Below are positions 1-64,000 of a stretch of 64,000 nucleotides of DNA, piece after piece. The notes beneath the pieces were generated by a model. It was given only the letters and a program-made list of their open reading frames with translations. It was not told the DNA's origin and made no database searches. Every line of letters starts with the position of its first letter. Position 1 is the first letter of the stretch. Source of the DNA: Desulfitobacterium dichloroeliminans LMG P-21439 (GTDB lineage Bacteria > Bacillota > Desulfitobacteriia > Desulfitobacteriales > Desulfitobacteriaceae); the NCBI RefSeq assembly GCF_000243135.2, contig NC_019903.1, positions 1,712,001-1,776,000 on the forward strand, given 5' to 3'. Position numbers and translations under genes: made by a program.

Positions 1-2
1 CA

Positions 3-971
3 GGAAGATTTGCAGAACTTATGTCAATGGATCCCCCAATCGACCTGCTTTGGGTGGCTTCTCACAATCCGGTTGCCCAAGCTCCCGATTCAGGAGCCGT
101 TAAGAGAGCATTAAAGTCCATACAGACTGTTGTCGTTGCTGACAAGTTTCTTACCCCTACGGCTCAATACGCTGATTACTTCTTACCGGTGGCATCCCAT
201 TATGAATACGAGGATGTTGTTATATCATACTGGCATTATGGTGCTGCCATTAATCAAAGAGCGATTGCTCCCTTGGGTGAAAGTAAATCTGACTTCGAGA
301 TTATGCGTGAACTAGCGATTGTATTAAACAAGCTTGCGCCGGGATTCAGTACCTTTCCCGTGGAACGGGAGGCTGTAGAATGGCTTGATATGGAGATGAA
401 GCCTCAATATCCTAAATTAGGGATATCCGACTATCGCGACTTGATGGAACAATACCGGCGGGTTGATTTGCCCAAAGTACCTTGGCAAGACAAGGTTTTT
501 TTGACTCGGTCCGGGAAATATGAATTCCTTACGGAACCCGCCTTAACCCATGAGATCTCTTCCTTTGCTCAGGATATCGAGGAAGGTCAAGAAGGTAAAG
601 ACTACCCTTTTCGGTTATTGCGCATTCGTAGTTACGCGACCCTTAACTCGCAGTTCAGGAATCTTGTGGGTATGGAGGGAGTCTCCGAAAAGACAAAGGT
701 TTTGCTTAATCCAGAGACGGCTCTATTGAAGGATATCGAGGAAGGGGTAAAGGTTAGGGTGTATAACCAGTTAGGTCAAATCGTATTACCTGTGAGTCTG
801 TCTGAGAGTATTCCACCCGATGTTGTATCGGTATATATCGGTTGTGACTCAAAGCATGATATTGAATTAAATAACATTATTGCTTTAATTGATACCGATT
901 TGGGAGAGAGCTGTTCTGATGCTAAAGGGTTAGCCTTTAACAATACGTATGTGAATTTAGCGAGGGTGTGA
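3..971 (+). CDS. Molybdopterin oxidoreductase, C-terminal part (5' end outside window)
   Basis: The reading frame is open from the first bases of the window, so this is the last 322 residues of a longer protein whose start lies upstream. It matches the C-terminal half of DMSO-reductase-superfamily catalytic subunits. A stretch near the start (VVVADKFLTPTAQYADYFLP) is the typical part where the enzyme recognises assigned carriers as 'not for external use' of cofactor-binding loops, and the last ~130 residues look like the molybdopterin-dinucleotide-binding beta-barrel (LLNPETALLKDIEEGVKVRV region). No signal or Fe-S motif can be checked because the N-terminus is missing. The next gene, 4 bases downstream, is its probable electron-transfer partner. 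Substrate cannot be told from this fragment. Confidence 0.85.
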   Translation, partial: GRFAELMSMDPPIDLLWVASHNPVAQAPDSGAVKRALKSIQTVVVADKFLTPTAQYADYFLPVASHYEYEDVVISYWHYGAAINQRAIAPLGESKSDFEIMRELAIVLNKLAPGFSTFPVEREAVEWLDMEMKPQYPKLGISDYRDLMEQYRRVDLPKVPWQDKVFLTRSGKYEFLTEPALTHEISSFAQDIEEGQEGKDYPFRLLRIRSYATLNSQFRNLVGMEGVSEKTKVLLNPETALLKDIEEGVKVRVYNQLGQIVLPVSLSESIPPDVVSVYIGCDSKHDIELNNIIALIDTDLGESCSDAKGLAFNNTYVNLARV

Positions 972-975
972 GAAA

Positions 976-1590
976 ATGGCTCGAACACAAAGAGGATTCC
1001 TTTTTGATCCCAATCGCTGCTTAGGGTGCCGGACCTGTGTCATGGCCTGCGCTACTGGGAACAATTTGCCACCTGGTATCTATTTGCGCAACGTTGAGCT
1101 GCAAGAATTTCAAAAAGGGGCTCAGGTTATAAAATACTACCTTTCTACTTCGTGCAATCATTGCGCCAATCCGGAGTGTTTCCGCCTTTGTCCGGAGCAA
1201 GCCTACCGAAAACGACATGATGGCGTAGTGTTATTTGACCAAACAAAATGTACAGGTTGTGGAACTTGCACACGAGGCTGTCCGTTTGAAGCACCAGTCG
1301 TCAATCCAGCCACGGGAAGAGTAATCAAATGTGATTTGTGTTATGAAAAATTGGACGAAGGAGAAACGCCTTTTTGTGTATCCTCGTGTCCAGTACAGGC
1401 ATTAACCCTAATAGATTTAAGCGATACCAATTCAAAGACTGCGGATATCGTGCGGAGGTTGCCAGGGGTTGTAAAGATCCAACTCACGCGACCCTCGATT
1501 CGCTACGTTGCACTGAAGATAGGAAAGCAGATCTTGCGACATCCAAGAAGGAAAGGGGATGGGTATGGAAACGAGGATGAATTACAGTGA
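976..1590 (+). CDS. 4Fe-4S ferredoxin-type electron transfer subunit (DmsB/NrfC-like)
   Basis: A 204-residue iron-sulfur protein with four cysteine clusters: CLGCRTCVMAC near residue 15, CNHCANPECFRLC near 60, CTGCGTCTRGC near 92 and CDLCYEKLDEGETPFC with a following CP near 118. This is the four-cubane arrangement of DmsB/NrfC/PhsB subunits that pass electrons between a membrane anchor or quinone and the molybdenum subunit. It starts 4 bases after the molybdoenzyme gene; a GAGGGTG at 962-968 serves as ribosome binding site inside the end of that gene. No membrane-anchor gene follows: the next gene is a regulator. The pair may therefore be soluble, or the anchor lies upstream of the window. 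The last 25 bases overlap the next gene. Confidence 0.88.
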   Translation: MARTQRGFLFDPNRCLGCRTCVMACATGNNLPPGIYLRNVELQEFQKGAQVIKYYLSTSCNHCANPECFRLCPEQAYRKRHDGVVLFDQTKCTGCGTCTRGCPFEAPVVNPATGRVIKCDLCYEKLDEGETPFCVSSCPVQALTLIDLSDTNSKTADIVRRLPGVVKIQLTRPSIRYVALKIGKQILRHPRRKGDGYGNEDELQ

Positions 1591-2791
1591 GCTCTTTGTC
1601 CGCTCAATGAAGGATTTGGCCCAAGGCCAAGATATTCCTCACATTGCGGCGAGGCTTGCTCAAGAGATAGGCAAAGCCATCATTATTACTGATTCTGTTA
1701 ATCGTGTCTTGGTACTTCACGATCCACGAGGAACCGGGGTGAGTGTTGGGGAATTCTTCCCACTTCGCCTTGGAAATGGCGATGATATAGAAGCTGATTT
1801 CTTTACTGAAGTGAACCAGTTTAACGAGGGTCTATGGGAAACACAAAAGGGAGTACTCCATTATGTCTATTATGCGATTAAAGTGCCCGGTAAACTTTTT
1901 GGCCATTGTATCGTTCTCTGTGCGAACCAGGATTTACAGCCTGGCCAAAGGGTTCTTATCCAGCAAGTGTCGTTGACACTGCTACTGGCTTTAAAAGAGG
2001 CCTCAATCAGGGAGACTGAGCGGGGTTGGCTTCTGGATGAGTTTATATACGATGTCCTGTATAATAACTATCATTCTAAAATTGCACTTTATGAAAAGGC
2101 CCAGCGTTTGCATTGGAATATCGAGGGACCTTTTGCAATTATTGTCCTAGAATCTCCCACGGATAAGCTTCTCAAGGTCAGGCGGCTAGGACCGTCCCGG
2201 TTCAATTCCTTCCCACCGATCTACACGGTTATCAATGAAAATGCCGTTGTTATCCTCTCCCTGACCAACTTACCAAACCTTCAGATTAAGGGAGCCATAA
2301 ACCAGTTTATTACTGAACTTTTAGGTAACCTGTCATTTTGCAGCATAAAAGATGTTCACATGGGTGTGGGTTCTACAGCAGTTGCCTTAACCGATTTACA
2401 TCAACGTTTTCAGGAAGCAAAGATTGCCCTAGAACTCGGTAAAGTGTTCGGATCGGGTAACATAAGCCACTTTGATGAGATGGGATTTCTGAAATTCATT
2501 TTTACGGCGCCAGCCCAAGAGCTCCAAGAGTTCGCACAACGAACTCTTGGTGAAATCATAGCTTATGATTTGGAGATGGAAACGGCTTTACTGAGCACAC
2601 TACGAACCCATATTGATCAAAAATGTCAAATTTCCAATACTTCCAAGGTTCTCTATGTTCACGAAAATACTTTGCGCAACAGAATTAAAAAAATCGAACA
2701 AATGCTCCGTCTCGATCTTAACCGAGTGGACCACCTTGTCAATATCTATATTGCCCTGCAAATTCTGAATATGGAGTACGATGAAATGTAA
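1565..2791 (+). CDS. PucR-family transcriptional regulator
   Basis: About 408 residues. The C-terminal ~60 residues (SKVLYVHENTLRNRIKKIEQ) form the PucR/CdaR-type helix-turn-helix, and the preceding GGDEF-like middle region (about residues 170-300) fits the family's usual layout. The frame opens at ATG 1559, but the AAAGGGG at 1552-1558 abuts that codon, so ATG 1565 (6-base spacing) is the more likely start; it overlaps the end of the ferredoxin gene. PucR-type proteins are usually activators sensing small metabolites. Position at the end of the first molybdoenzyme module and just before the second suggests it controls one or both; that link is inference. Confidence 0.85.
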   Translation: METRMNYSELFVRSMKDLAQGQDIPHIAARLAQEIGKAIIITDSVNRVLVLHDPRGTGVSVGEFFPLRLGNGDDIEADFFTEVNQFNEGLWETQKGVLHYVYYAIKVPGKLFGHCIVLCANQDLQPGQRVLIQQVSLTLLLALKEASIRETERGWLLDEFIYDVLYNNYHSKIALYEKAQRLHWNIEGPFAIIVLESPTDKLLKVRRLGPSRFNSFPPIYTVINENAVVILSLTNLPNLQIKGAINQFITELLGNLSFCSIKDVHMGVGSTAVALTDLHQRFQEAKIALELGKVFGSGNISHFDEMGFLKFIFTAPAQELQEFAQRTLGEIIAYDLEMETALLSTLRTHIDQKCQISNTSKVLYVHENTLRNRIKKIEQMLRLDLNRVDHLVNIYIALQILNMEYDEM

Positions 2792-2824
2792 ATAGCTTCT
2801 CCCCAAATTAATAATTTTTTCCAT

Positions 2825-2854
2825 GGAGTTTTCTACAAAGAGGACTCCTTTTTC
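2825..2854 (+). terminator. Rho-independent terminator after the PucR gene
   Basis: GGAGTTTTCT (2825-2834) pairs with AGAGGACTCC (2839-2848), allowing two G-U pairs, around an ACAA loop, followed by TTTTTC. It separates the regulator from the second molybdoenzyme operon, which must then have its own promoter. Confidence 0.75.
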
Positions 2855-2900
2855 TTGTGGAAAGTTCCACAGGCTTATGACTAGAAAAAGAGAATATATA

Positions 2901-2922
2901 AATAGTTGAAATAACAACTATT
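2901..2922. promoter_or_regulatory. Inverted repeat upstream of molybdoenzyme operon (possible operator)
   Basis: AATAGTTG at 2901-2908 and CAACTATT at 2915-2922 are perfect 8-bp arms around AAATAA. A second, separate dyad, ATGATT (2961-2966) and AATCAT (2975-2980), lies closer to the gene. Either could bind a regulator such as the adjacent PucR protein. Nothing in the sequence proves which protein binds. Confidence 0.4.
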
Positions 2923-3014
2923 TTATCGAAAGATGGTGGTTTGAGTCGTTTGAACGAAGGATGATTGCTCGAATAATCATCTAGCTAATGTCCAAAAATT
3001 ATGGGGGTGAACTA

Positions 3015-5372
3015 ATGGGCTTTTCACGTAGACAATTTTTAGGCGGGGGTCTGGCGCTCGGCGGCGCTCTTGCAACTGGAGCACCCGCGTCCATCCTACG
3101 GGGTTTAGGTATAGCAAAGGAAGTTAACGCAGCCCCGGTAAATGACCAAGAAAAAATCAGTTATAGTTGCTGTAACCCGGAATGTAACAACTGTTCCTTA
3201 CAAGTTCATGTTCGCAATGGTAAGCTTGTCAGAATTTCTCCGAATCCCAATTATTACACCAGACCCTGCTTGCGTGGTCGTTCCCGCTTACAGTGGAATT
3301 ACCATCCGGATCGGCTCAAGTATCCGTTCAAAAGGGTCGGGGAGCGCGGCGAAGGAAAATGGGAGCGCATTTCTTGGGAAGAGGCGTTAGATACAATCGC
3401 CACTAAGTTGGGACAAATCCGCGATGAGTCCGGTCCTGAATCAGTCTGGTTTACAGCTGGGGCAGTAATGTCAGTTTTGCCGAATTCCATGCAAAGAAGA
3501 TTTGCTAATGCTTTTGGTAAAGGTGTAATGACCGGCGGAATAGGTTCCCTATGCTGTGCGGCTCAAGGTGAAGCCTCAACAGCTACCCAAGGTTATCGTA
3601 CCGCCGGAATTGAAGAGAAGGCATATAGTAAACTACTCATTGCTTGGGGTCATAACCCGGCCGTTACCTATATTCCGCACTCACGCATAATGGCTGATGC
3701 ATTGGATAAAGGCTGTCGTTTGATTACAATCGACCCACGCTTCAGTGAGACTGCCTCTAAGGCTGATAAATGGATCTCCATTAAACCCGGTACCGATACA
3801 GCAATGGCTATGGCCATGATTAGAATCATCATCGAAGAGAATCTTTACGACGAAAAATTTGCCTTAGGCAGAAGTAATTTACCCTTTTTGGTTAACGAAG
3901 CAACCGGTAAATTATTACGCCAAGACGATGTCGTTGCCGGTGGTGACCATGAGGCCTTTGTGGTCTGGGATCAGTCGACTAATGGACCTGCTCTTCCCAA
4001 TGAGGCAGTAGCTCCTGTCCTCGAGGGAACATTTAAAATCGGTGATCTAACTGTGCGCACAGTATTTGCACGCTTGAGAGAAAGAGTTGCGAAATTTACC
4101 CCCGAATACGCCAGTGAGATCACAGGTGTACCGGCCGAGGATATCAGCGAAGTTGCTTACACTTATGCAACTGTTAAACCGGCTATGATCGATAGCGGCA
4201 TGTCCGGTGCCCAACGCACAAGTAGCGGCGCCTATTTCGTCCAGTCGCTCTTAAACCTTGCTGGCTTGACCGGAAATATTGGATTACTGGGTGGCGGTGT
4301 TAACGATACCGGTGGTTTCTCACATGGTACTAATGTGGCCATAAATGCACCCTTTAAGGCTGATAATAAGGGAGTAATCCCGGCTACCAAGGTTGGGGAA
4401 TATTTGAGCGAGGGTAAGCCTTATCCGATCAGAGCGATTTATTGGCAAGGTAAGGGTATGGGACAGCTGCCGAATACCAATAAGGTTGTTGAAGGCTTTA
4501 AGAAGATGGATTTCATTGTAGTGCAAGAGCATTTCTTTGGTGATGCCGCATCTTTGGCTGATATCGTCTTACCGGTAGCGACTTTGTTTGAACGCTATGA
4601 TGTAATGTGTAACTCCCGCTCCTTCTACTATCATCTCATGGATAAAGCCATCGAGCCCTTCATGGAAGCTCAATCCGATGGTTGGATCTATACCGAATTA
4701 GCAAAACGTTTGGGCTTTGGTGAATACTTCGACAAGACTGAAGAAGAATGGATCGATGTTGTTTTGGAACAAACCGGACTAACCGTCGAGAGCTTGCGTA
4801 AGAGTGGTCCGGTTTATCAATGGAGCGATCCAAAATTGAATAAGTACGGCGTAAAGTGGGATAAAAAACCCTTCACCTTCTTTGTTGACACACCCTTCAA
4901 AACGGCTTCCGGGCGTTTTGAGTTCCACGCATCACGCTGGGAAGATAAAGGATTCGAACCGCTTGTCAATTATTTCCCACCTGAGGAATCAAAAGAGACT
5001 GCACCTGAGCTGTACGAGAAATACCCGTTAAGCCTAGTAGCTAATAAAATTCGGACCAAGGTCCACAGCACTTACGCAATCATGCCGTGGCTTTCGGAGA
5101 TTTATCCGAAGGGATGGGTTACTATGAGTACAGTGGATGCCGAAGCCAGAGGAATCAAGGATGGCGATATGGTAGAAGTATTTAACGATCGCGGTTCTGT
5201 TAAAGTAACTGCCCACGTGGGTAATGGAATTCGTCCTGGGGTTGTATCGATGCCTAACGGTTGGTGGATGCAACAGGGCTATTGCTCTAGTGTCCTGAGT
5301 AATGACTATACTCATCCCCAAGCGTATGGGCACGCCCTTAATTCAACCTTAGTCCAGGTTAAGGGGGTATAA
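3015..5372 (+). CDS. Twin-arginine molybdopterin oxidoreductase catalytic subunit
   Basis: About 785 residues. The start at ATG 3015 is preferred over ATG 2988 because it follows a GGGGGTGA ribosome site and puts the Tat signal (SRRQFLGGG then a hydrophobic run) at the N-terminus, so the enzyme is exported folded. A Fe-S motif, C-x3-C-x2-C-x27-C (NPECNNC with the last Cys in RPCLRG), binds a 4Fe-4S cluster near residue 50. The Mo-ligand region reads GGIGSLCCAAQGEASTAT: both Cys (as in PsrA/PhsA) and Ser (as in DmsA) are possible ligands. A dinucleotide-binding domain ends the protein. With the three genes that follow it forms a membrane-linked respiratory reductase or oxidase. Polysulfide, thiosulfate, tetrathionate or a sulfoxide are candidate substrates; none is proven. 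Confidence 0.9.
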   Translation: MGFSRRQFLGGGLALGGALATGAPASILRGLGIAKEVNAAPVNDQEKISYSCCNPECNNCSLQVHVRNGKLVRISPNPNYYTRPCLRGRSRLQWNYHPDRLKYPFKRVGERGEGKWERISWEEALDTIATKLGQIRDESGPESVWFTAGAVMSVLPNSMQRRFANAFGKGVMTGGIGSLCCAAQGEASTATQGYRTAGIEEKAYSKLLIAWGHNPAVTYIPHSRIMADALDKGCRLITIDPRFSETASKADKWISIKPGTDTAMAMAMIRIIIEENLYDEKFALGRSNLPFLVNEATGKLLRQDDVVAGGDHEAFVVWDQSTNGPALPNEAVAPVLEGTFKIGDLTVRTVFARLRERVAKFTPEYASEITGVPAEDISEVAYTYATVKPAMIDSGMSGAQRTSSGAYFVQSLLNLAGLTGNIGLLGGGVNDTGGFSHGTNVAINAPFKADNKGVIPATKVGEYLSEGKPYPIRAIYWQGKGMGQLPNTNKVVEGFKKMDFIVVQEHFFGDAASLADIVLPVATLFERYDVMCNSRSFYYHLMDKAIEPFMEAQSDGWIYTELAKRLGFGEYFDKTEEEWIDVVLEQTGLTVESLRKSGPVYQWSDPKLNKYGVKWDKKPFTFFVDTPFKTASGRFEFHASRWEDKGFEPLVNYFPPEESKETAPELYEKYPLSLVANKIRTKVHSTYAIMPWLSEIYPKGWVTMSTVDAEARGIKDGDMVEVFNDRGSVKVTAHVGNGIRPGVVSMPNGWWMQQGYCSSVLSNDYTHPQAYGHALNSTLVQVKGV

Positions 5373-5374
5373 AG

Positions 5375-6064
5375 ATGAGTGTGAAATTAGGAATGTTAAT
5401 TGACCAAGATCGTTGCATTGGTTGCTGGACTTGTTCGGTTATCTGTAAGATGGAGAACAATATTGGTTTAGGGAACTGGTGGAACCGCATCCTCAGTAAC
5501 GGTACAGATGAATACGGAACCACTCCGGCCACGGGTTTAGACGGACAACCCACACTATACTACCAGCCCACCGCTTGTATGCACTGTGAAAATGCACCTT
5601 GTGTACGTGCTTGTCCTACCGGGGCCACCTATAAGGATGAAAATGGGATTACCAGACAAGACTATAAGAAGTGTATTGGTTGCCGGACCTGTATGGCTGC
5701 TTGCCCATATAACGCTCGTGTCTTTAACTGGGGAACGCCAGAGCACGTACCAGCTTTTGATGATGATCACATTGGCGATGCGCGTGTTCCCAGTCGTCCA
5801 AAGGGCGTAGTCGAAAAATGCACTTTCTGTCAGGAGAAAGTAGCCCAAGGGGAAAGTCCTGCTTGTGTTACCGGTTGCACAGCAAATGCCCGTGTATTCG
5901 GTGATTTAAATGACCCAAATAGTGAAATTTCCCGGTTGATTAGGGAGCGTGGTGCTAAGCCTTTATTGGAGGATATAGGCACTAAGCCTAGTGTTTACTA
6001 TGTGCCACCGCGCCGTAAACTCAAAAAGCCTGCTTTTGAAGGGAGCGGTTACTATGGTGAATAA
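5375..6064 (+). CDS. Four-cluster 4Fe-4S electron transfer subunit
   Basis: A 229-residue DmsB/PsrB-like protein with clusters at about residues 13-24 (CIGCWTCSVIC), 68-79 (CMHCENAPCVRAC), 99-110 (CIGCRTCMAAC) and 148-169 (CTFCQEKVAQGESPACVTGC). It carries no export signal and would be co-exported with the Tat-tagged catalytic subunit. It begins 2 bases after that gene with AAGGGGGT as ribosome site, and its end overlaps the membrane subunit by 11 bases, so the subunits are made in step. It relays electrons between the NrfD-type anchor and the molybdenum centre. Confidence 0.92.
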   Translation: MSVKLGMLIDQDRCIGCWTCSVICKMENNIGLGNWWNRILSNGTDEYGTTPATGLDGQPTLYYQPTACMHCENAPCVRACPTGATYKDENGITRQDYKKCIGCRTCMAACPYNARVFNWGTPEHVPAFDDDHIGDARVPSRPKGVVEKCTFCQEKVAQGESPACVTGCTANARVFGDLNDPNSEISRLIRERGAKPLLEDIGTKPSVYYVPPRRKLKKPAFEGSGYYGE

Positions 6065-7340
6065 TGAATCCAACACCCGACGTACTTTGATGGCTGTTTT
6101 GGCCGGATTAGCGTTAATCGGCGGAGGCTTTTATGTCAATCAGCTAATAAACGGCCTGCAAGTTACCGGTATGAATAACTCTGTATCCTGGGGACTTTAT
6201 ATCGTTACTTTCGCTTTTCTCGTGGGCTTGAGCGCGGGTGGATTGATTATCTCTTCCTCCGCTTATGTTCTTAAGATCGAAAGATTGAAAAGTGTTGCCC
6301 CTATTGGTGTTGTCGTTGCCGTTGCTTGTATCATCGGGGCGGCTGCCATGATTATGGCTGACGTTGGACATCCGGAACGTGTATTAAATATCGTTTTCGG
6401 TGGGCGCTTTACTTCCCCGATTGCTTGGGACTTCCTAGTGATCAGTATCTATTTATTAGTTGGTCTTTATGAGTGCTGGATCTTCTTCAGTAATAAATGG
6501 AAAGGGGAAAGCGAAGAAAAGCGCGAGCATAAATTAGCGAAAGCAGCTATCTTCTCTTTGCCGATTGCCTTATTGGTACACTCTATTACAGCTTGGATCT
6601 TTGGTCTGCAAGTAGGTAAACCTTATTGGGATACTGCTTTGATGGCTCCCATCTTTATCTCATCCGCTGTAGTATCCGGTGTAGGGCTGTTATTACTTGT
6701 AGCTCATTTCGGCAGAAAAGTAGGTATTCCTGGCCTCGATAAAGAAAACTTAGGCACTTTGGCCAAGGTTCTTGTCGGCTTTATTTTCCTTGACCTATTT
6801 CTATTGTTTTGTGACCTTTTCACCTTGGTCTATTCTGGTGGAACAGTCCAAGCAGAAGCAGCTTTATTGATCTTGACTGGTAAATTTGCTCCGTTACTTT
6901 GGTTTGAGTTGATTGTGGGCATGGTGGTCCCCTTGTTCATCCTGGGTAATAAGTCGACAAATCGCTCAACAGGTTGGCTCGCTATAGCCGGTTTACTAGT
7001 TATGGTAGCTGTTTTCCTTAAGCGTATCAACATCATCTTACCGGGCTTCTTGGTTGAAAACATTAGTTTTGCACCTGGTGTATCAACCGGACGTTTTGTT
7101 GAAAGCACAGGGAATTTCTTTGAAGCCGGTCAAACTTCTTTTTCGTTGATTCCTTCCTATGTTCCAACCTTTAGCGAGATCGCCATTACTGTAGGGGTGC
7201 TCTCTTTGGTCGCTTTTATAATCGTCTATGGCACCGGTCTTGTCAGAAATATGGGAGCACAAACCGATGTGAATGCAGGTAATGCTGCTAGTCGTAAAGT
7301 TGTCGGTGGAAAGAATCTCACCAGTGGTGTTGCGAAATGA
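6054..7340 (+). CDS. NrfD/PsrC-type membrane anchor subunit
   Basis: About 428 residues with roughly nine or ten hydrophobic spans. The sequence SWGLYIVTFAFLVGLSAGG near residue 40 and the DVGHPERVLN stretch near 105 are typical of the NrfD/PsrC family, which exchanges electrons with menaquinol. The frame opens at 5991, but ATG 6054 begins a normal NrfD N-terminus and overlaps the Fe-S gene, so it is taken as the start. The NrfD anchor is more like polysulfide/tetrathionate-type reductases than the E. coli DmsC type. The stop overlaps the start of the chaperone gene. Confidence 0.88.
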   Translation: MVNNESNTRRTLMAVLAGLALIGGGFYVNQLINGLQVTGMNNSVSWGLYIVTFAFLVGLSAGGLIISSSAYVLKIERLKSVAPIGVVVAVACIIGAAAMIMADVGHPERVLNIVFGGRFTSPIAWDFLVISIYLLVGLYECWIFFSNKWKGESEEKREHKLAKAAIFSLPIALLVHSITAWIFGLQVGKPYWDTALMAPIFISSAVVSGVGLLLLVAHFGRKVGIPGLDKENLGTLAKVLVGFIFLDLFLLFCDLFTLVYSGGTVQAEAALLILTGKFAPLLWFELIVGMVVPLFILGNKSTNRSTGWLAIAGLLVMVAVFLKRINIILPGFLVENISFAPGVSTGRFVESTGNFFEAGQTSFSLIPSYVPTFSEIAITVGVLSLVAFIIVYGTGLVRNMGAQTDVNAGNAASRKVVGGKNLTSGVAK

Positions 7341-8017
7341 TGAACCGCCAACATTGTGCTGATCAAGAGTTTGCGCGGACGATACTGTATCAGTTTTTAG
7401 CGATGACCTTTTACGAACCAGCGGATAATTTCCTGGTGGAACTTGAACAAGAGGACAGTAAGAAGGATCTGCTTGAGGCTAGCCGGTTGCTTCTGGAGGT
7501 AAAGGGCGTAGAGCTAATGCAAGAAATACTTCATACATTAGACGGTGTAAACAACGCCGGAAAATTAGGTCACCAGGATCTAAAAGCTGAGTATACTCGT
7601 CTGTTCCTCGGTCCCATGTCACCCGCGTGTCCTCCGTATGAATCGTATTTTGATACAAATCGACCCCAAGAATTCCAAGGCACCTTGATGGGGCCTTCTT
7701 CTGAGGCTATGGAAATAGCCCTTGCTGAAGAAGGTTTAGAGTTAACCCTTGATTATGCTGAACTTAGTGACCATGTAGCAATTGAGTTGGAATTCATGTA
7801 CTATTTGCTATCACGGGCGTATGCTGAGGAAAAAGATTCGGATGTTTACTTGAAAAAGGCAAATGCTTTCTTTATGGAACACCTTTTTCCATGGCTGCCC
7901 AAGTTTGGTGCTAAATTATCCAAAGAGTCTCGACATCCATTTTACAAGGGTATTGGACTACTACTCGAGTCAACAGTCAAGATTGATTTAGGCTCCGTGG
8001 TGAATCAAAAGCACTAA
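7337..8017 (+). CDS. TorD/DmsD-family molybdoenzyme chaperone
   Basis: A 226-residue all-helical protein. LFLGPMSPACPPYESYF near residue 90 and the DHVAIELEFMYYL helix near 145 are hallmarks of TorD/DmsD chaperones, which bind the Tat signal and apo-enzyme in the cytoplasm until cofactor is inserted. The start ATG overlaps the NrfD stop (ATGA), so it is translationally coupled. Its presence as the last gene, before a terminator, marks the operon as 3015-8017. Confidence 0.9.
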   Translation: MMNRQHCADQEFARTILYQFLAMTFYEPADNFLVELEQEDSKKDLLEASRLLLEVKGVELMQEILHTLDGVNNAGKLGHQDLKAEYTRLFLGPMSPACPPYESYFDTNRPQEFQGTLMGPSSEAMEIALAEEGLELTLDYAELSDHVAIELEFMYYLLSRAYAEEKDSDVYLKKANAFFMEHLFPWLPKFGAKLSKESRHPFYKGIGLLLESTVKIDLGSVVNQKH

Positions 8018-8044
8018 GACAACCCTTACTAGTTAGTTGTAAAA

Positions 8045-8076
8045 AACCCGCGGCTTCGTGTCGCGGGTTGCTTATA
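8045..8076 (+). terminator. Terminator of the molybdoenzyme operon
   Basis: AACCCGCG (8045-8052) and CGCGGGTT (8062-8069) form a perfect 8-bp stem; the tail GCTTATAATTT is only moderately T-rich. It ends the four-gene operon. Confidence 0.75.
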
Positions 8077-8118
8077 ATTTGAATGACCGATCTACAGGAT
8101 AAGAAAGGAGTTTTGGAA

Positions 8119-8382
8119 TTGAGAAGAATTATATCAGGAAAGATAATTCTATCGTTATTCATTGTTTTACTAATTTCACTTGGTCTTACAGGGTGTGGAA
8201 ATGCTTCGACAACTGCCCCGGATAATAAATCGCAATCTCAGATCCAAACCACACCACCTTCTTCTGAGTCTGTTCCAGACCCAACGTCATCTCCCTCACC
8301 AGAACCAAACCCAAACTCTTCTGCACCAACAACTTCTATCACAACCCCGACCGACTCGCTGTCAAAATATGAACCGGTCTGA
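8119..8382 (+). CDS. Small Ser/Pro-rich lipoprotein
   Basis: TTG at 8119 is chosen as start because AAAGGAG lies 8 bases before it; the upstream ATG at 8083 has no ribosome site. The product is 87 residues: a positively charged N-terminus, a hydrophobic run and a lipobox LTGC, then a low-complexity tail of Ser, Thr, Pro and Gln. There is no folded domain after the tail, so the gene may be the N-terminal remnant of a longer lipoprotein whose C-terminal part is lost, or simply a small surface lipoprotein. No function can be given. Confidence 0.65.
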   Translation: MRRIISGKIILSLFIVLLISLGLTGCGNASTTAPDNKSQSQIQTTPPSSESVPDPTSSPSPEPNPNSSAPTTSITTPTDSLSKYEPV

Positions 8383-8574
8383 CTTAATTAGATCTATCCT
8401 GTAAAGGAAATAGCTCCGGGTGAGCTATGTCAATTATGCAAGTCGACATTGATAAGGTGATAGGAAAATGTGCCCATTGCTTTGCAATAATTACGAATGT
8501 TATATTTAAGTGACCATCATAAGGAACCGAAACATTGAAACTAGAGATATATGTTTGAGAAGGAGATACAGAAG

Positions 8575-8793
8575 ATGGAATCAAATAAAACATGCGTATT
8601 TTGCAATAAAGGTGGGCAACTAATACACAGCACAGATCAAAATTGTGATGTTCACAGCCAGTGCATTGTGTCTAATTTAGGTAAAGATAACCAGGTTGCC
8701 ATCGCAATCGCCAAGGAATTTGACATGATTCCGAATTACAGCCAGTGTGGATCGGGCTGTGAAAATTGTAAAGACCGCTGGTGCGGGCGATAA
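8575..8793 (+). CDS. Small cysteine-rich protein of unknown function
   Basis: About 72 residues. AAGGAG at 8560-8565 supports ATG 8575 rather than the in-frame ATG at 8551. Nine cysteines include CVFC near the N-terminus and CGSGCENCKDRWC at the C-terminus, which suggests a metal- or cluster-binding mini-protein. I do not recognise the family. It stands alone, followed by a strong terminator. Confidence 0.6.
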   Translation: MESNKTCVFCNKGGQLIHSTDQNCDVHSQCIVSNLGKDNQVAIAIAKEFDMIPNYSQCGSGCENCKDRWCGR

Positions 8794-8806
8794 AGGCTTA
8801 AATGAT

Positions 8807-8851
8807 AAGGCTTAGAGGTATACCAATGTGGTATGTTCCTAAGCCTTTTAT
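8807..8851 (+). terminator. Terminator after the Cys-rich protein gene
   Basis: AAGGCTTAG (8807-8815) and CTAAGCCTT (8839-8847) enclose a further ATACCA/TGGTAT pairing; TTTTA follows. Confidence 0.8.
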
Positions 8852-9010
8852 TGTAATGATTTTCTATAATGTGAATGCTTTTCAGGAAATGATGGACACA
8901 GATAAATACAAAAAAGGATTGAAGAAGTGAGAGTTTTGTTATATGATAAAAGTGAAAGAAATTACAATAACAAGCTGCCCGTACAAAACGTATTCTAAGG
9001 AGGTAGTGTT

Positions 9011-9439
9011 ATGTCAGATTGTTGCCAAACCTTAGCTAACATTAGTCAAAAATACGCTTCATTAAATAAAAACAGCGGAATTAGAGAACTCTGCGAACGT
9101 GAAAAAGAAAATTATGAGGAAATATATGCGGAACTCATCAGGAAATATATAGAGAAGGCTGGCGAGATTGCGAATGATATTAGTGGAATACAGATTATCA
9201 ATAAATTCACAACAAATAATGATGTCTGTGTTTACCCAGGGGGGCTCGTCAATGTTAGTTTGGAATATCTAGCGAAGTTATTAACGTTTGCAGATACAGC
9301 AGGTTATGAATGGGAAGTAGACTTCGTGGAGAATAATAATACGCACTTCAGAAATTTATACAATTGCATCGTCAAGGTCAAATGTAGTAAGGAAGAATTC
9401 GTAGATATGGCTGTTGGAAAGGGATTTAGATGCGCTTAA
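9011..9439 (+). CDS. Hypothetical protein, 142 residues
   Basis: A clear AAGGAGG lies 7-13 bases before the ATG. The product begins with a paired Cys (SDCC), has a charged helical first half and a beta-rich second half with three more cysteines. I do not recognise a family. It is a single-gene unit ended by the hairpin at 9567. Coding is likely from the ribosome site and continuous frame. Confidence 0.6.
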   Translation: MSDCCQTLANISQKYASLNKNSGIRELCEREKENYEEIYAELIRKYIEKAGEIANDISGIQIINKFTTNNDVCVYPGGLVNVSLEYLAKLLTFADTAGYEWEVDFVENNNTHFRNLYNCIVKVKCSKEEFVDMAVGKGFRCA

Positions 9440-9566
9440 CATGAAAAGACGATGTTTTGATAGTCCGACGTGTGGAAAGCTTGTGAGAAAAGTTCACAGG
9501 TGGATATGATATGTTGTTACCTTAAACGGGCAGTCGAGACTGAATTTATTTATTAGAAACACTTTT

Positions 9567-9593
9567 AAAGCCGTCCGTGGGACGGCTTTTTCT
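9567..9593 (+). terminator. Strong rho-independent terminator
   Basis: AAAGCCGTCC (9567-9576), GTG loop, GGACGGCTTT (9580-9589), then TTCT. Perfect 10-bp stem. Confidence 0.88.
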
Positions 9594-9675
9594 AATATTA
9601 TGAGTAATGTCACCCTTTCAGGGCAACATTAATGAGAGTTTTATGTTGAGCCCGACAATCAAAGGAGTGACAATT

Positions 9676-10545
9676 ATGAGTGAAACAAAGATCCCAAAAC
9701 CCACCTTTCCAGCCCAGCATCAAGATCAGCAACCTGGTATTGAAACACTTATGAATCCTAGCCCCATTTTTGAAAATCTGAACTATCGTCCCAGTGGCAA
9801 ACTGCAAGGGAAAGTTGCTCTCATCAGTGGTGGAGACAGCGGAATCGGCAGAGCAGTTTCTTTGCTCTATGCCAAAGAAGGTGCGGATGTTGTTATTGTA
9901 TATCTTGATGAACATGGAGATGCACAGGCGACAAAAGAAAGAATTGAACAGCTCAGTCGACGCTGTCTGTTGATAGCAGGGGATATCGGAAATGAAGGTT
10001 TCTGTCACCAGGCTGTACAGAGAACACTAGAAACCTTTGGCAGTTTGGATATTCTCGTAAATAATGCGGCGGAACAGCATCCCCAGAATTCACTTCTGGA
10101 TATTACTGCACAACAAATAGAGCAGACGTTCCGCACCAATATCTTTGGCATGTTGTATCTAACCAAGGCAGCCCTTCCTCATCTTAAGTATGGTTCTGTG
10201 ATTATCAATACAGCTTCGATTACTGCGTATAAAGGTGATGCTAAGCTTATCGATTATTCCGCATCCAAAGGAGCAGTAGTAGCATTCACCCGTTCTCTAT
10301 CAGAATCACTAATCAAACAGGGAATACGAGTCAATGGAGTTGCCCCTGGTCCCATCTGGACGCCGTTGATTCCTGCTTCTTTTGATGCCAACGAAGTCTC
10401 AACCTTCGGCAGCACTACCCCTATGCAACGAGCTGGCCAACCCGTAGAAGTAGCACCTGCCTATTTGTTCTTAGCTTGCGAGGGTTCTGCGTATGTATCG
10501 GGGCAGATCCTTCATGTTAATGGGGGAACAGTAGTTAATGGTTAG
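9676..10545 (+). CDS. Short-chain dehydrogenase/reductase (general-stress YdaD/YhdF-like)
   Basis: 289 residues from ATG 9676, which follows AAAGGAG; the upstream ATG at 9607 lacks one. Classical SDR motifs are visible: cofactor-binding SGGDSGIGRA, the NNAAEQ stretch, catalytic YSASKGA, and the PGPIWTPLIP loop. The N-terminal extension (PTFPAQHQDQQPGIE) is characteristic of the group that includes Bacillus YdaD/YhdF, glucose/ribitol-type dehydrogenases of the general stress response. The natural substrate is unknown. It is a single-gene transcription unit with a shared terminator downstream. Confidence 0.9.
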   Translation: MSETKIPKPTFPAQHQDQQPGIETLMNPSPIFENLNYRPSGKLQGKVALISGGDSGIGRAVSLLYAKEGADVVIVYLDEHGDAQATKERIEQLSRRCLLIAGDIGNEGFCHQAVQRTLETFGSLDILVNNAAEQHPQNSLLDITAQQIEQTFRTNIFGMLYLTKAALPHLKYGSVIINTASITAYKGDAKLIDYSASKGAVVAFTRSLSESLIKQGIRVNGVAPGPIWTPLIPASFDANEVSTFGSTTPMQRAGQPVEVAPAYLFLACEGSAYVSGQILHVNGGTVVNG

Positions 10546-10558
10546 TGGATTGCCATTC

Positions 10559-10592
10559 AAAAAAGGCTTAGGGTACAACCCTAAGCCTTTTT
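10559..10592. terminator. Bidirectional terminator between converging genes
   Basis: AAAAGGCTTAGGGT (10561-10574), ACA, ACCCTAAGCCTTTT (10578-10591). Perfect 14-bp stem with A-run on one side and T-run on the other, serving the dehydrogenase (+) and the DUF3102 gene (-). Confidence 0.92.
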
Positions 10593-10600
10593 ACATTCCA

Positions 10601-11434
10601 TCAGATTCTGTCCAAGTTCTTTGCCAGAAATTTAGTTAGTTTATTTTTATACTCTTCATAAACTTCGGGGTTTTTGTTAGACAATTGTCCTAGCTCCCAT
10701 ACAAGATCTTTAAAGGTTTTATCTAAACTTTCATAGAGAAAGGCAACCTTATTCGCTGAGGTCTTGAAGTAGGCTTCAGTAAGGTTCTTTGTCATTCGTT
10801 GGACATGCTCGTAAGATGAACTTTTCTTGACCGAGTTTAACTCGGAGCTAAGCTTCCCCACCTTGGTCTCAATCCCTATTTGGTACTTTCTTAATTCCTC
10901 TGCTTTCCTCCTTAAGCCATCCCGCTCTGAGGTCAGCTGGGTTACTTTGTTTACCTGGTCATCGAGTGCTATCTGAAGATCTGTTTTTTCTTGAAGGACT
11001 TGATTCCGTTCTTCTAGGGCATGACTTCGCTCTTGAACGACCTTTTGCAGCTCACGGCTGGACATACTTTCCACATCTATCTCCGCTATCAGTTGGGTTC
11101 GCTCTTCTTCAGAGATTCCTAATAGGATGAGCGCCTGAGTATAATTTAAATTCGGCATGTTGGTGGTGTCAAGGGAATTTGGCTGTTGAGACAAGTTCTC
11201 TCCATAGGCTTCGAAGAGGCCCATCAATCTTTGTGCTGTTCTTTCAGAGTAATTTACTGACTCACTCAACCACTTCAGCCATTCCCCATACTGAAGCATA
11301 TTTTTAGCTTCACTCAGACGACTACCTATCTCAATAGCACTGACAAGAAGGATTTTCCCCGTCTGATTTCTAATTGAATTGATTTCAGCCGCTACTACAA
11401 GCGGGGTGCGTTCTGTGATTATGCTCATAAACAT
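10601..11434 (-). CDS. DUF3102 coiled-coil protein
   Basis: 277 residues. The N-terminal ~110 residues match DUF3102 (GSRLSEAKNMLQYGEWLKWL, SERTAQRLMGLFEAYG), a domain found in plasmid-, phage- and chromosome-encoded Firmicute proteins with a KilA/ParB-like flavour. Residues ~120-205 form a long coiled coil, followed by a helical tail. The start at 11434 has AAAGGAT in front on the minus strand. Function is unknown; DNA-binding or a partition-like role is a guess from the family's company. A perfect 46-bp palindrome lies about 70 bases upstream. Confidence 0.8.
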   Translation of the reverse strand: MFMSIITERTPLVVAAEINSIRNQTGKILLVSAIEIGSRLSEAKNMLQYGEWLKWLSESVNYSERTAQRLMGLFEAYGENLSQQPNSLDTTNMPNLNYTQALILLGISEEERTQLIAEIDVESMSSRELQKVVQERSHALEERNQVLQEKTDLQIALDDQVNKVTQLTSERDGLRRKAEELRKYQIGIETKVGKLSSELNSVKKSSSYEHVQRMTKNLTEAYFKTSANKVAFLYESLDKTFKDLVWELGQLSNKNPEVYEEYKNKLTKFLAKNLDRI

Positions 11435-11504
11435 GCTGATCCTTTCTATAGCTTTTATCCCCAGGATATGCAGATGATGACAAAAGTGATAATCTCATTT
11501 ATAG

Positions 11505-11550
11505 GGCATGTCTAACAATCCGACAGCGCTGTCGGATTGTTAGACATGCC
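11505..11550. repeat. Perfect 46-bp palindrome
   Basis: The arms 11505-11527 and 11528-11550 are exact reverse complements with no spacer (centre AGC|GCT; ends GGCATG...CATGCC). It lies between the divergent DUF3102 gene and the 11628 gene. There is no T-run, so a simple terminator is unlikely; a double-length operator, a cruciform site or a mobile-element relic are possible. Confidence 0.9.
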
Positions 11551-11627
11551 AGTTACCTCCAGACCGGATCGATATAATTTATGCTATACTATTGGTACAC
11601 ACATTTTTCTTTATTGGAGGACTGGGA

Positions 11628-12161
11628 ATGAGTAAAGTGGATATTAAAGGAATAATATATCAACAGAAACTATCAAATACTGAATTATCCAATGAAGCGT
11701 CACAGATTGGAAAGGTTATGGCATATAGTGAAGGTGAAGTAAAAGTCGTGGAAAAGAGATATCATGCAAGAGAACTTTTTCATGAAGTTTTAAGTGGTTT
11801 AAGTCTTGATCAATTTAACAAGGGGGTTCTAGAGCTTGAAGCACGGGGGATTGTTAAGCTTGAAAGATTACCAGGTACAGAACCCTTTCAATTTGCGTAT
11901 GTAAGACCTACATTCATGCTTTTCTTCATCTTTGAGAAGGAATTGAGATTTGATCCTACGCTTGATGCTGAAAAGGTACTTGAAATAATTGAAGAAGTGA
12001 ATTTTATAGATGGTCTCAAACTAGAAAAACAATCCGGGTTGACAGTTACTAGAATAAACCGCGCAGTTGAAGCACTTGAAAACTACATGCTCGTTAAAAC
12101 CTACCAGTGTGAGGGTACAGAGCCCTTTACCTTTGCTTTTGCTGAGTATTTAAAACCTTAA
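11628..12161 (+). CDS. Hypothetical protein with two similar halves
   Basis: 177 residues from ATG 11628, which follows GGAGG at 11616-11620; the earlier ATG 11592 has no such site. The sequence holds an internal duplication: GTEPFQFAYVRP near residue 75 recurs as GTEPFTFAFAEY at the C-terminus, each preceded by a helical segment that could be a winged-helix-like unit. I do not recognise the family. It is a single gene divergent from the DUF3102 gene across the palindrome. Confidence 0.65.
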   Translation: MSKVDIKGIIYQQKLSNTELSNEASQIGKVMAYSEGEVKVVEKRYHARELFHEVLSGLSLDQFNKGVLELEARGIVKLERLPGTEPFQFAYVRPTFMLFFIFEKELRFDPTLDAEKVLEIIEEVNFIDGLKLEKQSGLTVTRINRAVEALENYMLVKTYQCEGTEPFTFAFAEYLKP

Positions 12162-12280
12162 GGTGTCATGCTCGCAAGTAAATCAATAAGTTGAATACGG
12201 TCAGCACAAGAGTCTTTTATAGACATAGAGATATTACTGAAGGACTTCAACACTGACTTATGAGAATGTGGGGAGAAATA

Positions 12281-12643
12281 ATGAATTTACTTGGAAATAT
12301 CATTTGGCTGGTTTTTGGCGGAATTCTTGCAGCTATTGCCTGGTTTCTAGCAGGTCTGATTTTGTGCATAACCGTGATCGGGATACCCTTTGGGCTCCAA
12401 TGCTTTAAGATAGCTCAGTTTGTATTGTGGCCCTTTGGTAAAGAAATCGAGCTGGGTCATTTTGGAGTGGGAGGTCTTCTTTTAAATATCCTCTGGCTCA
12501 TTTTTTTGGGTTGGGAGCTAGCTATCGGTCATCTTGTGATTGGCGCATTATTTTGCTTGACGATTATCGGTATTCCCTTTGGACTTCAGCATTTTAAGTT
12601 TGCAATGCTGGGGCTTATCCCTTTTGGAGCTAAGATTCGCTGA
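12281..12643 (+). CDS. YccF-domain inner membrane protein
   Basis: 120 residues from ATG 12281 after GGGGAG. Two YccF (DUF307) repeats, each with the signature IGIPFGLQ preceded by a hydrophobic helix, give about four membrane spans. The family is widespread and of unknown function. It is a stand-alone gene just before the pot operon promoter. Confidence 0.85.
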   Translation: MNLLGNIIWLVFGGILAAIAWFLAGLILCITVIGIPFGLQCFKIAQFVLWPFGKEIELGHFGVGGLLLNILWLIFLGWELAIGHLVIGALFCLTIIGIPFGLQHFKFAMLGLIPFGAKIR

Positions 12644-12696
12644 AATACTCTTAGGCACTGGATATATGTTCTATTTTTATATTTCCTGAAGAATTC

Positions 12697-12724
12697 TTGA
12701 CGATATTCTGCTAAAATGTAAAAT
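12697..12724 (+). promoter_or_regulatory. Probable sigma-A promoter of the pot operon
   Basis: TTGACG (12697-12702), 16-base spacer, TAAAAT (12719-12724), 35 bases before the potA start codon. Confidence 0.5.
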
Positions 12725-12758
12725 AGACATTGTTATGCTTTTAATTAGGAGGTCAGGT

Positions 12759-13805
12759 ATGAACAAAGAAATCATCAGGCTTGTCAACGTCACGAAAGAG
12801 TATGACGGGGTACAAGTCTTAGATAATATAAACCTATACATATTGCGTAATGAATTTATAACCCTTCTTGGACCAAGCGGTTGTGGAAAAACGACAACCC
12901 TCCGGATCATTGGAGGGTTTGAAAATGTCACCAGCGGGGAGGTTCTCTTTGAAGATCAGAAGGTCAACGATTTTCCTCCCTATAAGCGAAAAGTAAATAC
13001 TGTCTTTCAGCAGTATGCGCTGTTTCCTCATATGAATGTTTTTGAGAACATTGCCTTTGGTTTACGCATTAAGAAATTAGACAATAAGACGATTCGATCA
13101 AAAGTCCTTCAGGTTATGGAACTCATGAATCTAAGAGGATTTGAAAAGAGAAATATTGATTCCCTAAGTGGTGGACAACGCCAGCGGGTCGCCATCGCTA
13201 GGGCTATTGTTAATGAGCCTGAGGTGCTTTTGCTGGACGAGCCTTTAGCAGCCCTTGACCTTAAGCTGAGAAAAGAGATGCAGATGGAACTGAAAAATAT
13301 TCAGCAGCGTTTAGGAATTACCTTTGTCTTTGTCACCCACGATCAAGAGGAAGCACTAACCATGTCCGATACGGTCGTGGTGATGAATGAAGGGAGAATA
13401 CAGCAAATCGGGACTCCCATCGATATCTATAATGAGCCCAAAAATGTATTTGTAGCAGATTTCATCGGGGAAAGTAATATTCTTGACGGGGTCATGTTAC
13501 AGGACTATTTGGTGCATTTCCATGGTCGCCAATTCGAATGTGTGGATAAGGGTTTTGCAGACGACGAAGCTGTGGACGTGGTCATTCGTCCGGAGGACCT
13601 GAAGCTCTTAACCGTAGAGGAAGGCATGCTCACCGGAGAAGTTCAATCTGTGGTCTTTAAGGGTGTACATTATGAAATGATGATTCGGAGTAGCGAGTCC
13701 CTCTGGATGGTTCATAGTACCCAGATGGTGGAAGTGGGGAACAAGGTCGGTCTACAGATTCTGCCTAATGATATTCACATTATGAAGAAGGTGAGAGGGG
13801 ATTGA
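12759..13805 (+). CDS. potA: Spermidine/putrescine ABC transporter ATP-binding protein
   Basis: 348 residues from ATG 12759, 6 bases after AGGAGG. Walker [10 protein letters not shown], the Q-loop [10 protein letters not shown], signature LSGGQRQR, Walker [12 protein letters not shown] and the H-loop [10 protein letters not shown] are all present, and a C-terminal TOBE-like regulatory domain follows from about residue 240. It energises uptake of spermidine or putrescine through PotB and PotC. First gene of a tightly overlapping potABCD operon; its stop overlaps the potB start. Confidence 0.93.
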
Positions 13806-14626
13806 AAAGAAAGTTTTTGACCACCCCTTATCTGCTATGGATGTTAATCTTTACGATTGTCCCCCTAGTGTTGGTGGTCTATTTCAGTGTGTTTGAGTCT
13901 GGGCCCGCTGGGGTTCGGTTTACCACTGAGCATATAGAACGGGTCTTTGAACCAATTTATCTTAAAGTTATTATGAGATCCGTAGGGCTAGCTTTTATCA
14001 GTACCCTACTTTGTTTGTTGCTAGGCTATCCGTTGGCTATGATTTTAGCTTCTAAAGAGCTTAAAATGAGAGACTTTTTAATTGTTCTTTTTGTGTTGCC
14101 TATGTGGATGAATTTCTTAGCCAGAACCTATGCTTGGATGACGTTGTTAGAAAACAACGGGATTATCAATCAGATTTTGGCAGCCTTGAGTTTGCCTGCT
14201 TTGAATATTCTCTATACAGATAAGGCCGTGGTTCTGGGCATGGTCTATAACTTTTTGCCCTTTATGGTTTTACCCATCTATTCCGTCTTACGGAAAATCG
14301 ATCGGTCTCTGATCGAGGCAGCCGAGGATCTGGGGGCGACTCCCACCAGGACCTTCTTTAAGGTTATTTTTCCCCTAAGTCTCTCCGGTGTGGCATCAGG
14401 GATTATTATGGTCTTTATGCCAGCAGTTACGACCTTTGTCATCTCCAGATTGTTAGGCGGGGGACAGTATATGCTCATCGGAAACTTGATCGAGCAGCAG
14501 TTTCTGACAACAGGCGATTGGGGCTTCGGCTCATCGCTAGCCCTGATTTTGATGATCTTCTTGTTGTTGACTATGGGAATCATGGCCAAGACTGATAAGG
14601 ATCAAGAAGGAGGTGGACTCTGGTGA
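13802..14626 (+). CDS. potB: Spermidine/putrescine ABC transporter permease
   Basis: 274 residues starting at TTG 13802, which overlaps the potA stop (TTGA). Six hydrophobic spans and the EAA loop ([23 protein letters not shown]) near residue 165 that docks on the ATPase. One half of the membrane channel, paired with PotC. Confidence 0.92.
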
Positions 14627-15414
14627 AGTCCTTCTTGATGAAAAGCTATACCTTCCTGATTTTCTTTTTCCTTTATGCACCGATCCTCATCCTGATGATT
14701 TTTTCCTTTAATGATTCCAAGTCTCGGGGAAACTGGGATGGGTTTACCTTCAAATGGTATATTGAGCTGTTTCAGGATGGTCAGATTGCATCAGCTCTGT
14801 ACTACACCATAGTTGTGGCAATTCTTGCTTCCCTGATCGCTACAGTCCTCGGCACCCTTGCGGCCATAGGGATTAATAATATGCACGGGTTTCCCAAGGC
14901 GATGACATTAAATGTAACGTATTTGCCCATGCTTAGCCCGGATATTGTTATGGGGATATCCTTGATGCTTCTCTTTATTTTTGTTAAGCTTAATTTGGGT
15001 TTTATAACCATGCTCTTGGCCCATATAACCTTTAACTTACCCTTTGTGATTTTTTCTGTACTACCAAAGCTACGTCAGCTCAATAACGACACCTATGATG
15101 CAGCCTTGGATTTAGGGGCTACCCCCTTTGAAGCTTATAAGAAAGTCATTCTACCGCAGATTTCACCGGGGATCATTACGGGTTTTCTGCTGGCCTTTAC
15201 CATGTCTATCGACGACTTTGTGGTAAGCTTTTTCACCACGGGTTCTGGGGTATCTAATTTGGCTATCACCATCTATTCCATGGCTAGAAGAGGAATCAAC
15301 CCCAAAATCAATGCACTGCTAACATTAATGTTTATATTTATCATGATAATCTTAGTCTTTGTGAATTACCGTATGGCCAAAGATAAACAAAATGAAACGA
15401 GGGAGAAGTATTGA
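14623..15414 (+). CDS. potC: Spermidine/putrescine ABC transporter permease
   Basis: 263 residues starting at GTG 14623, overlapping the potB stop; AAGGAGG lies 9 bases upstream. Six spans and an EAA loop (ALDLGATPFEAYKKVILPQI). Second half of the polyamine channel. Its stop overlaps the potD start, so the whole operon is translationally coupled. Confidence 0.92.
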   Translation: MKSFLMKSYTFLIFFFLYAPILILMIFSFNDSKSRGNWDGFTFKWYIELFQDGQIASALYYTIVVAILASLIATVLGTLAAIGINNMHGFPKAMTLNVTYLPMLSPDIVMGISLMLLFIFVKLNLGFITMLLAHITFNLPFVIFSVLPKLRQLNNDTYDAALDLGATPFEAYKKVILPQISPGIITGFLLAFTMSIDDFVVSFFTTGSGVSNLAITIYSMARRGINPKINALLTLMFIFIMIILVFVNYRMAKDKQNETREKY

Positions 15415-16460
15415 AAAAAAATATCTTTAAGCAAATGGGAGTGGTTGTGCTCCTGGCAGGAATGGTCTTAGGTCTCGCCGGCTGTGGTGGATCCGGTCAG
15501 GAAAAGCTCTATGTCTATAACTGGGGAGATTACATCGATGAATCGGTTCTTGAGGATTTTGAGAAAGCAAATAATGTGGATGTCATCTACGAACAGTTCG
15601 CGACGAATGAAGAAATGTATGTCAAGATTAAAGCAGGGACTGCAAAATATGACGTGGCAATTCCTTCGGATTATATGATCTCGAAAATGATCACGGAAGA
15701 TATGCTGCATACTATTGATATGAACGCTATTCCTAATTACGCCAAAATCGATGATCGTTTTAAGAATCTAGCTTTTGATGCTAAGAATCAATACTCGGTT
15801 CCTTATATGTGGGGCACCGTGGGTATAATTTACAACAAGACTATGGTGAAGGAAGCGGTGGATAGCTGGGATGTCTTATGGGATGAAAAATACACCAAGC
15901 AGATCCTCATGCTGGACAGCCAACGAGATTCCATAGCTGTAGCTTTGAAAAAGCTGGGTTACTCTCTGAACAGCAGAGATGAAAAAGAGCTGGCAGAAGC
16001 CAAAGAATTGCTGATTCAGCAGAAGCCTTTGCTAATGGCCTATGTCGGGGACGAAGTGAAGGATAAGATGATTGGCAACGAAGCAGCCATGGCTGTGGTC
16101 TGGTCAGGGGATGCTGTCTTTATGAAAGGCGAAAATCCAGATTTGGAGTATGTCATTCCTAAAGAAGGTAGCAATATTTGGTATGATGCAATGGTTATTC
16201 CTAAGACCAGCCAAAACAAGGCCATGGCCCAGAAGTTCATTGATTTTATGTGTAGCACGGACGTAGCCTTTAAAAACGCTGATTATATCGGGTATTCTAC
16301 TCCGCATAAGGAAGTTATAGAAATGCTACCTGCTGAGCTGACTTCTGATCCTGCATATTACCCTGCGGATGGTCAATTGGAAAACTCAGAAGTTTTTGAA
16401 GATCTCTCCGAAGTTTTACCAATCTATGATAGAATATGGACAGAGATAAAATCACAATAA
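15411..16460 (+). CDS. potD: Spermidine/putrescine-binding lipoprotein
   Basis: 349 residues from TTG 15411, with GAGGGAG just before. The N-terminus is a lipoprotein signal with lipobox LAGC at about residues 22-25, so it is tethered outside the membrane. The mature part begins LYVYNWGDYID, a hallmark of PotD/PotF polyamine-binding proteins, and ends in the usual LPIYDRIWTEIK helix. It delivers polyamine to PotBC. Confidence 0.93.
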   Translation: MKKNIFKQMGVVVLLAGMVLGLAGCGGSGQEKLYVYNWGDYIDESVLEDFEKANNVDVIYEQFATNEEMYVKIKAGTAKYDVAIPSDYMISKMITEDMLHTIDMNAIPNYAKIDDRFKNLAFDAKNQYSVPYMWGTVGIIYNKTMVKEAVDSWDVLWDEKYTKQILMLDSQRDSIAVALKKLGYSLNSRDEKELAEAKELLIQQKPLLMAYVGDEVKDKMIGNEAAMAVVWSGDAVFMKGENPDLEYVIPKEGSNIWYDAMVIPKTSQNKAMAQKFIDFMCSTDVAFKNADYIGYSTPHKEVIEMLPAELTSDPAYYPADGQLENSEVFEDLSEVLPIYDRIWTEIKSQ

Positions 16461-16485
16461 AATAAAGCGAAAACTTGAGGTTTTT

Positions 16486-16737
16486 ATGAGTCGATTCATA
16501 AAGCTAAGGAAACTCCCAAGAAAAAAGAATATATCACAGGTAGAACCTGAGCAGCCTAAATTGGTGATGGATATTATAGAAGAAGACTATCCGGAAAAAT
16601 ATGATACATTGAAAAATAAGATATCTCAGCTAGGTAGACTGTTTACTCAAGATGAATGGTTAAATATTCTGATGAAGTCTAGGGCTGAACATGACCCCTT
16701 TTTGCCGAAAAGATCGGATTGGGAACGTAAAGATTAG
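16486..16737 (+). CDS. Small basic hypothetical protein
   Basis: 83 residues, Lys/Arg-rich at the start and acidic in the middle, ending at a strong terminator. GAGG precedes the ATG by 6 bases. It follows potD by 25 bases and may be the last gene of that operon. No family recognised. Confidence 0.5.
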   Translation: MSRFIKLRKLPRKKNISQVEPEQPKLVMDIIEEDYPEKYDTLKNKISQLGRLFTQDEWLNILMKSRAEHDPFLPKRSDWERKD

Positions 16738-16760
16738 TCAGAGTTTGAGCTAACGATTTG

Positions 16761-16810
16761 GGGCTGTTGCAAAACGAACAGAAGAGTTCGTCGAGCAACA
16801 GCCCTTTTTT
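16761..16810 (+). terminator. Terminator of the pot operon
   Basis: GGGCTGTTGC (16761-16770) pairs with GCAACAGCCC (16795-16804), with an inner ACGAAC/GTTCGT pairing; a run of six T follows. Confidence 0.92.
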
Positions 16811-16823
16811 CGTGTAAAAATAA

Positions 16824-16851
16824 AACTGTGGATCCCGAAAGATCCACAGTT
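16824..16851 (+). repeat. Hairpin between the IS left end and transposase start
   Basis: AACTGTGGATC (16824-16834), CCGAAA, GATCCACAGTT (16841-16851): perfect 11-bp arms. It lies just before the transposase ATG (16868) and could block read-through transcription or translation from outside promoters. Confidence 0.75.
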
Positions 16852-16867
16852 ATTGTATAATTGAGTT

Positions 16868-18472
16868 ATGCAAAAAACCAAATCATACAATAAGAATTAT
16901 ACTCAATTAGGTGGCATCTATCAACTAGTTTTGCCACTTAATCTTGAAGTGTTAATACCTGAGGATGACTCCGTTCGACTGCTAAGCCACATTTTGGAGG
17001 GATTAAATTACGACGCACTTTACAAGGCCTACTCTTCCACTGGAAGAAAACCTGCAGTTGAGCCTAAAATTCTATTCAAGGTATTGACGTATGCCTACCT
17101 AAACAATATCTATTCTAGCCGAAAGATTGAATCCGCCTGCAAAAGGGATATTAACTTTATGTGGTTACTGGAAGGCAATAAAACTCCCGATCACAGCACC
17201 ATAGCCCGTTTCCGAAAAGACTATCTCCAAGGATGTATCGACAATCTTTTTTATCAAATGGTTCACTATCTACATAGCATCAATGAGATAGAATTTAAGA
17301 ACCTCTTTGTCGATGGAACAAAGATTGAAGCCAATGCTAATCGCTACACGTTTGTCTGGAAAAAGGCCGTTAACAAAAACGAAGCGAAGATGTTCGAAAA
17401 GATTCAGTCATGCATAGAGGAGATGAACGCTACCTATGAGGCTGACTTCAAAGTCTCTAAAGAGAGCTTGCTCGCGGACCTAAACGTCGCGTTAGCGTAC
17501 TTAAAAGAGAAACGTCAGCAGGAGCAGCTTGAGTTTGTTCACGGGATTGGTAAACGGAAATCAAAGCTGCAAAAGTTTACAGAAGCATTGCAGGCATTCT
17601 CTGCCCGCCAGGGACAATACAATGCTCATAACCAGTTGTTTGAGGGAAGAAATAGCTACTCCAAGACTGACCCCGATGCGACCTTCATGCATATGAAAGA
17701 TGATCATATGCGCAACGCTCAGTTAAAGCCTGCTTACAATGTACAGATCGGTGTAGAAAGTGAGTACGTCACTGGAGTTGGAGTTTTCCAAGACCGAAAT
17801 GACATAGCCACCCTGATTCCTTTCTTAAAGGAAATGGAGTCTCGACTAAAGATGCGTTATGAAAATGTGATTGCAGACTCCGGATATGAGAGCGAAGAAA
17901 ATTATCTTTATCTCGAAAAACAAAAGCAGACCTACTACATAAAACCTCAAACCCATGAACAATGGAAAAAGCGGAGTTTCAAAAAGAACATCGGTAAACG
18001 AGAAAATATGTTTTATAATGCGGAGACGGATGAATATACCTGCCACAATGGTAAACAGCTAAAGCCTGTGGGAATTACCTACCGAACCTCAGCAACTGGC
18101 TATCGTTCAGAAATAACCGTCTATGAATGTGAAGAGTGCAGTGATTGCCCGCATAAAAGCCGCTGTACCAAGGCGAAGGGCAATCGGAAGATGCAGGTAT
18201 CTAAAAAGTTTATAGAAAAACGTCAGGTATCTTATGAAAACATCACAACGGAAGAAGGAATCTTGCTTAGAGTTAACCGTTCAATTCAGGTTGAAGGAGC
18301 ATTTGGCGTTTTAAAAAACGACTACAACTTCAACCGATTTTTGACGCGAGGAAAAAGTAACGTAAAGACAGAATTTATGCTGCTGTGCTTGGGCTATAAC
18401 GTGAATAAGCTTCATGCCAAAATACAAAATGAAAGGATAGGTAAGCCCCTTCATCCATTAAAAACAGCCTAA
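16868..18472 (+). CDS. IS1182-family transposase
   Basis: 534 residues, full length for the family. The N-terminal DUF772-type domain (GRKPAVEPKILFKVLTYAYL, TPDHSTIARFRKD) and the DDE catalytic core (FVDGTKIEANANRYTF near residue 150, VIADSGYESEENY near 335, and the GAFGVLKNDYNFNRF glutamate helix near 475) are present. A zinc-ribbon-like CEECSDCPHKSRC lies before the last helix. The frame is intact, so the element may still be active. Confidence 0.93.
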   Translation: MQKTKSYNKNYTQLGGIYQLVLPLNLEVLIPEDDSVRLLSHILEGLNYDALYKAYSSTGRKPAVEPKILFKVLTYAYLNNIYSSRKIESACKRDINFMWLLEGNKTPDHSTIARFRKDYLQGCIDNLFYQMVHYLHSINEIEFKNLFVDGTKIEANANRYTFVWKKAVNKNEAKMFEKIQSCIEEMNATYEADFKVSKESLLADLNVALAYLKEKRQQEQLEFVHGIGKRKSKLQKFTEALQAFSARQGQYNAHNQLFEGRNSYSKTDPDATFMHMKDDHMRNAQLKPAYNVQIGVESEYVTGVGVFQDRNDIATLIPFLKEMESRLKMRYENVIADSGYESEENYLYLEKQKQTYYIKPQTHEQWKKRSFKKNIGKRENMFYNAETDEYTCHNGKQLKPVGITYRTSATGYRSEITVYECEECSDCPHKSRCTKAKGNRKMQVSKKFIEKRQVSYENITTEEGILLRVNRSIQVEGAFGVLKNDYNFNRFLTRGKSNVKTEFMLLCLGYNVNKLHAKIQNERIGKPLHPLKTA

Positions 18473-18503
18473 AAAATCTTTGAAAACCATAGGCTTATTT
18501 TTG
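18466..18503 (+). terminator. Hairpin at transposase end / IS right end
   Basis: AGCCTA (18466-18471) pairs with TAGGCT (18490-18495), followed by TATTTTTG. It likely terminates transposase transcription and overlaps the right inverted repeat. Confidence 0.5.
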
Positions 18504-18580
18504 TGTGCTCAAATTTAGTTCGGACCTAACAAAATTTGAAAGAATATAATATTTGCAATTAAAGTCTTATCCAAGAAGGA

Positions 18581-18637
18581 AAAGGGAGCATCGCTAACTA
18601 CTCTAAAAAGTAGTTTTGCGACACTCCCTTTATACTT
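18581..18637 (+). terminator. Long imperfect hairpin (terminator-like)
   Basis: AAAGGGAG (18581-18588) pairs with CTCCCTTT (18624-18631), with further TCGC/GCGA and AACTACT/AGTAGTT pairings inside. No gene ends directly before it, so it may be a relic of a gene displaced by the IS. Confidence 0.5.
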
Positions 18638-18753
18638 ATACAAATGTATGTAACCTACCTAAAGAATGAATTAATATCCACAGCATTATCATAGCTTTAA
18701 CTTCCTTTGAATATGAATAAATGCATGTTTTTGTCCATAGGGGGAAGCAGTTT

Positions 18754-19452
18754 ATGTGCCTTATAAAGTACAGGAAATCTTTAGTCTTGGGGGCTACCTT
18801 AAGTATTTTCACAATACTTATCAGTTCAGGTTGTAGCAGGGACAGTTCCAATGAAATAAAGTACCTCGAACCGCAGCTTTACATTCAGGTACCCACGATC
18901 GAATGCCCTGTCGACATAGATCTCGACGGTATCAATGATCTCAAGGACATCGTGAAAGGCGCCAAAGACGAAGTTTCGCGGAGGCCACGCTACCGAGACA
19001 ATTATTATGCAGGGGGTTATCCGCCTCGGAATGAGGGTGTATGTACAGATGTAATCTGGAGAGCATTTAAGGATGCTGGATATGACCTCAAAGAAAATGT
19101 GGATGAAGACATTCAGCAGAATATATCGTTGTACCCTCGAGTAGATGGAGTGCGAGAACCGAATATTGATTTCCGCAGAGTTCAGAATCTATTTGTTTAT
19201 TTTCAACGCTATGGTCAAGCGTTAACCACAAAAGTTATCCCAGGGGATGTAGATAATCTAACAGAATGGCAGCCAGGGGATATAGTCACTTTTGGCGATC
19301 CCTATGAGCATATTGCCATAATTTCCGACCGGCGCCGGCCGGATGGGGTTCCCTATTTGCTACATAATGGTGGTCCGGTGGCCTCCGAAGAGGATCGATT
19401 GCTCAGCTGGCAAAGTCCTATTACGGGACATTTTAGGTTTCCGAAGTTCTAA
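18754..19452 (+). CDS. DUF1287 exported lipoprotein
   Basis: 232 residues from ATG 18754, which follows GGGGGAAG; ATG 18721 upstream has none. An N-terminal hydrophobic segment ends in SSGC, a lipobox-like site. The mature part is a DUF1287 domain with a conserved cysteine in GVCTDVIWRAFKDAG, a histidine in GDPYEHIAII and LLHNGGP, resembling NlpC-like amidohydrolases. A cell-wall or surface role is plausible. Single gene after the IS element. Confidence 0.8.
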   Translation: MCLIKYRKSLVLGATLSIFTILISSGCSRDSSNEIKYLEPQLYIQVPTIECPVDIDLDGINDLKDIVKGAKDEVSRRPRYRDNYYAGGYPPRNEGVCTDVIWRAFKDAGYDLKENVDEDIQQNISLYPRVDGVREPNIDFRRVQNLFVYFQRYGQALTTKVIPGDVDNLTEWQPGDIVTFGDPYEHIAIISDRRRPDGVPYLLHNGGPVASEEDRLLSWQSPITGHFRFPKF

Positions 19453-19509
19453 AAGCACACTTACTAACATCTAAAGTAAGTGCTATTATACTTTATTACA
19501 CTTGTATAT

Positions 19510-19523
19510 TATCATATGTGATA
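19510..19523. promoter_or_regulatory. Palindrome upstream of the HTH regulator (possible operator)
   Basis: TATCA TATG TGATA is a symmetric site about 85 bases before the regulator gene at 19607; flanking ATATTA/TAATAT extends the symmetry imperfectly. It could be an autoregulatory site. Confidence 0.35.
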
Positions 19524-19606
19524 GTAATATTATATTCGAGAACATTATCAATATTGCTAATTGCTAAATTTGATGCTGTAAAATCAAAAGAAACGAGGGG
19601 TATCTG

Positions 19607-20170
19607 ATGGATAGTAAAGAGATGAGTAGTTTGTTGAATCCAGTTCGGATGAAAATTTTTCAACTGTTTTTACGCCATGATACGGAAACGGTGAAAAGGA
19701 TTGCCGAAGAGCTTCCCGACGTTCCGCCTGCTAGTCTATATCGTCATATAAACAAATTGGTTGAGGCTGATATCATCGAAATTTGTGCGGAATATAAAAT
19801 CAGGGGAACAGTGGAGAGGGTGTATCGTCTGAAAAGCAATCCTTTCTATAACGATGAACGTGTTAAGGATGCCAATACAGAAGAGCTTTTTGGAGATTTT
19901 TATTCCTTCAACATGGTCTTGCTCAGTGATTTTGAGAACTATTTAAATGGCTCGGCTGGTACAAAATATAAGGAGCACAATTTTGAAAAGGATCGAGTAT
20001 CCTTTCGAGATTACTCTGTTTATCTAAGCGATGAGGAGTGCGATCAATTGGTTCATATAGTAAAGAATACCCTTAGCAGTTTTGAAAATAATAAAGGCGA
20101 TGGCGAGCGGAGATTAAGGAAGTTTTCTTTCGTGATGATACCAGGAAATGAGAAGAAAAATATGTTGTAG
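19607..20170 (+). CDS. ArsR-like HTH transcriptional regulator
   Basis: 187 residues. The first ~80 residues form a winged helix (LLNPVRMKIFQLFLRHDTETVKRIAEELPDVPPASLYRHINKLVEADII), as in ArsR/HTH_20 regulators; the remainder is a charged effector or dimerisation region. CGAGGGG precedes the ATG. It lies just before the permease gene on the same strand, about 100 bases apart, and may regulate it; this is inference. Confidence 0.8.
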   Translation: MDSKEMSSLLNPVRMKIFQLFLRHDTETVKRIAEELPDVPPASLYRHINKLVEADIIEICAEYKIRGTVERVYRLKSNPFYNDERVKDANTEELFGDFYSFNMVLLSDFENYLNGSAGTKYKEHNFEKDRVSFRDYSVYLSDEECDQLVHIVKNTLSSFENNKGDGERRLRKFSFVMIPGNEKKNML

Positions 20171-20273
20171 GTAAGACGATGAAGTTATTGAATAATCCCT
20201 CTTTATTTGCTAAAGTTGTGCATGTGACTAAGTGATCTTGTCTAAAAATTATAAAAGTAGGGGAGAGCTGCGT

Positions 20274-21632
20274 ATGGAAAATGAGCTACAGAAAAAGTAC
20301 GGTTTATTTATGGCTATTGCTATGGTTATCGGAATCGTTATCGGCAGCGGGGTGTTTTTCAAAGCGGAGAAGATCTTGGTGGCTACCGGAGGCAATCTGC
20401 CGTTAGGTATATTGGCTTGGATTATTGGCGGCATTATTATGATTATTTGCGCCTATGTTTTTGCTACAATGGCCACGCGTTATGAGAAAGTAAATGGAGT
20501 CGTGGACTACGCTGAAGCAGCCATGGGTAGCAAATATGCTTTTTACGTTGGTTGGTTTATGACCACAATCTATTATCCGGCTATAACTTCTGTTTTGGCT
20601 TGGGTTTCGGCTCGCTATACCTGTGTACTCTTAGGTTGGGATATTGTAGGTGCAGAGGCGATGGCCCTAGCCGGTTTTTATTTGATCGGAAGCTATGCTT
20701 TAAATGCATTATCACCGAAATTAGCTGGGAAGTTTCAAGTTACTACCACGATCATTAAGCTCATACCCTTGATTCTTATGGCTGTTTTAGGGACAATTGC
20801 TGGCTTAAGCAATGGCGTTTTAATCAAGAACTTCACTAGTGGAGTCATTGCCGATGTGACCACAGCCAATCCTATGTTTACAGCCGTGGTGGCTACAGCC
20901 TTTGCCTATGAAGGATGGATTATTGCCACGAGTATTAATGCGGAATTAAAAGATGCAAAAAAGAATCTTCCGCGGGCCCTAACCTTTGGAACCCTCTTTG
21001 TAGCACTCATCTATATTTTATATTACACTGGTCTTGCAGGCGCCGTGGAAAACAGCGTCATCATGCAAGGGGGGGAGACCGGTGCTAAAATTGCTTTCGC
21101 CACGGTGTTCTCTAGTCTTGGCGGAAGTGTACTCTTTGTCTTTGTTGTCATTTCTTGCTTAGGGACCCTCAATGGTCTAATGATTGGCTGTACTCGAGGT
21201 TTCTATTCATTAGCTGCCAGAGGGCTAGGACCTCAACCTAATGTTTATAAAAACATTGATGCAAACACAAATATGCCTAGCAATTCTGCTATCTTAGGTT
21301 TGTTATTTAGTGGGGCTTGGTTACTATATTTCTTCGGTGCTAATTTGGTACCCGTGCCCTGGTTCGGCCCCTTTAGCTTTGATAGTTCAGAGCTTCCTAT
21401 TGTTACCCTGTATGCGATGTATATCCCAATTTTTATTATGATGATGGTTAAAGAGAAGACCCTAAGTTCCTTTAAGAGATTTGTGATGCCGGTCTTGGCT
21501 ATCTGTGCCTGCATCTTTATGGTGATTGCTGCGTTTTACGCACATGGTTTTGTAACTGTTCTTTATTACCTTGGGTTATTTGCATTTATTATGTTTGTAG
21601 GTGCGTTCTTTAGCTCGACGAAGAGAGCTTAA
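20274..21632 (+). CDS. APC-family amino acid permease
   Basis: 452 residues from ATG 20274 after AGGGGAGA. Twelve hydrophobic spans, with the substrate-binding helix-1 motif GIVIGSGVFFKAEKIL and the FAYEGW motif in helix 6, place it near the Ser/Thr exchanger SteT and YfnA-like amino-acid antiporters. Substrate is not determinable. It ends at a strong terminator. Confidence 0.88.
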   Translation: MENELQKKYGLFMAIAMVIGIVIGSGVFFKAEKILVATGGNLPLGILAWIIGGIIMIICAYVFATMATRYEKVNGVVDYAEAAMGSKYAFYVGWFMTTIYYPAITSVLAWVSARYTCVLLGWDIVGAEAMALAGFYLIGSYALNALSPKLAGKFQVTTTIIKLIPLILMAVLGTIAGLSNGVLIKNFTSGVIADVTTANPMFTAVVATAFAYEGWIIATSINAELKDAKKNLPRALTFGTLFVALIYILYYTGLAGAVENSVIMQGGETGAKIAFATVFSSLGGSVLFVFVVISCLGTLNGLMIGCTRGFYSLAARGLGPQPNVYKNIDANTNMPSNSAILGLLFSGAWLLYFFGANLVPVPWFGPFSFDSSELPIVTLYAMYIPIFIMMMVKEKTLSSFKRFVMPVLAICACIFMVIAAFYAHGFVTVLYYLGLFAFIMFVGAFFSSTKRA

Positions 21633-21640
21633 AAGTCCGA

Positions 21641-21680
21641 ACACCTTCTTTACGTGCTTTGTAAGGAGGGTGTTTTTTAT
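21641..21680 (+). terminator. Terminator of the permease gene
   Basis: ACACCTTCTTTAC (21641-21653) pairs along its length with GTAAGGAGGGTGT (21661-21673), allowing G-U pairs, then six T. Confidence 0.9.
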
Positions 21681-21743
21681 CATTTGGTTTATTGAGTTAA
21701 GTATCAATAAATGAGGATTATTTGGGAAGCTGAATGCACATAA

Positions 21744-21770
21744 AAAAGAACCCCATGATGGGGTTCTTTT
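21744..21770. terminator. Terminator of the NlpC/P60 gene (bidirectional)
   Basis: AAAAGAACCCCA (21744-21755), TGA, TGGGGTTCTTTT (21759-21770). It lies 35 bases beyond the stop of the minus-strand hydrolase gene. Confidence 0.85.
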
Positions 21771-21804
21771 CGATGATATAACACGATAGGATTATAGTTG
21801 CATC

Positions 21805-23235
21805 TTAGTATCGACGTGCCCCAAGGTAGCGAGGACCGTAGTAGCTATCGCTTACACCGGATACTTTTACCCCACTACCAGGATTGGCTGCGTGAACAAA
21901 TTTGCCGTTACCGATGTAAATCCCCACATGAGAGGCTCCGGAAGCATAGGTGCTGAAAAATACTAAATCCCCTGATTGCAAATTATCGCTACTTACCTGA
22001 GAACCAGAACTAAACTGATCGTAGGAGGTACGTGGGAGGGATATCCCGGCACCGGAATAGATATACTTCGTAAAACCGGAACAATCAAAGCCACTTGTGG
22101 AAGTTCCTCCGAATACATAGCTGGTTCCTTGAAGGCTGAGAGCACGATCGACTATGGAAGAACCATCAGCGCTACCACGAGAAGTCGCCATGGCGATATT
22201 GGTCGTTTGTTTACGTGGTCCTTTAGCAACAACTTCATCCACAGGTTTTTCAACGATTTTCTCATCCAAGACTTTCTTGGCTACTTCTACACCATTTCTT
22301 TGTTCATAAGAATAGGTGACAAACTTTGAACCGTTGTTTCCTTTGGTGATAACCTTCGTTTGTCCAGGATTGAGCTTGTAATCAGTCTTTGTAACAACAT
22401 CATAGGGAATTATCTCTTCCCCGGAATATGTACCTTGACTTAATACGGTCAGATACGGTTCAACCGTTACGAGATTAATCACTTCACCTGGTTTAATCAC
22501 TGAATCTTCAGTGGTTCCAGGATTTCCAGCCAGAACTTCCTCGGTTAACATGTTGTTTTTACGAGCAATTAACCACCAGGAGTCGTTTTTCTCTACTTTA
22601 TATTCCTTTGAGGTGACCTTGCCATCGATGAGTTTTTCATAGGCTTGATCTACTTGGTTCATCTGGTCAGGCTTGATAGAGACTTTTTCAATACTCACTT
22701 CTTCAGCAAAGCTGACGGATGTGACTTGGTTCTCATCGCTTGCTTTAGCATAATACTCTTCGTATTCTTTAAGGAGCTTTTCAGCATCATCTTGGCTAGG
22801 CAAATAAGCTATAGGTGTGCCGCCGGCAACAATTTTATAGCCTTCTAGATAATAATTTAAGGATTCAGCTAATGTCTCCTCGTTGATTATCAAGGCCTCA
22901 TAGGCGGAATTCTTGATTCGAACATTTTCATAAGCGATTTGGTCCCGTGTTTTGGCAAGGACACCGTATGGCTCGCCTTTTTCTTGAAGAAAGTTATCCA
23001 CAAGAAGCTGACCACTCTTAACATTCTCTACATACCCCATTTGCTGACCGTTAATCATCACAGCAGCTACAGAGGTAGTTGTTAAAGAATAAAAACTTAA
23101 GCCACCTGCTAAAATCAGGACAGCAGATAAAGAACCAATCACTTTTGGAGATTTCCAAGGAATAGTCTTCGCAAATTTCTGGACTTGGTCAGTTGAAGCG
23201 ATTCTAAATTGAGACAGTTTCTCCCGAAAATGCAT
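21805..23235 (-). CDS. Exported NlpC/P60 peptidoglycan hydrolase with LysM and G5 domains
   Basis: 476 residues. In order: a cytoplasmic tail, one membrane-spanning signal anchor (about residues 33-58), a helical region, a LysM domain (YKVEKNDSWWLIARKNNM near 215), a G5 domain (YDVVTKTDYKLNPGQTKVITKG near 280) and a C-terminal NlpC/P60 domain with the catalytic Cys in GFDCSGF, His in ASHVGIYIG and a second His in FVHAANPG. It cleaves peptide cross-bridges in peptidoglycan. The gene has a c-di-AMP riboswitch in its leader, as many wall hydrolases in Firmicutes do. Confidence 0.92.
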   Translation of the reverse strand: MHFREKLSQFRIASTDQVQKFAKTIPWKSPKVIGSLSAVLILAGGLSFYSLTTTSVAAVMINGQQMGYVENVKSGQLLVDNFLQEKGEPYGVLAKTRDQIAYENVRIKNSAYEALIINEETLAESLNYYLEGYKIVAGGTPIAYLPSQDDAEKLLKEYEEYYAKASDENQVTSVSFAEEVSIEKVSIKPDQMNQVDQAYEKLIDGKVTSKEYKVEKNDSWWLIARKNNMLTEEVLAGNPGTTEDSVIKPGEVINLVTVEPYLTVLSQGTYSGEEIIPYDVVTKTDYKLNPGQTKVITKGNNGSKFVTYSYEQRNGVEVAKKVLDEKIVEKPVDEVVAKGPRKQTTNIAMATSRGSADGSSIVDRALSLQGTSYVFGGTSTSGFDCSGFTKYIYSGAGISLPRTSYDQFSSGSQVSSDNLQSGDLVFFSTYASGASHVGIYIGNGKFVHAANPGSGVKVSGVSDSYYGPRYLGARRY

Positions 23236-23244
23236 GCTTTGACA

Positions 23245-23362
23245 CCTTTCTTAGCTTACGAGGTTAGTTGACGGATTCGGGCAAAAGTGTGAGCCCTACG
23301 CGTGCGCTACGCGATTCACCCCAAGAAATAGTCCCCCGTCCTAGGTTTATCTAGGTTCAGCT
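23245..23362 (-). promoter_or_regulatory. c-di-AMP riboswitch (ydaO/yuaA type)
   Basis: The leader of the NlpC/P60 gene on the minus strand carries the conserved blocks of this class: GGGGTGAATCGCG (complement of 23310-23322), AGGGCT before it in the pairing, and CCCGAATCCGTCAACTAAC continuing into CTCGTAAGC (complement of 23254-23281). The class turns genes off when c-di-AMP is high and commonly sits before cell-wall hydrolases and osmolyte or K+ transporters, which fits the gene behind it. Confidence 0.88.
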
Positions 23363-23390
23363 TTATTCTATGATTCACATATTATTATAT

Positions 23391-23416
23391 TTTGATTCGA
23401 CTCAATTTGATTCGAC
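23391..23416. repeat. Direct repeat pair
   Basis: TTTGATTCGAC occurs at 23391-23401 and 23406-23416, a 15-bp period, just upstream of the riboswitch on its promoter side. It could be a regulator binding site. Confidence 0.5.
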
Positions 23417-23582
23417 ATCAAGACCTAAAGTTCCTTCATTTCATGTATATGTAATACGTGGAAATTCCATTACTTTATTGGATAGACATCTACAGATTAG
23501 TTATTACCTTTTCATATATGGTAAAATAGTGGCATCGTATATACTCTTGGACGAGGACCGATGGGGAAAGTGAGGGGATTCC

Positions 23583-24461
23583 TTGTTATTCAGAAAGAGA
23601 AAAGAAGAAAAGAAAATTAATGCACCTAAGTCAGAGATTCATGAAAAATCTCTGAAGTGCAGGAAATATAAAAGTAATTACTATTCTAAGAATTCTATAA
23701 GAAATAGAGAGTCCCTGCGAAGTAAAAGGCAGAGAAAAGATGAAATTGGTGAATATAAACTGGAAGTAGAACTCTCCCATTTACCTCAAAGGTTTAAACT
23801 TATAAGCAGTGTGCTATTGAATACCAAGGGGGGATATGTGCAGATTGATCATCTCTTGGTCTCTCCCTATGGGCTTTTTGTTATAGAGGCCTATAATTTG
23901 TCAGGACTAATTGTCGGGGAAGAAAACGATCTGAAGTGGTATCAGATGATTACCTGGAGGGTAAAAACCTTTCCTAATCCTGTCATAGAGAACCAAGCCC
24001 GCATTGAAGTATTACGAGAGCAAGCAGGTCTTGATGAGGACATCCCTGTGTTTTCTTATGTGACGTTTAACTGCCGCAGTAACCTGAAAGTCTTCTTGAG
24101 CTCGGTGTTTTATGATATAGATCTTCTTGCTTCCATTATGAAGCTGGCTCAGACTCAACCTGTGGTGCTTAGTGATGAAGAGGTTCTTGGAGTCCTAGAA
24201 GCTATTGAGAGCATCAATGTAAAAGATCAAGGGATTCGCAATGAATATGCTGCTCGCCTTCGCAAGATGAGAATGCAGGAGAGACCAAAGCATGGTGATA
24301 TTCGTTGTTGCCTCTGCCAAAAAGCTGTGAATACGCGAATGGCAAGATATTGTCTTAATCGTCCAGATAAATTTGCCTGGAAAGTCTATTGTGAGAAACA
24401 TCAGAAAGAGATGACCAAAATCGTCAGACGGGAAAGTATAAGATCTGAGGAATTCACATAA
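23583..24461 (+). CDS. NERD-domain protein with C-terminal zinc-finger-like segment
   Basis: 292 residues from TTG 23583 after GAGGGGA. A very basic N-terminus is followed by a NERD (nuclease-related) domain at about residues 55-180 (NTKGGYVQIDHLLVSPYGLFVIEAYN), whose QIDHL and VIEAYN match the conserved core, with YN in place of the usual KN. A C-terminal segment has paired cysteines (CCLCQKAV and later C/H residues) that could bind zinc. NERD proteins may process DNA; the exact role is unknown. Confidence 0.82.
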   Translation: MLFRKRKEEKKINAPKSEIHEKSLKCRKYKSNYYSKNSIRNRESLRSKRQRKDEIGEYKLEVELSHLPQRFKLISSVLLNTKGGYVQIDHLLVSPYGLFVIEAYNLSGLIVGEENDLKWYQMITWRVKTFPNPVIENQARIEVLREQAGLDEDIPVFSYVTFNCRSNLKVFLSSVFYDIDLLASIMKLAQTQPVVLSDEEVLGVLEAIESINVKDQGIRNEYAARLRKMRMQERPKHGDIRCCLCQKAVNTRMARYCLNRPDKFAWKVYCEKHQKEMTKIVRRESIRSEEFT

Positions 24462-24555
24462 TTGTTATAGCTTCTTATATAGAAGGATTTTTAAAAAATC
24501 CCAAATTGAGGCAACGGCAAATGCTATTAGGGAAGTGAGTGCTTGAGGTAGAATT

Positions 24556-25491
24556 ATGAGTGAGATTGGTGTTGATAAAAATAGAGAAAAGACCCAGGAT
24601 ATCACGAGAAAAGCTATTAGAGGTGTACTGTTTACACTGATAGGCGGAATTAGTTGGGGATTTTCCGGTGCCTGCGGGCAATACCTTTTTTCTGTGAAGG
24701 GAATCAATCCTCATTGGGTTACAGCCGTACGGATGTTTACGGCGGGGTTGATCATATTTTGTTTTGTTTTATTTAAATACAAAGAGAAAATGGTGGGGTT
24801 ATTCAGTAATAAAAAGGACCGCTGGACGCTCATTGGCTTTAGTATATTTGGACTTATTTTTTGCCAGTATACCTATTTGTTGGCCATATCATATACCAAT
24901 GCGGGAACAGCGACGGTGCTACAGTATCTAGGGCCTTTGTTGATTATGGTTTTCGTGTGCGGAATCGATCGGCGGTTGCCGACGAAGATAGAAGGTATAG
25001 CTATTGTCCTAGCCGTTACCGGCACCTTTCTCTTGACTACGCATGGAAGTCTCAGTAACCTGGTCATTTCTTCCCAAGGTCTTTTTTGGGGACTAATGTC
25101 CGCCCTAGGGTTGATGCTCTATACGATAATTCCGGGAAGGATTATCAGCAGGTGGGGGAGCATTGTAGTGACTAGCTGCGGTATGTTAATGGGCGGGTTG
25201 ATTTTGCTTGTATTGGTTCGGCCTTGGCGAATTCCTGTTTCCCTGGATTGGCAAGTGTTTCTGGGAATGCTGGCTATCATTGTGATTGGAACAGTAGTGT
25301 CCTTTACCTTGTATTTACAAGGAGTTAGTGATATTGGGCCTGTCAAGGCCAGTATGATCGCCTGTGTAGAACCAGTGGCAGCTACTTTGTTCTCCGCCTT
25401 TTGGTTGAATACACCTTTTGTTGGAGCCGATATCCTTGGCTTTGCCTTTATTATTACCACAGTAATTCTCTTAACAAGTAAGGGTAGTTAA
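24556..25491 (+). CDS. EamA-family (DMT) transporter
   Basis: 311 residues with ten predicted membrane spans in two EamA repeats (ISWGFSGACGQYLF near residue 35; YTNAGTATVLQYLGPLLI near 115; GLFWGLMSALGLMLY; ASMIACVEPVAATLFSAFWLNTPF). Family members export amino acids or metabolites. GAGGT precedes the ATG. The next 3' feature is the ISLre2 element, which begins 26 bases after its stop. Confidence 0.88.
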   Translation: MSEIGVDKNREKTQDITRKAIRGVLFTLIGGISWGFSGACGQYLFSVKGINPHWVTAVRMFTAGLIIFCFVLFKYKEKMVGLFSNKKDRWTLIGFSIFGLIFCQYTYLLAISYTNAGTATVLQYLGPLLIMVFVCGIDRRLPTKIEGIAIVLAVTGTFLLTTHGSLSNLVISSQGLFWGLMSALGLMLYTIIPGRIISRWGSIVVTSCGMLMGGLILLVLVRPWRIPVSLDWQVFLGMLAIIVIGTVVSFTLYLQGVSDIGPVKASMIACVEPVAATLFSAFWLNTPFVGADILGFAFIITTVILLTSKGS

Positions 25492-25627
25492 TTTTGAAAA
25501 AGTTAGAGTAAAATTATCGTGGGCAAAAGAGCAAAAAATTTAGGAAGAGCTAAAAAACTCTTCCCAAAATCACGAATTTCCTGTAGTTTGGTAGTTGCTA
25601 AAGCCACAAAATACAGGGGTGCGTGAC

Positions 25628-27094
25628 ATGAATAGTTTAACCAAAGAAAAGATAACATTCAAGGATATTGAGAGAGATTTTTACAAAATAGGTTGTGAAG
25701 TTGCGAAACTGCTCCTCCAAAAGTTTCTGGAAGAAATGGATACAGAGCTTGCAGAGAGCAGGGATAAAGCAGTTCTAAGACATAGAGGCAAAAAGTCAAC
25801 CTCAATGAAGACCCTGATGGGAGAAGTATCAGTCGATCGAGCAATATATAGGAAAGCCAAAGACGATGGTAGTCAAGAGTATGTTTATCTTTTGCATGAA
25901 GCTCTGAGATTGGAAACAATGGGCTTTATGTCTCCTAATCTCGTAGAGAAGATTTTAGAATACAGTTGTGCAATGTCCTACCGAGAAGTAGCACAAGCGG
26001 TTTCAACCTTAACGAATCAAACCATCAGCCACCAAGGAGTATGGAACATCGTGCAAGCTGTGGGAGAGAAACAAATTGAAGCAGAAAAGGCACTAGTGGA
26101 CTCCTTTAAGAAAAATGAATTAAGCGGGAGTAAAGACGTTCCCATTCTCTTTGAGGAAGCGGATGGCCTGTGGTTATCTATGCAGGGAAAGAGCAGAGAA
26201 AAAGGGAGCTCCAAAGGCAGAAAAGAGCTTAAGATTAGTGTTACTTATGAGGGTTGGAAGCCAAGATATCCGTCATCTAAAGAGTACGAAACCGTGGGCA
26301 AAATGGCTTTTGCAGGTTACATGAAATCGGAAGAGATGAAAGAACTAAGAGACGCATCAATATCTCAGAATTACAATGTAGATGAAATTATCTATCGAGT
26401 CCTAAATGGTGATGGAGCATCATGGATAAGACGAGATCATGATCAAGAAACAGATAAATTTCAGCTCGATCCCTTTCATCTTGCTCAAGCAGTCACTAGA
26501 AATGTATCAGACAAAAAGGCTAGAAGACCCATCCTAAAATGGCTTAAGGCTGGGGAATTTGGAAAGGTATTCGAAAAGATTGAGCAGCTCAAGCATGAAA
26601 GCGGCGGAGTGGCCAAAGAGATAGAAAAACTTGGTAGACTAGAAAGCTACATAAGAAGCAATATTGACGGGATAGTACCCTATAAGGACAGAGAAGATAT
26701 GACGTTACCCAAAGCCCCTGAGGGCTTAGAATACAGGAATTTAGGCACGATGGAAAGGCAAGTGAGGGTATTCGCTTCCCGCATGAAAGGGGCAAGAAGC
26801 TGGAGCGAAAAAGGAGCAACCCATCTCTCCAAAATAATCGCTTTAAAAATGGGAAAAGGCTTCAAGGAAAAGATAGCAGCCCTAGTTTCAGGAAAGCTCC
26901 CGGACCGGTTGACTGAGAGATTCGTAGAAACCATAACGAACAGCAAAAGCGGACTAAAGAAGGCCGTAAAGAAATCAATATACCCGGTACATAGAGGAGA
27001 GTTGCCCTACACAAACTGCTCAGTAACAAACGGCAGGAAAGTCATTCGCAATATGTTCAATCTCAAAACATTTAGCGAGATGATCTACCGGTAA
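25628..27094 (+). CDS. ISLre2-family transposase
   Basis: 488 residues from ATG 25628 (the upstream ATG 25595 has no ribosome site and GGGGTG lies before 25628). The protein matches ISLre2/UPF0236 transposases along its length: SMKTLMGEVSVDRAIYRK, LEEYSCAMSYREVAQ-like region, ILFEEADGLWLSMQGK with the first catalytic Asp, and NGDGASWI with the second. The frame is intact. Confidence 0.93.
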   Translation: MNSLTKEKITFKDIERDFYKIGCEVAKLLLQKFLEEMDTELAESRDKAVLRHRGKKSTSMKTLMGEVSVDRAIYRKAKDDGSQEYVYLLHEALRLETMGFMSPNLVEKILEYSCAMSYREVAQAVSTLTNQTISHQGVWNIVQAVGEKQIEAEKALVDSFKKNELSGSKDVPILFEEADGLWLSMQGKSREKGSSKGRKELKISVTYEGWKPRYPSSKEYETVGKMAFAGYMKSEEMKELRDASISQNYNVDEIIYRVLNGDGASWIRRDHDQETDKFQLDPFHLAQAVTRNVSDKKARRPILKWLKAGEFGKVFEKIEQLKHESGGVAKEIEKLGRLESYIRSNIDGIVPYKDREDMTLPKAPEGLEYRNLGTMERQVRVFASRMKGARSWSEKGATHLSKIIALKMGKGFKEKIAALVSGKLPDRLTERFVETITNSKSGLKKAVKKSIYPVHRGELPYTNCSVTNGRKVIRNMFNLKTFSEMIYR

Positions 27095-27119
27095 GGTTTA
27101 ACCAAAAGACCCCAGATCA

Positions 27120-27248
27120 AGACTTGACATGGGGGCGGCTGATGCTACCCTAAATCAGGGGGATGGGGCCTACCCCAAAGGAATACATCTTGTGAGCCCC
27201 ATGCCTTGACCCATGGAAGCATCCGCCGTTGGGTCCCATGTCAAGTCT
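27120..27248. repeat. Long imperfect inverted repeat inside the ISLre2 element
   Basis: AGACTTGACATGGG (27120-27133) and CCCATGTCAAGTCT (27235-27248) are perfect 14-bp arms; inside them GGCGG..ATGCT pairs with AGCATCCGCC, and G-runs face C-runs around GGGGCCTACCCC. The RNA would fold into a ~129-nt hairpin after the transposase stop; there is no T-run, so a plain terminator is not the only reading. Confidence 0.8.
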
Positions 27249-27362
27249 ACCCCAGAGTTGAACTGCATCTGGAAGCAAAAGGGATTTTATTACGTATCTA
27301 CACAACTACGAGGAATAGAATTTTTGCCCACGTCTACTTGACACCAACTTTGAAAAAACCAT

Positions 27363-27391
27363 TTGACAAGTAAAGCTAGTCCATGTATTAT
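27363..27391 (+). promoter_or_regulatory. Strong sigma-A promoter of the tRNA cluster
   Basis: TTGACA (27363-27368), 17-base spacer, TATTAT (27386-27391), with tRNA-Glu beginning 15 bases downstream. The ISLre2 right end stops 30 bases upstream, so the promoter is intact. Confidence 0.8.
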
Positions 27392-27405
27392 AGTTATTGC
27401 GCTAC

Positions 27406-27481
27406 GGCCCATTGGTCAAGCGGCCTAAGACACCGCCCTTTCACGGCGGTAACACGGGTTCGAATCCCGTATGGGTCACCA
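27406..27481 (+). tRNA. tRNA-Glu (TTC)
   Basis: Complete cloverleaf, acceptor GGCCCAT/ATGGGTC, anticodon loop CTTTCAC, encoded CCA. First tRNA of the cluster. Confidence 0.97.
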
Positions 27482-27487
27482 AAATTA

Positions 27488-27563
<76 letters not shown>

Positions 27564-27569
27564 AAATAC

Positions 27570-27645
27570 GGCCCCGTGGTGTAGTGGTTAACATGCCTGC
27601 CTGTCACGCAGGAGATCGTCGGTTCAAGTCCGATCGGGGTCGCCA
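27570..27645 (+). tRNA. tRNA-Asp (GTC)
   Basis: Acceptor GGCCCCG/CGGGGTC, anticodon loop CTGTCAC, discriminator G, encoded CCA. Confidence 0.97.
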
Positions 27646-27674
27646 TTTTAATTTAATAGCGCGAAACACATAGT

Positions 27675-27758
27675 GGGTAGGTGGCCGAGTGGTTAAAGGC
27701 GGCAGACTGTAAATCTGTTCCGAAAGGTACGGTGGTTCGAATCCATCCCTGCCCACCA
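27675..27758 (+). tRNA. tRNA-Tyr (GTA)
   Basis: Acceptor GGGTAGG/CCTGCCC, anticodon loop CTGTAAA, long variable arm typical of bacterial tRNA-Tyr, encoded CCA. Confidence 0.95.
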
Positions 27759-27770
27759 CTAAAAAAACGT

Positions 27771-27845
<75 letters not shown>

Positions 27846-27884
27846 AAGGTTTTAAGTCAACGGAAGTTGATTTAATAGAAGCGT

Positions 27885-27959
27885 AGGGATGTCGCCAAGC
27901 GGTAAGGCACCAGACTTTGACTCTGGCATTCGTAGGTTCGAATCCTGCCATCCCTGCCA
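27885..27959 (+). tRNA. tRNA-Gln (TTG)
   Basis: Acceptor AGGGATG/CATCCCT, anticodon loop CTTTGAC, discriminator G, encoded CCA. Confidence 0.95.
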
Positions 27960-27963
27960 TTAT

Positions 27964-28039
27964 GAGCCATTAGCTCAGTCGGTAGAGCACCTGACTTTTA
28001 ATCAGGGTGTCCCGCGTTCGAGTCGCGGATGGCTCACCA
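27964..28039 (+). tRNA. tRNA-Lys (TTT)
   Basis: Acceptor GAGCCAT/ATGGCTC, anticodon loop CTTTTAA, encoded CCA. Confidence 0.97.
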
Positions 28040-28061
28040 TTTTCTAACAAGGCAATGAGAT

Positions 28062-28136
28062 GCGGGTGTAACTCAGTGGTAGAGTGTCACCTTGCCAAGG
28101 TGAAAGTCGCGAGTTCGAATCTCGTCACCCGCTCCA
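28062..28136 (+). tRNA. tRNA-Gly (GCC)
   Basis: Acceptor GCGGGTG/CACCCGC, anticodon loop TTGCCAA, encoded CCA. Confidence 0.97.
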
Positions 28137-28143
28137 AAACAAT

Positions 28144-28220
<77 letters not shown>

Positions 28221-28248
28221 TTTTAAATTGTATTAAACAATCCCTTAC

Positions 28249-28324
<76 letters not shown>

Positions 28325-28332
28325 TAAACAAT

Positions 28333-28417
28333 GCGGGAGTGGCGGAACTGGCAGACGCGCACGTTTGAGGGGCGTGTGGGTAACTCCATACGGGTTCAAG
28401 TCCCGTCTTCCGCACCA
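28333..28417 (+). tRNA. tRNA-Leu (GAG)
   Basis: Acceptor GCGGGAG with CTTCCGC (one G-U), anticodon loop TTGAGGG, long variable arm, encoded CCA. Confidence 0.94.
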
Positions 28418-28431
28418 TAAGTAAATATTGC

Positions 28432-28522
28432 GGAGAAGTACTCAAGTGGCTGAAGAGGACGGTTTGCTAAACCGTTAGAGTGGGTAACTGCTGCGAGGGT
28501 TCGAATCCCTCCTTCTCCGCCA
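28432..28522 (+). tRNA. tRNA-Ser (GCT)
   Basis: Acceptor GGAGAAG/CTTCTCC, anticodon GCT in TTGCTAA, long variable arm, encoded CCA. Last well-formed tRNA before a hairpin. Confidence 0.95.
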
Positions 28523-28540
28523 TCAATTTAGGTGAATATA

Positions 28541-28573
28541 GATGCCATGCGGTCAAACCCGCATGGCATCTGC
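28541..28573 (+). terminator. Hairpin after tRNA-Ser
   Basis: GATGCCATGCGG (28541-28552) and CCGCATGGCATC (28559-28570), perfect 12-bp arms, followed by TGCCTTTT. It would end the main tRNA transcript or aid its processing. Confidence 0.75.
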
Positions 28574-28646
28574 CTTTTCGGGGGTTTTTACCCTCGTTTT
28601 TTTGTCCCTCAGTTTCATAGATGACATCGAGCCATTTTGACATACT

Positions 28647-28662
28647 GGAGGGATTCGAACCC
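28647..28662 (-). other. Inverted tRNA T-arm fragment
   Basis: The minus strand reads GGGTTCGAATCCCTCC, identical to the T-arm of the tRNA-Ser gene at 28497-28512, but no acceptor or anticodon arm is attached. It looks like a relic of a recombination or an attachment-site fragment. Confidence 0.6.
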
Positions 28663-28682
28663 ACGTTTGGATACTGATATAT

Positions 28683-28758
28683 GGTCGTATAGCTCAGCTG
28701 GGAGAGCGCTTGAATGGCATTCAAGCGGTCAGCGGTTCGATCCCGCTTATCTCCACCA
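28683..28758 (+). tRNA. tRNA-Ala (GGC) with disrupted acceptor stem (possible pseudogene)
   Basis: From the D arm on it is a normal tRNA-Ala: AGCTCAGCTGGGAGAGC, anticodon GGC in ATGGCAT, T arm, acceptor 3' strand TATCTCC, A, CCA. But the 5' acceptor strand reads GGTCGTA, leaving positions 3-70 (T/T) and 4-69 (C/C) unpaired. The G3-U70 pair that AlaRS recognises is therefore lost. The 5' end seems to have been replaced at a junction near position 28690, next to the inverted T-arm fragment. It could be non-functional. Confidence 0.75.
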
Positions 28759-28767
28759 AAAGACGAT

Positions 28768-28800
28768 AAACCACAAGGCCAAATGACCTTGTGGTTTTTT
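28768..28800 (+). terminator. Terminator after tRNA-Ala
   Basis: AAACCACAAGG (28768-28778) and CCTTGTGGTTT (28787-28797), perfect 11-bp arms, then TTT. Confidence 0.9.
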
Positions 28801-29137
28801 CATATCCTACCATAGTGAGATCGGACACTTGATAAAACAGGAATTAAGAGTTAAAAAGTCCTGTGTAAAGACATGGTTCAATAGGGTAACTTATTGAATC
28901 GTATCTTTGCCGATATGCAAAAAGTGATAAGAGAAGCATTGTTGTCATGGCAATACTTCTCTGCATTTTACATAGATCTGTCGTCTTAATTTTGCTGCAA
29001 TGCATCAAGGTAATCAATAATGAACTGATCGAAATCCAATTCAAAACCGGAATTGTGATGCCAATATATTGTGAAATAGTGAACATGATGAAAATAAGAT
29101 TTGTATGTATTCTATTCTACTTTCGCTGAATTGAATA
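28801..29137. other. Gene-free stretch between tRNA cluster and defence island
   Basis: No convincing gene: the only frame (28947-29129) lacks a ribosome site. It is AT-rich and holds one hairpin, GAGAAG (28931-28936) with CTTCTC (28956-28961) plus an inner ATTG/CAAT pairing. It marks the change from core chromosome to accessory DNA. Confidence 0.6.
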
Positions 29138-29166
29138 TTGTAATCGCAGAATTATTACGATATAAT
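29138..29166 (+). promoter_or_regulatory. Promoter of the defence island with overlapping inverted repeat
   Basis: TTGTAA (29138-29143), 17-base spacer, perfect TATAAT (29161-29166). GTAAT (29140-29144) and ATTAC (29154-29158) form an inverted repeat across the spacer, a plausible operator for the XRE protein encoded next. Confidence 0.6.
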
Positions 29167-29201
29167 TATGGAAAGATAAGCCTGACAGCGAGGTGATTGT
29201 T

Positions 29202-29426
29202 TTGTCTGTGAGCTACAAAAAACTTTGGAAGCTCTTAATTGATCGCGAAATGAAAAAGAAAGACCTTTGTTCTAAAGCTGGCATAAGTCACGCGTCAATG
29301 GCCAAACTTGGAAAAAACGAAAATGTGACAACGGATGTACTTGTTCGGATCTGTACTGCTTTAAGCTGTGACATTAGTGATATTATGGAGATCGTAAACG
29401 ATTCAAATACGTCCGATAAAAAATAA
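29202..29426 (+). CDS. Small XRE-family regulator, first gene of the defence island
   Basis: 74 residues from TTG 29202, 6 bases after GAGGTG; the product then begins MSVSYKKLWKLLID, as related Firmicute regulators do. It is a Cro/CI helix-turn-helix (KKKDLCSKAGISHASMAKLGK) followed by the common tail LSCDISDIMEIV. As the first gene before a methylase and endonuclease it may act as a controller (C) protein timing the restriction system, or autoregulate through the inverted repeat in its promoter. The role is inference. Confidence 0.85.
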   Translation: MSVSYKKLWKLLIDREMKKKDLCSKAGISHASMAKLGKNENVTTDVLVRICTALSCDISDIMEIVNDSNTSDKK

Positions 29427-29452
29427 CCACAAAAGAAAGGGGGCTGTATACA

Positions 29453-31363
29453 GTGCTAAATTCATTACGCAACAAAGCTGAACAGCACCAATCGAGTGTC
29501 CCCGCACGTCCTTTACTTAAATGGGCGGGCGGCAAGACCCAAATGCTCAATGAAATCTTACCTAAAATACCGACTCCGTATGGTCGATATATAGAGCCGT
29601 TCATTGGTGGAGGAGCGCTCTTCTTTGCTCTTAATCCTTCTGATGGTATTATAGCAGATAGCAACCCCGAATTAATTAATATGTACAGGCAAGTAGCAGA
29701 GAATGTGGATGATGTTATTACATACCTTCAAACTTATAGTAACACAGAAGAGATGTTTTACGCTGTCAGATCACTGGACTGGCATGAACTTTCATTATCA
29801 GAAGCCGCAGCGAGGACAATCTATCTTAATAAAACATGCTTCAATGGTTTATACCGAGTAAATAAAAAGGGGCAGTTTAATGCGCCTTTTGGACGATATA
29901 AGAACCCAAAAATTTGTGATATTGAAGCTTTGTATGCAGCATCTGCTGTTTTGCAAAGAGCTACAATTGTGTGTGCTGATTATCTTCAGATTTTAAATGA
30001 TTATGCACAGCCGGGCGACTTTGTGTTTCTTGACCCGCCTTATCTTCCTGTGTCAGAGTACTCGGATTTCAAGCGATACACAAAGGAGCAATTCTATGAG
30101 GAAGATCACGTAGAACTTGCAAATGAGGTACAGCGGCTTCATGAGTTAGGCTGCTATGTAATTCTTACAAATTCCAACCACCCATTAGTGCATGAACTAT
30201 ATAGTACCTTTAATATTGATGTTGTGCAAACCAAGCGATATATCTCATGCAATGGTAACAGTCGTAAAGGTGAAGATGTCATCATTACAATTCCTCCGAA
30301 AAGGAGTATTTCTTTATCAATTGTACCTGCACCTTTACCTGCACAGGTTGATAAATATCCGTCTACTCGCTATATGGGATCTAAGAGTAAATTACTATTA
30401 CAGATATGGGATATTGCCTCCCAATTCAAATTTGATAGCGTTGTTGACCTATTTGCGGGATCTGGTATTGTTGGATACATGTTTAAAGCTCAAGGCAAAA
30501 CAGTTATTAGCAATGATTACATGGCAATGTCTGCAACTTATGCAAAAGCCATGATTGAGAACAATTCGGTTATCCTTCCACGGAATGAAGCGCAAAAACT
30601 TCTGATAGAATCACAAGCGTCTGATCATTTCGTTTACACTACTTTTGCCGGATTATATTTCTCTGATCATGATAACGAAGTTATTGACACGTTACGTGCA
30701 AATATAGCAGCTATCCGAGACCCCTATAAACGTGCAATTGCTATGTCTGCATTAATCCGTGCGTGTATTAAGAAGCGCGCTCGAGGCATTTTTACTTACA
30801 CTGGGGAACGCTATGACGATGGAAGAAAAGATCTTAAAAAATCGTTTGAAGAGCAGTTCATGGATGCAGTAACTGCTGTGAATAGTTCTGTTTTTAATAA
30901 TGGGAAAGTTAACAAAGCAAAAAACAGTGATGCCATGCAGTTGCGAATTGAAACGCCGGACATGGTATACATTGATCCCCCATATTATTCCCCATACTCT
31001 GATAATGAGTATGTACGCCGTTACCATTTTGTTGAGGGCCTCGCTCGAAATTGGGAAGGCGTTGAGATACAGCAACATACGCAAACAAAAAAGTTTAAGT
31101 CGTATCCTACACCCTTCTCCACGAGGAAAGGCGCTGCTGATGCCTTTGATCTACTGTTCAAAAAGTATGCAAGTAGTATAATCATCGTTTCCTATTCGTC
31201 AAACAGTTTGCCAACACTTGATGAGATGGTTTCCATTCTCTCAAAGCACAAGGAACACGTTGAAGTTATTCCGGTGGACTACCGGTACTCTTTCGGTAAT
31301 CAGGGTAACAAAGTAGGAAACAACAAAAACCAAGTCCAAGAATACCTTTTTGTGGGATATTAA
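29453..31363 (+). CDS. Two-domain D12-class DNA adenine methyltransferase
   Basis: 636 residues from GTG 29453, 9 bases after AAGGGGG. It is a fusion of two N6-adenine methylase domains. The first (residues ~20-285) has WAGGKTQ, EPFIGGGAL and catalytic DPPY in FLDPPYLP near residue 192. The second (~300-636) has RYMGSKSK, DLFAGSGIVG and DPPY in YIDPPYYS near 506. Two different adenine methylases are what a restriction system with an asymmetric site needs, one per strand, as in FokI. It protects the host from the AlwI-like enzyme encoded 12 bases downstream. Confidence 0.92.
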   Translation: MLNSLRNKAEQHQSSVPARPLLKWAGGKTQMLNEILPKIPTPYGRYIEPFIGGGALFFALNPSDGIIADSNPELINMYRQVAENVDDVITYLQTYSNTEEMFYAVRSLDWHELSLSEAAARTIYLNKTCFNGLYRVNKKGQFNAPFGRYKNPKICDIEALYAASAVLQRATIVCADYLQILNDYAQPGDFVFLDPPYLPVSEYSDFKRYTKEQFYEEDHVELANEVQRLHELGCYVILTNSNHPLVHELYSTFNIDVVQTKRYISCNGNSRKGEDVIITIPPKRSISLSIVPAPLPAQVDKYPSTRYMGSKSKLLLQIWDIASQFKFDSVVDLFAGSGIVGYMFKAQGKTVISNDYMAMSATYAKAMIENNSVILPRNEAQKLLIESQASDHFVYTTFAGLYFSDHDNEVIDTLRANIAAIRDPYKRAIAMSALIRACIKKRARGIFTYTGERYDDGRKDLKKSFEEQFMDAVTAVNSSVFNNGKVNKAKNSDAMQLRIETPDMVYIDPPYYSPYSDNEYVRRYHFVEGLARNWEGVEIQQHTQTKKFKSYPTPFSTRKGAADAFDLLFKKYASSIIIVSYSSNSLPTLDEMVSILSKHKEHVEVIPVDYRYSFGNQGNKVGNNKNQVQEYLFVGY

Positions 31364-31375
31364 GGAGGTGCAGAT

Positions 31376-33088
31376 ATGACACTTTGGTATATAGGTAACA
31401 CATCCGTCAGAAGTGCATTCCGCCTACGTGACGGTTTAGTTGCGCTTTCTACATCTTACCTACAAGGCAACATGCGTGGTCAAGATGGTGACCGCGCTTT
31501 TCGTCAATTGCTAGGGCAGCATGGCATTGTTTCGCTTGGAACAGATGAAACAAACAGCGTAGGACGGAAATGGCGATCAGCTCTTGGCAAGTTGGGATTT
31601 CTGTACCCGGAGATTCCGAGTTCTGCTACAATTCGTCAGGAAGACGTTGGTGCCATGGATACCATCACTCCCAATGGATGGCGACTGATACGCTCGGAAA
31701 CCGTGCCTGCCATGCAAGAGTGTTTTTTGCGTGCTCTAGCTGCTCAATATATAGAAATCCAAAATACCGATGGGCAATCTACATGGTTTTCACCGCTCCG
31801 GCACACATTGGCAGTTCTTCTCGAAGTGGAACGCCAAACTGGTGTGGCTGCTGTTAGCTTTATTGAGATGGCTCTTCATGTTCAGACTACCAGTAGCGCA
31901 GATAACATTGTGAACGTAGCTGAACGCATAATCGTGTTAAGAAATGAACGCAACGCCGCTGAATCGAAACGTCGTTTCGATTCGGCCAAATACGAAGAGG
32001 CGGGTATTGCTTTCGGTCTAAAAGCATCAACCTTCCGTGACTATGCTGACGCCAATTTCAGATACTTGAAAGCAACCGGTCTTGTCCAAAATAGAGGACG
32101 CGGTATTGCTTTAGTACCAGAAAAACGTCTGTTTTCAGAGTTGATGGCAAGAGATACATCTGCTCCGGCAACTGAACTTGATAGGTATACTACGCTGTGT
32201 AATGGCGCGGTGCTTCCTACAGACACACAGGATGCGGCGTTGGACGTTCTACACGATCTACTTGCACAGTTATCACAGATGGGTATTCCGTTTGTGCTTG
32301 GTGATCGGCCAGTTAATACGCCGGCTGACATCGCCATTATCCGGCACGAAGTTGAAGATATTATTTTTAAGCAAAAAGAAGAAATTTACGCAAGCGAGCA
32401 AGCTGGTCAATGGGAAGAAATTGCTACATACATTGATCTCATTGCTTCGCGTAGAGATCGTCGCCGTATTGATGAGGAAACCGAGATCATTATTCCTCGA
32501 AGCGAGACTCCAGCATATCTAGAGTGGACTTTATGGCGCGCATTCTTGGCTATTGACAGTTTGGAGAACAAGCCATATGAAGCAAGGCGTTTTAGGATTG
32601 ATCAGGACTTTTTACCGGTGGGTACCGCACCTGGCAATGGCCCAGACTTAATTATGGAGTTTCGTGATTTCGTTATTGTTATCGAAGTTACTTTGACCGA
32701 GAGCTCTAGACAGGAGGCTGCCGAAGGAGAACCCGTCCGTCGTCATGTGGCTGATCTTATGAACCAGTATGCCGAAGCTAATGGGAAGCCCGTGTATGGC
32801 TTGTTTATTGCCAACAATATAGATTCCAACACCGCAGAAACATTTAGAATTGGTGCGTGGTATTCACGAAGCGATGAGAGAATGCAACTGCATATTATCC
32901 CCATAACTATTTCTCAATTTAATATGTTTTTTAAGGCGTTGTTTACTACAAACAATGTAGCACCAGAAGCAGTTATTAATTTAATGAATGACTGTGAGCA
33001 ATACCGATCAGACTGTGAGGCTCCGGAATGGAAAGTTATGATCAGTCAGACTGTTGAACGGACAGTTAATGAAATGGTTGCACAATAA
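31376..33088 (+). CDS. AlwI-family type IIS restriction endonuclease
   Basis: 570 residues; AAGGAGGTG precedes the ATG. The N-terminus (WYIGNTSVRSAFRLRDGLVAL) and the nuclease core (GPDLIMEFRDFVIVIEVTLTESSRQ, then GEPVRRHV) match the AlwI/MlyI/PleI/BstNBI family, where PD...E-V-T stands for the PD-(D/E)xK motif at about residues 421-438. Family members recognise short asymmetric sequences such as GGATC or GAGTC and cut to one side; which site this one reads cannot be told. The gene is intact and follows its methylase directly. Confidence 0.88.
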   Translation: MTLWYIGNTSVRSAFRLRDGLVALSTSYLQGNMRGQDGDRAFRQLLGQHGIVSLGTDETNSVGRKWRSALGKLGFLYPEIPSSATIRQEDVGAMDTITPNGWRLIRSETVPAMQECFLRALAAQYIEIQNTDGQSTWFSPLRHTLAVLLEVERQTGVAAVSFIEMALHVQTTSSADNIVNVAERIIVLRNERNAAESKRRFDSAKYEEAGIAFGLKASTFRDYADANFRYLKATGLVQNRGRGIALVPEKRLFSELMARDTSAPATELDRYTTLCNGAVLPTDTQDAALDVLHDLLAQLSQMGIPFVLGDRPVNTPADIAIIRHEVEDIIFKQKEEIYASEQAGQWEEIATYIDLIASRRDRRRIDEETEIIIPRSETPAYLEWTLWRAFLAIDSLENKPYEARRFRIDQDFLPVGTAPGNGPDLIMEFRDFVIVIEVTLTESSRQEAAEGEPVRRHVADLMNQYAEANGKPVYGLFIANNIDSNTAETFRIGAWYSRSDERMQLHIIPITISQFNMFFKALFTTNNVAPEAVINLMNDCEQYRSDCEAPEWKVMISQTVERTVNEMVAQ

Positions 33089-33119
33089 CGATATTTAAAA
33101 TATCAGGGGAGGCCGCTGA

Positions 33120-33803
33120 ATGAATCGAGAATTAGAAGGTATATGGGAACATATGCGAGATCTTGGATTAGCCGCTTTGGCACATGCAAATCGGCATGCT
33201 GCGTACCATGATCCTGAAAATTCACGATGGTCAGAATTATCAATTTTACAAGCCGCACACGCAGCAGAAATAATTATCAAAGCAAGAATAGCACAGGAAC
33301 ACCCACTACTTATTTTCGAGGAATTTCCAAAGCTACCTAAAGATGAAGGTATTCCACTCACAATACAGAGTTTATTCGAAAAAGGAAAAACCGCTCAGTG
33401 GAGTGACTTGCCTACAAGACTTTGGGCTACAACAGGAATAAAAATTCCGAACCAAAGAAGTTTTGAAGATTTTGGTAAACTAAGAAATGGAATACAACAT
33501 TTTTCACCAATACCAGGTAATATAGATGCTTCAAAGACTACACTTAAGTTCGTTTTTGAAGTAATAGATCCCTTTATAAATGATTGTTGGGGTTTGTTTG
33601 CTATTGATTATGACGAAGACTATGATTCTTACGAGAATTTTCCAAATACATTAATCAGAATGGAAATACCATTTTTAGTTTCACCAGAAGCAGTAAAGTA
33701 TTATGAGTTTTGGAAAGATGATTTCGCAAATACAGATATAAAATATAAGAATGATTTACTTGCATATATAAATAGGCACTATAAACAAATACCAACACCG
33801 TAG
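33120..33803 (+). CDS. HEPN-like protein in the defence island
   Basis: 227 residues, preceded by GGGGAGG. Mostly helical, with an R-x4-H motif (RNGIQH, residues 122-127) of the kind that forms the RNase centre of HEPN proteins, and an upstream helix AAHAAEIIIKARIAQ. The base composition is more AT-rich than the flanking genes. It lies 31 bases after the endonuclease and 45 before the helicase, so it is in the same transcript. RNase activity is an inference from the motif; it could instead be a non-catalytic antitoxin-like partner. Confidence 0.65.
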   Translation: MNRELEGIWEHMRDLGLAALAHANRHAAYHDPENSRWSELSILQAAHAAEIIIKARIAQEHPLLIFEEFPKLPKDEGIPLTIQSLFEKGKTAQWSDLPTRLWATTGIKIPNQRSFEDFGKLRNGIQHFSPIPGNIDASKTTLKFVFEVIDPFINDCWGLFAIDYDEDYDSYENFPNTLIRMEIPFLVSPEAVKYYEFWKDDFANTDIKYKNDLLAYINRHYKQIPTP

Positions 33804-33848
33804 TGTGGATATAACAATGGTAAATAGAACATCCGAGGGGGATAAAGT

Positions 33849-35264
33849 ATGCATGGGATTACACCAAAGGGAAAACAGGAAGAGGTCATGGCTCTGCCCG
33901 CAAAAGGCCACATCGTTGTGCTTGGTACTGCCGGTAGCGGCAAGACTACCATTGCTTTGCTTCGCTCCCATCACCTTGCCAACATACCCGAAAACGGCAG
34001 GGTGTTACTCGTTACATTCAACGGCGCGTTAGTCGAATATATGCGTGGTATAAGTAAATCTCGGTCAGCAAAACTTGTTGTCGAGAACTATCATAAGTTT
34101 GCCAGGGGCTATTTGAACAGTAGAGGAAAGATGCCTCGTTGGAACGGAATTCTGAGCCCGGACGAAAAGGCTTATTACATAGAGCAAGCCGTAGAAGAAT
34201 TAAAAAAGGAGCATCCTGCCGAATCCACGTTAAGGCGCTCTAAGGAGTTCTTTATTGACGAGATAACCTTCATCGAGAAATTCGGGGTTGCCGATCTTGC
34301 CGCATACAATGAAGCAGAACGTATTGGTCGTGCAGCCGCTAATATTAAGCGAGAAAACCGCAAATGGATTTTCGCGGTATATAAGAAATACATAGAACTG
34401 CGCGAGGCAGCTGGTCGGAAATATGACTGGGATGATTTGGCTTTTTATGTCTACAACGAACTGCAGGATGACGAAAACGAACGCAGATATACCCACATCA
34501 TCGTGGACGAGGGGCAGGATTTCTCCCCAATGATGATTAAGTCGTTGGTAGACGCTGTGGCCGACGGCGGGTCGTTTACCTTCTTCGGGGATGTAGCGCA
34601 GCAGATTTACGGCAGCCGTCTATCTTGGCGTGACTCTGGAATTAACGCTGATAAGGTCTGGCGGTTCGATGTGAATTACCGCAACCCCGCCACCATTACG
34701 GCTTTTGCTAAAGACATAACCGAAAGCGAATACTGGCGGCAAGACGGCGATATGGTCGAAGCTACTGCCCAGATTGCCGAAGGACCTAAGCCCATACTCG
34801 TGAAATTCTCAAATAAGCCGCGAGAGATGGCTTGGGTAGTTGAGCGAGCTATATCCACAGGAAAAACCTCGTCTACGGTGATTGTTTGCAGGACCAGGGC
34901 TGACATTGATTCTTTTTTGCGAGTGTTGAAGAACAAAGGATGCGACGCAACGGAAATCGATAAAGACACTCCCGGATATGCCCATATAAAGACGGTTTAT
35001 CTTACGACCTTCCACGCCGCAAAAGGACTGGAGTTCGACAACGTGTTTGTCCCATTTTTGACGGACGATAAACTCCCAGACCCTGATACAGTTGCGAATG
35101 CCGTATCTGAAGAGGACGCATATATTGATGAGATAAAGCTGCTTTACGTTGCGACAACCCGCTCGAAATACGGGCTATACATGACATATAGCGGCACGTT
35201 GTCTCCGCTGTTCCCTGAGGATTCAGATAGCTGTGATTTTCACGATGAGGAGGAAGTGGAATGA
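33849..35264 (+). CDS. Superfamily I (UvrD/Rep-like) helicase, compact form
   Basis: 471 residues. Walker A GTAGSGKTT at residues 26-34, motif II HIIVDEGQD near 215-223, motif III GDVAQQIYG, motif IV-V region (NYRNPATI, TTFHAAKGLEFDNVFVPF) and motif VI ATTRSKYGLYM are all present. It is short for UvrD and lacks large accessory subdomains, like helicases found in phage-defence operons. Its stop overlaps the start of the DarT-like gene (ATGA), so the two are translated together. Likely to act on DNA ends or forks in concert with that toxin (inference). Confidence 0.88.
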   Translation: MHGITPKGKQEEVMALPAKGHIVVLGTAGSGKTTIALLRSHHLANIPENGRVLLVTFNGALVEYMRGISKSRSAKLVVENYHKFARGYLNSRGKMPRWNGILSPDEKAYYIEQAVEELKKEHPAESTLRRSKEFFIDEITFIEKFGVADLAAYNEAERIGRAAANIKRENRKWIFAVYKKYIELREAAGRKYDWDDLAFYVYNELQDDENERRYTHIIVDEGQDFSPMMIKSLVDAVADGGSFTFFGDVAQQIYGSRLSWRDSGINADKVWRFDVNYRNPATITAFAKDITESEYWRQDGDMVEATAQIAEGPKPILVKFSNKPREMAWVVERAISTGKTSSTVIVCRTRADIDSFLRVLKNKGCDATEIDKDTPGYAHIKTVYLTTFHAAKGLEFDNVFVPFLTDDKLPDPDTVANAVSEEDAYIDEIKLLYVATTRSKYGLYMTYSGTLSPLFPEDSDSCDFHDEEEVE

Positions 35265-35941
35265 GCGCATATGAAATTTTGACGGCTCGTGGTGTGACCC
35301 GCTTATGCCACTTTACGAAGTTCCAGAGCCTGACGCACATTATTCCTTCGGCGGATGGCATTCTGGCGAGCAGCTCGATACGCCAAGATACGAAAAACGT
35401 CACCGACACGGCTCGGTACGACGGCGAATTGGATTATGTGTGCTGCTCTGTTCAGTACCCAAACTCGTGGTTCTTGAAAAAGGCTATGCAGAACAACACC
35501 GATAAGATCTTCAAAGATTGGGTTGTTCTATATGTCGATTTGAGCATACTAAAATATAAAAGCGCGAAATTCTGCCCTTGCAATGCGAGCAAATCATATG
35601 GAACCCATATAGATGATAGGATGGAAAATATCGATTCAATCTTTGCAACTTCTATCCCTACGTTTGCATACCCGAGGTCTCCACAAATGCTCGCTTCCTG
35701 CCCGACAGACGGGCAAGCGGAAATCTTGATTAGGGACAGTATTCCACGAGAGTACATTATCGGCATGGCCGTTGGGAATGAGGAGGTTGCGAAGCGGATT
35801 TATGGGATGCTGAAAATGTACGGCATGGAACAAATACCGCTTTATATTGCTCCAGATGTAGTGATGCCAAATTGGAGCAGTATGATTAAGAATGGTCGTC
35901 GACCAATCGAGACCCAGTGCGGCTGGTCAGAGGAGGAGTAA
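35261..35941 (+). CDS. DarT-like DNA ADP-ribosyltransferase (toxin)
   Basis: 226 residues. The N-terminus (RLCHFTKFQSLTHIIPSADGILAS) matches the NAD-binding start of DarT/DUF4433 enzymes (typically yHiT..nl..Il..G), and DGQAEILI near residue 149-156 matches the catalytic glutamate segment (QAEfLv). DarT attaches ADP-ribose to thymidine or guanosine in single-stranded DNA, blocking replication, and serves in phage abortive infection. It overlaps the helicase stop and lies 3 bases before a glycohydrolase that could act as its antidote. Residues of the R-H-Y-E triad need alignment to confirm. Confidence 0.8.
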   Translation: MSAYEILTARGVTRLCHFTKFQSLTHIIPSADGILASSSIRQDTKNVTDTARYDGELDYVCCSVQYPNSWFLKKAMQNNTDKIFKDWVVLYVDLSILKYKSAKFCPCNASKSYGTHIDDRMENIDSIFATSIPTFAYPRSPQMLASCPTDGQAEILIRDSIPREYIIGMAVGNEEVAKRIYGMLKMYGMEQIPLYIAPDVVMPNWSSMIKNGRRPIETQCGWSEEE

Positions 35942-35944
35942 GTT

Positions 35945-37594
35945 ATGTCTACAGCGATACCAACCCATATAGAAAAATGCAAAGGAGCAATGCTGGCCAC
36001 CGCCATTGGTGATGCTTTAGGTTGGCCTAATGAGCTACGCTCAAAAAACAAAATAAAGAACTCCAAAGTCAACGACTATTTTGTTGAGTGGACTCGTCGC
36101 AATAACAAGCCATGCTATCATGACGAGAAGATTCTCCCAGGTGAATATAGCGACGACACCCAGATGACCTTATCCGTTGCAAGAAGCATTATCACGGGCA
36201 ACTGGGAGAAATTTTTCGCTGAAAAAGAACTCCCTTTCTGGCTTAATTACGAGCGCGGTGGCGGCGGGGCCTTATTAAAGGCGGCAAAATCCTGCAAAGA
36301 AGGTTCGGTGCTGTGGCAGTCCAGCTATTCAAAGGACTACTTTAACGCGGGTGGCAACGGTGCTGTCATGCGTATTTTACCTCACGTCATAGCATTGGCA
36401 CAAACGTCTGATATCAAGGGTGTATTACTTGATGTTATAAAAGACGCCATTATCACCCATGGTCATCCGAGGGCAATTTTGGGCACCACCTGCTACGCAT
36501 ATGCGCTGGACTATCTTCTGAGGAAAGATGCTGTATTAGAATACGGCGAACTTGTGACCGCAGTGATAGAAGGCAAGGAAATCTGGGGGGCATGCCTTAG
36601 TTACGATACCTTTGGAAACTGGCTTAATATTGCAAGCCAGCATCGCGACTATGAGTACGCAACGGAATGGGAGAATACTCGCTTCCGTATGGTGAAGCAA
36701 CTCGAGTTCATCAAGGATTCACTCAAGAAGGGCTTAATGATGGACGATACAAAGGTATTGACTCAGTTAGAATGCTTCTCAACTGCAAACGGCGCTGGTG
36801 ATGTAGCTATCTTGGCCGCAATTTATCTGGCTTCAAGGTATGCAACCAATCCTACGCTCGGTATAAAGGTTCCCGCCTTTTCATTCGGAACAGATACGGA
36901 TACCATCGCCTCCATTACTGGCGGTTTATTGGGTATGCTTTGCGGCATTAATTGGATTCCGATCGAGTGGAAAGTGGTCCAGGACTACGATTGCCTTATC
37001 CGGCTTACCGACCTCTTACTCGCTAATAACAGTAAACATACTGAAATAGCCGATGTGACAGAGGCAAAGACTCATGAATCCGATTGGGTAAATACCGCAA
37101 TTGGTCGTATGCGTAAAATCGGCACGGCAACTGTTCCGAACGGTAAATACGCTATTGTAACCATTACAAAATGGAAATCCGCGCTGGGACAGACCTTATA
37201 CACGAAAGATATGCAAAAGCTCGATAATCAGCCTAAACGCACAGATAGTCGGTTGCCGTTGCCTCAGCAGCCTTCATTGTATGATATGGATGCACAGCCT
37301 CGCTCTGAATCTAAGCCGCCGGTTCAGGTTCAGATAACTCTGCCTGTGCAAGAGATTACCTCCCATAATGTTGTTCCGCAAAAAAAGCAGCGACAGCTTG
37401 TCTTAGACGAAAATGGCGTAAATGCATTGCTCGATAATTCCAAGTTCAAGAAGAACATTACTATTGGTAAGGTACTGAAAATAGTTCAAACCTTGATTGA
37501 GGGTAACGATGCGAGTGAGGCTATTGCGAAACAATTTGAGGTCGAACAGGTGATGGTTGATCTCATTAAAACCTACGTGAAAAGTTCTTTCTGA
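35945..37594 (+). CDS. ADP-ribosylglycohydrolase with HTH-like tail (probable antitoxin)
   Basis: 549 residues. Residues ~10-370 form an ADP-ribosylglycohydrolase (DraG/ARH) domain: GAMLATAIGDALGWPNE, metal-binding SDDTQ near 68-72, the HGHPRAILGTTCYAYAL helix and FGTDTDTIASITGGLLG near 315. A ~110-residue low-complexity Pro/Gln linker follows, then a tail (about 490-549) resembling a small helix-turn-helix (GKVLKIVQTLIEGNDASEAIAKQFEV). It would remove ADP-ribose placed by the DarT-like enzyme, doing the job that a DarG macrodomain does in known systems; the pairing is inferred from coupling and chemistry. Confidence 0.85.
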   Translation: MSTAIPTHIEKCKGAMLATAIGDALGWPNELRSKNKIKNSKVNDYFVEWTRRNNKPCYHDEKILPGEYSDDTQMTLSVARSIITGNWEKFFAEKELPFWLNYERGGGGALLKAAKSCKEGSVLWQSSYSKDYFNAGGNGAVMRILPHVIALAQTSDIKGVLLDVIKDAIITHGHPRAILGTTCYAYALDYLLRKDAVLEYGELVTAVIEGKEIWGACLSYDTFGNWLNIASQHRDYEYATEWENTRFRMVKQLEFIKDSLKKGLMMDDTKVLTQLECFSTANGAGDVAILAAIYLASRYATNPTLGIKVPAFSFGTDTDTIASITGGLLGMLCGINWIPIEWKVVQDYDCLIRLTDLLLANNSKHTEIADVTEAKTHESDWVNTAIGRMRKIGTATVPNGKYAIVTITKWKSALGQTLYTKDMQKLDNQPKRTDSRLPLPQQPSLYDMDAQPRSESKPPVQVQITLPVQEITSHNVVPQKKQRQLVLDENGVNALLDNSKFKKNITIGKVLKIVQTLIEGNDASEAIAKQFEVEQVMVDLIKTYVKSSF

Positions 37595-37665
37595 AAAGAT
37601 AGATGAAGCAAAGCAGAGATATAAATTTATGATACATTACGGAATATAACTGTTTCCTGAAAATC

Positions 37666-37704
37666 AGCGGGGAGTATTTTCTAACGAAGATACCCCCGCT
37701 TTTT
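37666..37704 (+). terminator. Terminator of the defence island
   Basis: AGCGGGGAGTAT (37666-37677) pairs with ATACCCCCGCT (37690-37700) with one bulged A, then TTTT. It closes the seven-gene unit 29202-37594. Confidence 0.85.
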
Positions 37705-37750
37705 ATGCCCTTTTTAGGGCTCAAACTCAAAAAGAATGGAGGAAACCAAA

Positions 37751-38254
37751 ATGGCAAACGAAACAATGCGTATATTCTTACCGTTGACGATCTTCACCTA
37801 TCCTCAGTATAACTGCTCGGAGGATGAGCGAGAGGATATCTCACCCAGGGAGGCGGTGGCGTATGAGGATCAAATTCTCGCTGCTATTACAAAGGAAAAC
37901 CGACACTTTGAAAATGACCGGGGTCTCGCCGAGTACATCCATGACGAAGCTCTAAAGGGAAAGGTGTATAGCCTGATCCCATCTGTGGAGGTTGTCGACG
38001 GCGAGCTGTGGGGCGTTATGACCGCAGGGCTTAAAGAACCCCTCTCTGGCGAAGAAACAGCCGAGCTGTTAAACTTTGTGACTGGTCAGGCGAGTGACGG
38101 TTATGGCGAAGGATTTGAACAGAGGCCCATTAAAACTCCTGACGGTGAGATTTACGTCAGCTTCTGGAATCATGAAAACTATTCTCTCAAGCTTGAACAG
38201 GATATGAAAAACAATTCGCCTGACCTCGGATACGGAGGCCCGGTGATGCAATGA
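37751..38254 (+). CDS. Conjugative-element hypothetical protein
   Basis: 167 residues from ATG 37751 after GGAGGAAA; an in-frame ATG at 37736 lies before that site. Acidic, with no membrane span and no motif I recognise (ends in GGPVMQ). Its stop overlaps a 15-codon reading frame. Confidence 0.6.
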   Translation: MANETMRIFLPLTIFTYPQYNCSEDEREDISPREAVAYEDQILAAITKENRHFENDRGLAEYIHDEALKGKVYSLIPSVEVVDGELWGVMTAGLKEPLSGEETAELLNFVTGQASDGYGEGFEQRPIKTPDGEIYVSFWNHENYSLKLEQDMKNNSPDLGYGGPVMQ

Positions 38255-38298
38255 ATGAAAAAGTGAACGGACAAATAGCGCTCTTTGGTTTCTTCTGA
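38251..38298 (+). CDS. Candidate micropeptide with sliding-clamp-like motif
   Basis: ATGA overlap with the previous stop starts a 15-residue frame, MNEKVNGQIALFGFF. QIALF resembles the beta-clamp-binding pentapeptide (QLxLF). The frame runs into the terminator hairpin at 38277. Too short for firm support; it may be chance. Confidence 0.3.
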   Translation: MNEKVNGQIALFGFF

Positions 38299-38317
38299 AG
38301 CTGGAGGGCGCTTTTTT
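38277..38317 (+). terminator. Terminator
   Basis: AGCGCTC (38277-38283) pairs with GAGGGCGCT (38304-38312), with a small bulge, then six T. Confidence 0.7.
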
Positions 38318-38361
38318 ATTACAGCAGATTGCTGTGAGCTTTACAACTAAATAAAAGAACG

Positions 38362-38399
38362 AAAAGGCGCTGTCTTACGAAAAAGGCAGCGCCTTTTTT
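38362..38399 (+). terminator. Terminator
   Basis: AAAAGGCGCTG (38362-38372) and CAGCGCCTTTT (38387-38397), perfect arms, T-rich end. Second hairpin in a row between two small element genes. Confidence 0.85.
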
Positions 38400-38424
38400 G
38401 TTTTTCCGAGAAAGGAGCTGAATC

Positions 38425-38628
38425 ATGAATCATGATGTAACACCAGAAGAAAAAACAGTCACGGGAGTATGCGATCCGCCGATTAAGTATTCCTTACCTC
38501 TGCCCAAAGATCTCGATCGTTGTACAGGGTGTCCTTATCCCCGAGTCGGCTTCATCTGCTGGAGTCCGGACGGCTCCTGCATGAAAACCGAGGTTGATAA
38601 ATTCAGCCGTCCAAGCAAAGGCAGGTGA
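38425..38628 (+). CDS. Small cysteine-containing protein of the element
   Basis: 67 residues with GAAAGGAG before the ATG. Contains CTGCPYPRVGFICW and later C, a possible zinc site. Its stop overlaps the start of the adenine methylase, suggesting coupled translation. No family recognised. Confidence 0.6.
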   Translation: MNHDVTPEEKTVTGVCDPPIKYSLPLPKDLDRCTGCPYPRVGFICWSPDGSCMKTEVDKFSRPSKGR

Positions 38629-39566
38629 TGAAAATGAACAGCATCATCAGCTGGGTGGGCGGCAAAAAAGCACTGCGGGATTTGATCTACCAGCGGATGC
38701 CAAAAGAATTCGGACGGTACATAGAAGTCTTCGGCGGCGGGGGCTGGGTGCTGTTCGGACGGACGCCCGACGTCGCCATGGAGGTCTACAACGACTTTAA
38801 TTCTGACCTTGCGAATCTTTTCCGTTGCGTCCGCGACCGACCCTTCGCTCTACTCAAGGAGCTGAATTTCCTTCCGCTGAACGGGCGGGATGAATTCATT
38901 GTCTTGAAAAGGTATCTGGAGAAGGAGGAATTTACAAACGAGTACCTGCGGGAGGAACTGGAGATTGCTGAGCTATATCTTCCGGAACCGCAGTTTGAAG
39001 AAATCAAGCTAATCCTTTTGGAAAACGCGCAGATGAACGATGTGAAGCGCGCTGCCGCTTTTTACAGGCAGATCCGCTTAAGCTACGGAAGCGGCTGTAC
39101 CAGCTATGGCTGTCAGCCCTTCGACATCCGGAAAACTTTTCATCTTCTCTGGCAGGGCAGCCGCAGACTGAAGGATACGGTCATTGAGAACAAGGACTTT
39201 GAAGAACTGATCAGGCAGTATGACCGTGAAAATGCCTTCATCTACTGCGACCCTCCCTACTATCAGACGGAAGGTCACTACGCGGTGGAATTTAAAAAGG
39301 AAGATCATGCGAGGCTCAGGGATACCCTGGTGGCCTGCCAGGGAAAATGGCTGGTCAGCTACAACGACTGCGAATTCATCCGTGAGCTGTACAAGGACTT
39401 TAATATTGAAGCGGTCAGCCGCATCAACAACCTTGCTCAGCGCTATGACAACGGCTGCGAATATGCTGAAGTTCTTATCTCCAATTACGATACCGGTGAA
39501 CGACTGAGGGACATGCCGACCCAGTTGGGACTATTCGACCTCGCCTGTTTTAACGGCATGGAATAA
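38628..39566 (+). CDS. Orphan Dam-type DNA adenine methyltransferase
   Basis: 312 residues (ATG 38628; ATG 38634 is also possible, AGGTG just upstream). D12 class: WVGGKKALRDLIY at the start, EVFGGGGWVLF, and catalytic DPPY in YCDPPYYQTEGHY near residue 206. No endonuclease partner is adjacent, so it likely protects the element DNA from host restriction. Near the C-terminus MPTQLGLFDLA contains QLGLF, a good sliding-clamp-binding motif, which would bring the enzyme to newly made DNA; that reading is inference. Confidence 0.9.
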   Translation: MKMNSIISWVGGKKALRDLIYQRMPKEFGRYIEVFGGGGWVLFGRTPDVAMEVYNDFNSDLANLFRCVRDRPFALLKELNFLPLNGRDEFIVLKRYLEKEEFTNEYLREELEIAELYLPEPQFEEIKLILLENAQMNDVKRAAAFYRQIRLSYGSGCTSYGCQPFDIRKTFHLLWQGSRRLKDTVIENKDFEELIRQYDRENAFIYCDPPYYQTEGHYAVEFKKEDHARLRDTLVACQGKWLVSYNDCEFIRELYKDFNIEAVSRINNLAQRYDNGCEYAEVLISNYDTGERLRDMPTQLGLFDLACFNGME

Positions 39567-39597
39567 CTAATCCAAATTTATTAGGAGGGTCAATATT

Positions 39598-40032
39598 ATG
39601 AAACTGATTGAAATGCGTACATTCGTAGACAAACAAGGCAGCATCATCCTGCCGGGAGAGGCGCTTGGCGCAGCGGGATTGAAGCCCGGCGATGAGTTGT
39701 GTGCCACTCTCGCTGTGGGGCAGGAAGAAACGAAAAACCTATGCCCGCAGCTTGTCATTACACCACAGGGCGTGGGAATTGCGGTGCAGCTGACCGGCTG
39801 GCGGGAGGACGATGAGGAAGGTGATCTGACTCTGCCTAACGATCTTCTGGAAGCGGCGGAGATTCCGGCGGACAGCGATCTGGAGATCGTCTGCACGGCC
39901 GGAGCTATTGTCATTATGGAATCGGATGTTCTGGACAACCTGCCTGACGAGCTCCGTGAGCTCTTCGGCGAGCTTGGCATCGACCCCGGCACAGTCCGGG
40001 AGGTTATGAGAAAGGACGGATATTTTATATGA
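39598..40032 (+). CDS. AbrB/SpoVT-like DNA-binding protein 1
   Basis: 144 residues, AGGAGG before the ATG. An AbrB-like swapped-hairpin segment at the N-terminus (TFVDKQGSIILPGEALGAAGLKPGDEL) and a second similar one near residue 80 (GDLTLPNDLLEAAEIPADSDLEIV). Followed by a coupled second AbrB gene (overlap ATGA at 40029). Probably a regulator of the element. Confidence 0.75.
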   Translation: MKLIEMRTFVDKQGSIILPGEALGAAGLKPGDELCATLAVGQEETKNLCPQLVITPQGVGIAVQLTGWREDDEEGDLTLPNDLLEAAEIPADSDLEIVCTAGAIVIMESDVLDNLPDELRELFGELGIDPGTVREVMRKDGYFI

Positions 40033-40322
40033 AAGCTAAACCCATTTATAAAATCGTGGACGGCAAAGGCCGTGTTCTTATTCCCAAGGAACTCCGCACA
40101 GCTTCCGGTATGGATTACGGCGATATTGTGAGGCTGAGCATTCATCAGGGCGTTGTCACAGCAAAGAAGGTGGATCTCATTGAGGTAGGTGATCAGTCGC
40201 CTGAGGCGGTGGAAGCCTTTGTCCATGCTGCTATCCGTGAGATGCCGGAGGACACCCAAATCGCCATAGCCGCCCGGCTGCTGGAGCTGATCGAGCAGAG
40301 AAAGAGGCAGAGCCATGAGTGA
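40029..40322 (+). CDS. AbrB/SpoVT-like DNA-binding protein 2
   Basis: 97 residues; the start overlaps the previous stop. N-terminal AbrB motif (KIVDGKGRVLIPKELRTASGMDYGDIVRL), helical C-terminus. May form a hetero-oligomer with the preceding protein. It also overlaps the next gene by 8 bases. Confidence 0.82.
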   Translation: MKAKPIYKIVDGKGRVLIPKELRTASGMDYGDIVRLSIHQGVVTAKKVDLIEVGDQSPEAVEAFVHAAIREMPEDTQIAIAARLLELIEQRKRQSHE

Positions 40323-40902
40323 AAAAGTATTGTTTACTCAGGAGGACTGCCTGCTAACTGGATATGACATGTCCATTGACGGAAAGGTTATTGTACTTCA
40401 TCCGTCCTCATTGCCGGAGGAATTCCGGAATGCGAAGTACCAGATGTACTTCTGTACAGGAGGAAACGGCAGCAATCCGAATCCCATCGGCCGCTCCATC
40501 TTCACAGTATCCCTGGCGGAAGGCGAAAAACTCCGCTGGAACAGGAACGACATTCTTGGCATTCTAAAGCCAGAACTCCTTCCTGAATATGCACAGCTGC
40601 AGCTCTCGCAAATCCGTCCAAACGGTGCACTAGATCTGAAAAATAACGAGCCGCAGTACAGCGGCTATTGTTTTCTGCCGGACGGACGCTACACCTCCGG
40701 TGTAGGACTATGCAGCGCCAAGGAGGTTTGGGACTACATCGAGATGCAGAAGGACTACCAGCACAGGGTGATGATCTGCGACCGTGAAGATTTCTGTGTA
40801 TTTGAGATGATTGCGGGACAGATCGTCCATCCATTGCCGGAAACCATGGAAGCCTACCAGAAGGAACAACAGGAGCAAGGCGGAATGGATCTGAAGCTAT
40901 GA
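40315..40902 (+). CDS. Conjugative-element hypothetical protein (195 residues)
   Basis: Start overlaps the AbrB gene. A soluble, mixed alpha/beta protein with conserved-looking WNRNDILGILKPELLPEYAQ and RVMICDREDFCVFEM segments. Such proteins recur in clostridial conjugative elements; I cannot give a function. Confidence 0.6.
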   Translation: MSEKVLFTQEDCLLTGYDMSIDGKVIVLHPSSLPEEFRNAKYQMYFCTGGNGSNPNPIGRSIFTVSLAEGEKLRWNRNDILGILKPELLPEYAQLQLSQIRPNGALDLKNNEPQYSGYCFLPDGRYTSGVGLCSAKEVWDYIEMQKDYQHRVMICDREDFCVFEMIAGQIVHPLPETMEAYQKEQQEQGGMDLKL

Positions 40903-40917
40903 AACCAATTGAGACTT

Positions 40918-40949
40918 AAGGCCGGGGTCAGGTTGCTGATTCCGGCCTT
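40918..40949 (+). terminator. Hairpin, possible terminator
   Basis: AAGGCCGG (40918-40925) and CCGGCCTT (40942-40949) with an inner TCAG/CTGA pairing; the tail GTCATTG is not T-rich, so termination is uncertain. Confidence 0.5.
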
Positions 40950-40986
40950 GTCATTGTTAAAATCAAAAAGAAAGGACTGAAAACCC

Positions 40987-43900
40987 ATGAAACAAAAAGG
41001 AAAACGCATCGGCATTCTCGCCCTTGTTCTCATCCTTCTGGTGTGCGGCGGAATCTATACGGCATACCGCCTTCATCCGGAAGCCTTCATCCGGCAGGAT
41101 GAAATCATCACACGCGGTGAGTTTGCCGCCATTATGGTGCGGGATATACCGCTGGATACCGCAAACGCGGCGAAAGACCCACCCAGCTTTCCTGACATCG
41201 ACGGCCACTGGTCGGAGAAAAACATTGAGGCACTCATCGACGCCGGCATCATTGACCCTGCTGATTATCCGGACGGCTTCCATCCTGATGACCCTATAAC
41301 CCGCGCTGAGATCATCAAGATGCTCGTGCGGATCAGCGGAAAGGATGAGGAAGCGAAAAACACGCAGGGACACAGCGGCTATGAGGATCAGGATGCCATT
41401 AACGATGAGGACAAAGGATACCTCATTGTCGGCCGTGAGGACGGTATCATAGGAGAAACGGACGATAACAAAATCCATCCTAATGATCCGGTGACCAAGG
41501 GAGAAGCCGATGACCTGATCGACAAGGTTACACCGGAAACCCCTACACCGCCGCCGGTCACGCCAACTCCAACGCCTCCTTCACAAACTCCGACCCCGGA
41601 GCAGCCGACACCCACGCCAACGAATCCGGATGACAATCAGCCGACTCCAACACCCACGCCGAATAATCCCGGCAATGACTCCGGAGGCGGTTCAGGAGGC
41701 GGCTCATATTATTACCCTGATGCCGAGGTACGGTTTGAACTTCCCGCTACTGCCCATACCGATACGGAAATCAAAGTAATGCCCGTGTGGAAATACATGA
41801 GCAGCTTCTCGTGGTCGCTGACCAAAACAGCCGTGGACGGCTCCCAACAGCCTGTAGAACTGAAAGATGCCGTTAGCGGTACTCTCGGTTTAGAGGGCGG
41901 CTCCATCAGTTTTAATCAGGATGGGCAATACACATTGACCGGCAAGGCAAAGAATGTAATTGGAAAAGAAACTGTGCTGTCCAAACAGATCACAGTCTAT
42001 CCGGTCATCGATCTGAGCTTTGACCTTCCGGAAACGACTCACACGGACAAATCGGTTACTCTCACCTTCCAGCTCGAAAAACTCTTTGGCCACGACATTG
42101 TATGGACAGCAGCAAAAGACGGAGAAACCGTTCAGCTGGCCGACATTCTCAATGGCGAGCTTGGGAGCGAAGGCGGTACTTTTGTGTTCAAAGCAAAAGG
42201 TGAATATACACTGACCGCTGCCATCACGGATGACACCGGACGAGTCTTTATCCATACAGAAAAAACAAAAGTTTATCCGGTGGCTGGAATTGCTTTTGAG
42301 CTTCCGGTAGCCTCCCATACGGATACAACTCTTGAGGTTTCAACAACACTTACAGAAGCGGACGGACTTACTGTAACTTGGAACCTTACCAAGAACGGTG
42401 AAACTGCTGTGCTTGCCGATGAACTGGAAGGTTCCCTGACCAATGACGGCGGAAAAATTTGCTTCAAGGACAAGGGTGTGTATATGCTCACCGGATCGAT
42501 CACCGATGAAACTGGCAGAATCTTTGAAACCTCTAAAACCATCACCATCTACCCGGTAGGTTCCATTGGTTTCTATTTGCCGGAAATCACCCATACAGAC
42601 AAGGCTGTCCGCGTGGAGAGCCGCTTCGAAAACCTTGGAGAAGCCGCAATCCAATGGTCGCTGACCAAGGATGGAGAGGCTGTCACCTTAACCGATGCGG
42701 TCTTGGGGGAATTGACTAACGAGGGAGGCTTCATCTTCTTTAAAGAAAAAGGCGAATATGTTCTGAAAGCAGCTTTTACAGATCCTGCTGGCAGGACATA
42801 TAGCTACACAGCACCGGTTAAGGTCTATCCTGTTCCCAGCATTTCATACAAGCTGACTGAAACCGCCTACACCGATACCATTGTCAGTGTAATTCCAGAA
42901 ACCTTGGAATTAGGCAGCCTAAAAGTGGAATGGCTGTTAGAGAACGGCTTCGGATTCCAGGATTTTGCGACTTATGTTGATGGAACTCTGGACAACAACG
43001 GCGGTTCCATCCGATTCAAGCACGCCGGTACCTATGAGCTGATCGCCCGAATCACAGATGAAACCGGGCGGGTATTCCTGTTTGAAAACGGAGGAAAAAT
43101 CGAAGTTCTGCCGGTTCTGAACATATCCTTCGAGTTTCCTGAATCGACCCACACCGACCGCACTGTTGATCTCCGGACCCGCGGCAACAACAATGTGCTG
43201 CCGGTGGAATGGTTGCTTATCAAAGACGGAGAACCTGTGGAAATCTCTGATGCTTTGGAGGGAACGCTGAACGCCTACGGCGGAAAAATACAGTTTAAAG
43301 ATATCGGAAGCTATACCCTGACGGCCTCTATGACGGACGCGCTTGGCAGGGTGTTCTCCTATAGTGCATCCACTACGGTCTATCCGATCCCGTCAATTTC
43401 ACTCAGCGTTCAGCAGACCTGGCACGCCGGAGATGCTGGAACTGTCAGTGTCAGCGGCACGGACTTGGAGAATCTCACTGTGGGCTGGACAATCATCCAG
43501 GGTGACGGTGGCGCACAGCCGTATTACATCTACTCCTCCGGAACTCTGACTAAAACAGGGGGCAGCCTGACCTTCCCGGCAAAGGGTCAGTACGAGCTGA
43601 TCCTCACTATGACGGACCCCACCGGCCGAACGTTTACCAGAAGCCGGAGCATTACGGTCTATCCCATTCCTTCAATTTTACTCAGCATATCGCAGACCTG
43701 GCACGCCGGCGAGTCTGGAACGGTCAGCGTCAGCGGCACGGATCTGGAAAACCTCACTGCGGACTGGTCTGTCATCCAGGGGAATAGCGACGTGAAGCCT
43801 TATTCAGCCTATGCCTCCGGAACCCTGACCAATGAGGGTGGCAGCCTGACCTTCCCGGCGAAGGGACAGTACGAGCTGATCCTCACTATGACGGACCCCA

Positions 43901-45594
43901 CCGGCCGTGCCTTTACCAGAAGCCAGAGTTTCACGGTGCACCCCATCCCGTCTGTTTCACTCAGCGTCCAGCAGCCTTGGTACGCTGGTGAACCTGGAAC
44001 AGTCAGCGTCAGCGGCACGGATTTGGAGAATCTTACTGCAGACTGGACGGTCATTCAGGGAAGCAGCAGCGCGAAGCCTTATACTGCCTATGCCTCCGGG
44101 ACCCTGACCAAAGCAGGGGGCAGCCTGACCTTCCCCTGGAAAGGACAGTATGAACTGATCCTCACCCTGACAGACCCCACCGGCCGAACTTTTGCCGGAA
44201 GTCAGAGCTTCACGGTGTACCCCATTCCAACCATGAGCCTTGGCGTACCATCGCTGACCTACAGCGGCGAGTCTATGGCAGTCACTGCCTCCGGTACTGA
44301 GCTGAGCGGAGCATCCGTTGACTGGCTCCTTTCGGTGGATAACGGCGGAGCAAAGCCCTACACGGAATATGCCACTGGCTCCCTTGGTATCAGCGGCGGC
44401 ACTCTGCGGCTCTATACGGATAAAACCATTACCGTGAAGCTGCAGGCAGTGGTCACCGATACCAATGGGCGCAGATTCACTTTCACCTCCAATGCAGGAA
44501 TGGTCAAGCCTATTGCCAGCTTCCCGTTTACGGTTCCGTCCTCCGCTCATATCGGCTCCGGCTTTTACGTTTCCCTGCCGGGAACATCCGGACTGGAGGG
44601 CAGGACTCTTAATTGGTCGCTGACCAAGGGTGGAAACGCGGCCGGTTACACCGGAAGCCTCTCAAACAGCGGCGGAACCATTGCTATCCAAAGTACCGGA
44701 AGCTATGTCCTGACTGCAAGCACCACCGACAGCACCGGCAGAAACTTCAGCTATTCGCAGAACATCACCATCACCAACAACGCACCGAATAAGCCGACCG
44801 GAAGCGCGTCGGTAACCCGAACCGCAAAGGATGGCAAGCTGCTGGTTAACCTCTCAGCCTATGCCAGCGATCCGGACGGCGATGCTGTGAGCCTGGAATA
44901 CTCCGGCAACACAGCAGACAGCTACTATGCCGTAGGTACCCAAACCGTGTGGGTTCGAGCAAAGGACGCGTGGGGGCTGTATTCGGACTGGACGGGCATC
45001 ACCTTTATAGTAACGAACTCTGCTCCCACGACGCCGGTGATCACCCGTACTCCTGACGGCAACAGCATTGCACCCGGCGTAGCAATCACCATTTCCGCCT
45101 CCAGCACAGACCCCGATGGCGATGCCATCACCTATATATGGGAAGGACGCCCGGCACAGACCAGCACTGCCTATCCCCTCGGTAAGAATGTGGTGCGCGT
45201 GAAGGCTGTGGATTCCACCGGAGCCGAGTCGCCCTGGGCGGCTATCGTGTTCTTTATCGCCGACCCCAATCACGGCGGCGGCATGACACTGACCGGTCCG
45301 GAGTCCGTCATTCTGGAACAGGGTATCGCGGGAGCGACCATTACCAATTACACCTTCACGGTGCCGCCTGTCGATGGACACAGTGGTCAGGACTATGGAC
45401 GTGTCCGCGGCTACAACATATTGACCGGACAATGGGATCAGCTAGACTACGGCACAACCACTAACGGCATTACCTTCAGCCGTTCATTATCACCGGGACT
45501 CTATAGCCAGCTTGAGTTCTACTATTATACCAATCACGATTGCATGTACAACAAAAGCAATATCACTTATTCTGTCACCTTCTATTTTCAGTAA
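40987..45594 (+). CDS. Giant SLH surface protein with eleven Ig-like repeats
   Basis: 1535 residues. An uncleaved or cleaved N-terminal hydrophobic segment (8-28), about three SLH-type segments (FPDIDGHWSEKNIEALIDAGI, HPDDPITRAEIIKML and similar, residues ~40-185) for cell-wall anchoring, a Pro/Thr-rich linker (~190-245), then eleven tandem ~93-residue repeats (LP..HTD.....W.L.KDG.....GGSI.F...G.Y.L....TD.TGR.F.....VYP), two further PKD/fibronectin-like units and a C-terminal domain ending in YFQ. Repeats 7-9 are nearly identical. A cell-surface adhesin or mating-aggregation factor carried by the element is likely; function is inferred from architecture. Confidence 0.88.
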   Translation: MKQKGKRIGILALVLILLVCGGIYTAYRLHPEAFIRQDEIITRGEFAAIMVRDIPLDTANAAKDPPSFPDIDGHWSEKNIEALIDAGIIDPADYPDGFHPDDPITRAEIIKMLVRISGKDEEAKNTQGHSGYEDQDAINDEDKGYLIVGREDGIIGETDDNKIHPNDPVTKGEADDLIDKVTPETPTPPPVTPTPTPPSQTPTPEQPTPTPTNPDDNQPTPTPTPNNPGNDSGGGSGGGSYYYPDAEVRFELPATAHTDTEIKVMPVWKYMSSFSWSLTKTAVDGSQQPVELKDAVSGTLGLEGGSISFNQDGQYTLTGKAKNVIGKETVLSKQITVYPVIDLSFDLPETTHTDKSVTLTFQLEKLFGHDIVWTAAKDGETVQLADILNGELGSEGGTFVFKAKGEYTLTAAITDDTGRVFIHTEKTKVYPVAGIAFELPVASHTDTTLEVSTTLTEADGLTVTWNLTKNGETAVLADELEGSLTNDGGKICFKDKGVYMLTGSITDETGRIFETSKTITIYPVGSIGFYLPEITHTDKAVRVESRFENLGEAAIQWSLTKDGEAVTLTDAVLGELTNEGGFIFFKEKGEYVLKAAFTDPAGRTYSYTAPVKVYPVPSISYKLTETAYTDTIVSVIPETLELGSLKVEWLLENGFGFQDFATYVDGTLDNNGGSIRFKHAGTYELIARITDETGRVFLFENGGKIEVLPVLNISFEFPESTHTDRTVDLRTRGNNNVLPVEWLLIKDGEPVEISDALEGTLNAYGGKIQFKDIGSYTLTASMTDALGRVFSYSASTTVYPIPSISLSVQQTWHAGDAGTVSVSGTDLENLTVGWTIIQGDGGAQPYYIYSSGTLTKTGGSLTFPAKGQYELILTMTDPTGRTFTRSRSITVYPIPSILLSISQTWHAGESGTVSVSGTDLENLTADWSVIQGNSDVKPYSAYASGTLTNEGGSLTFPAKGQYELILTMTDPTGRAFTRSQSFTVHPIPSVSLSVQQPWYAGEPGTVSVSGTDLENLTADWTVIQGSSSAKPYTAYASGTLTKAGGSLTFPWKGQYELILTLTDPTGRTFAGSQSFTVYPIPTMSLGVPSLTYSGESMAVTASGTELSGASVDWLLSVDNGGAKPYTEYATGSLGISGGTLRLYTDKTITVKLQAVVTDTNGRRFTFTSNAGMVKPIASFPFTVPSSAHIGSGFYVSLPGTSGLEGRTLNWSLTKGGNAAGYTGSLSNSGGTIAIQSTGSYVLTASTTDSTGRNFSYSQNITITNNAPNKPTGSASVTRTAKDGKLLVNLSAYASDPDGDAVSLEYSGNTADSYYAVGTQTVWVRAKDAWGLYSDWTGITFIVTNSAPTTPVITRTPDGNSIAPGVAITISASSTDPDGDAITYIWEGRPAQTSTAYPLGKNVVRVKAVDSTGAESPWAAIVFFIADPNHGGGMTLTGPESVILEQGIAGATITNYTFTVPPVDGHSGQDYGRVRGYNILTGQWDQLDYGTTTNGITFSRSLSPGLYSQLEFYYYTNHDCMYNKSNITYSVTFYFQ
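43390..44226 (+). repeat. Three near-identical 279-bp tandem repeats
   Basis: Units begin at 43390, 43669 and 43948, each exactly 279 bp (93 codons), encoding PSxxLSxxQxW.AG..GTVSVSGTDLENLT. They are far closer to one another than to the other repeats of the gene, pointing to recent tandem duplication within the surface protein. Confidence 0.9.
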
Positions 45595-45630
45595 TACTCC
45601 GGCAGTCCTGCCGGGAAAGGAGGAAGTGTT

Positions 45631-46191
45631 ATGAACGGTATTCAGATTAAGAACAACCGCATCCTTTACTACGGCAATACAGCCGGCTATATCGAAAAGG
45701 ACAGGGCTATTGTAGACCCGATGTTTCAGAACGAGGAACTCCGGTCCTATCTCACAGAGAAAAAAGGACTGGAGCTGGAGTGGAGAAACGGCACCTTCGC
45801 GCGGATGGCAGAGGGAAAGATCGATCCGGAAGGCAACCTGCAGGTTCTGAAAAAATGCAGGGTCCATCAGCTCAAGCCCGATGTGGATGTAATGATGAAA
45901 TTCATCGGGTATGACGAACTGCTGGAGCACTTCGGAGAACCTGACCCTGACAACTACCGGGTGGTCTATGACGGCGAGGTGGAAACCAATAATCTGGAGG
46001 AACTCTTCGCCAAATTCAACCTTGACCATCCGCTCGGCTATGAGGGACACAGCCTTTCCATGTCGGACGTGGTGGAGCTGTATGATGATTCCGGCAGCTC
46101 CTTCCACTATGTTGACCGATTCGGATTTAAGGAAATCCCCTTTCAGCCACAGGAGCAGGAGCTGTACCAGGGACCGACGATGAGCCTGTAA
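45631..46191 (+). CDS. YodL-domain conjugative-element protein
   Basis: 186 residues, GGAGG before the ATG. The C-terminal part (DHPLGYEGHSLSMSDVVELYDD..SSFHYVDRFGFKEI) fits the YodL-like domain common in conjugative elements and their antirestriction or primase proteins. Function unknown. Confidence 0.72.
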   Translation: MNGIQIKNNRILYYGNTAGYIEKDRAIVDPMFQNEELRSYLTEKKGLELEWRNGTFARMAEGKIDPEGNLQVLKKCRVHQLKPDVDVMMKFIGYDELLEHFGEPDPDNYRVVYDGEVETNNLEELFAKFNLDHPLGYEGHSLSMSDVVELYDDSGSSFHYVDRFGFKEIPFQPQEQELYQGPTMSL

Positions 46192-46202
46192 CACTATCAG
46201 TC

Positions 46203-46224
46203 GCAGCCGGAAGGCTGTTTTTTT
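46203..46224 (+). terminator. Short terminator hairpin
   Basis: CAGCC (46204-46208), GGAA, GGCTG (46213-46217), then seven T. Confidence 0.75.
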
Positions 46225-46254
46225 AACCCACAAATATTTAAGGAGGAAACATCC

Positions 46255-46674
46255 ATGAGTAAAGCACAAGCTACCGCCAAAACTCCGCAGGAATCTGCGC
46301 AAGCCGCTACGGAGCAGCCTCTACCTATGAAGGTGGATGTGAAGATCGGCTCCATCCGTCCGGAAGGCAATGTCAAGGCTTACGCGTCCATCAACCTGAA
46401 TGACTGCTTCGCCATCCGCAACGTGAAGGTGGTAGACAGCTCCAAGGGGCTGTTTATTGCCATGCCCAGCTACAAGGCGGGAAACGGAGAGTACAAGGAC
46501 ATCTGCTTTCCGGTCACCAAGGAATTCCGGGAACAGCTGAACAATGCGGTCATCGACGCCTACCATCAGGCCTTCACCCAGAGTCAGAACCAAAACCAGC
46601 AAAAGACGGCGGATAAACCGTCTTTGGAACAGGCACCGGAGCAGAGCGCCGGTATGCAGATGGTGGGACTATAA
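46255..46674 (+). CDS. SpoVG-family protein
   Basis: 139 residues, AGGAGG before the ATG. SpoVG core (KVDVKIGSIRPEGNVKAYASINLNDCFAIRNVKVVDSSKGLFIAMPS) with Gln/Lys-rich ends. SpoVG-type proteins bind DNA or RNA and regulate expression; element-borne copies are common in clostridial conjugative elements. Confidence 0.85.
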   Translation: MSKAQATAKTPQESAQAATEQPLPMKVDVKIGSIRPEGNVKAYASINLNDCFAIRNVKVVDSSKGLFIAMPSYKAGNGEYKDICFPVTKEFREQLNNAVIDAYHQAFTQSQNQNQQKTADKPSLEQAPEQSAGMQMVGL

Positions 46675-46730
46675 GCCCCGCCATCTTTGTTACTCAACCA
46701 CTAAAACAAACATATTGGAGGTAAATCATA

Positions 46731-46994
46731 ATGAAAAAATTCCTGTACACAATGAAGAGAAAGTTTTCCTTCACCTTAAAAAAAGTTAAGGCTCAGCTGA
46801 CATTAAAGTACCTGATGACAGAATCATTACTCTACTCCCAGCGTGGGGAAGGCTTTGTGGATACCGCCATTAAAATTTTAATGGCAGTGGTCATCGGTGC
46901 CCTCGTCCTTGCCGGCCTGTACGCCCTGTTTGGTGAAACCGTCCTGCCGACCCTGAAACAGCGTATTATTGACATGTTCAACTTTGGAAACTGA
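46731..46994 (+). CDS. Small membrane protein, pilin-like candidate of the Tad cluster
   Basis: 87 residues, TTGGAGG before the ATG. A basic N-terminus, then RGEGFVDTAIKILMAVVIGALVLAGLYALFG: a G-x-x-x-D/E start of a hydrophobic helix, as in Flp-type prepilins cut before a conserved residue. It lies directly before a prepilin-peptidase-like gene (46996). It is the best candidate for the major pilin of the following Tad system; cleavage is inferred, not shown. Confidence 0.65.
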   Translation: MKKFLYTMKRKFSFTLKKVKAQLTLKYLMTESLLYSQRGEGFVDTAIKILMAVVIGALVLAGLYALFGETVLPTLKQRIIDMFNFGN

Positions 46995-46995
46995 T

Positions 46996-47409
46996 ATGCC
47001 GCTTCTCTTGCAGGGCGGTTTTTTTATTGCCCTTTTGTCTGCTGCTTCCCTATGGGATCTTAAAAAAAGGATCATCCCTGACACCATTTGTGTGTTCATT
47101 GTCCTGACAGGATTGTTCATATTTGAACCTTTGAAACTGTTCGGGGTGCTTGCCGCCTTACCGTTTCTGCTTGCTGCCCTGATCTGGGATGGTATGGGCG
47201 GCGGGGATATCAAGCTTATGGCGGCTGCGGGGCTGGTGCTGGGTCTGCAAAAAAGCATGGCCGCCATAATCATTGGTTTAACAGCCATGCTGGTATTCCA
47301 TGCAATCTATACCCTGATCCAAAGGCTGCGCGGGAGGAATGCTCCAAAGGCATACCCTCTCGCGCCTTTTCTTTCTCTTGGCTGCTTTGCAGCATATTTC
47401 TTAATTTAA
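46996..47409 (+). CDS. Prepilin peptidase (A24/CpaA-TadV-like)
   Basis: 137 residues from ATG 46996, one base after the previous stop. Short A24 aspartic peptidase with the two catalytic aspartates in ASLWDLKKRIIPD and MGGGDIKL, and four or five membrane spans. CpaA/TadV enzymes mature Flp prepilins, which suits the flanking genes. Confidence 0.85.
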   Translation: MPLLLQGGFFIALLSAASLWDLKKRIIPDTICVFIVLTGLFIFEPLKLFGVLAALPFLLAALIWDGMGGGDIKLMAAAGLVLGLQKSMAAIIIGLTAMLVFHAIYTLIQRLRGRNAPKAYPLAPFLSLGCFAAYFLI

Positions 47410-47422
47410 GGAGGAACACTCT

Positions 47423-48268
47423 ATGAGTTTTCTTAAAAACCGCACAGTGCTAGGCGTTATCTGCATTGTGCTGTCTTTGCTTATTTGTTTTGCCCTGACT
47501 CCGCTGTTCAACCAGACTGTATCGCAGAAAACATCCATAGTCCGGGTAGTAAAGGATATAAAGTGCGGCGATCAGATCACCAAGGATATGGTGCAGACCG
47601 TGGAGGTGGGCGGTTACAACCTACCCGAAAATATAATGAAGCAGGCTGATTCGGTCATCGGCAAGTATACCATTGCGGATCTGTCTCCCGGTGACTATAT
47701 TATTTCCACCAAGCTGACTGATGTCCCCGCTGCGGATAACGCCTATTTGTACAGCCTGAACGGTAATAAGGAGGCTATTTCCGTAAGCATCAAAAGCTTC
47801 GCCCAGGGTCTGTCCGGCAAGCTGATTTCCGGCGACATCGTGTCTGTCATCGCTCCCGATTATAAGAAACAGGGATCTACTGTAATCCCTCCGGAGCTGA
47901 CCTATGTCGAGGTCATCGGTGTAACGGCCAGTACAGGTTATGACACTGATTCAGAGCAGTCTTCCGGGGATGAGGATACAGGCAAGAACGAGGATGAAAA
48001 ACAACTTCCTGCCACCGTGACGCTTTTGGCATCTCCGGAGCAGGCAAAGATCCTTGCGGAGCTGGATGCGGACGGCAAGCTTCATCTTTCCCTTGTTTAC
48101 AGAGGCGCCAAGGAGAACGCCGCCAAATTTATTGAGCTGCAGGATAAGGTGATCCAAGCACTGTATCCGGTTCCCGCGGCACAAACAACTAATGGACAAG
48201 CACAATCCCCTCCGCACAATACAGTCACGGAGACTGAAAATACTGTTCCGGAAGCCGGAGGTGAGTAA
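47423..48268 (+). CDS. CpaB/RcpC-like Flp pilus assembly protein (SAF domain)
   Basis: 281 residues, AGGAGG before the ATG. One N-terminal membrane anchor (about 8-28) and a SAF domain (VVKDIKCGDQITKDMVQTVEVGGYNLPENI...GKYTIADLSPGDYI), as in CpaB/RcpC, which acts at the cell surface in Tad pilus assembly. C-terminus is Thr/Pro/Gln-rich. Confidence 0.82.
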   Translation: MSFLKNRTVLGVICIVLSLLICFALTPLFNQTVSQKTSIVRVVKDIKCGDQITKDMVQTVEVGGYNLPENIMKQADSVIGKYTIADLSPGDYIISTKLTDVPAADNAYLYSLNGNKEAISVSIKSFAQGLSGKLISGDIVSVIAPDYKKQGSTVIPPELTYVEVIGVTASTGYDTDSEQSSGDEDTGKNEDEKQLPATVTLLASPEQAKILAELDADGKLHLSLVYRGAKENAAKFIELQDKVIQALYPVPAAQTTNGQAQSPPHNTVTETENTVPEAGGE

Positions 48269-48269
48269 T

Positions 48270-49082
48270 TTGCTCAACTTCATGAAAGGGAGCATCTTCT
48301 CCCGAAAGCAATTAGAATCAATGCAGGAGGAACCGGAACAGGATGTGCAGGTGCTGGCGGTATGGGGCAGCCCAGGCAGCGGAAAAACCACGGTCAGTGT
48401 ACGCCTTGCCAGGTATCTGGCGGACCACAAACACAACGTTGTGCTGCTGTTATGCGATATGACCACCCCAATGCTGCCCTGCATCTGCCCGCCTGCAGAG
48501 CTGGAATGCGAGAGATCCCTCGGAAGCATCCTCGCAGCAACCCATATCAACGATACGCTGATCAAGCAAAACTGTGTTACCCATAAAAAATTGAGCTATC
48601 TCACAATGATCGGCATGCTCAAGGGCGAGAATGTGTTCACCTATCCGCCATATACCCAGAAGCTGGCGGCCGAGCTCATTGATCATCTGCGGGACGTCGC
48701 TCCATACATCATCATTGACTGCGGTAGCTCCATCGCCAACGACATCCTGTCGGCGGTTTCCCTGCTGGAAGCAGACACGGTGCTGAGACTGGTCAACTGC
48801 GATCTCAAGTCCATCAGCTACCTGTCGTCACAATTGCCGCTCCTCAAGGATCAGAAATGGGATGCGGATAAGCAGTATAAGGTGGCCTCCAACATCAAAT
48901 CCAATCAGGCTGGAGAGCATATCGAGCAGGTGCTCGGGTCTGTCTCTTTCAAGCTGCCGCACTCGGATGAGCTTGAAAACCTGGCCCTTGCAGGAAACAC
49001 GCTGGGAGAACTGGCTCTCAAAGACAGCCGGAGCTTTCGTACTGAGATCGCAAAGATTTCAAAGGAGGTGTTTGGCGTATGA
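48270..49082 (+). CDS. TadZ/CpaE-like pilus-localisation ATPase
   Basis: 270 residues from TTG 48270, 5 bases after GGAGGTGAG, a better start than the upstream ATG inside CpaB. MinD/ParA-type P-loop WGSPGSGKTTVSV near residue 33, and IIIDCGS Walker B-like segment. TadZ-like proteins place the Tad machine in the cell. Its stop overlaps the next ATPase gene. Confidence 0.8.
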   Translation: MLNFMKGSIFSRKQLESMQEEPEQDVQVLAVWGSPGSGKTTVSVRLARYLADHKHNVVLLLCDMTTPMLPCICPPAELECERSLGSILAATHINDTLIKQNCVTHKKLSYLTMIGMLKGENVFTYPPYTQKLAAELIDHLRDVAPYIIIDCGSSIANDILSAVSLLEADTVLRLVNCDLKSISYLSSQLPLLKDQKWDADKQYKVASNIKSNQAGEHIEQVLGSVSFKLPHSDELENLALAGNTLGELALKDSRSFRTEIAKISKEVFGV

Positions 49083-50542
49083 GTAAGAAGAACCGCAGGC
49101 GGGACGCCACCAATATACCGACGCATTTGGCGCCGGTACTGGATGTCACCTCAAAGGAAACAGGTGAAAAGTCACATACCATCAGCATGACAGGTAACCA
49201 AAGCCTGTTTTTTTCATCTGATGGAGCCGCCAGGGAATTTGGCCCGGTCTTGCATGAAGTGCAGGAGTACATCTCCAGTAAATACGCGACGCTGATCACC
49301 AGCGGAGGAACAGAAGAAGTGAAGGCGCAGGTCAAACGGTACATCACCAAATATGTACAGGATTACCGCATCGCTGTTGCAGGTATGACACAGACGCAGC
49401 TGGTGGATGCCCTGTATACGGAAATGGCGGAGTTTTCGTTTCTGACTAAATACATTTTCGGCACCGGTATTGAGGAAATAGACGTCAATGCCTGGAATGA
49501 CGTCGAGGTGCAGTACAGCAGCGGCATCACCAAGAAGCTGGATGAACACTTTGACAGTCCTGAGCATGCCATCAACGTGGTGCGCCGTATGCTCCATGTG
49601 TCAGGAATGGTGCTGGATAACGCCAGCCCGGCAATTCTGGGACATTTGAGTAAAAATATCCGCATCGCCGTGCTGAAAACTCCGCTGGTGGATGAGGATG
49701 TAGGCGTAGCAGCTTCCATTCGTATCGTCAATCCGCAGAGCATGCGGAAGGAGGATTTTATCCGCGGTGGGACGGCCACCGATCCGATGCTGGGTTTTCT
49801 GTCGGAATGCCTGCGATACGGCATCTCCATCTGCGTGGCAGGCGCAACCAGCTCCGGGAAAACCACTTTGGCAGGCTGGCTGCTGACCACCATACCGGAT
49901 AACAAGCGTATTTTTACCATTGAAAATGGTTCGCGCGAACTGGCGCTGGTACGGCAAGATGACGGAATGGTCTGTAACAGTGTCATCCACACGCTGACCC
50001 GCATGAGTGAAAACGAGAAACAGAACATTGATCAGGATATCCTGCTGGACATGGCGCTGCGTTTTAATCCGGAAATCATCTGCGTTGGAGAGATGCGCGG
50101 ACCGGAAGCCTATGCCGCCCAGGAGTCCGCCAGAACCGGTCACACGGTGCTGACCACCATCCACTCCAATAGCTGCGAAGCCACATGGCGCCGCATGGTT
50201 ACCTTGTGCAAACGGAAATATGACATGGCGGACAATACTCTCATGGATCTGGTAACAGAGGCATTCCCCATAGTGGTTTTTGCAAAGCAGCTGGAAAACA
50301 AACAACGCAAGCTGATGGAGATTATGGAATGCGAAATTCTGCCGGATGGCAGTAGAAACTACCGGAGCCTGTTCCAATTCAAAATCACTGAAAACCGTGT
50401 AGAGGATGGAAAATTCATCGTGAGCGGCCAGCACAGTGCGGTACAGGAGATTTCCCAGAGTCTGCAGAAGCGCTTTCTTGAAAATGGTATGCCCCAGGAT
50501 ACATTAAAACAAATCCTATCTATGGGAGGTGCCAATCGATGA
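49079..50542 (+). CDS. CpaF/TadA-type secretion ATPase
   Basis: 487 residues, overlapping the TadZ-like gene (ATGA). VirB11/CpaF-family ATPase: Walker A GATSSGKTTLAGWLL near residue 256, an Asp box (FTIENGSREL), Walker B EIICVGEMRGPEAYAA and the His box GHTVLTTIHSNS. It powers assembly of the Tad pilus or a related fibre. Confidence 0.92.
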   Translation: MSKKNRRRDATNIPTHLAPVLDVTSKETGEKSHTISMTGNQSLFFSSDGAAREFGPVLHEVQEYISSKYATLITSGGTEEVKAQVKRYITKYVQDYRIAVAGMTQTQLVDALYTEMAEFSFLTKYIFGTGIEEIDVNAWNDVEVQYSSGITKKLDEHFDSPEHAINVVRRMLHVSGMVLDNASPAILGHLSKNIRIAVLKTPLVDEDVGVAASIRIVNPQSMRKEDFIRGGTATDPMLGFLSECLRYGISICVAGATSSGKTTLAGWLLTTIPDNKRIFTIENGSRELALVRQDDGMVCNSVIHTLTRMSENEKQNIDQDILLDMALRFNPEIICVGEMRGPEAYAAQESARTGHTVLTTIHSNSCEATWRRMVTLCKRKYDMADNTLMDLVTEAFPIVVFAKQLENKQRKLMEIMECEILPDGSRNYRSLFQFKITENRVEDGKFIVSGQHSAVQEISQSLQKRFLENGMPQDTLKQILSMGGANR

Positions 50543-51468
50543 CCGCAATTCTTTTAATTGCATGTGCCGGTCTTATCATCGGCGCCTTTCTGCTGATGGG
50601 ACTCTCACCGCTGGAATTTACCGGCGGGCTGTTTGGGTTCCTGACTCGTAAAAACAAAAGCATCCGTGCAGAAATTAACGAGACTACCCGTCGTAAAAAA
50701 ACATCCATCCTTCGCAGGGAAATTGCAGAAGTACAGGAGATTCTTACAATCACCGGACGTAGCAGCCGCTTTTCTCTCGTCTGCGCGGCGTCTCTTCTGT
50801 TCTTTGCCGCGGGTGGCAGTCTAGCCATTCTGATGGGGAATATGTTTCTTGTTCCTGTGCTGGCTGTAGGTATGATGTTTATCCCTTTCTGGTATATCCG
50901 GCTTACGGCCACTCATTACAAAAAGAGCATCGCCGCGGAACTGGAAACGGCCCTTTCCATCATTACCACAGCTTATCTTAGAAACGAGGATATCCTCACG
51001 GCTGTGGAGGAAAGCGTTCAATATCTCAATCCTCCTGTACGAAGCGTGTTCGCGGAATTTCTGACGAGGGTAAAGCTCATTAATCCGGATATTGACACAG
51101 CGCTTCATGCCATGAAGCCCAAAATTGACAACGACGTGTTTCGTGAATGGTGCGATGCCATTGCCGCCTGTCAGTATGACCGCGGCCTGAAAACCACGCT
51201 GACCCCGATTGTCAGCAAGCTAAGTGACATGCGCATCGTTAATGCGGAGCTGGAATATCTGGTGTTCGAACCCCGCAAGGAATTCATCATCATGGCTCTG
51301 CTGGTCGTTGGGAATGTGCCGGTCATGTATTTTCTCAATAAGGACTGGTATCACACTTTGATGCATACCGCGGTGGGACAGGCCATCCTGGCGGTCTGTG
51401 CGGCGGCGATTTTTATCTCGACGGCGTTTGTCATTAAGCTGACTAAGCCCATTGAGTACAGGAGGTGA
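50539..51468 (+). CDS. TadB-like inner membrane platform protein
   Basis: 309 residues, start overlapping the ATPase stop. GspF/TadB architecture: two N-terminal spans, a cytoplasmic helical domain with LETALSIITTAYLRNEDILTAVEES, and C-terminal spans. Acts with TadC as the membrane platform of the pilus motor. Confidence 0.85.
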   Translation: MTAILLIACAGLIIGAFLLMGLSPLEFTGGLFGFLTRKNKSIRAEINETTRRKKTSILRREIAEVQEILTITGRSSRFSLVCAASLLFFAAGGSLAILMGNMFLVPVLAVGMMFIPFWYIRLTATHYKKSIAAELETALSIITTAYLRNEDILTAVEESVQYLNPPVRSVFAEFLTRVKLINPDIDTALHAMKPKIDNDVFREWCDAIAACQYDRGLKTTLTPIVSKLSDMRIVNAELEYLVFEPRKEFIIMALLVVGNVPVMYFLNKDWYHTLMHTAVGQAILAVCAAAIFISTAFVIKLTKPIEYRR

Positions 51469-51473
51469 CGGAG

Positions 51474-52346
51474 ATGATGACACAATTATTTTTTACAGGA
51501 ATCCTTCTTGCTGTGGGGCTGTATTTCATTTTAGCAGATGTGCTGAAGCTGCCGACCATGAAAACCGCTAAGGCCATGCTGGGTGCGGGGAGAGAGAGTA
51601 AAAAAGCAGCCAAAACGGTGGAAGCCTGGCTTATGTCCGGTGCGGTAAAACTCTCACAATATATCCGCATAGATGAGTATAAGCACAGCAGGATGGCCAA
51701 TATCCTCAAGGCGGCGGGGATATCCATGACCCCGGAGGTGTACTCCGCCTACGCAATTACTAAAGCCGGAGCTATCCTGCTTGGAGTGATTCCATGCCTG
51801 ATTCTGCTCCCGCTGCTCTCGCCGGTGCTGATTATCCTTGCCGTATTATCCTATTTCAAAGAAATCCGGAAAGCGGATGAGCAGCTGAAGGCGAAACGGG
51901 ATCAAATCGAAGGTGAGCTGCCCCGGTTTGTTGCAACAATTGAGCAAACTCTCAAGACCAGCCGTGATGTGCTGGCGATGATGGAAAACTACAAGAAAAA
52001 CGCCGGCCCCGCCTTTGTTCTGGAACTGGACGTGCTGACTGCGGATATGCGCTCCTCCAGCTATGAGGCGTCACTAACCAGGTTTGAAGCAAGGCTCAAC
52101 TCCCCGATGCTTTCCGATGTGGTCAGGGGGCTGATCGGTGTCCTGCGGGGCGATGACAGTGCCGTGTATTTTCAGATGCTGGCGCATGACTTTAAAGCTC
52201 TGGAACTTCAGCGTCTCAAAGGTCAGGCTCAGAAGATTCCTCCGAAAATCAGGGTGTTTTCCTTTGTAATGCTGATGTGCTTCCTGCTTACCTATCTGGC
52301 TATCATCGCCTTGGAGATTCTCAATTCTCTCGGCAATATGTTCTAA
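51474..52346 (+). CDS. TadC-like inner membrane platform protein
   Basis: 291 residues; ATG 51474 follows AGGAGGTG that lies at the end of tadB. Second GspF-type protein (LPRFVATIEQTLKTSRDVLAMMENY) with N- and C-terminal membrane spans. Partner of the preceding TadB-like protein. Confidence 0.85.
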   Translation: MMTQLFFTGILLAVGLYFILADVLKLPTMKTAKAMLGAGRESKKAAKTVEAWLMSGAVKLSQYIRIDEYKHSRMANILKAAGISMTPEVYSAYAITKAGAILLGVIPCLILLPLLSPVLIILAVLSYFKEIRKADEQLKAKRDQIEGELPRFVATIEQTLKTSRDVLAMMENYKKNAGPAFVLELDVLTADMRSSSYEASLTRFEARLNSPMLSDVVRGLIGVLRGDDSAVYFQMLAHDFKALELQRLKGQAQKIPPKIRVFSFVMLMCFLLTYLAIIALEILNSLGNMF

Positions 52347-52359
52347 GGAGGTATGCCAA

Positions 52360-52446
52360 ATGACAAACAATCAAATTTTGGAGGCGCTGCGTGAAAAGCT
52401 GGACGAAGCCTTCCGTCCGCCCGAACAGGAGGTGCGCCTATGCTGA
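52360..52446 (+). CDS. 28-residue protein between tadC and the DUF4320 gene
   Basis: AAGGAGG lies 7 bases before the ATG. The product (MTNNQILEALREKLDEAFRP, then PEQEVRLC) is a short charged helix. Its end overlaps the ATG of the next gene at 52440, so it may mainly serve translational coupling. Confidence 0.5.
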   Translation: MTNNQILEALREKLDEAFRPPEQEVRLC

Positions 52447-52835
52447 AGCATCTCCGGTCCCGGCGTGGCGAGGGGTATATCGATGTGGCAGTGCTGGTGC
52501 TGTGCGTGATGCTGGTCATCGCCTTGGCGGTCAGCGTTCTGCCGGTGTTTGTGAGCAAGAACCAGCTAGATACCTATGCCGCCGAGCTGTGCCGGGAAGC
52601 GGAAATCGCCGGGCGCGTCGGCAGCGAAACAACACTCCGGGCGCAGGTTCTCTCGGAAAAGACAGGGCTTTCCCCTAATATATCATGGTCAAAAACCGGA
52701 AGGCTCCAGCTCAATGAGGAATTTACCGTTACAGTAACCATGCAGATGGATCTCGGCCTGTTCGGCGGCTTCGGGAGCTTTCCCGTTACCCTGAAGGCGC
52801 AGGCGTCAGGCAAAAGTGAGGTGTACTGGAAATGA
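52440..52835 (+). CDS. DUF4320 / TadE-like pseudopilin
   Basis: 131 residues. RRGEGYIDVAVLVLCVMLVIALAVSVLPVFV is a G-E-x-x-D hydrophobic-helix start like that of the 46731 pilin candidate, followed by a beta-rich domain. DUF4320 proteins are typical of conjugative-element Tad-like clusters and are probably minor pilins. Confidence 0.8.
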   Translation: MLKHLRSRRGEGYIDVAVLVLCVMLVIALAVSVLPVFVSKNQLDTYAAELCREAEIAGRVGSETTLRAQVLSEKTGLSPNISWSKTGRLQLNEEFTVTVTMQMDLGLFGGFGSFPVTLKAQASGKSEVYWK

Positions 52836-53383
52836 CAGCTGGTAAAATATGTGATATAATTAGAAGCAAAAAAGGCACGTCCTTCCCGCTTATCGTAGCG
52901 GTGACCCTGGCCCTTGTGATTGTCTTTTGCGGCATATCCGAATACATTCGGCTGATGATCATCGCCCAAGGTGTTCGGGATGCCGTGCAGTCCGCTGTGA
53001 TTTCGACAGTAAACGACAGCTATGACGATGTGTATCACGGTGTTCGGGAAGGATATAGCGGAGCCTATCAGCCCTCCACGGATGACTTTGAGGAAAGCCT
53101 GGATTACGGCGATATGTATGGCAGACTGGATCAACTGCTGGGACTCCGGCAGGAAAACGGATACCATGTGAAATATGCCGGAAACGCTGTAGAGTTTCGC
53201 TTGTCGGGACTTTCCGTTTCCCTCAAAAATATGCCATTAGCACCAGCGAATCCTGATAATTCCAAGGGGTTTCTAGCGGATGCGACTATACGATTAGAGG
53301 TTCCTGTATCCTTTGGTGGCAAAAGCCTGCCTCCTATGACGATTAACCTCAAGGTGCAGGCAAAATATATGCCGCTATTTTAA
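52832..53383 (+). CDS. TadE/TadG-like minor pilin
   Basis: 183 residues, start overlapping the previous stop (ATGA). RSKKGTSFPLIVAVTLALVIVFCGISEYIRL is a TadE-type N-terminal helix; the rest is a beta-rich exposed domain. Last gene of the assembly operon. Confidence 0.78.
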   Translation: MTAGKICDIIRSKKGTSFPLIVAVTLALVIVFCGISEYIRLMIIAQGVRDAVQSAVISTVNDSYDDVYHGVREGYSGAYQPSTDDFEESLDYGDMYGRLDQLLGLRQENGYHVKYAGNAVEFRLSGLSVSLKNMPLAPANPDNSKGFLADATIRLEVPVSFGGKSLPPMTINLKVQAKYMPLF

Positions 53384-53477
53384 CGAAATTAAAATAATCG
53401 TAGACTTATGGAAAATTTTGTAGTATGGTGTGGTTGAAAAGACCAAACCAGCAACCTTTGAAAAGGGGGTAAAACCA

Positions 53478-54035
53478 ATGAAGATTACTGACAGAACAAA
53501 GAAATGGCTTACCATCGCCGGGCTCGGCGTGGTATGTGTAGTCCTTGTTATAGTTATAGCCTCGCAGTTTAAAACGGAGGAACCCAAAGAAGTGTCCGTT
53601 CAGCCTTCATCAACAGCAGTGGATACGGTCACTCCCAGCACTCCTTCCACAGGTCCAACCAATACACAGGAGGTAAACGCTCAGCCAATTGATTCGACTG
53701 TGACTTCTGCAACCTCAACAGACACCGGTGATTCCACCGGCACCGATCAGAGCATTCAGGCAGAAGTTACAAAGCCTCCGGAACCATCGCAGGAAGTAAA
53801 GACCGATCCGTCCAAAACTCCCGATGGCCAAAAGGTGGACGCAGTGACTCCGGTGGAACATAGCAATGTGCCAACTCCAGCTCCGGAAACGTCTACGCCA
53901 AAGGCAGGAGATAAAAATGATAAAGGGCAGATATGGTTTCCTGGCTTTGGATGGGTCGATGATGAAGGAGCAAATACCGGAACAGTAGTGGATGGTGAGG
54001 GTGATATAAATAAACCGGTTGGAAACATGGATTGA
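53478..54035 (+). CDS. Membrane-anchored Ser/Thr/Pro-rich element protein
   Basis: 185 residues from ATG 53478 after AAAAGGGGGT. One N-terminal membrane anchor (WLTIAGLGVVCVVLVIVIA) and a long low-complexity extracellular stalk, ending in a short conserved tail GQIWFPGFGWVDDEG. Such proteins occur beside conjugation genes in clostridial elements. Probably a surface stalk or wall-spanning component. Confidence 0.72.
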   Translation: MKITDRTKKWLTIAGLGVVCVVLVIVIASQFKTEEPKEVSVQPSSTAVDTVTPSTPSTGPTNTQEVNAQPIDSTVTSATSTDTGDSTGTDQSIQAEVTKPPEPSQEVKTDPSKTPDGQKVDAVTPVEHSNVPTPAPETSTPKAGDKNDKGQIWFPGFGWVDDEGANTGTVVDGEGDINKPVGNMD

Positions 54036-54060
54036 TTTATTACAAACTTTATATAGAGCA

Positions 54061-54095
54061 AGAAGCACCGTAAAAAACGGTGCTTCTTGCTTTTT
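54061..54095 (+). terminator. Strong terminator after the pilus cluster
   Basis: AGAAGCACCGT (54061-54071) and ACGGTGCTTCT (54077-54087) form a perfect 11-bp stem; TGCTTTTT follows. Confidence 0.9.
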
Positions 54096-54108
54096 AAGGA
54101 GGTAGCCT

Positions 54109-55803
54109 ATGAAACAGCGTCTCAGTGTTTTTCTTATACTGGTGCTGCTTTTTTCTTTCTTTCTTCCCGTTACAGCTGATGCCGAGGGCGACGGAAATAT
54201 CGACCACGGTGGTGGTGGAATGGGGAGCGGCAACGGCGAAAATTACTGGAATCCCGGAGATGAAGGGGTCAGAATCACTGTTGTTCGTGCAAGTGACCGG
54301 GCTGTCGTTACCACGCCAATAGATTTTACAGATAAGGCTCCTTCCAGTACAACAGCTCATTTCGGAAAAATCAGCAAGCTACAATACAACAGTGGAACAT
54401 CACTTACTCCGCATATGAATGGTTATACTTACAACACCCCAGGCATAGCCATGCCACACATTATAAGCTCCGGTAGCGGACAAGCAGATATTGATGAAAT
54501 TAAGAGATATTTCTGTTCTGAATACACTTTAATGCGTATATCCGATGTTACTGGTATGGATTATGGAGTGCTCATAAACGGTCAATATAAAATTCTTTTG
54601 GAACCCATCGCCTATATGACATTTCAGGGAGTCAAAATGGCCATGACCGCCACCGAGGCCGCGCTTTTTGACCAACAACTGAATGGCGGTCTGCGGAGCA
54701 AGATGGTTTCGCTTAGCCATAAAAACCTACCATTGGCAATGTTTCTTGAAACCCCGGATCTTGGTTATCCGGCATGGGACGGATCTACGACCACCGCTGC
54801 ATCAAACACCGATATTATTTCTTCCCTTGGACTTGGTATTGTGCGCTTCAATGAAGCAGAGCCGGAGCCTCCGGAGGTCACCACTTACGACTATGAGTAC
54901 CGGATCAATACAGAGGTCATCACCTCGGTGACTGTGAGAGGCGGTCAGGCAGATCCTTATCATCCCGTCACGGTGAGATTTACAATCGGCGGTCAGACAT
55001 ATACCGTAAGCGGTGTGTATTATCCAGAGGACGACAGCCAGCTGGTGTGGGTCCGCTGGACAACTCCGCCCACTCCACAGACCATGAATATTCATGTATC
55101 GGTATCGGGCGGCGGATCAGCGAGTCAAGGAACCATCACTGCAAAGATCGTGGACCTTTCCGGAAACGATCCACCCAATCCGGTGGCTGATGATCGCAAC
55201 AATTCCTACTCCAGTACCTCCGTACCCAATAAGCCGCAGAAAACCTCGTCCTCCTGGGGCGTGTGGCATCCAAGGTGGCATGCCTATTGGGTATGGCATG
55301 GAACTGAAGAAGATGGATACTGGTGTGACCATGGCTGGTGGGAATTCGACTGGTACGCTTACAATGCAAGCCTTTCATCTTCCATGAGCGTCGTTCCTGA
55401 TGCAAAAGCTCCAACAGCATCTGAAAAATTGATGAAAAGCGGTTATGGAATTAATCAAACAGTCACTGTAAATGTCAGTACAAACCAATCTTCGGCGGTA
55501 ACCGAAGCGCAGAACGCGGTAACCTATTTCCCTGAATACCAGTATAAAACGTATTGGCGGCTGCTGGAAAGAACAAGCCGGGGGTACAGTTCTAAATTTG
55601 AGTTCGCGTCCAATAAATACTCGACTTACAAACGCCGGACGCATTTCACCCCTATATGGATGCCGGATGGAAATTACACACCGTATACCTGGCTCGCCGA
55701 CTGCTGGACGCCCGCAGGAATGCTCAGTATTAACCTCACCGACTCGGTGACTATCCGGGGAAGCCTTTGGGATGACTGGTACATCGCACCGGTAAAGCCA
55801 TAA
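54109..55803 (+). CDS. Exported Trp-rich surface protein of the conjugative element
   Basis: 564 residues with AAGGAGG before the ATG. A cleavable signal peptide (cut probably after VTADA), a Gly-rich linker, a central beta-rich region and a Trp-rich segment (WGVWHPRWHAYWVWHGTEEDGYWC) near residue 385, ending YIAPVKP. Proteins with this ending recur in clostridial conjugative elements. Presumed mating-surface or pilus-associated component; a relic of a second copy's C-terminus lies at 56842. Confidence 0.75.
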   Translation: MKQRLSVFLILVLLFSFFLPVTADAEGDGNIDHGGGGMGSGNGENYWNPGDEGVRITVVRASDRAVVTTPIDFTDKAPSSTTAHFGKISKLQYNSGTSLTPHMNGYTYNTPGIAMPHIISSGSGQADIDEIKRYFCSEYTLMRISDVTGMDYGVLINGQYKILLEPIAYMTFQGVKMAMTATEAALFDQQLNGGLRSKMVSLSHKNLPLAMFLETPDLGYPAWDGSTTTAASNTDIISSLGLGIVRFNEAEPEPPEVTTYDYEYRINTEVITSVTVRGGQADPYHPVTVRFTIGGQTYTVSGVYYPEDDSQLVWVRWTTPPTPQTMNIHVSVSGGGSASQGTITAKIVDLSGNDPPNPVADDRNNSYSSTSVPNKPQKTSSSWGVWHPRWHAYWVWHGTEEDGYWCDHGWWEFDWYAYNASLSSSMSVVPDAKAPTASEKLMKSGYGINQTVTVNVSTNQSSAVTEAQNAVTYFPEYQYKTYWRLLERTSRGYSSKFEFASNKYSTYKRRTHFTPIWMPDGNYTPYTWLADCWTPAGMLSINLTDSVTIRGSLWDDWYIAPVKP

Positions 55804-55821
55804 GCAAAGAATCATTAAAAT

Positions 55822-55865
55822 AAAGAGCTGTTCTTTGAAGATTTCGAAGAGCAGCTCTTTATAAT
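55822..55865. terminator. Bidirectional terminator
   Basis: AAAGAGCTG (55822-55830) to CAGCTCTTT (55852-55860), with the interior also pairing along almost its whole length to give an ~18-bp stem. It ends the surface protein gene and the converging 55880 gene. Confidence 0.85.
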
Positions 55866-55879
55866 TTTTCCGGTGCTTT

Positions 55880-56560
55880 TTACTCCCCCTCAGATATCAG
55901 AGAAGGCTCATCTAGTAATAGTTGAAAAATCTGCTTGGAGCTTTCCCTGTCCCGATATGTGAGCGAGTACAGAAGATCGTTGGTAATCCCCTGAAGGAAA
56001 GCCGCCATTGCAGTAACAATCAGAAACCGCTGGCGGAACAGCAGGTTCAGGTTCTTCATTGCTTCCTCATCTCCAAGCACTTCAACAATTCGGTCATATA
56101 GCTTACGAAAATCACTGACATCTAAGACATCATGTGCATTCGACTCAATCCGCTCGTAATACTCCTCGCTCATGCTACCAAGACAGCGTTCAAAAAGAAC
56201 GGAGCAATATATAGAAACCTTGGTGGCACGTTCCTGAGATCTCAACGGATGTGCTTCGATGTACGCTTTGACTTCATTGTAAAATGGGTGGTCTGTGTTT
56301 TTGGAATCGCCACTGAGTATTCCGGAGCATAGGCCATTTAGGATTCCCCCAGTCTCAAAACCTTCCGATGCCGCCTCATAAGCCATTATCTCGTTCGACG
56401 TCTCAAAAAGATAGGATAGATACTTGTCCAGCAGATATCCCTGTTTACCTAAATTTGTCCGAATCTCGGCTGCCTGTTTGATGAATTCAATAAACAAATT
56501 TTTTAGATGTTTCACCGAGGCATCTCCAAGAAAACCGGACTCGTTTTCAAAAATGTTCAT
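55880..56560 (-). CDS. Hypothetical helical protein, 226 residues, opposite strand
   Basis: Starts at ATG 56560 with GGGAGA before it on the minus strand. All-helical; HPLRSQERATKVSIYCSVLFERCLG and FRQRFLIVTAMAAFLQGITND suggest a TetR-C-like or toxin-partner fold, but no HTH is seen. It interrupts the rightward gene order of the element and is flanked by a 15-bp direct repeat (55789-55803 and 56896-56910). Confidence 0.65.
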   Translation of the reverse strand: MNIFENESGFLGDASVKHLKNLFIEFIKQAAEIRTNLGKQGYLLDKYLSYLFETSNEIMAYEAASEGFETGGILNGLCSGILSGDSKNTDHPFYNEVKAYIEAHPLRSQERATKVSIYCSVLFERCLGSMSEEYYERIESNAHDVLDVSDFRKLYDRIVEVLGDEEAMKNLNLLFRQRFLIVTAMAAFLQGITNDLLYSLTYRDRESSKQIFQLLLDEPSLISEGE

Positions 56561-56701
56561 GTTTTCTCCCGACCTTTCTTATTTAGTCGGGAGGTTCCCC
56601 AATAGGCAAAAAAGCGTACACTAAGGCGGGCGGCTCAGCCGCCATGACCCCTTGCATACGCCTAAACTTATTGTAAAACACCATGAAAAATGGTAATATG
56701 G

Positions 56702-56798
56702 AAGCGTCATAGTGCCGTTTACGGTTGCGCGGGGTGGTTCGTTCACCTTTCGCAGGGCTGGTGTGTCGCAAGCGCACCAGTCTGCTATGACGTTTTTT
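56702..56798 (+). ncRNA. Candidate structured RNA with multi-branch fold
   Basis: AAGCGTCATAG (56702-56712) pairs with CTATGACGTTT (56785-56795) as an 11-bp closing stem, followed by more T. Inside are three stems: CCG/CGG (56715-56724), TGCG..GGTG/CACC..CGCA (56726-56754), and CTGGTG/CACCAG (56758-56780). A separate GGCGG/CCGCC hairpin lies at 56629-56643. The layout is cloverleaf-like but not a tRNA. I do not recognise the class. The strand is chosen from the T-run. Confidence 0.5.
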
Positions 56799-56841
56799 AG
56801 TTCGGGGAAACCCCCGTGGTAATAGTAACGCTCTGAAAGGA

Positions 56842-56910
56842 AAATATGTCAAGAGAGTACTTAGATATTACACTCCTATCTGGATGCCGGTCGTGCCGGT
56901 AAAGCCATAA
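56842..56910 (+). pseudogene. C-terminal relic of a second surface-protein copy
   Basis: The frame reads KYVKRVLRYYTPIWMPVVPVKP and a stop. It mirrors the end of the 54109 protein (KRRTHFTPIWMP ... APVKP), with the ~45 residues between WMP and PVKP deleted. No start or upstream body is present. Confidence 0.65.
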
Positions 56911-56929
56911 ATACAGAAAAAAGAAACGA

Positions 56930-56962
56930 GACCGCAAGGCTAAAAAGCTTTGTGGTCTTTTT
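56930..56962 (+). terminator. Terminator before the transfer module
   Basis: GACCGCAAGGC (56930-56940), TAAAAA, GCTTTGTGGTC (56947-56957), G-U pairs included, then TTTTTC. Confidence 0.82.
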
Positions 56963-56997
56963 CTTTGCAAAAATCAATATTGAAAGGTGGTAATTTT

Positions 56998-57336
56998 ATG
57001 AAAATTAATCGAATCCTGCCTGTTCTCCTCATGGCTCTGCTGCTGGGCTGCGTGCTCTGTACAACTGCCTATGCTGCGCCCAATGGCGACGTGGCCGGAG
57101 CAATTGAAAACACTTGGAACGACGCCTCCGGGCAGATCAAGACCGTGGTGAACAAGGTGGTATTCCCAGCAATCGACCTGATCCTCGCCGTATTTTTCTT
57201 TGCCAAGCTCGGCACAGCCTACTTCGACTACCGAAAGCACGGGCAGTTCGAATGGGCGGCGCCGGCGATTCTGTTCGCTTGCCTGGTATTCACCCTGACC
57301 GCGCCGCTATACATCTGGCAGATCCTTGGAATGTAG
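56998..57336 (+). CDS. DUF3852 conjugation protein
   Basis: 112 residues from ATG 56998 after GAAAGGTGG. Cleavable signal (ending AYAA), then two membrane spans (VFPAIDLILAVFFFAKLGTAYFDYRKHG; APAILFACLVFTLTAPLYIW). DUF3852 proteins sit at the start of the transfer genes of Tn1549/CTn-type elements and resemble VirB2-like channel components. Confidence 0.82.
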   Translation: MKINRILPVLLMALLLGCVLCTTAYAAPNGDVAGAIENTWNDASGQIKTVVNKVVFPAIDLILAVFFFAKLGTAYFDYRKHGQFEWAAPAILFACLVFTLTAPLYIWQILGM

Positions 57337-57348
57337 GAGGTGCGAAAT

Positions 57349-57801
57349 ATGAATTACTTTGAACAGGAGCTTCGCAAGCTGTTCGGAAACGACCCGGCTA
57401 TCTCTGATAAAAGGTTTATCGGCAGAGCTTTCTTCGGAAAGCTCTCCGACAGCCTCCGCGTGAGAGTCGAATTCGTCACGATGGGCACGGCGGATCATTA
57501 CGAGGCGATCAAGGCAACCGTCATCAACCGAACCGACGGGCCAGTGGACGCTGTCACGCTGCGCTTTTCCGACCTGCTCGGCAAGAAAACGGTCAGCAAT
57601 CCGAACTTCAGGGAAGGCGTCACCCCATATATATGGAGGTATGGGGACAGAAGCGAATGGTATGTTTATCAACCGACAAAAGCGGACTATGATCAGATAT
57701 CCGAGGTTATCAACGATTACCTTGACGTATACCGTGAACCGAAGCTGGAGATGGAGGAGTCCGGTCAGTGCGAAAACGGCCTAACAATGCGCGGCATGTA
57801 A
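57349..57801 (+). CDS. Conjugative-element soluble protein
   Basis: 150 residues from ATG 57349, 8 bases after GGAGG. A mixed alpha/beta protein (RVEFVTMGTADHYEAIKATVINRTDGPVDAVTLRFSDLLG) often found between DUF3852 and the VirB6-like gene in these elements. Function unknown. Confidence 0.72.
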   Translation: MNYFEQELRKLFGNDPAISDKRFIGRAFFGKLSDSLRVRVEFVTMGTADHYEAIKATVINRTDGPVDAVTLRFSDLLGKKTVSNPNFREGVTPYIWRYGDRSEWYVYQPTKADYDQISEVINDYLDVYREPKLEMEESGQCENGLTMRGM

Positions 57802-57812
57802 GCAAATTTTTT

Positions 57813-57849
57813 CGGGAGCTTGTGAAATGACAGGCTCCCGTATTTTTTT
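57813..57849 (+). terminator. Terminator-like hairpin
   Basis: CGGGAGC (57813-57819) and GCTCCCG (57834-57840), then TATTTTTTT. It may attenuate transcription into the transfer genes. Confidence 0.8.
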
Positions 57850-57871
57850 ATCCGAAAGGAGGTGACGTCCC

Positions 57872-58777
57872 GTGTTCATATGGGATTTTGTCGCTGACAC
57901 CGTCCTCGGCCAGATCGTTGATTGGATCTACGGCCAGATCATCGGCTTCCTCGGTAACTTTTTCTCGGCTATGGGAAATATGGGCGCCGACCTGTTTGAT
58001 ATGACCTGGGTGCAGTCCATCGTCCTGTTCTTTGTTTATCTGGCTTGGGCGCTCTACGGGACAGGGCTGGTGGTCTCGGCCTTTGAGTGCGGCATCGAGT
58101 ACCAGTCCGGCAGGGGCAGCATCAAGGATACCGCCATAAACGCAATCAAAGGCTTTATGGCTGTCAGCCTGTTCTCCGTTGTGCCAGTGGAGCTATACAA
58201 ATTATCCATCTCCCTGCAGAGCAGCCTCACGGCGGGAATCACCGGCCTGGGAACGGGTATCGATACCGTCGCCGCAAATATCATTGGACAGCTGAGTGCC
58301 GCGGGAAGTCTTGAAAACGCGGGAAATGCCGGAGTGTTCGGCGGCATGGGAGCGATCACTAATCCCCTTATGCTGATCTTCATTCTCATCCTCATGGGCT
58401 ACGCGGTGATCAAGGTCTTTTTCGCAAACTTAAAGCGCGGCGGCATTCTGCTCATCCAGATCGCCGTAGGCAGCCTGTATATGTTCTCTGTTCCGCGCGG
58501 ATACCTTGACGGGTTTGTCAGCTGGTGCAAGCAGATCGTCGGCCTGTGCCTGACAGCTTTCCTGCAGTCCACCATCCTCATCGCGGGGCTCATGGTGCTT
58601 AAGGATCACGCCCTGCTAGGGCTTGGTCTGATGCTGTCTGCCGGAGAAGTTCCCCGTATCGCGGGAGCCTTTGGGCTGGACACCAGCACCAAAGCCAACC
58701 TCATGAGCGCGGTCTACACGGCTCAGACCGCGGTAAACATGACGAGAACCGTGGTAAAGGCGGTGGCCGCGAAATGA
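57872..58777 (+). CDS. TrbL/VirB6-like conjugal transfer membrane protein
   Basis: 301 residues from GTG 57872 after AAAGGAGGTGA. Six or more membrane spans (FVYLAWALYGTGLVVSAFECG; NPLMLIFILILMGYAVIKVFFANLKRGGILLIQIAVG; CLTAFLQSTILIAGLMVL), as in VirB6/TrbL channel proteins. Overlaps the next gene by 4 bases. Confidence 0.85.
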   Translation: MFIWDFVADTVLGQIVDWIYGQIIGFLGNFFSAMGNMGADLFDMTWVQSIVLFFVYLAWALYGTGLVVSAFECGIEYQSGRGSIKDTAINAIKGFMAVSLFSVVPVELYKLSISLQSSLTAGITGLGTGIDTVAANIIGQLSAAGSLENAGNAGVFGGMGAITNPLMLIFILILMGYAVIKVFFANLKRGGILLIQIAVGSLYMFSVPRGYLDGFVSWCKQIVGLCLTAFLQSTILIAGLMVLKDHALLGLGLMLSAGEVPRIAGAFGLDTSTKANLMSAVYTAQTAVNMTRTVVKAVAAK

Positions 58778-59178
58778 AACAGGTATATATCTGTTCCCCT
58801 TATGCCGGGGACATAGAAAGCAATGTCCGGTTCGCCAAAGCCGCCTGCCGTTATGCCGCGGAGCAGGGCTGCGCTCCTGTCGCCGTCCACCTGATGTACC
58901 CGCAGATACTAGATGATGCCGTACCCGCCCAACGGGAAACAGGCGTCCGTATGGGGCTGCGGGTGCTGGCCTCCAGCGACGAGCTGTGGATATGCGGATC
59001 GCGTAACAGCCACGGCATGAGCTGTGAAATCGCGGAAGCCGAGCGGCTTGGCATACCCATCAGAAACATATCAGCAGAGCTAATACAAGGAGGATGTCAC
59101 ATGAAGTCATACGATTCTATAGAAAGAGCATTCATGCCGGAGGAAGCGCCTTCTCCCGGCATGAAGCTGATATTATAA
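58774..59178 (+). CDS. DUF4406 nucleotide-sugar-hydrolase-like protein
   Basis: 134 residues, start overlapping the previous stop. YICSPYAGDIESNVRFAK and SSDELWICG fit the DUF4406/DUF7768 family, related in fold to nucleoside 2-deoxyribosyltransferases. A second AAGGAGG at 59087-59093 with ATG 59101 in the same frame suggests that the last 25 residues may also be made separately, or that a small gene has fused. It overlaps the methylase frame. Confidence 0.75.
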   Translation: MKQVYICSPYAGDIESNVRFAKAACRYAAEQGCAPVAVHLMYPQILDDAVPAQRETGVRMGLRVLASSDELWICGSRNSHGMSCEIAEAERLGIPIRNISAELIQGGCHMKSYDSIERAFMPEEAPSPGMKLIL

Positions 59179-61028
59179 CCATATCGCTGTTCCTCGGAAG
59201 CCTGTTTGACGGGATCGGCGGATTTCCGCTGGCAGGCGTCCGGCAGGGGTTGGCCCCTGTGTGGGCCAGTGAGATTGAGCCGTTCCCCATTGGGGTAACG
59301 AAAATACGGTTTCCGGATATGCTCCCTGTAGGCGACATTACAAAATTAAAAGGTTCGGAGCTTGCCCCAGTGGACGTGGTCTGCGGGGGCTCGCCGTGTC
59401 AGGATTTATCGGTCGCGGGAAAACGCGCCGGACTTCAGGGTGAGCGCTCCGGCCTGTTCATGGAGCAGATTCGTGTCATAAAGGAGTTGAGAGAGCATGA
59501 CGCAAGAGCAAAACGAACAGCTGACCCTGTTCGACTTAGACCCAGATATATGGTCTGGGAGAACGTCCCCGGAGCTTTCTCCTCCGCAGACGGAGAGGAC
59601 TTCCGCGCGGTGCTGGAGGAAATCTGCAGAATTGCTGACGGCAACGCATCTGTACCTCGACCTCCGGGAGGGGTATGGAAGCCTGCTGGGGCCATATTGG
59701 GAGATCAATTCTCACTTGCTTGGAGGGTATACGACGCTCAATACTGGTCCGTCCCACAAAGGCGCAAAAGAATCTATCTTGTCGCAGATTTTGGAGGATA
59801 CACCGCACCCAAAATACTATTTGAGCAAGACCGCATGTTTGGGGATTCTGCGCCGGGCGAAGAAACGAGGCAAGGAGCTGCCACCTGTTCTGAAGCAGGC
59901 GCTGGAGATCCAGGCGGGAGTCCGGCTGACAGAATAACGGATACCGGTCCTATCGCATTCGCCTGCAATCAGCGGGATGAGGTACGGGATCTGCATGCTG
60001 TGTCCGGTGCAATCCAAGCCCAGCCGGGCATGAAGCAGCAGACCTTTATCGCCGCCGGCTTCTCGGCAGGTCAGGGAGAAAAGGCCGGAGGAATCGGTTA
60101 TCAGGAGGAATGCTCTCCGACCCTGAAGGCGTCGGAGAGCGGCTCCAATATGGTGCCAAGCATTCTGTGCCTGAACGATCAGGGCGGCGACCGTATGGAC
60201 GTGACGGAAAATATAACGGCGACACTTCGTGCCCAGATGGACGGTCACCCTCCGCTAGTGCTGGGCAGCCAGCAAGGCGGCGCTGAAATCTGTGTAAATT
60301 TGTGTCCGACTATTACATCGGCGGCGGGAACCAGCGGAAACAACCAGCCGGTCTTGTATGAAAATCACGGCATCGATTCCAGATATACCGGTCCCCATGC
60401 GGTGGCTCCGACCATGTCCGCCCGTTACGGTACAGGCGGCAACAATGTGCCTCTCATTTCACAGGAAGCTGAAACCTATTGCATTGCCGGAAACATTATC
60501 GACCGCCAGGATCACAATGGCGGCAACGGCATGGGCTTCCAGGCGGATATCAGCTACACGCTGAACACTGCGGACCGGCATTGTGTTTTCTCCCAGCAGC
60601 GGAGTGATGAATATGTGTCCAACGATGTGGTCAGTACTCAGAGCGCCCGGCAGTATAAGGACTCGACCGACCTTGTGTACAAAATGGACGTTGCCGGGCT
60701 TGACTGCCGAAATGGTACTGAAAATGGTGACTTAAGCGGAACGCTCCAGTCCAAGACAGACGGAGGATACTCCCTGAACAATGTGCATCCGGTCCGCATC
60801 GGCAAGCTCATACGGCGGCTGACACCTCTGGAATGCGAAAGGCTCCAGGGCTTTCCCGATTACTGGACGGATATCCCCGGTGCCTCGGACAGCGCGAGAT
60901 ATAAAGCCCTCGGCAACAGTGTGGCGATTCCCTGTGTGGAGCATGTGCTCCGGGGAATCGCTTATTTTTTGCGAAAATTTCATGAAGAACAGGAGGAATC
61001 CGAATGTACATCTACCCCGACAACCTGA
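59094..61028 (+). CDS. C5-cytosine DNA methyltransferase of the element
   Basis: Up to 644 residues; the start is uncertain because the frame runs back into the previous gene and the first motif (SLFDGIGGFP) begins near 59202. Motif IV is GGSPCQDLS with the catalytic Cys, motif VI ENVPGA, motif VIII QRRKRIYLV, then a ~300-residue insertion with repeated SPTLKA/ATLRAQ-like segments, and motif IX-X RRLTPLECERLQGFPDYW and GNSVAIPC. Probably an orphan methylase that protects the element from restriction. The region 59497-59937 also codes in another frame. Confidence 0.9.
   Translation: MSHEVIRFYRKSIHAGGSAFSRHEADIITISLFLGSLFDGIGGFPLAGVRQGLAPVWASEIEPFPIGVTKIRFPDMLPVGDITKLKGSELAPVDVVCGGSPCQDLSVAGKRAGLQGERSGLFMEQIRVIKELREHDARAKRTADPVRLRPRYMVWENVPGAFSSADGEDFRAVLEEICRIADGNASVPRPPGGVWKPAGAILGDQFSLAWRVYDAQYWSVPQRRKRIYLVADFGGYTAPKILFEQDRMFGDSAPGEETRQGAATCSEAGAGDPGGSPADRITDTGPIAFACNQRDEVRDLHAVSGAIQAQPGMKQQTFIAAGFSAGQGEKAGGIGYQEECSPTLKASESGSNMVPSILCLNDQGGDRMDVTENITATLRAQMDGHPPLVLGSQQGGAEICVNLCPTITSAAGTSGNNQPVLYENHGIDSRYTGPHAVAPTMSARYGTGGNNVPLISQEAETYCIAGNIIDRQDHNGGNGMGFQADISYTLNTADRHCVFSQQRSDEYVSNDVVSTQSARQYKDSTDLVYKMDVAGLDCRNGTENGDLSGTLQSKTDGGYSLNNVHPVRIGKLIRRLTPLECERLQGFPDYWTDIPGASDSARYKALGNSVAIPCVEHVLRGIAYFLRKFHEEQEESECTSTPTT
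59497..59937 (+). CDS. Out-of-frame gene nested in the C5 methylase
   Basis: 146 residues in the +1 frame relative to the methylase, with AAGGAG at 59481-59486, 10 bases before the ATG. The product is not random: it begins MTQEQNEQLTLFDLD with QLTLF, a canonical beta-clamp-binding motif, and has conserved-looking segments YLDLREGYGSLLGPYWE and YYLSKTACLGILRRAKKRGKELPPVLKQALE. From memory, similar proteins accompany phage and element C5 methylases; their function is unknown. Both frames code here, since methylase motifs VI and VIII fall in the overlap. Confidence 0.72.
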   Translation: MTQEQNEQLTLFDLDPDIWSGRTSPELSPPQTERTSARCWRKSAELLTATHLYLDLREGYGSLLGPYWEINSHLLGGYTTLNTGPSHKGAKESILSQILEDTPHPKYYLSKTACLGILRRAKKRGKELPPVLKQALEIQAGVRLTE

Positions 61029-61270
61029 AATCCAAGGCGGTGCTGTGGCTGTGGCAGCTCAGGGATATCGGCGTCATCAGCGTCGGTCTTTTGCTTTCTG
61101 TGTTTGCGCTGGCGCAGCTTAAGTTCCTGCCGCCTATCGTCATTACGGCCTTATACGTCTTCCTGACTATCCGGTTTGACGATACCAGCATCCTCGACTT
61201 TATAAAATACGCCTGCGCTTTCTTTATTACGAAGCAGCAAACCTACGAATGGGGGTACGGAAAGCAATGA
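61004..61270 (+). CDS. PrgI/VirB3-like conjugation membrane protein
   Basis: 88 residues, AGGAGGAA before the ATG, overlapping the methylase end. Two membrane spans (VISVGLLLSVFALAQLKFL; IVITALYVFLTIRF) and the DDTSILDFIKYACAFFITKQQTYEWG tail of PrgI-family proteins, the VirB3 counterpart that contacts VirB4. Confidence 0.85.
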   Translation: MYIYPDNLKSKAVLWLWQLRDIGVISVGLLLSVFALAQLKFLPPIVITALYVFLTIRFDDTSILDFIKYACAFFITKQQTYEWGYGKQ

Positions 61271-61857
61271 GCAGAAAAGAAAAAAAGACAACCAGGCAGA
61301 AGCAATATACCCGGCAGCTCATCAACACAAAGGGCGTCACGGATTACAGTCTCCTGACCTACAGAGGCGACGAGCTTGTATATTTTCTCATCAAGCCGAC
61401 CAACATTTCCGTCCTGTCCGAGGAAAGCGTATCGGCAAGGATTTACTCATTGATGACCGTCCTCAAGGGGATGGCAGAGCTGGAATTCCTGTGCCTGAAC
61501 AGCCGTGAAAACTTCGAGGACAACAAGCAGTTTCTAAAAAAGCGCATGGAGCAGGAGAACAATACCGCAGTCAGGAGGCTCTTGGAGCATGACCTCCATC
61601 ACCTTGACCGAATACAGGTACAGATGGCGACGGCAAGAGAATTCCTTGTGGTCATCCGGTTGAAGGGCGAAAAGGAGTCCGAGGTGTTCCCGCATTTAAA
61701 CCGTATCGAAAAGACCCTGCGTGAGCAAGGCTTCTCTTCAAAGCGGGCTGAGTGCGAGGATATAAAGCGCATGCTGGCGATATATTTTGAGCAGAATGTC
61801 ACGACCGAGCGCTTCGAGGATTTCGACGGCGAACGCTGGGTGATTACCGGAGAATAA
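61267..61857 (+). CDS. VirB4 N-terminal-domain-like conjugation protein
   Basis: 196 residues from ATG 61267, overlapping the PrgI-like stop. Basic start (RKEKKTTRQKQYTRQ) then a fold like the N-terminal domain of VirB4 ATPases (GDELVYFLIKPTNISVLSEESVSARIYSLMTVLKGM). In these elements VirB4 function is split between this protein and the ATPase that follows. In this window the two are separated by an inverted insert. Confidence 0.75.
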   Translation: MSRKEKKTTRQKQYTRQLINTKGVTDYSLLTYRGDELVYFLIKPTNISVLSEESVSARIYSLMTVLKGMAELEFLCLNSRENFEDNKQFLKKRMEQENNTAVRRLLEHDLHHLDRIQVQMATAREFLVVIRLKGEKESEVFPHLNRIEKTLREQGFSSKRAECEDIKRMLAIYFEQNVTTERFEDFDGERWVITGE

Positions 61858-61867
61858 GAGTTAAAAA

Positions 61868-61897
61868 GGAAGCCGTGGGCGAATGCTCACGGCTTCC
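61868..61897 (+). terminator. Hairpin after the VirB4-N-like gene
   Basis: GGAAGCCGTG (61868-61877) and CACGGCTTCC (61888-61897) are perfect arms, but no T-run follows, so termination is uncertain. Confidence 0.5.
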
Positions 61898-61926
61898 GGC
61901 ATATTTGGAACCTGATAAATTGGAAT

Positions 61927-62370
61927 TTATCTGACTATACTGCTCATTATAATTTGATAATCATTCCATAATCGCGCATCCTGCATGATATCATAATTTT
62001 CATAGATTCGGTAGTCTTCGAGGTGTTTGTAAAAAGAATTTTCCTTTCCGACATATACTCCTTCAGCATATTTTGAAAAGAACTCAAATTGATTTATGGT
62101 AATATCAATAATTGTACCATCATCCATTACTAGCCACGCGTGATTCGTAGTGTTATTAGGGTTATTATCACGATATATGCCATTTCCCTGTTTCGTATTA
62201 ATATCATATGTAGTAAATAGATAATACGCTAAAAGATCACATGAGTCATCGCAGCAACCACCTGGGAAATTACTCATTCTATCGCTACGATCAAACTTTC
62301 TATTATATTTTGCCTCCAATATTGCCGCACGAAAAGTTTCCGCAATATCATATATATCCTGATTTCTCAT
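61927..62370 (-). CDS. Inverted cargo gene with Cys-His-Asp layout
   Basis: 147 residues on the opposite strand, with GGAGAAAA before ATG 62370. Much more AT-rich than the transfer genes around it. CCDDSCDLLAYYL, NHAWLVMDDGTIIDIT give a Cys...His...Asp order as in transglutaminase- or papain-like enzymes. It sits between the two halves of the VirB4 module, like a phage moron. I cannot name a function; toxin, protease or host-modulating roles are possible. Confidence 0.65.
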   Translation of the reverse strand: MRNQDIYDIAETFRAAILEAKYNRKFDRSDRMSNFPGGCCDDSCDLLAYYLFTTYDINTKQGNGIYRDNNPNNTTNHAWLVMDDGTIIDITINQFEFFSKYAEGVYVGKENSFYKHLEDYRIYENYDIMQDARLWNDYQIIMSSIVR

Positions 62371-62445
62371 TTTTTCTCCAAATTCCTGTTTATCTCATTG
62401 ACTAAAATAATACCATAATTATCTATCAAAGTGAACACACTGTTC

Positions 62446-62475
62446 AGCCCGTCACAGAAATGTGGCGGCTTTTTC
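62446..62475 (+). terminator. Terminator-like hairpin before virB4
   Basis: AGCCCGTCACA (62446-62456) pairs with TGTGGCGGCT (62461-62470) with one bulge, then TTTTTC. It lies between the inverted gene and VirB4; the ATPase probably has its own read-through or promoter. Confidence 0.65.
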
Positions 62476-62507
62476 ATATCAAATAAAAGCCAGAAAGGAA
62501 GATAACC

Positions 62508-64000
62508 ATGCCTCCAATAGTTAAGCTACTCTCGCCGCAGGAGGACGTTCGTGTTCAGGAATTCCTCGATATGATCGCTCCGGGCGTAATTAAATTTAAC
62601 ACTGACCACTTCATCTGCGGCAATACCTACCGCTCCGTGTGGGCGCTGCGGGAGTACCCGACCGCCACCGAGGAACAGGCTATACTACGGCACCTTGGAG
62701 AGAAAGACGGCGTAACCCTGCATATCTACACCCGGCATGTGACCCCTGTGGAGGAACGGAAAATCATCAGCAATGCCGCCAACAAGAACCGGATGCAGAG
62801 AAGCAGCACACAGGATCTCCAGCAGACTGTCACAGCCGAAAGCAATCTGCAGGATGTGGCAACCGTCGTGGCACAGATGCACCGGAGCAAGGAACCGCTC
62901 CTTCATGCGGCTGTATATATCGAATTGTCCTCCCATGATCCCGATCAGCTGAAGCTCCTGCAGACCGAGGTGCTGACTGAACTGGTGCGGAGCAAGCTCA
63001 ACGTGGACAGACTCCTCCTTCGTCAGCAGCAGGGCTTTATTTCTGTCATGCCCTCCGGCTGGAATGTGTTTGGCGATCAGTTTGAACGGGTGCTGCCCGC
63101 AAGCTCTGTAGCTAATCTTTATCCCTTCAACTACAGCGGCAAGACGGACCCTAACGGCTTCTGCCTTGGTAGGGACAAATTCGGTAGCAATATCCTAGTA
63201 GATTTCAACCGGAGAGCCGACGATAAGACTAACGCCAACATCCTCATCCTCGGCAACAGCGGCCAGGGCAAGAGCTATCTGCTAAAGCTCATCCTGTGTA
63301 ATCTCAGGGAATCCGGCATGAGGATCATCTGCCTTGACCCCGAAATGGAGTTCGAGGATCTCACAAACAACCTCGGCGGCTGCTTCATCGACCTAATGAC
63401 CGGTGAGTACATCATCAATGTTCTGGAGCCAAAGACCTGGGATGAGGCTGGCGACCCGAAGGACGCCGAAGCACCCCAGGCGTTCCGTCAGACCAGCAAG
63501 CTCAGCCAGCACATCAGTTTTTTGAAAGACTTTTTCAGAGCGTACAAGGATTTTGATGACCGCCAGATCGACACCATCGAGATCATGCTGGGCAAGCTCT
63601 ACGACAAATGGAGCATCTCAGACCGCAGTAATTTTGACAGGCTGAAGCATGACGATTACCCCATCCTGTCCGACCTGTATGAGCTGATTGAGTCGGAATA
63701 CAAGACCTTTGACGAAAGCCGTCGCCAGCTTTATACGGCGGATACCCTGCGGGAAATCTGCCTCGGACTTCACTCCCTGTGCAAGGGTGCCGAGTCCAAG
63801 TTCTTTAACGGACATACCAATATCAAAAGCAACGAGTTCGTGACCTTCGGCGTCAAGGGACTCCTGCAGGCAAGCAAAAATTTAAGAAACGCTCTGCTGT
63901 TCAATGTGCTCTCCTATATGAGCAACGAGCTTCTCACCGCAGGCAATACCGCCGCCAGCATCGACGAGTTCTATCTGTTCCTCTCCAACCTGACTGCCGT
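62508..64000 (+). CDS. VirB4/TraE conjugation ATPase (3' end outside window)
   Basis: AGAAAGGAAG precedes ATG 62508 and the frame is open to the end of the window (497 residues seen). Walker A GNSGQGKS near residues 249-256, followed by LDPEMEFEDL; Walker B lies outside. The motor of the conjugative type IV secretion system. The N-terminal part is short because a separate gene (61267) carries the usual VirB4 N-domain. Confidence 0.9.
   Translation, partial: MPPIVKLLSPQEDVRVQEFLDMIAPGVIKFNTDHFICGNTYRSVWALREYPTATEEQAILRHLGEKDGVTLHIYTRHVTPVEERKIISNAANKNRMQRSSTQDLQQTVTAESNLQDVATVVAQMHRSKEPLLHAAVYIELSSHDPDQLKLLQTEVLTELVRSKLNVDRLLLRQQQGFISVMPSGWNVFGDQFERVLPASSVANLYPFNYSGKTDPNGFCLGRDKFGSNILVDFNRRADDKTNANILILGNSGQGKSYLLKLILCNLRESGMRIICLDPEMEFEDLTNNLGGCFIDLMTGEYIINVLEPKTWDEAGDPKDAEAPQAFRQTSKLSQHISFLKDFFRAYKDFDDRQIDTIEIMLGKLYDKWSISDRSNFDRLKHDDYPILSDLYELIESEYKTFDESRRQLYTADTLREICLGLHSLCKGAESKFFNGHTNIKSNEFVTFGVKGLLQASKNLRNALLFNVLSYMSNELLTAGNTAASIDEFYLFLSNLTA

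Follow-up and report, generated by a model that had tools for sequence, protein, structure and literature searches.

The stretch of DNA analysed here, 64,000 nt from Desulfitobacterium dichloroeliminans and referred to below as the window, contains a small structured RNA that is well supported, on comparative sequence grounds, as an antisense RNA for a divergent gene encoding a 226-aa protein. In our preferred reading, to which we give a probability of roughly 0.7, this RNA represses the gene by attenuation within the mRNA leader combined with gating of the SD, gene and RNA form a cassette carried as cargo by a conjugative element, and the RNA has relatives at SymE genes. The first-pass annotation of the window had described a cloverleaf-like RNA fitting no class it recognised, and had named an antisense or antitoxin RNA for the gene at 55880, or a ribozyme, as possible roles; the leader, the attenuator, the gene promoter and the SymE relatives were absent from it. 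The features of the locus are collected in Table 1.

Table 1. Features of the antisense RNA locus in window coordinates
Feature	Position	Strand	Remark
Symmetrical terminator	55820..55862	both	between the 54109-55803 gene and the 226-aa gene
Gene for 226-aa all-helical protein	55880..56560	-	ORF; target of the antisense RNA
Untranslated leader, ~255 nt	56561..56817	-	complementary to the whole antisense RNA; extent deduced from promoter position
SD hairpin CTCCCGAC-loop-GTCGGGAG	56566..56593	-	holds the ribosome-binding site; -15.7 kcal/mol, z -3.6
Long-range helix, 3' strand GGGGAACCTCCCG	56588..56600	-	overlaps the anti-SD strand of the SD hairpin
Intrinsic terminator (attenuator) GGCGTATGCAAGG...CCTTAGTGTACGC-TTTTTT	56608..56662	-	-29.2 kcal/mol, z -3.0
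Antisense RNA promoter TTGTAA-N17-TAATAT	56671..56699	+	6 nt before the closing stem
Antisense RNA gene, ~94 nt	56706..56799	+	four-way junction P1-P4 ending in T-run; putative transcript ends
Helix P1	56706-56713/56784-56791	+	
Helix P2	56714-56717/56722-56725	+	
Helix P3	56726-56737/56743-56754	+	
Helix P4	56755-56766/56772-56783	+	
T-run, six T	56793-56798	+	3' end of the antisense RNA
Antiterminator (pre-emptor) segment A CCCCGCGCAAC	56724..56734	-	inside the antisense-covered region
Long-range helix, 5' strand CGGGGGTTTCCCC	56804..56816	-	leader start; RNAalifold prediction
226-aa gene promoter TTGACA-N17-GTTACT	56824..56852	-	beyond the RNA; invariant CAGAG inside N17
Decayed duplicate of the 54109-55803 gene tail	56853..56918	+	right cassette edge

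Fold, conservation and strand of the RNA

Read on the + strand, positions 56704-56799 fold with -49.5 kcal/mol (z -6.52; none of 200 shuffled sequences was equally stable), and the cloverleaf-like structure reported at first pass is a four-way junction in which four helices meet with zero unpaired bases. The 11-bp closing stem reported together with three internal stems and a T-run was also recovered by a separate repeat search, as inverted arms at 56702-56712 and 56785-56795 (11 nt, 91% complementary, 72 nt apart); 8 bp of this stem are kept in evolution, the outer 3-4 pairs of the window not being present in every copy. For the region 56702-56798 ARAGORN found no tRNA, and the Infernal search against Rfam that had been proposed as a check returned no family even at E up to 5, the ctRNA families included. 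tRNA and the Rfam classes were set aside as identities for lack of a covariance-model match, and no description of the RNA was found in the open-access literature.

The surrounding 290-nt region occurs a second time in the same genome (G000:C1:1378047-1378339, L002, 69% identity), and DNA searches found further copies in G054 (two), G010, G024 (two), G026 and G040; a protein search with the 226-aa gene added L012-L015, and G436 and G469 came later. Besides that of the window, 11 RNA copies keep the fold, ten of which adjoin the same divergent 226-aa gene, so that RNA and gene are neighbours at 11 loci (the window, the second copy in its genome, both copies in G054, that in G010, both in G024, that in G040, L013, L014 and L056). 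In G026 the RNA is retained and the gene lost; a deletion seems to have joined the leader to a methyltransferase gene, for which reason we rejected this gene-less copy as an insertion. Three copies of the gene (L012, L015 and L045) have no detectable RNA, indicating that the RNA is not indispensable.

A lack of covariation in homologues had been named at first pass as an outcome that could overturn the call, and the RNA passed this test. Across nine distinct sequences and 35 pairs, 98.4% of the cells hold standard pairs and 16 cells have changed on both sides, counts that reflect few independent events because the homologues belong to few lineages. Neither value was reached in any of 500 shuffles, and versions slid along the sequence were 34-53% paired. 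The loops are the most variable positions of the aligned copies, a pattern to be expected if RNA and target evolve in concert; the suggestion of a ribozyme found no support.

The same alignment identifies the strand. Among the pairs read on the + strand there are 71 G-U cells against 1 A-C, and since G-U becomes A-C on the opposite strand, the + strand RNA is the selected molecule. Such a bias would not arise if the conserved element were instead a riboswitch or ribozyme on the - strand, within the leader of the gene itself, or a DNA cruciform exploited by an enzyme, since these pairs would be lost both on the - strand and in DNA. The leader strand does fold as well, to -31.4 kcal/mol only (z -3.9), but with a promoter and T-run on the + strand and no Rfam match we regard these as the least probable of all the readings weighed here.

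Promoters of the RNA and of the gene

Comparative sequence analysis shows a promoter for each of the two predicted transcripts. All 12 copies with a 226-aa-type leader have a TTG...-N17-TAnnAT motif with exact 17-nt spacing, invariably 6 nt before the closing stem, and related promoters precede the RNAs of two SymE loci, L041 (TTGTAC-N17-TATAAT, 6 nt before the stem) and L055 (TTGAAA-N17-TATAAT, 8 nt). In the window the motif is a weak consensus match, and a promoter scan lists none there. Given its distance from the closing stem, transcription should start at the stem and finish in the T-run, and the product should be a free-standing small RNA.

The promoter of the gene is found past the RNA, 292-306 nt upstream of the ATG, and has TTGAC(A/T) and a spacer CAGAG that are invariant in 12 aligned loci; in the window its -10 element is poor, as is that of the antisense promoter. 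L015, whose protein is 34% identical, has TTGACA-AATCCTCTGTTCAGAGT-TTACAT (N17 with CAGAG) directly before the SD and has neither RNA nor terminator, a layout that supports this site as the promoter of the gene and the RNA module as sitting between promoter and SD. With the promoter beyond the RNA, the leader runs through the complement of the entire RNA, and about 95 nt of it are complementary; the antisense role proposed at first pass is thereby supported. At the sequence level, then, the antisense RNA gene with its own promoter is present inside the leader of its target. CAGAG, invariant between the -35 and -10 elements in all loci and even in L015, is perhaps an operator for some regulator.

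This arrangement also bears on a reading in which the small RNA acts in trans on targets elsewhere and overlaps the leader only incidentally. Its high stability and its own promoter and terminator would suit such a role, but it almost always lies opposite the leader of the 226-aa gene or of a SymE gene, and the loops, which would carry the seeds, are its most variable part; we consider a trans-acting role very improbable.

Leader structures and the proposed switch

The leader contains conserved structures of its own. RNAalifold, given ten leaders, returned a terminator and a long-range helix, both with 100% of cells paired and with covariation in 12 copies. The terminator pairs have 23 G-U cells against 0 A-C on the - strand, and those of the helix 22 against 0. 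These biases are opposite to that of the antisense RNA, which indicates that each strand has its own selected RNA structures. A Rho-independent terminator is thus found 5' of the start codon in the leader, and in every RNA-bearing copy, L041 included, a strong terminator with a U-run lies between the antisense region and the SD. The core of the SD hairpin is kept in 12 of 12 copies, and this hairpin and the long-range helix are mutually exclusive. An alternative leader hairpin, CACTATGA x TCATGGTG, was rejected since the alignment keeps it in one clade only.

The candidate antiterminator, segment A, has the consensus CCC(C/T)GC(G/A)CAAC. In partition-function models of the nascent leader, truncated where the 5' arm of the terminator ends, pairing of this arm with segment A is predicted in most copies with p of about 0.4-0.96. 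Segment A is the best duplex site for the arm in 11 of 13 leaders, another site competing in L002 and L010. The pairing is short and bulged, with an energy that 5-14% of shuffled leaders reach; other pairings compete with it in the window copy, L006 and L007, and it is not favoured in the models of L006, L007 and L055.

We infer from these elements transcription of both strands, binding of the RNA to the leader, an alternation between segment A and the terminator, and repression of the gene. The RNA would act as a cis-encoded countertranscript on an mRNA that would start beyond it and read through its complement. When the antisense RNA is absent, segment A (56734-56724) would pair with the 5' arm of the terminator and transcription would continue; after read-through, pairing between the leader start and the anti-SD strand could expose the ribosome-binding site. 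Once bound, the antisense RNA would cover segment A, the terminator would form and transcription would stop before the gene, while the SD would also stay locked.

The same cis-encoded RNA could act mainly on translation or mRNA stability, through SD access or RNase III, the terminator being secondary. Conservation of both the SD hairpin and the covarying long-range helix that would open it is consistent with this, and the case may be likened to ColIb-P9 Inc. It may also be likened to E. coli SymR, which affects the protein level more than the mRNA level (PMC1891008). The strong terminator found between antisense region and SD in all copies with the RNA argues the other way; we judge a mainly translational action unlikely, and attenuation the likeliest mechanism for this antisense RNA.

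Related RNAs at SymE genes

A covariance-model search of 83 genomes of the class gave one match outside the 226-aa family at E below 0.001, L041 in G003 (E 2e-6). The strand opposite this RNA encodes the leader of a SymE toxin gene (PF08845 at 44 bits, cut-off 29), and five of 74 genomes of the order carry such a gene. Every part of the module is present at L041 with different letters: a four-way junction of -52.1 kcal/mol, a leader terminator AGCGCATG..CATGCGC-TTTTT (i.e. GCGCATGTG..TGCATGCGC-TTTTT) and, at the same place as segment A and the terminator arm, the pair CCTACAC x GTGTAGG, which differs in its letters yet remains complementary (p about 0.6-0.8 in the nascent-leader model). On its sequence, L041 can be taken as an independent replication of the antisense-attenuator layout in a diverged copy. 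The Rfam symR model scores 16.6 bits on the same strand and at the same place, which is far below its threshold (cut-off 61).

A similar RNA, weaker as a match (19.8 bits, E 0.0003 unfiltered) and probably antisense to the SymE leader, occurs at another SymE locus, L055 in G010; the switch between segment A and terminator is not predicted there. Ten further SymE matches across the phylum, some of them in short loci or below the cut-off, have no such RNA, and neither have the SymE loci L051, L052 and L054. Hence only a subset of SymE uses the module, and we rejected a general link between SymE and the RNA.

Two other matches of the covariance model, L049 and L050, are weak and were set aside as unrelated, L049 resembling a thiamine riboswitch by eye. 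Next to L050 (23.8 bits) is a small ORF resembling a membrane toxin, MTVYEALTFAIAFATLMVLVTTKKK, and the L050 hairpin GGGCTGGCGTGTCGCAAGCACGTCAGTCC is very similar to helix P4 in the window.

The cassette, its conjugative element and the 226-aa protein

The gene-RNA cassette is cargo of a chromosomal conjugative element with TrbL, DUF3852 (TrbC-like) and VirB4-type genes. In the window it sits at the end of the 54109-55803 gene, whose tail is duplicated on both cassette sides (55784-55811 and 56891-56918, 28 nt, 82%), confirming the first-pass placement of the RNA between the inverted gene and a decayed gene tail. L030 in G051 has a gene of the 54109-55803 type followed directly by DUF3852, with no cassette at that place; the 226-aa gene survives in G051 as a broken remnant. 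The second element of the window's own genome (L016) carries a diverged cassette between a 202-aa gene and VirB4, a position that looks like a cargo hotspot, and in L015 the cassette is near TrbL. We rejected a reading of the cassette as a mobile element, the apparent inverted repeats at the ends of the conserved block being the two strands of the long-range leader helix.

Several other features of these elements were noted. At the position of the L016 cassette the window has a 147-aa reverse-strand gene (61927-62370, a PHROG 26734 match). In G054 an insert of some 2.7 kb (L017, 4769-7520) splits the DUF3852 gene of a near-identical element. A Fic-family gene stands on the other side of the RNA cassette in G024 (L020, 4010-4645), and in the near-identical L022 a 63-aa ORF precedes the Fic-family gene. 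Elsewhere the window holds a c-di-AMP riboswitch (23238-23372, 94 bits) and, at 27406-28758, 13 tRNA genes in an array.

The relatives of the 226-aa protein are 34-96% identical; none was found in phage, plasmid and viral collections. No Pfam, NCBIfam, PHROG or PADLOC family scores above its cut-off, no Rep (replication initiator) family of Pfam, NCBIfam or PHROGs matches, and PF08845 (SymE, AbrB-fold) does not match it either, being found among the RNA-bearing loci at L041 and L055 only. The AF2 model is all helix (pLDDT 84); a PDB sequence search gave no match, Foldseek returned nothing at E 0.001 from either PDB or BFVD, and a second structural comparison gave an uninformative Z under 8 for a helical bundle.

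The antitoxin role mentioned at first pass is possible on sequence, since two diverged copies of the RNA lie upstream of SymE toxin genes. The corresponding explanation, compatible with the attenuation reading, is a type I toxin-antitoxin pair in which a toxic 226-aa protein and its RNA antitoxin would maintain the conjugative element. The predicted RNA is antisense to the gene's mRNA, as in type I systems, and the related modules opposite SymE leaders, the cassette's status as conjugative cargo and the RNA kept in G026 after loss of the gene all fit; against it stand the lack of a toxin family match for the protein and the gene copies without RNA. Proteins of 226 aa are long for type I toxins. 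We hold this explanation only tentatively. A wider proposal, that a portable antisense-attenuator module new to Rfam and shared by the unrelated 226-aa and SymE genes constitutes a new family of attenuation-plus-SD-gated type I toxin-antitoxin systems, appears a little more doubtful still. A type III system was rejected, as there are no RNA repeats and the orientation is divergent.

Comparison with known systems

The best-known cases of antisense attenuation are those of plasmid replication genes. Here the same logic would apply to a gene on a chromosomal conjugative element and, in a related form, to SymE toxin genes. We believe that the covariance model obtained from this find will help to identify further members and that the locus permits a direct test of the protein's role. 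In addition, the two diverged copies in one genome provide a natural test of antisense specificity.

In ColIb-P9 Inc/repZ a hairpin sequesters the SD until a long-range pairing opens it, and the antisense RNA prevents this opening, which takes the form of a pseudoknot coupled to a leader peptide. In contrast, no pseudoknot coupled to a leader peptide was identified at the window locus.

The layout is closest in kind to pT181 RNAI/repC and pIP501 RNAIII/repR, with which it shares an antisense promoter in a long leader, a similar RNA size and a terminator before the start codon. Plasmids of the pIP501 type have a leader of about 320 nt with the antisense promoter inside and a poly-T inverted repeat just 5' of the start, and in pT181, whose antisense RNA measures 87 nt, a pre-emptor segment competes for the terminator's 5' arm (PMC5703833), as is predicted here for segment A. 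Unlike in these systems, the target, which resides on a chromosomal conjugative element, matches no replication protein in any family search, the RNA folds compactly as a four-way junction, and the long-range helix would also gate the SD.

The second comparison is with SymE/SymR of E. coli. Control of SymE genes by small RNAs outside enterobacteria had previously been suggested only from nucleotide conservation upstream of some of them (Kawano et al., PMC1891008), and at L041, and probably at L055, a SymE leader has a diverged copy of our RNA on its opposite strand. In E. coli the start of SymR lies within the symE ORF and repression is chiefly at the level of translation, whereas the RNA described here would start upstream of the ORF, has an attenuator added and, in the window, faces a gene that is not SymE.
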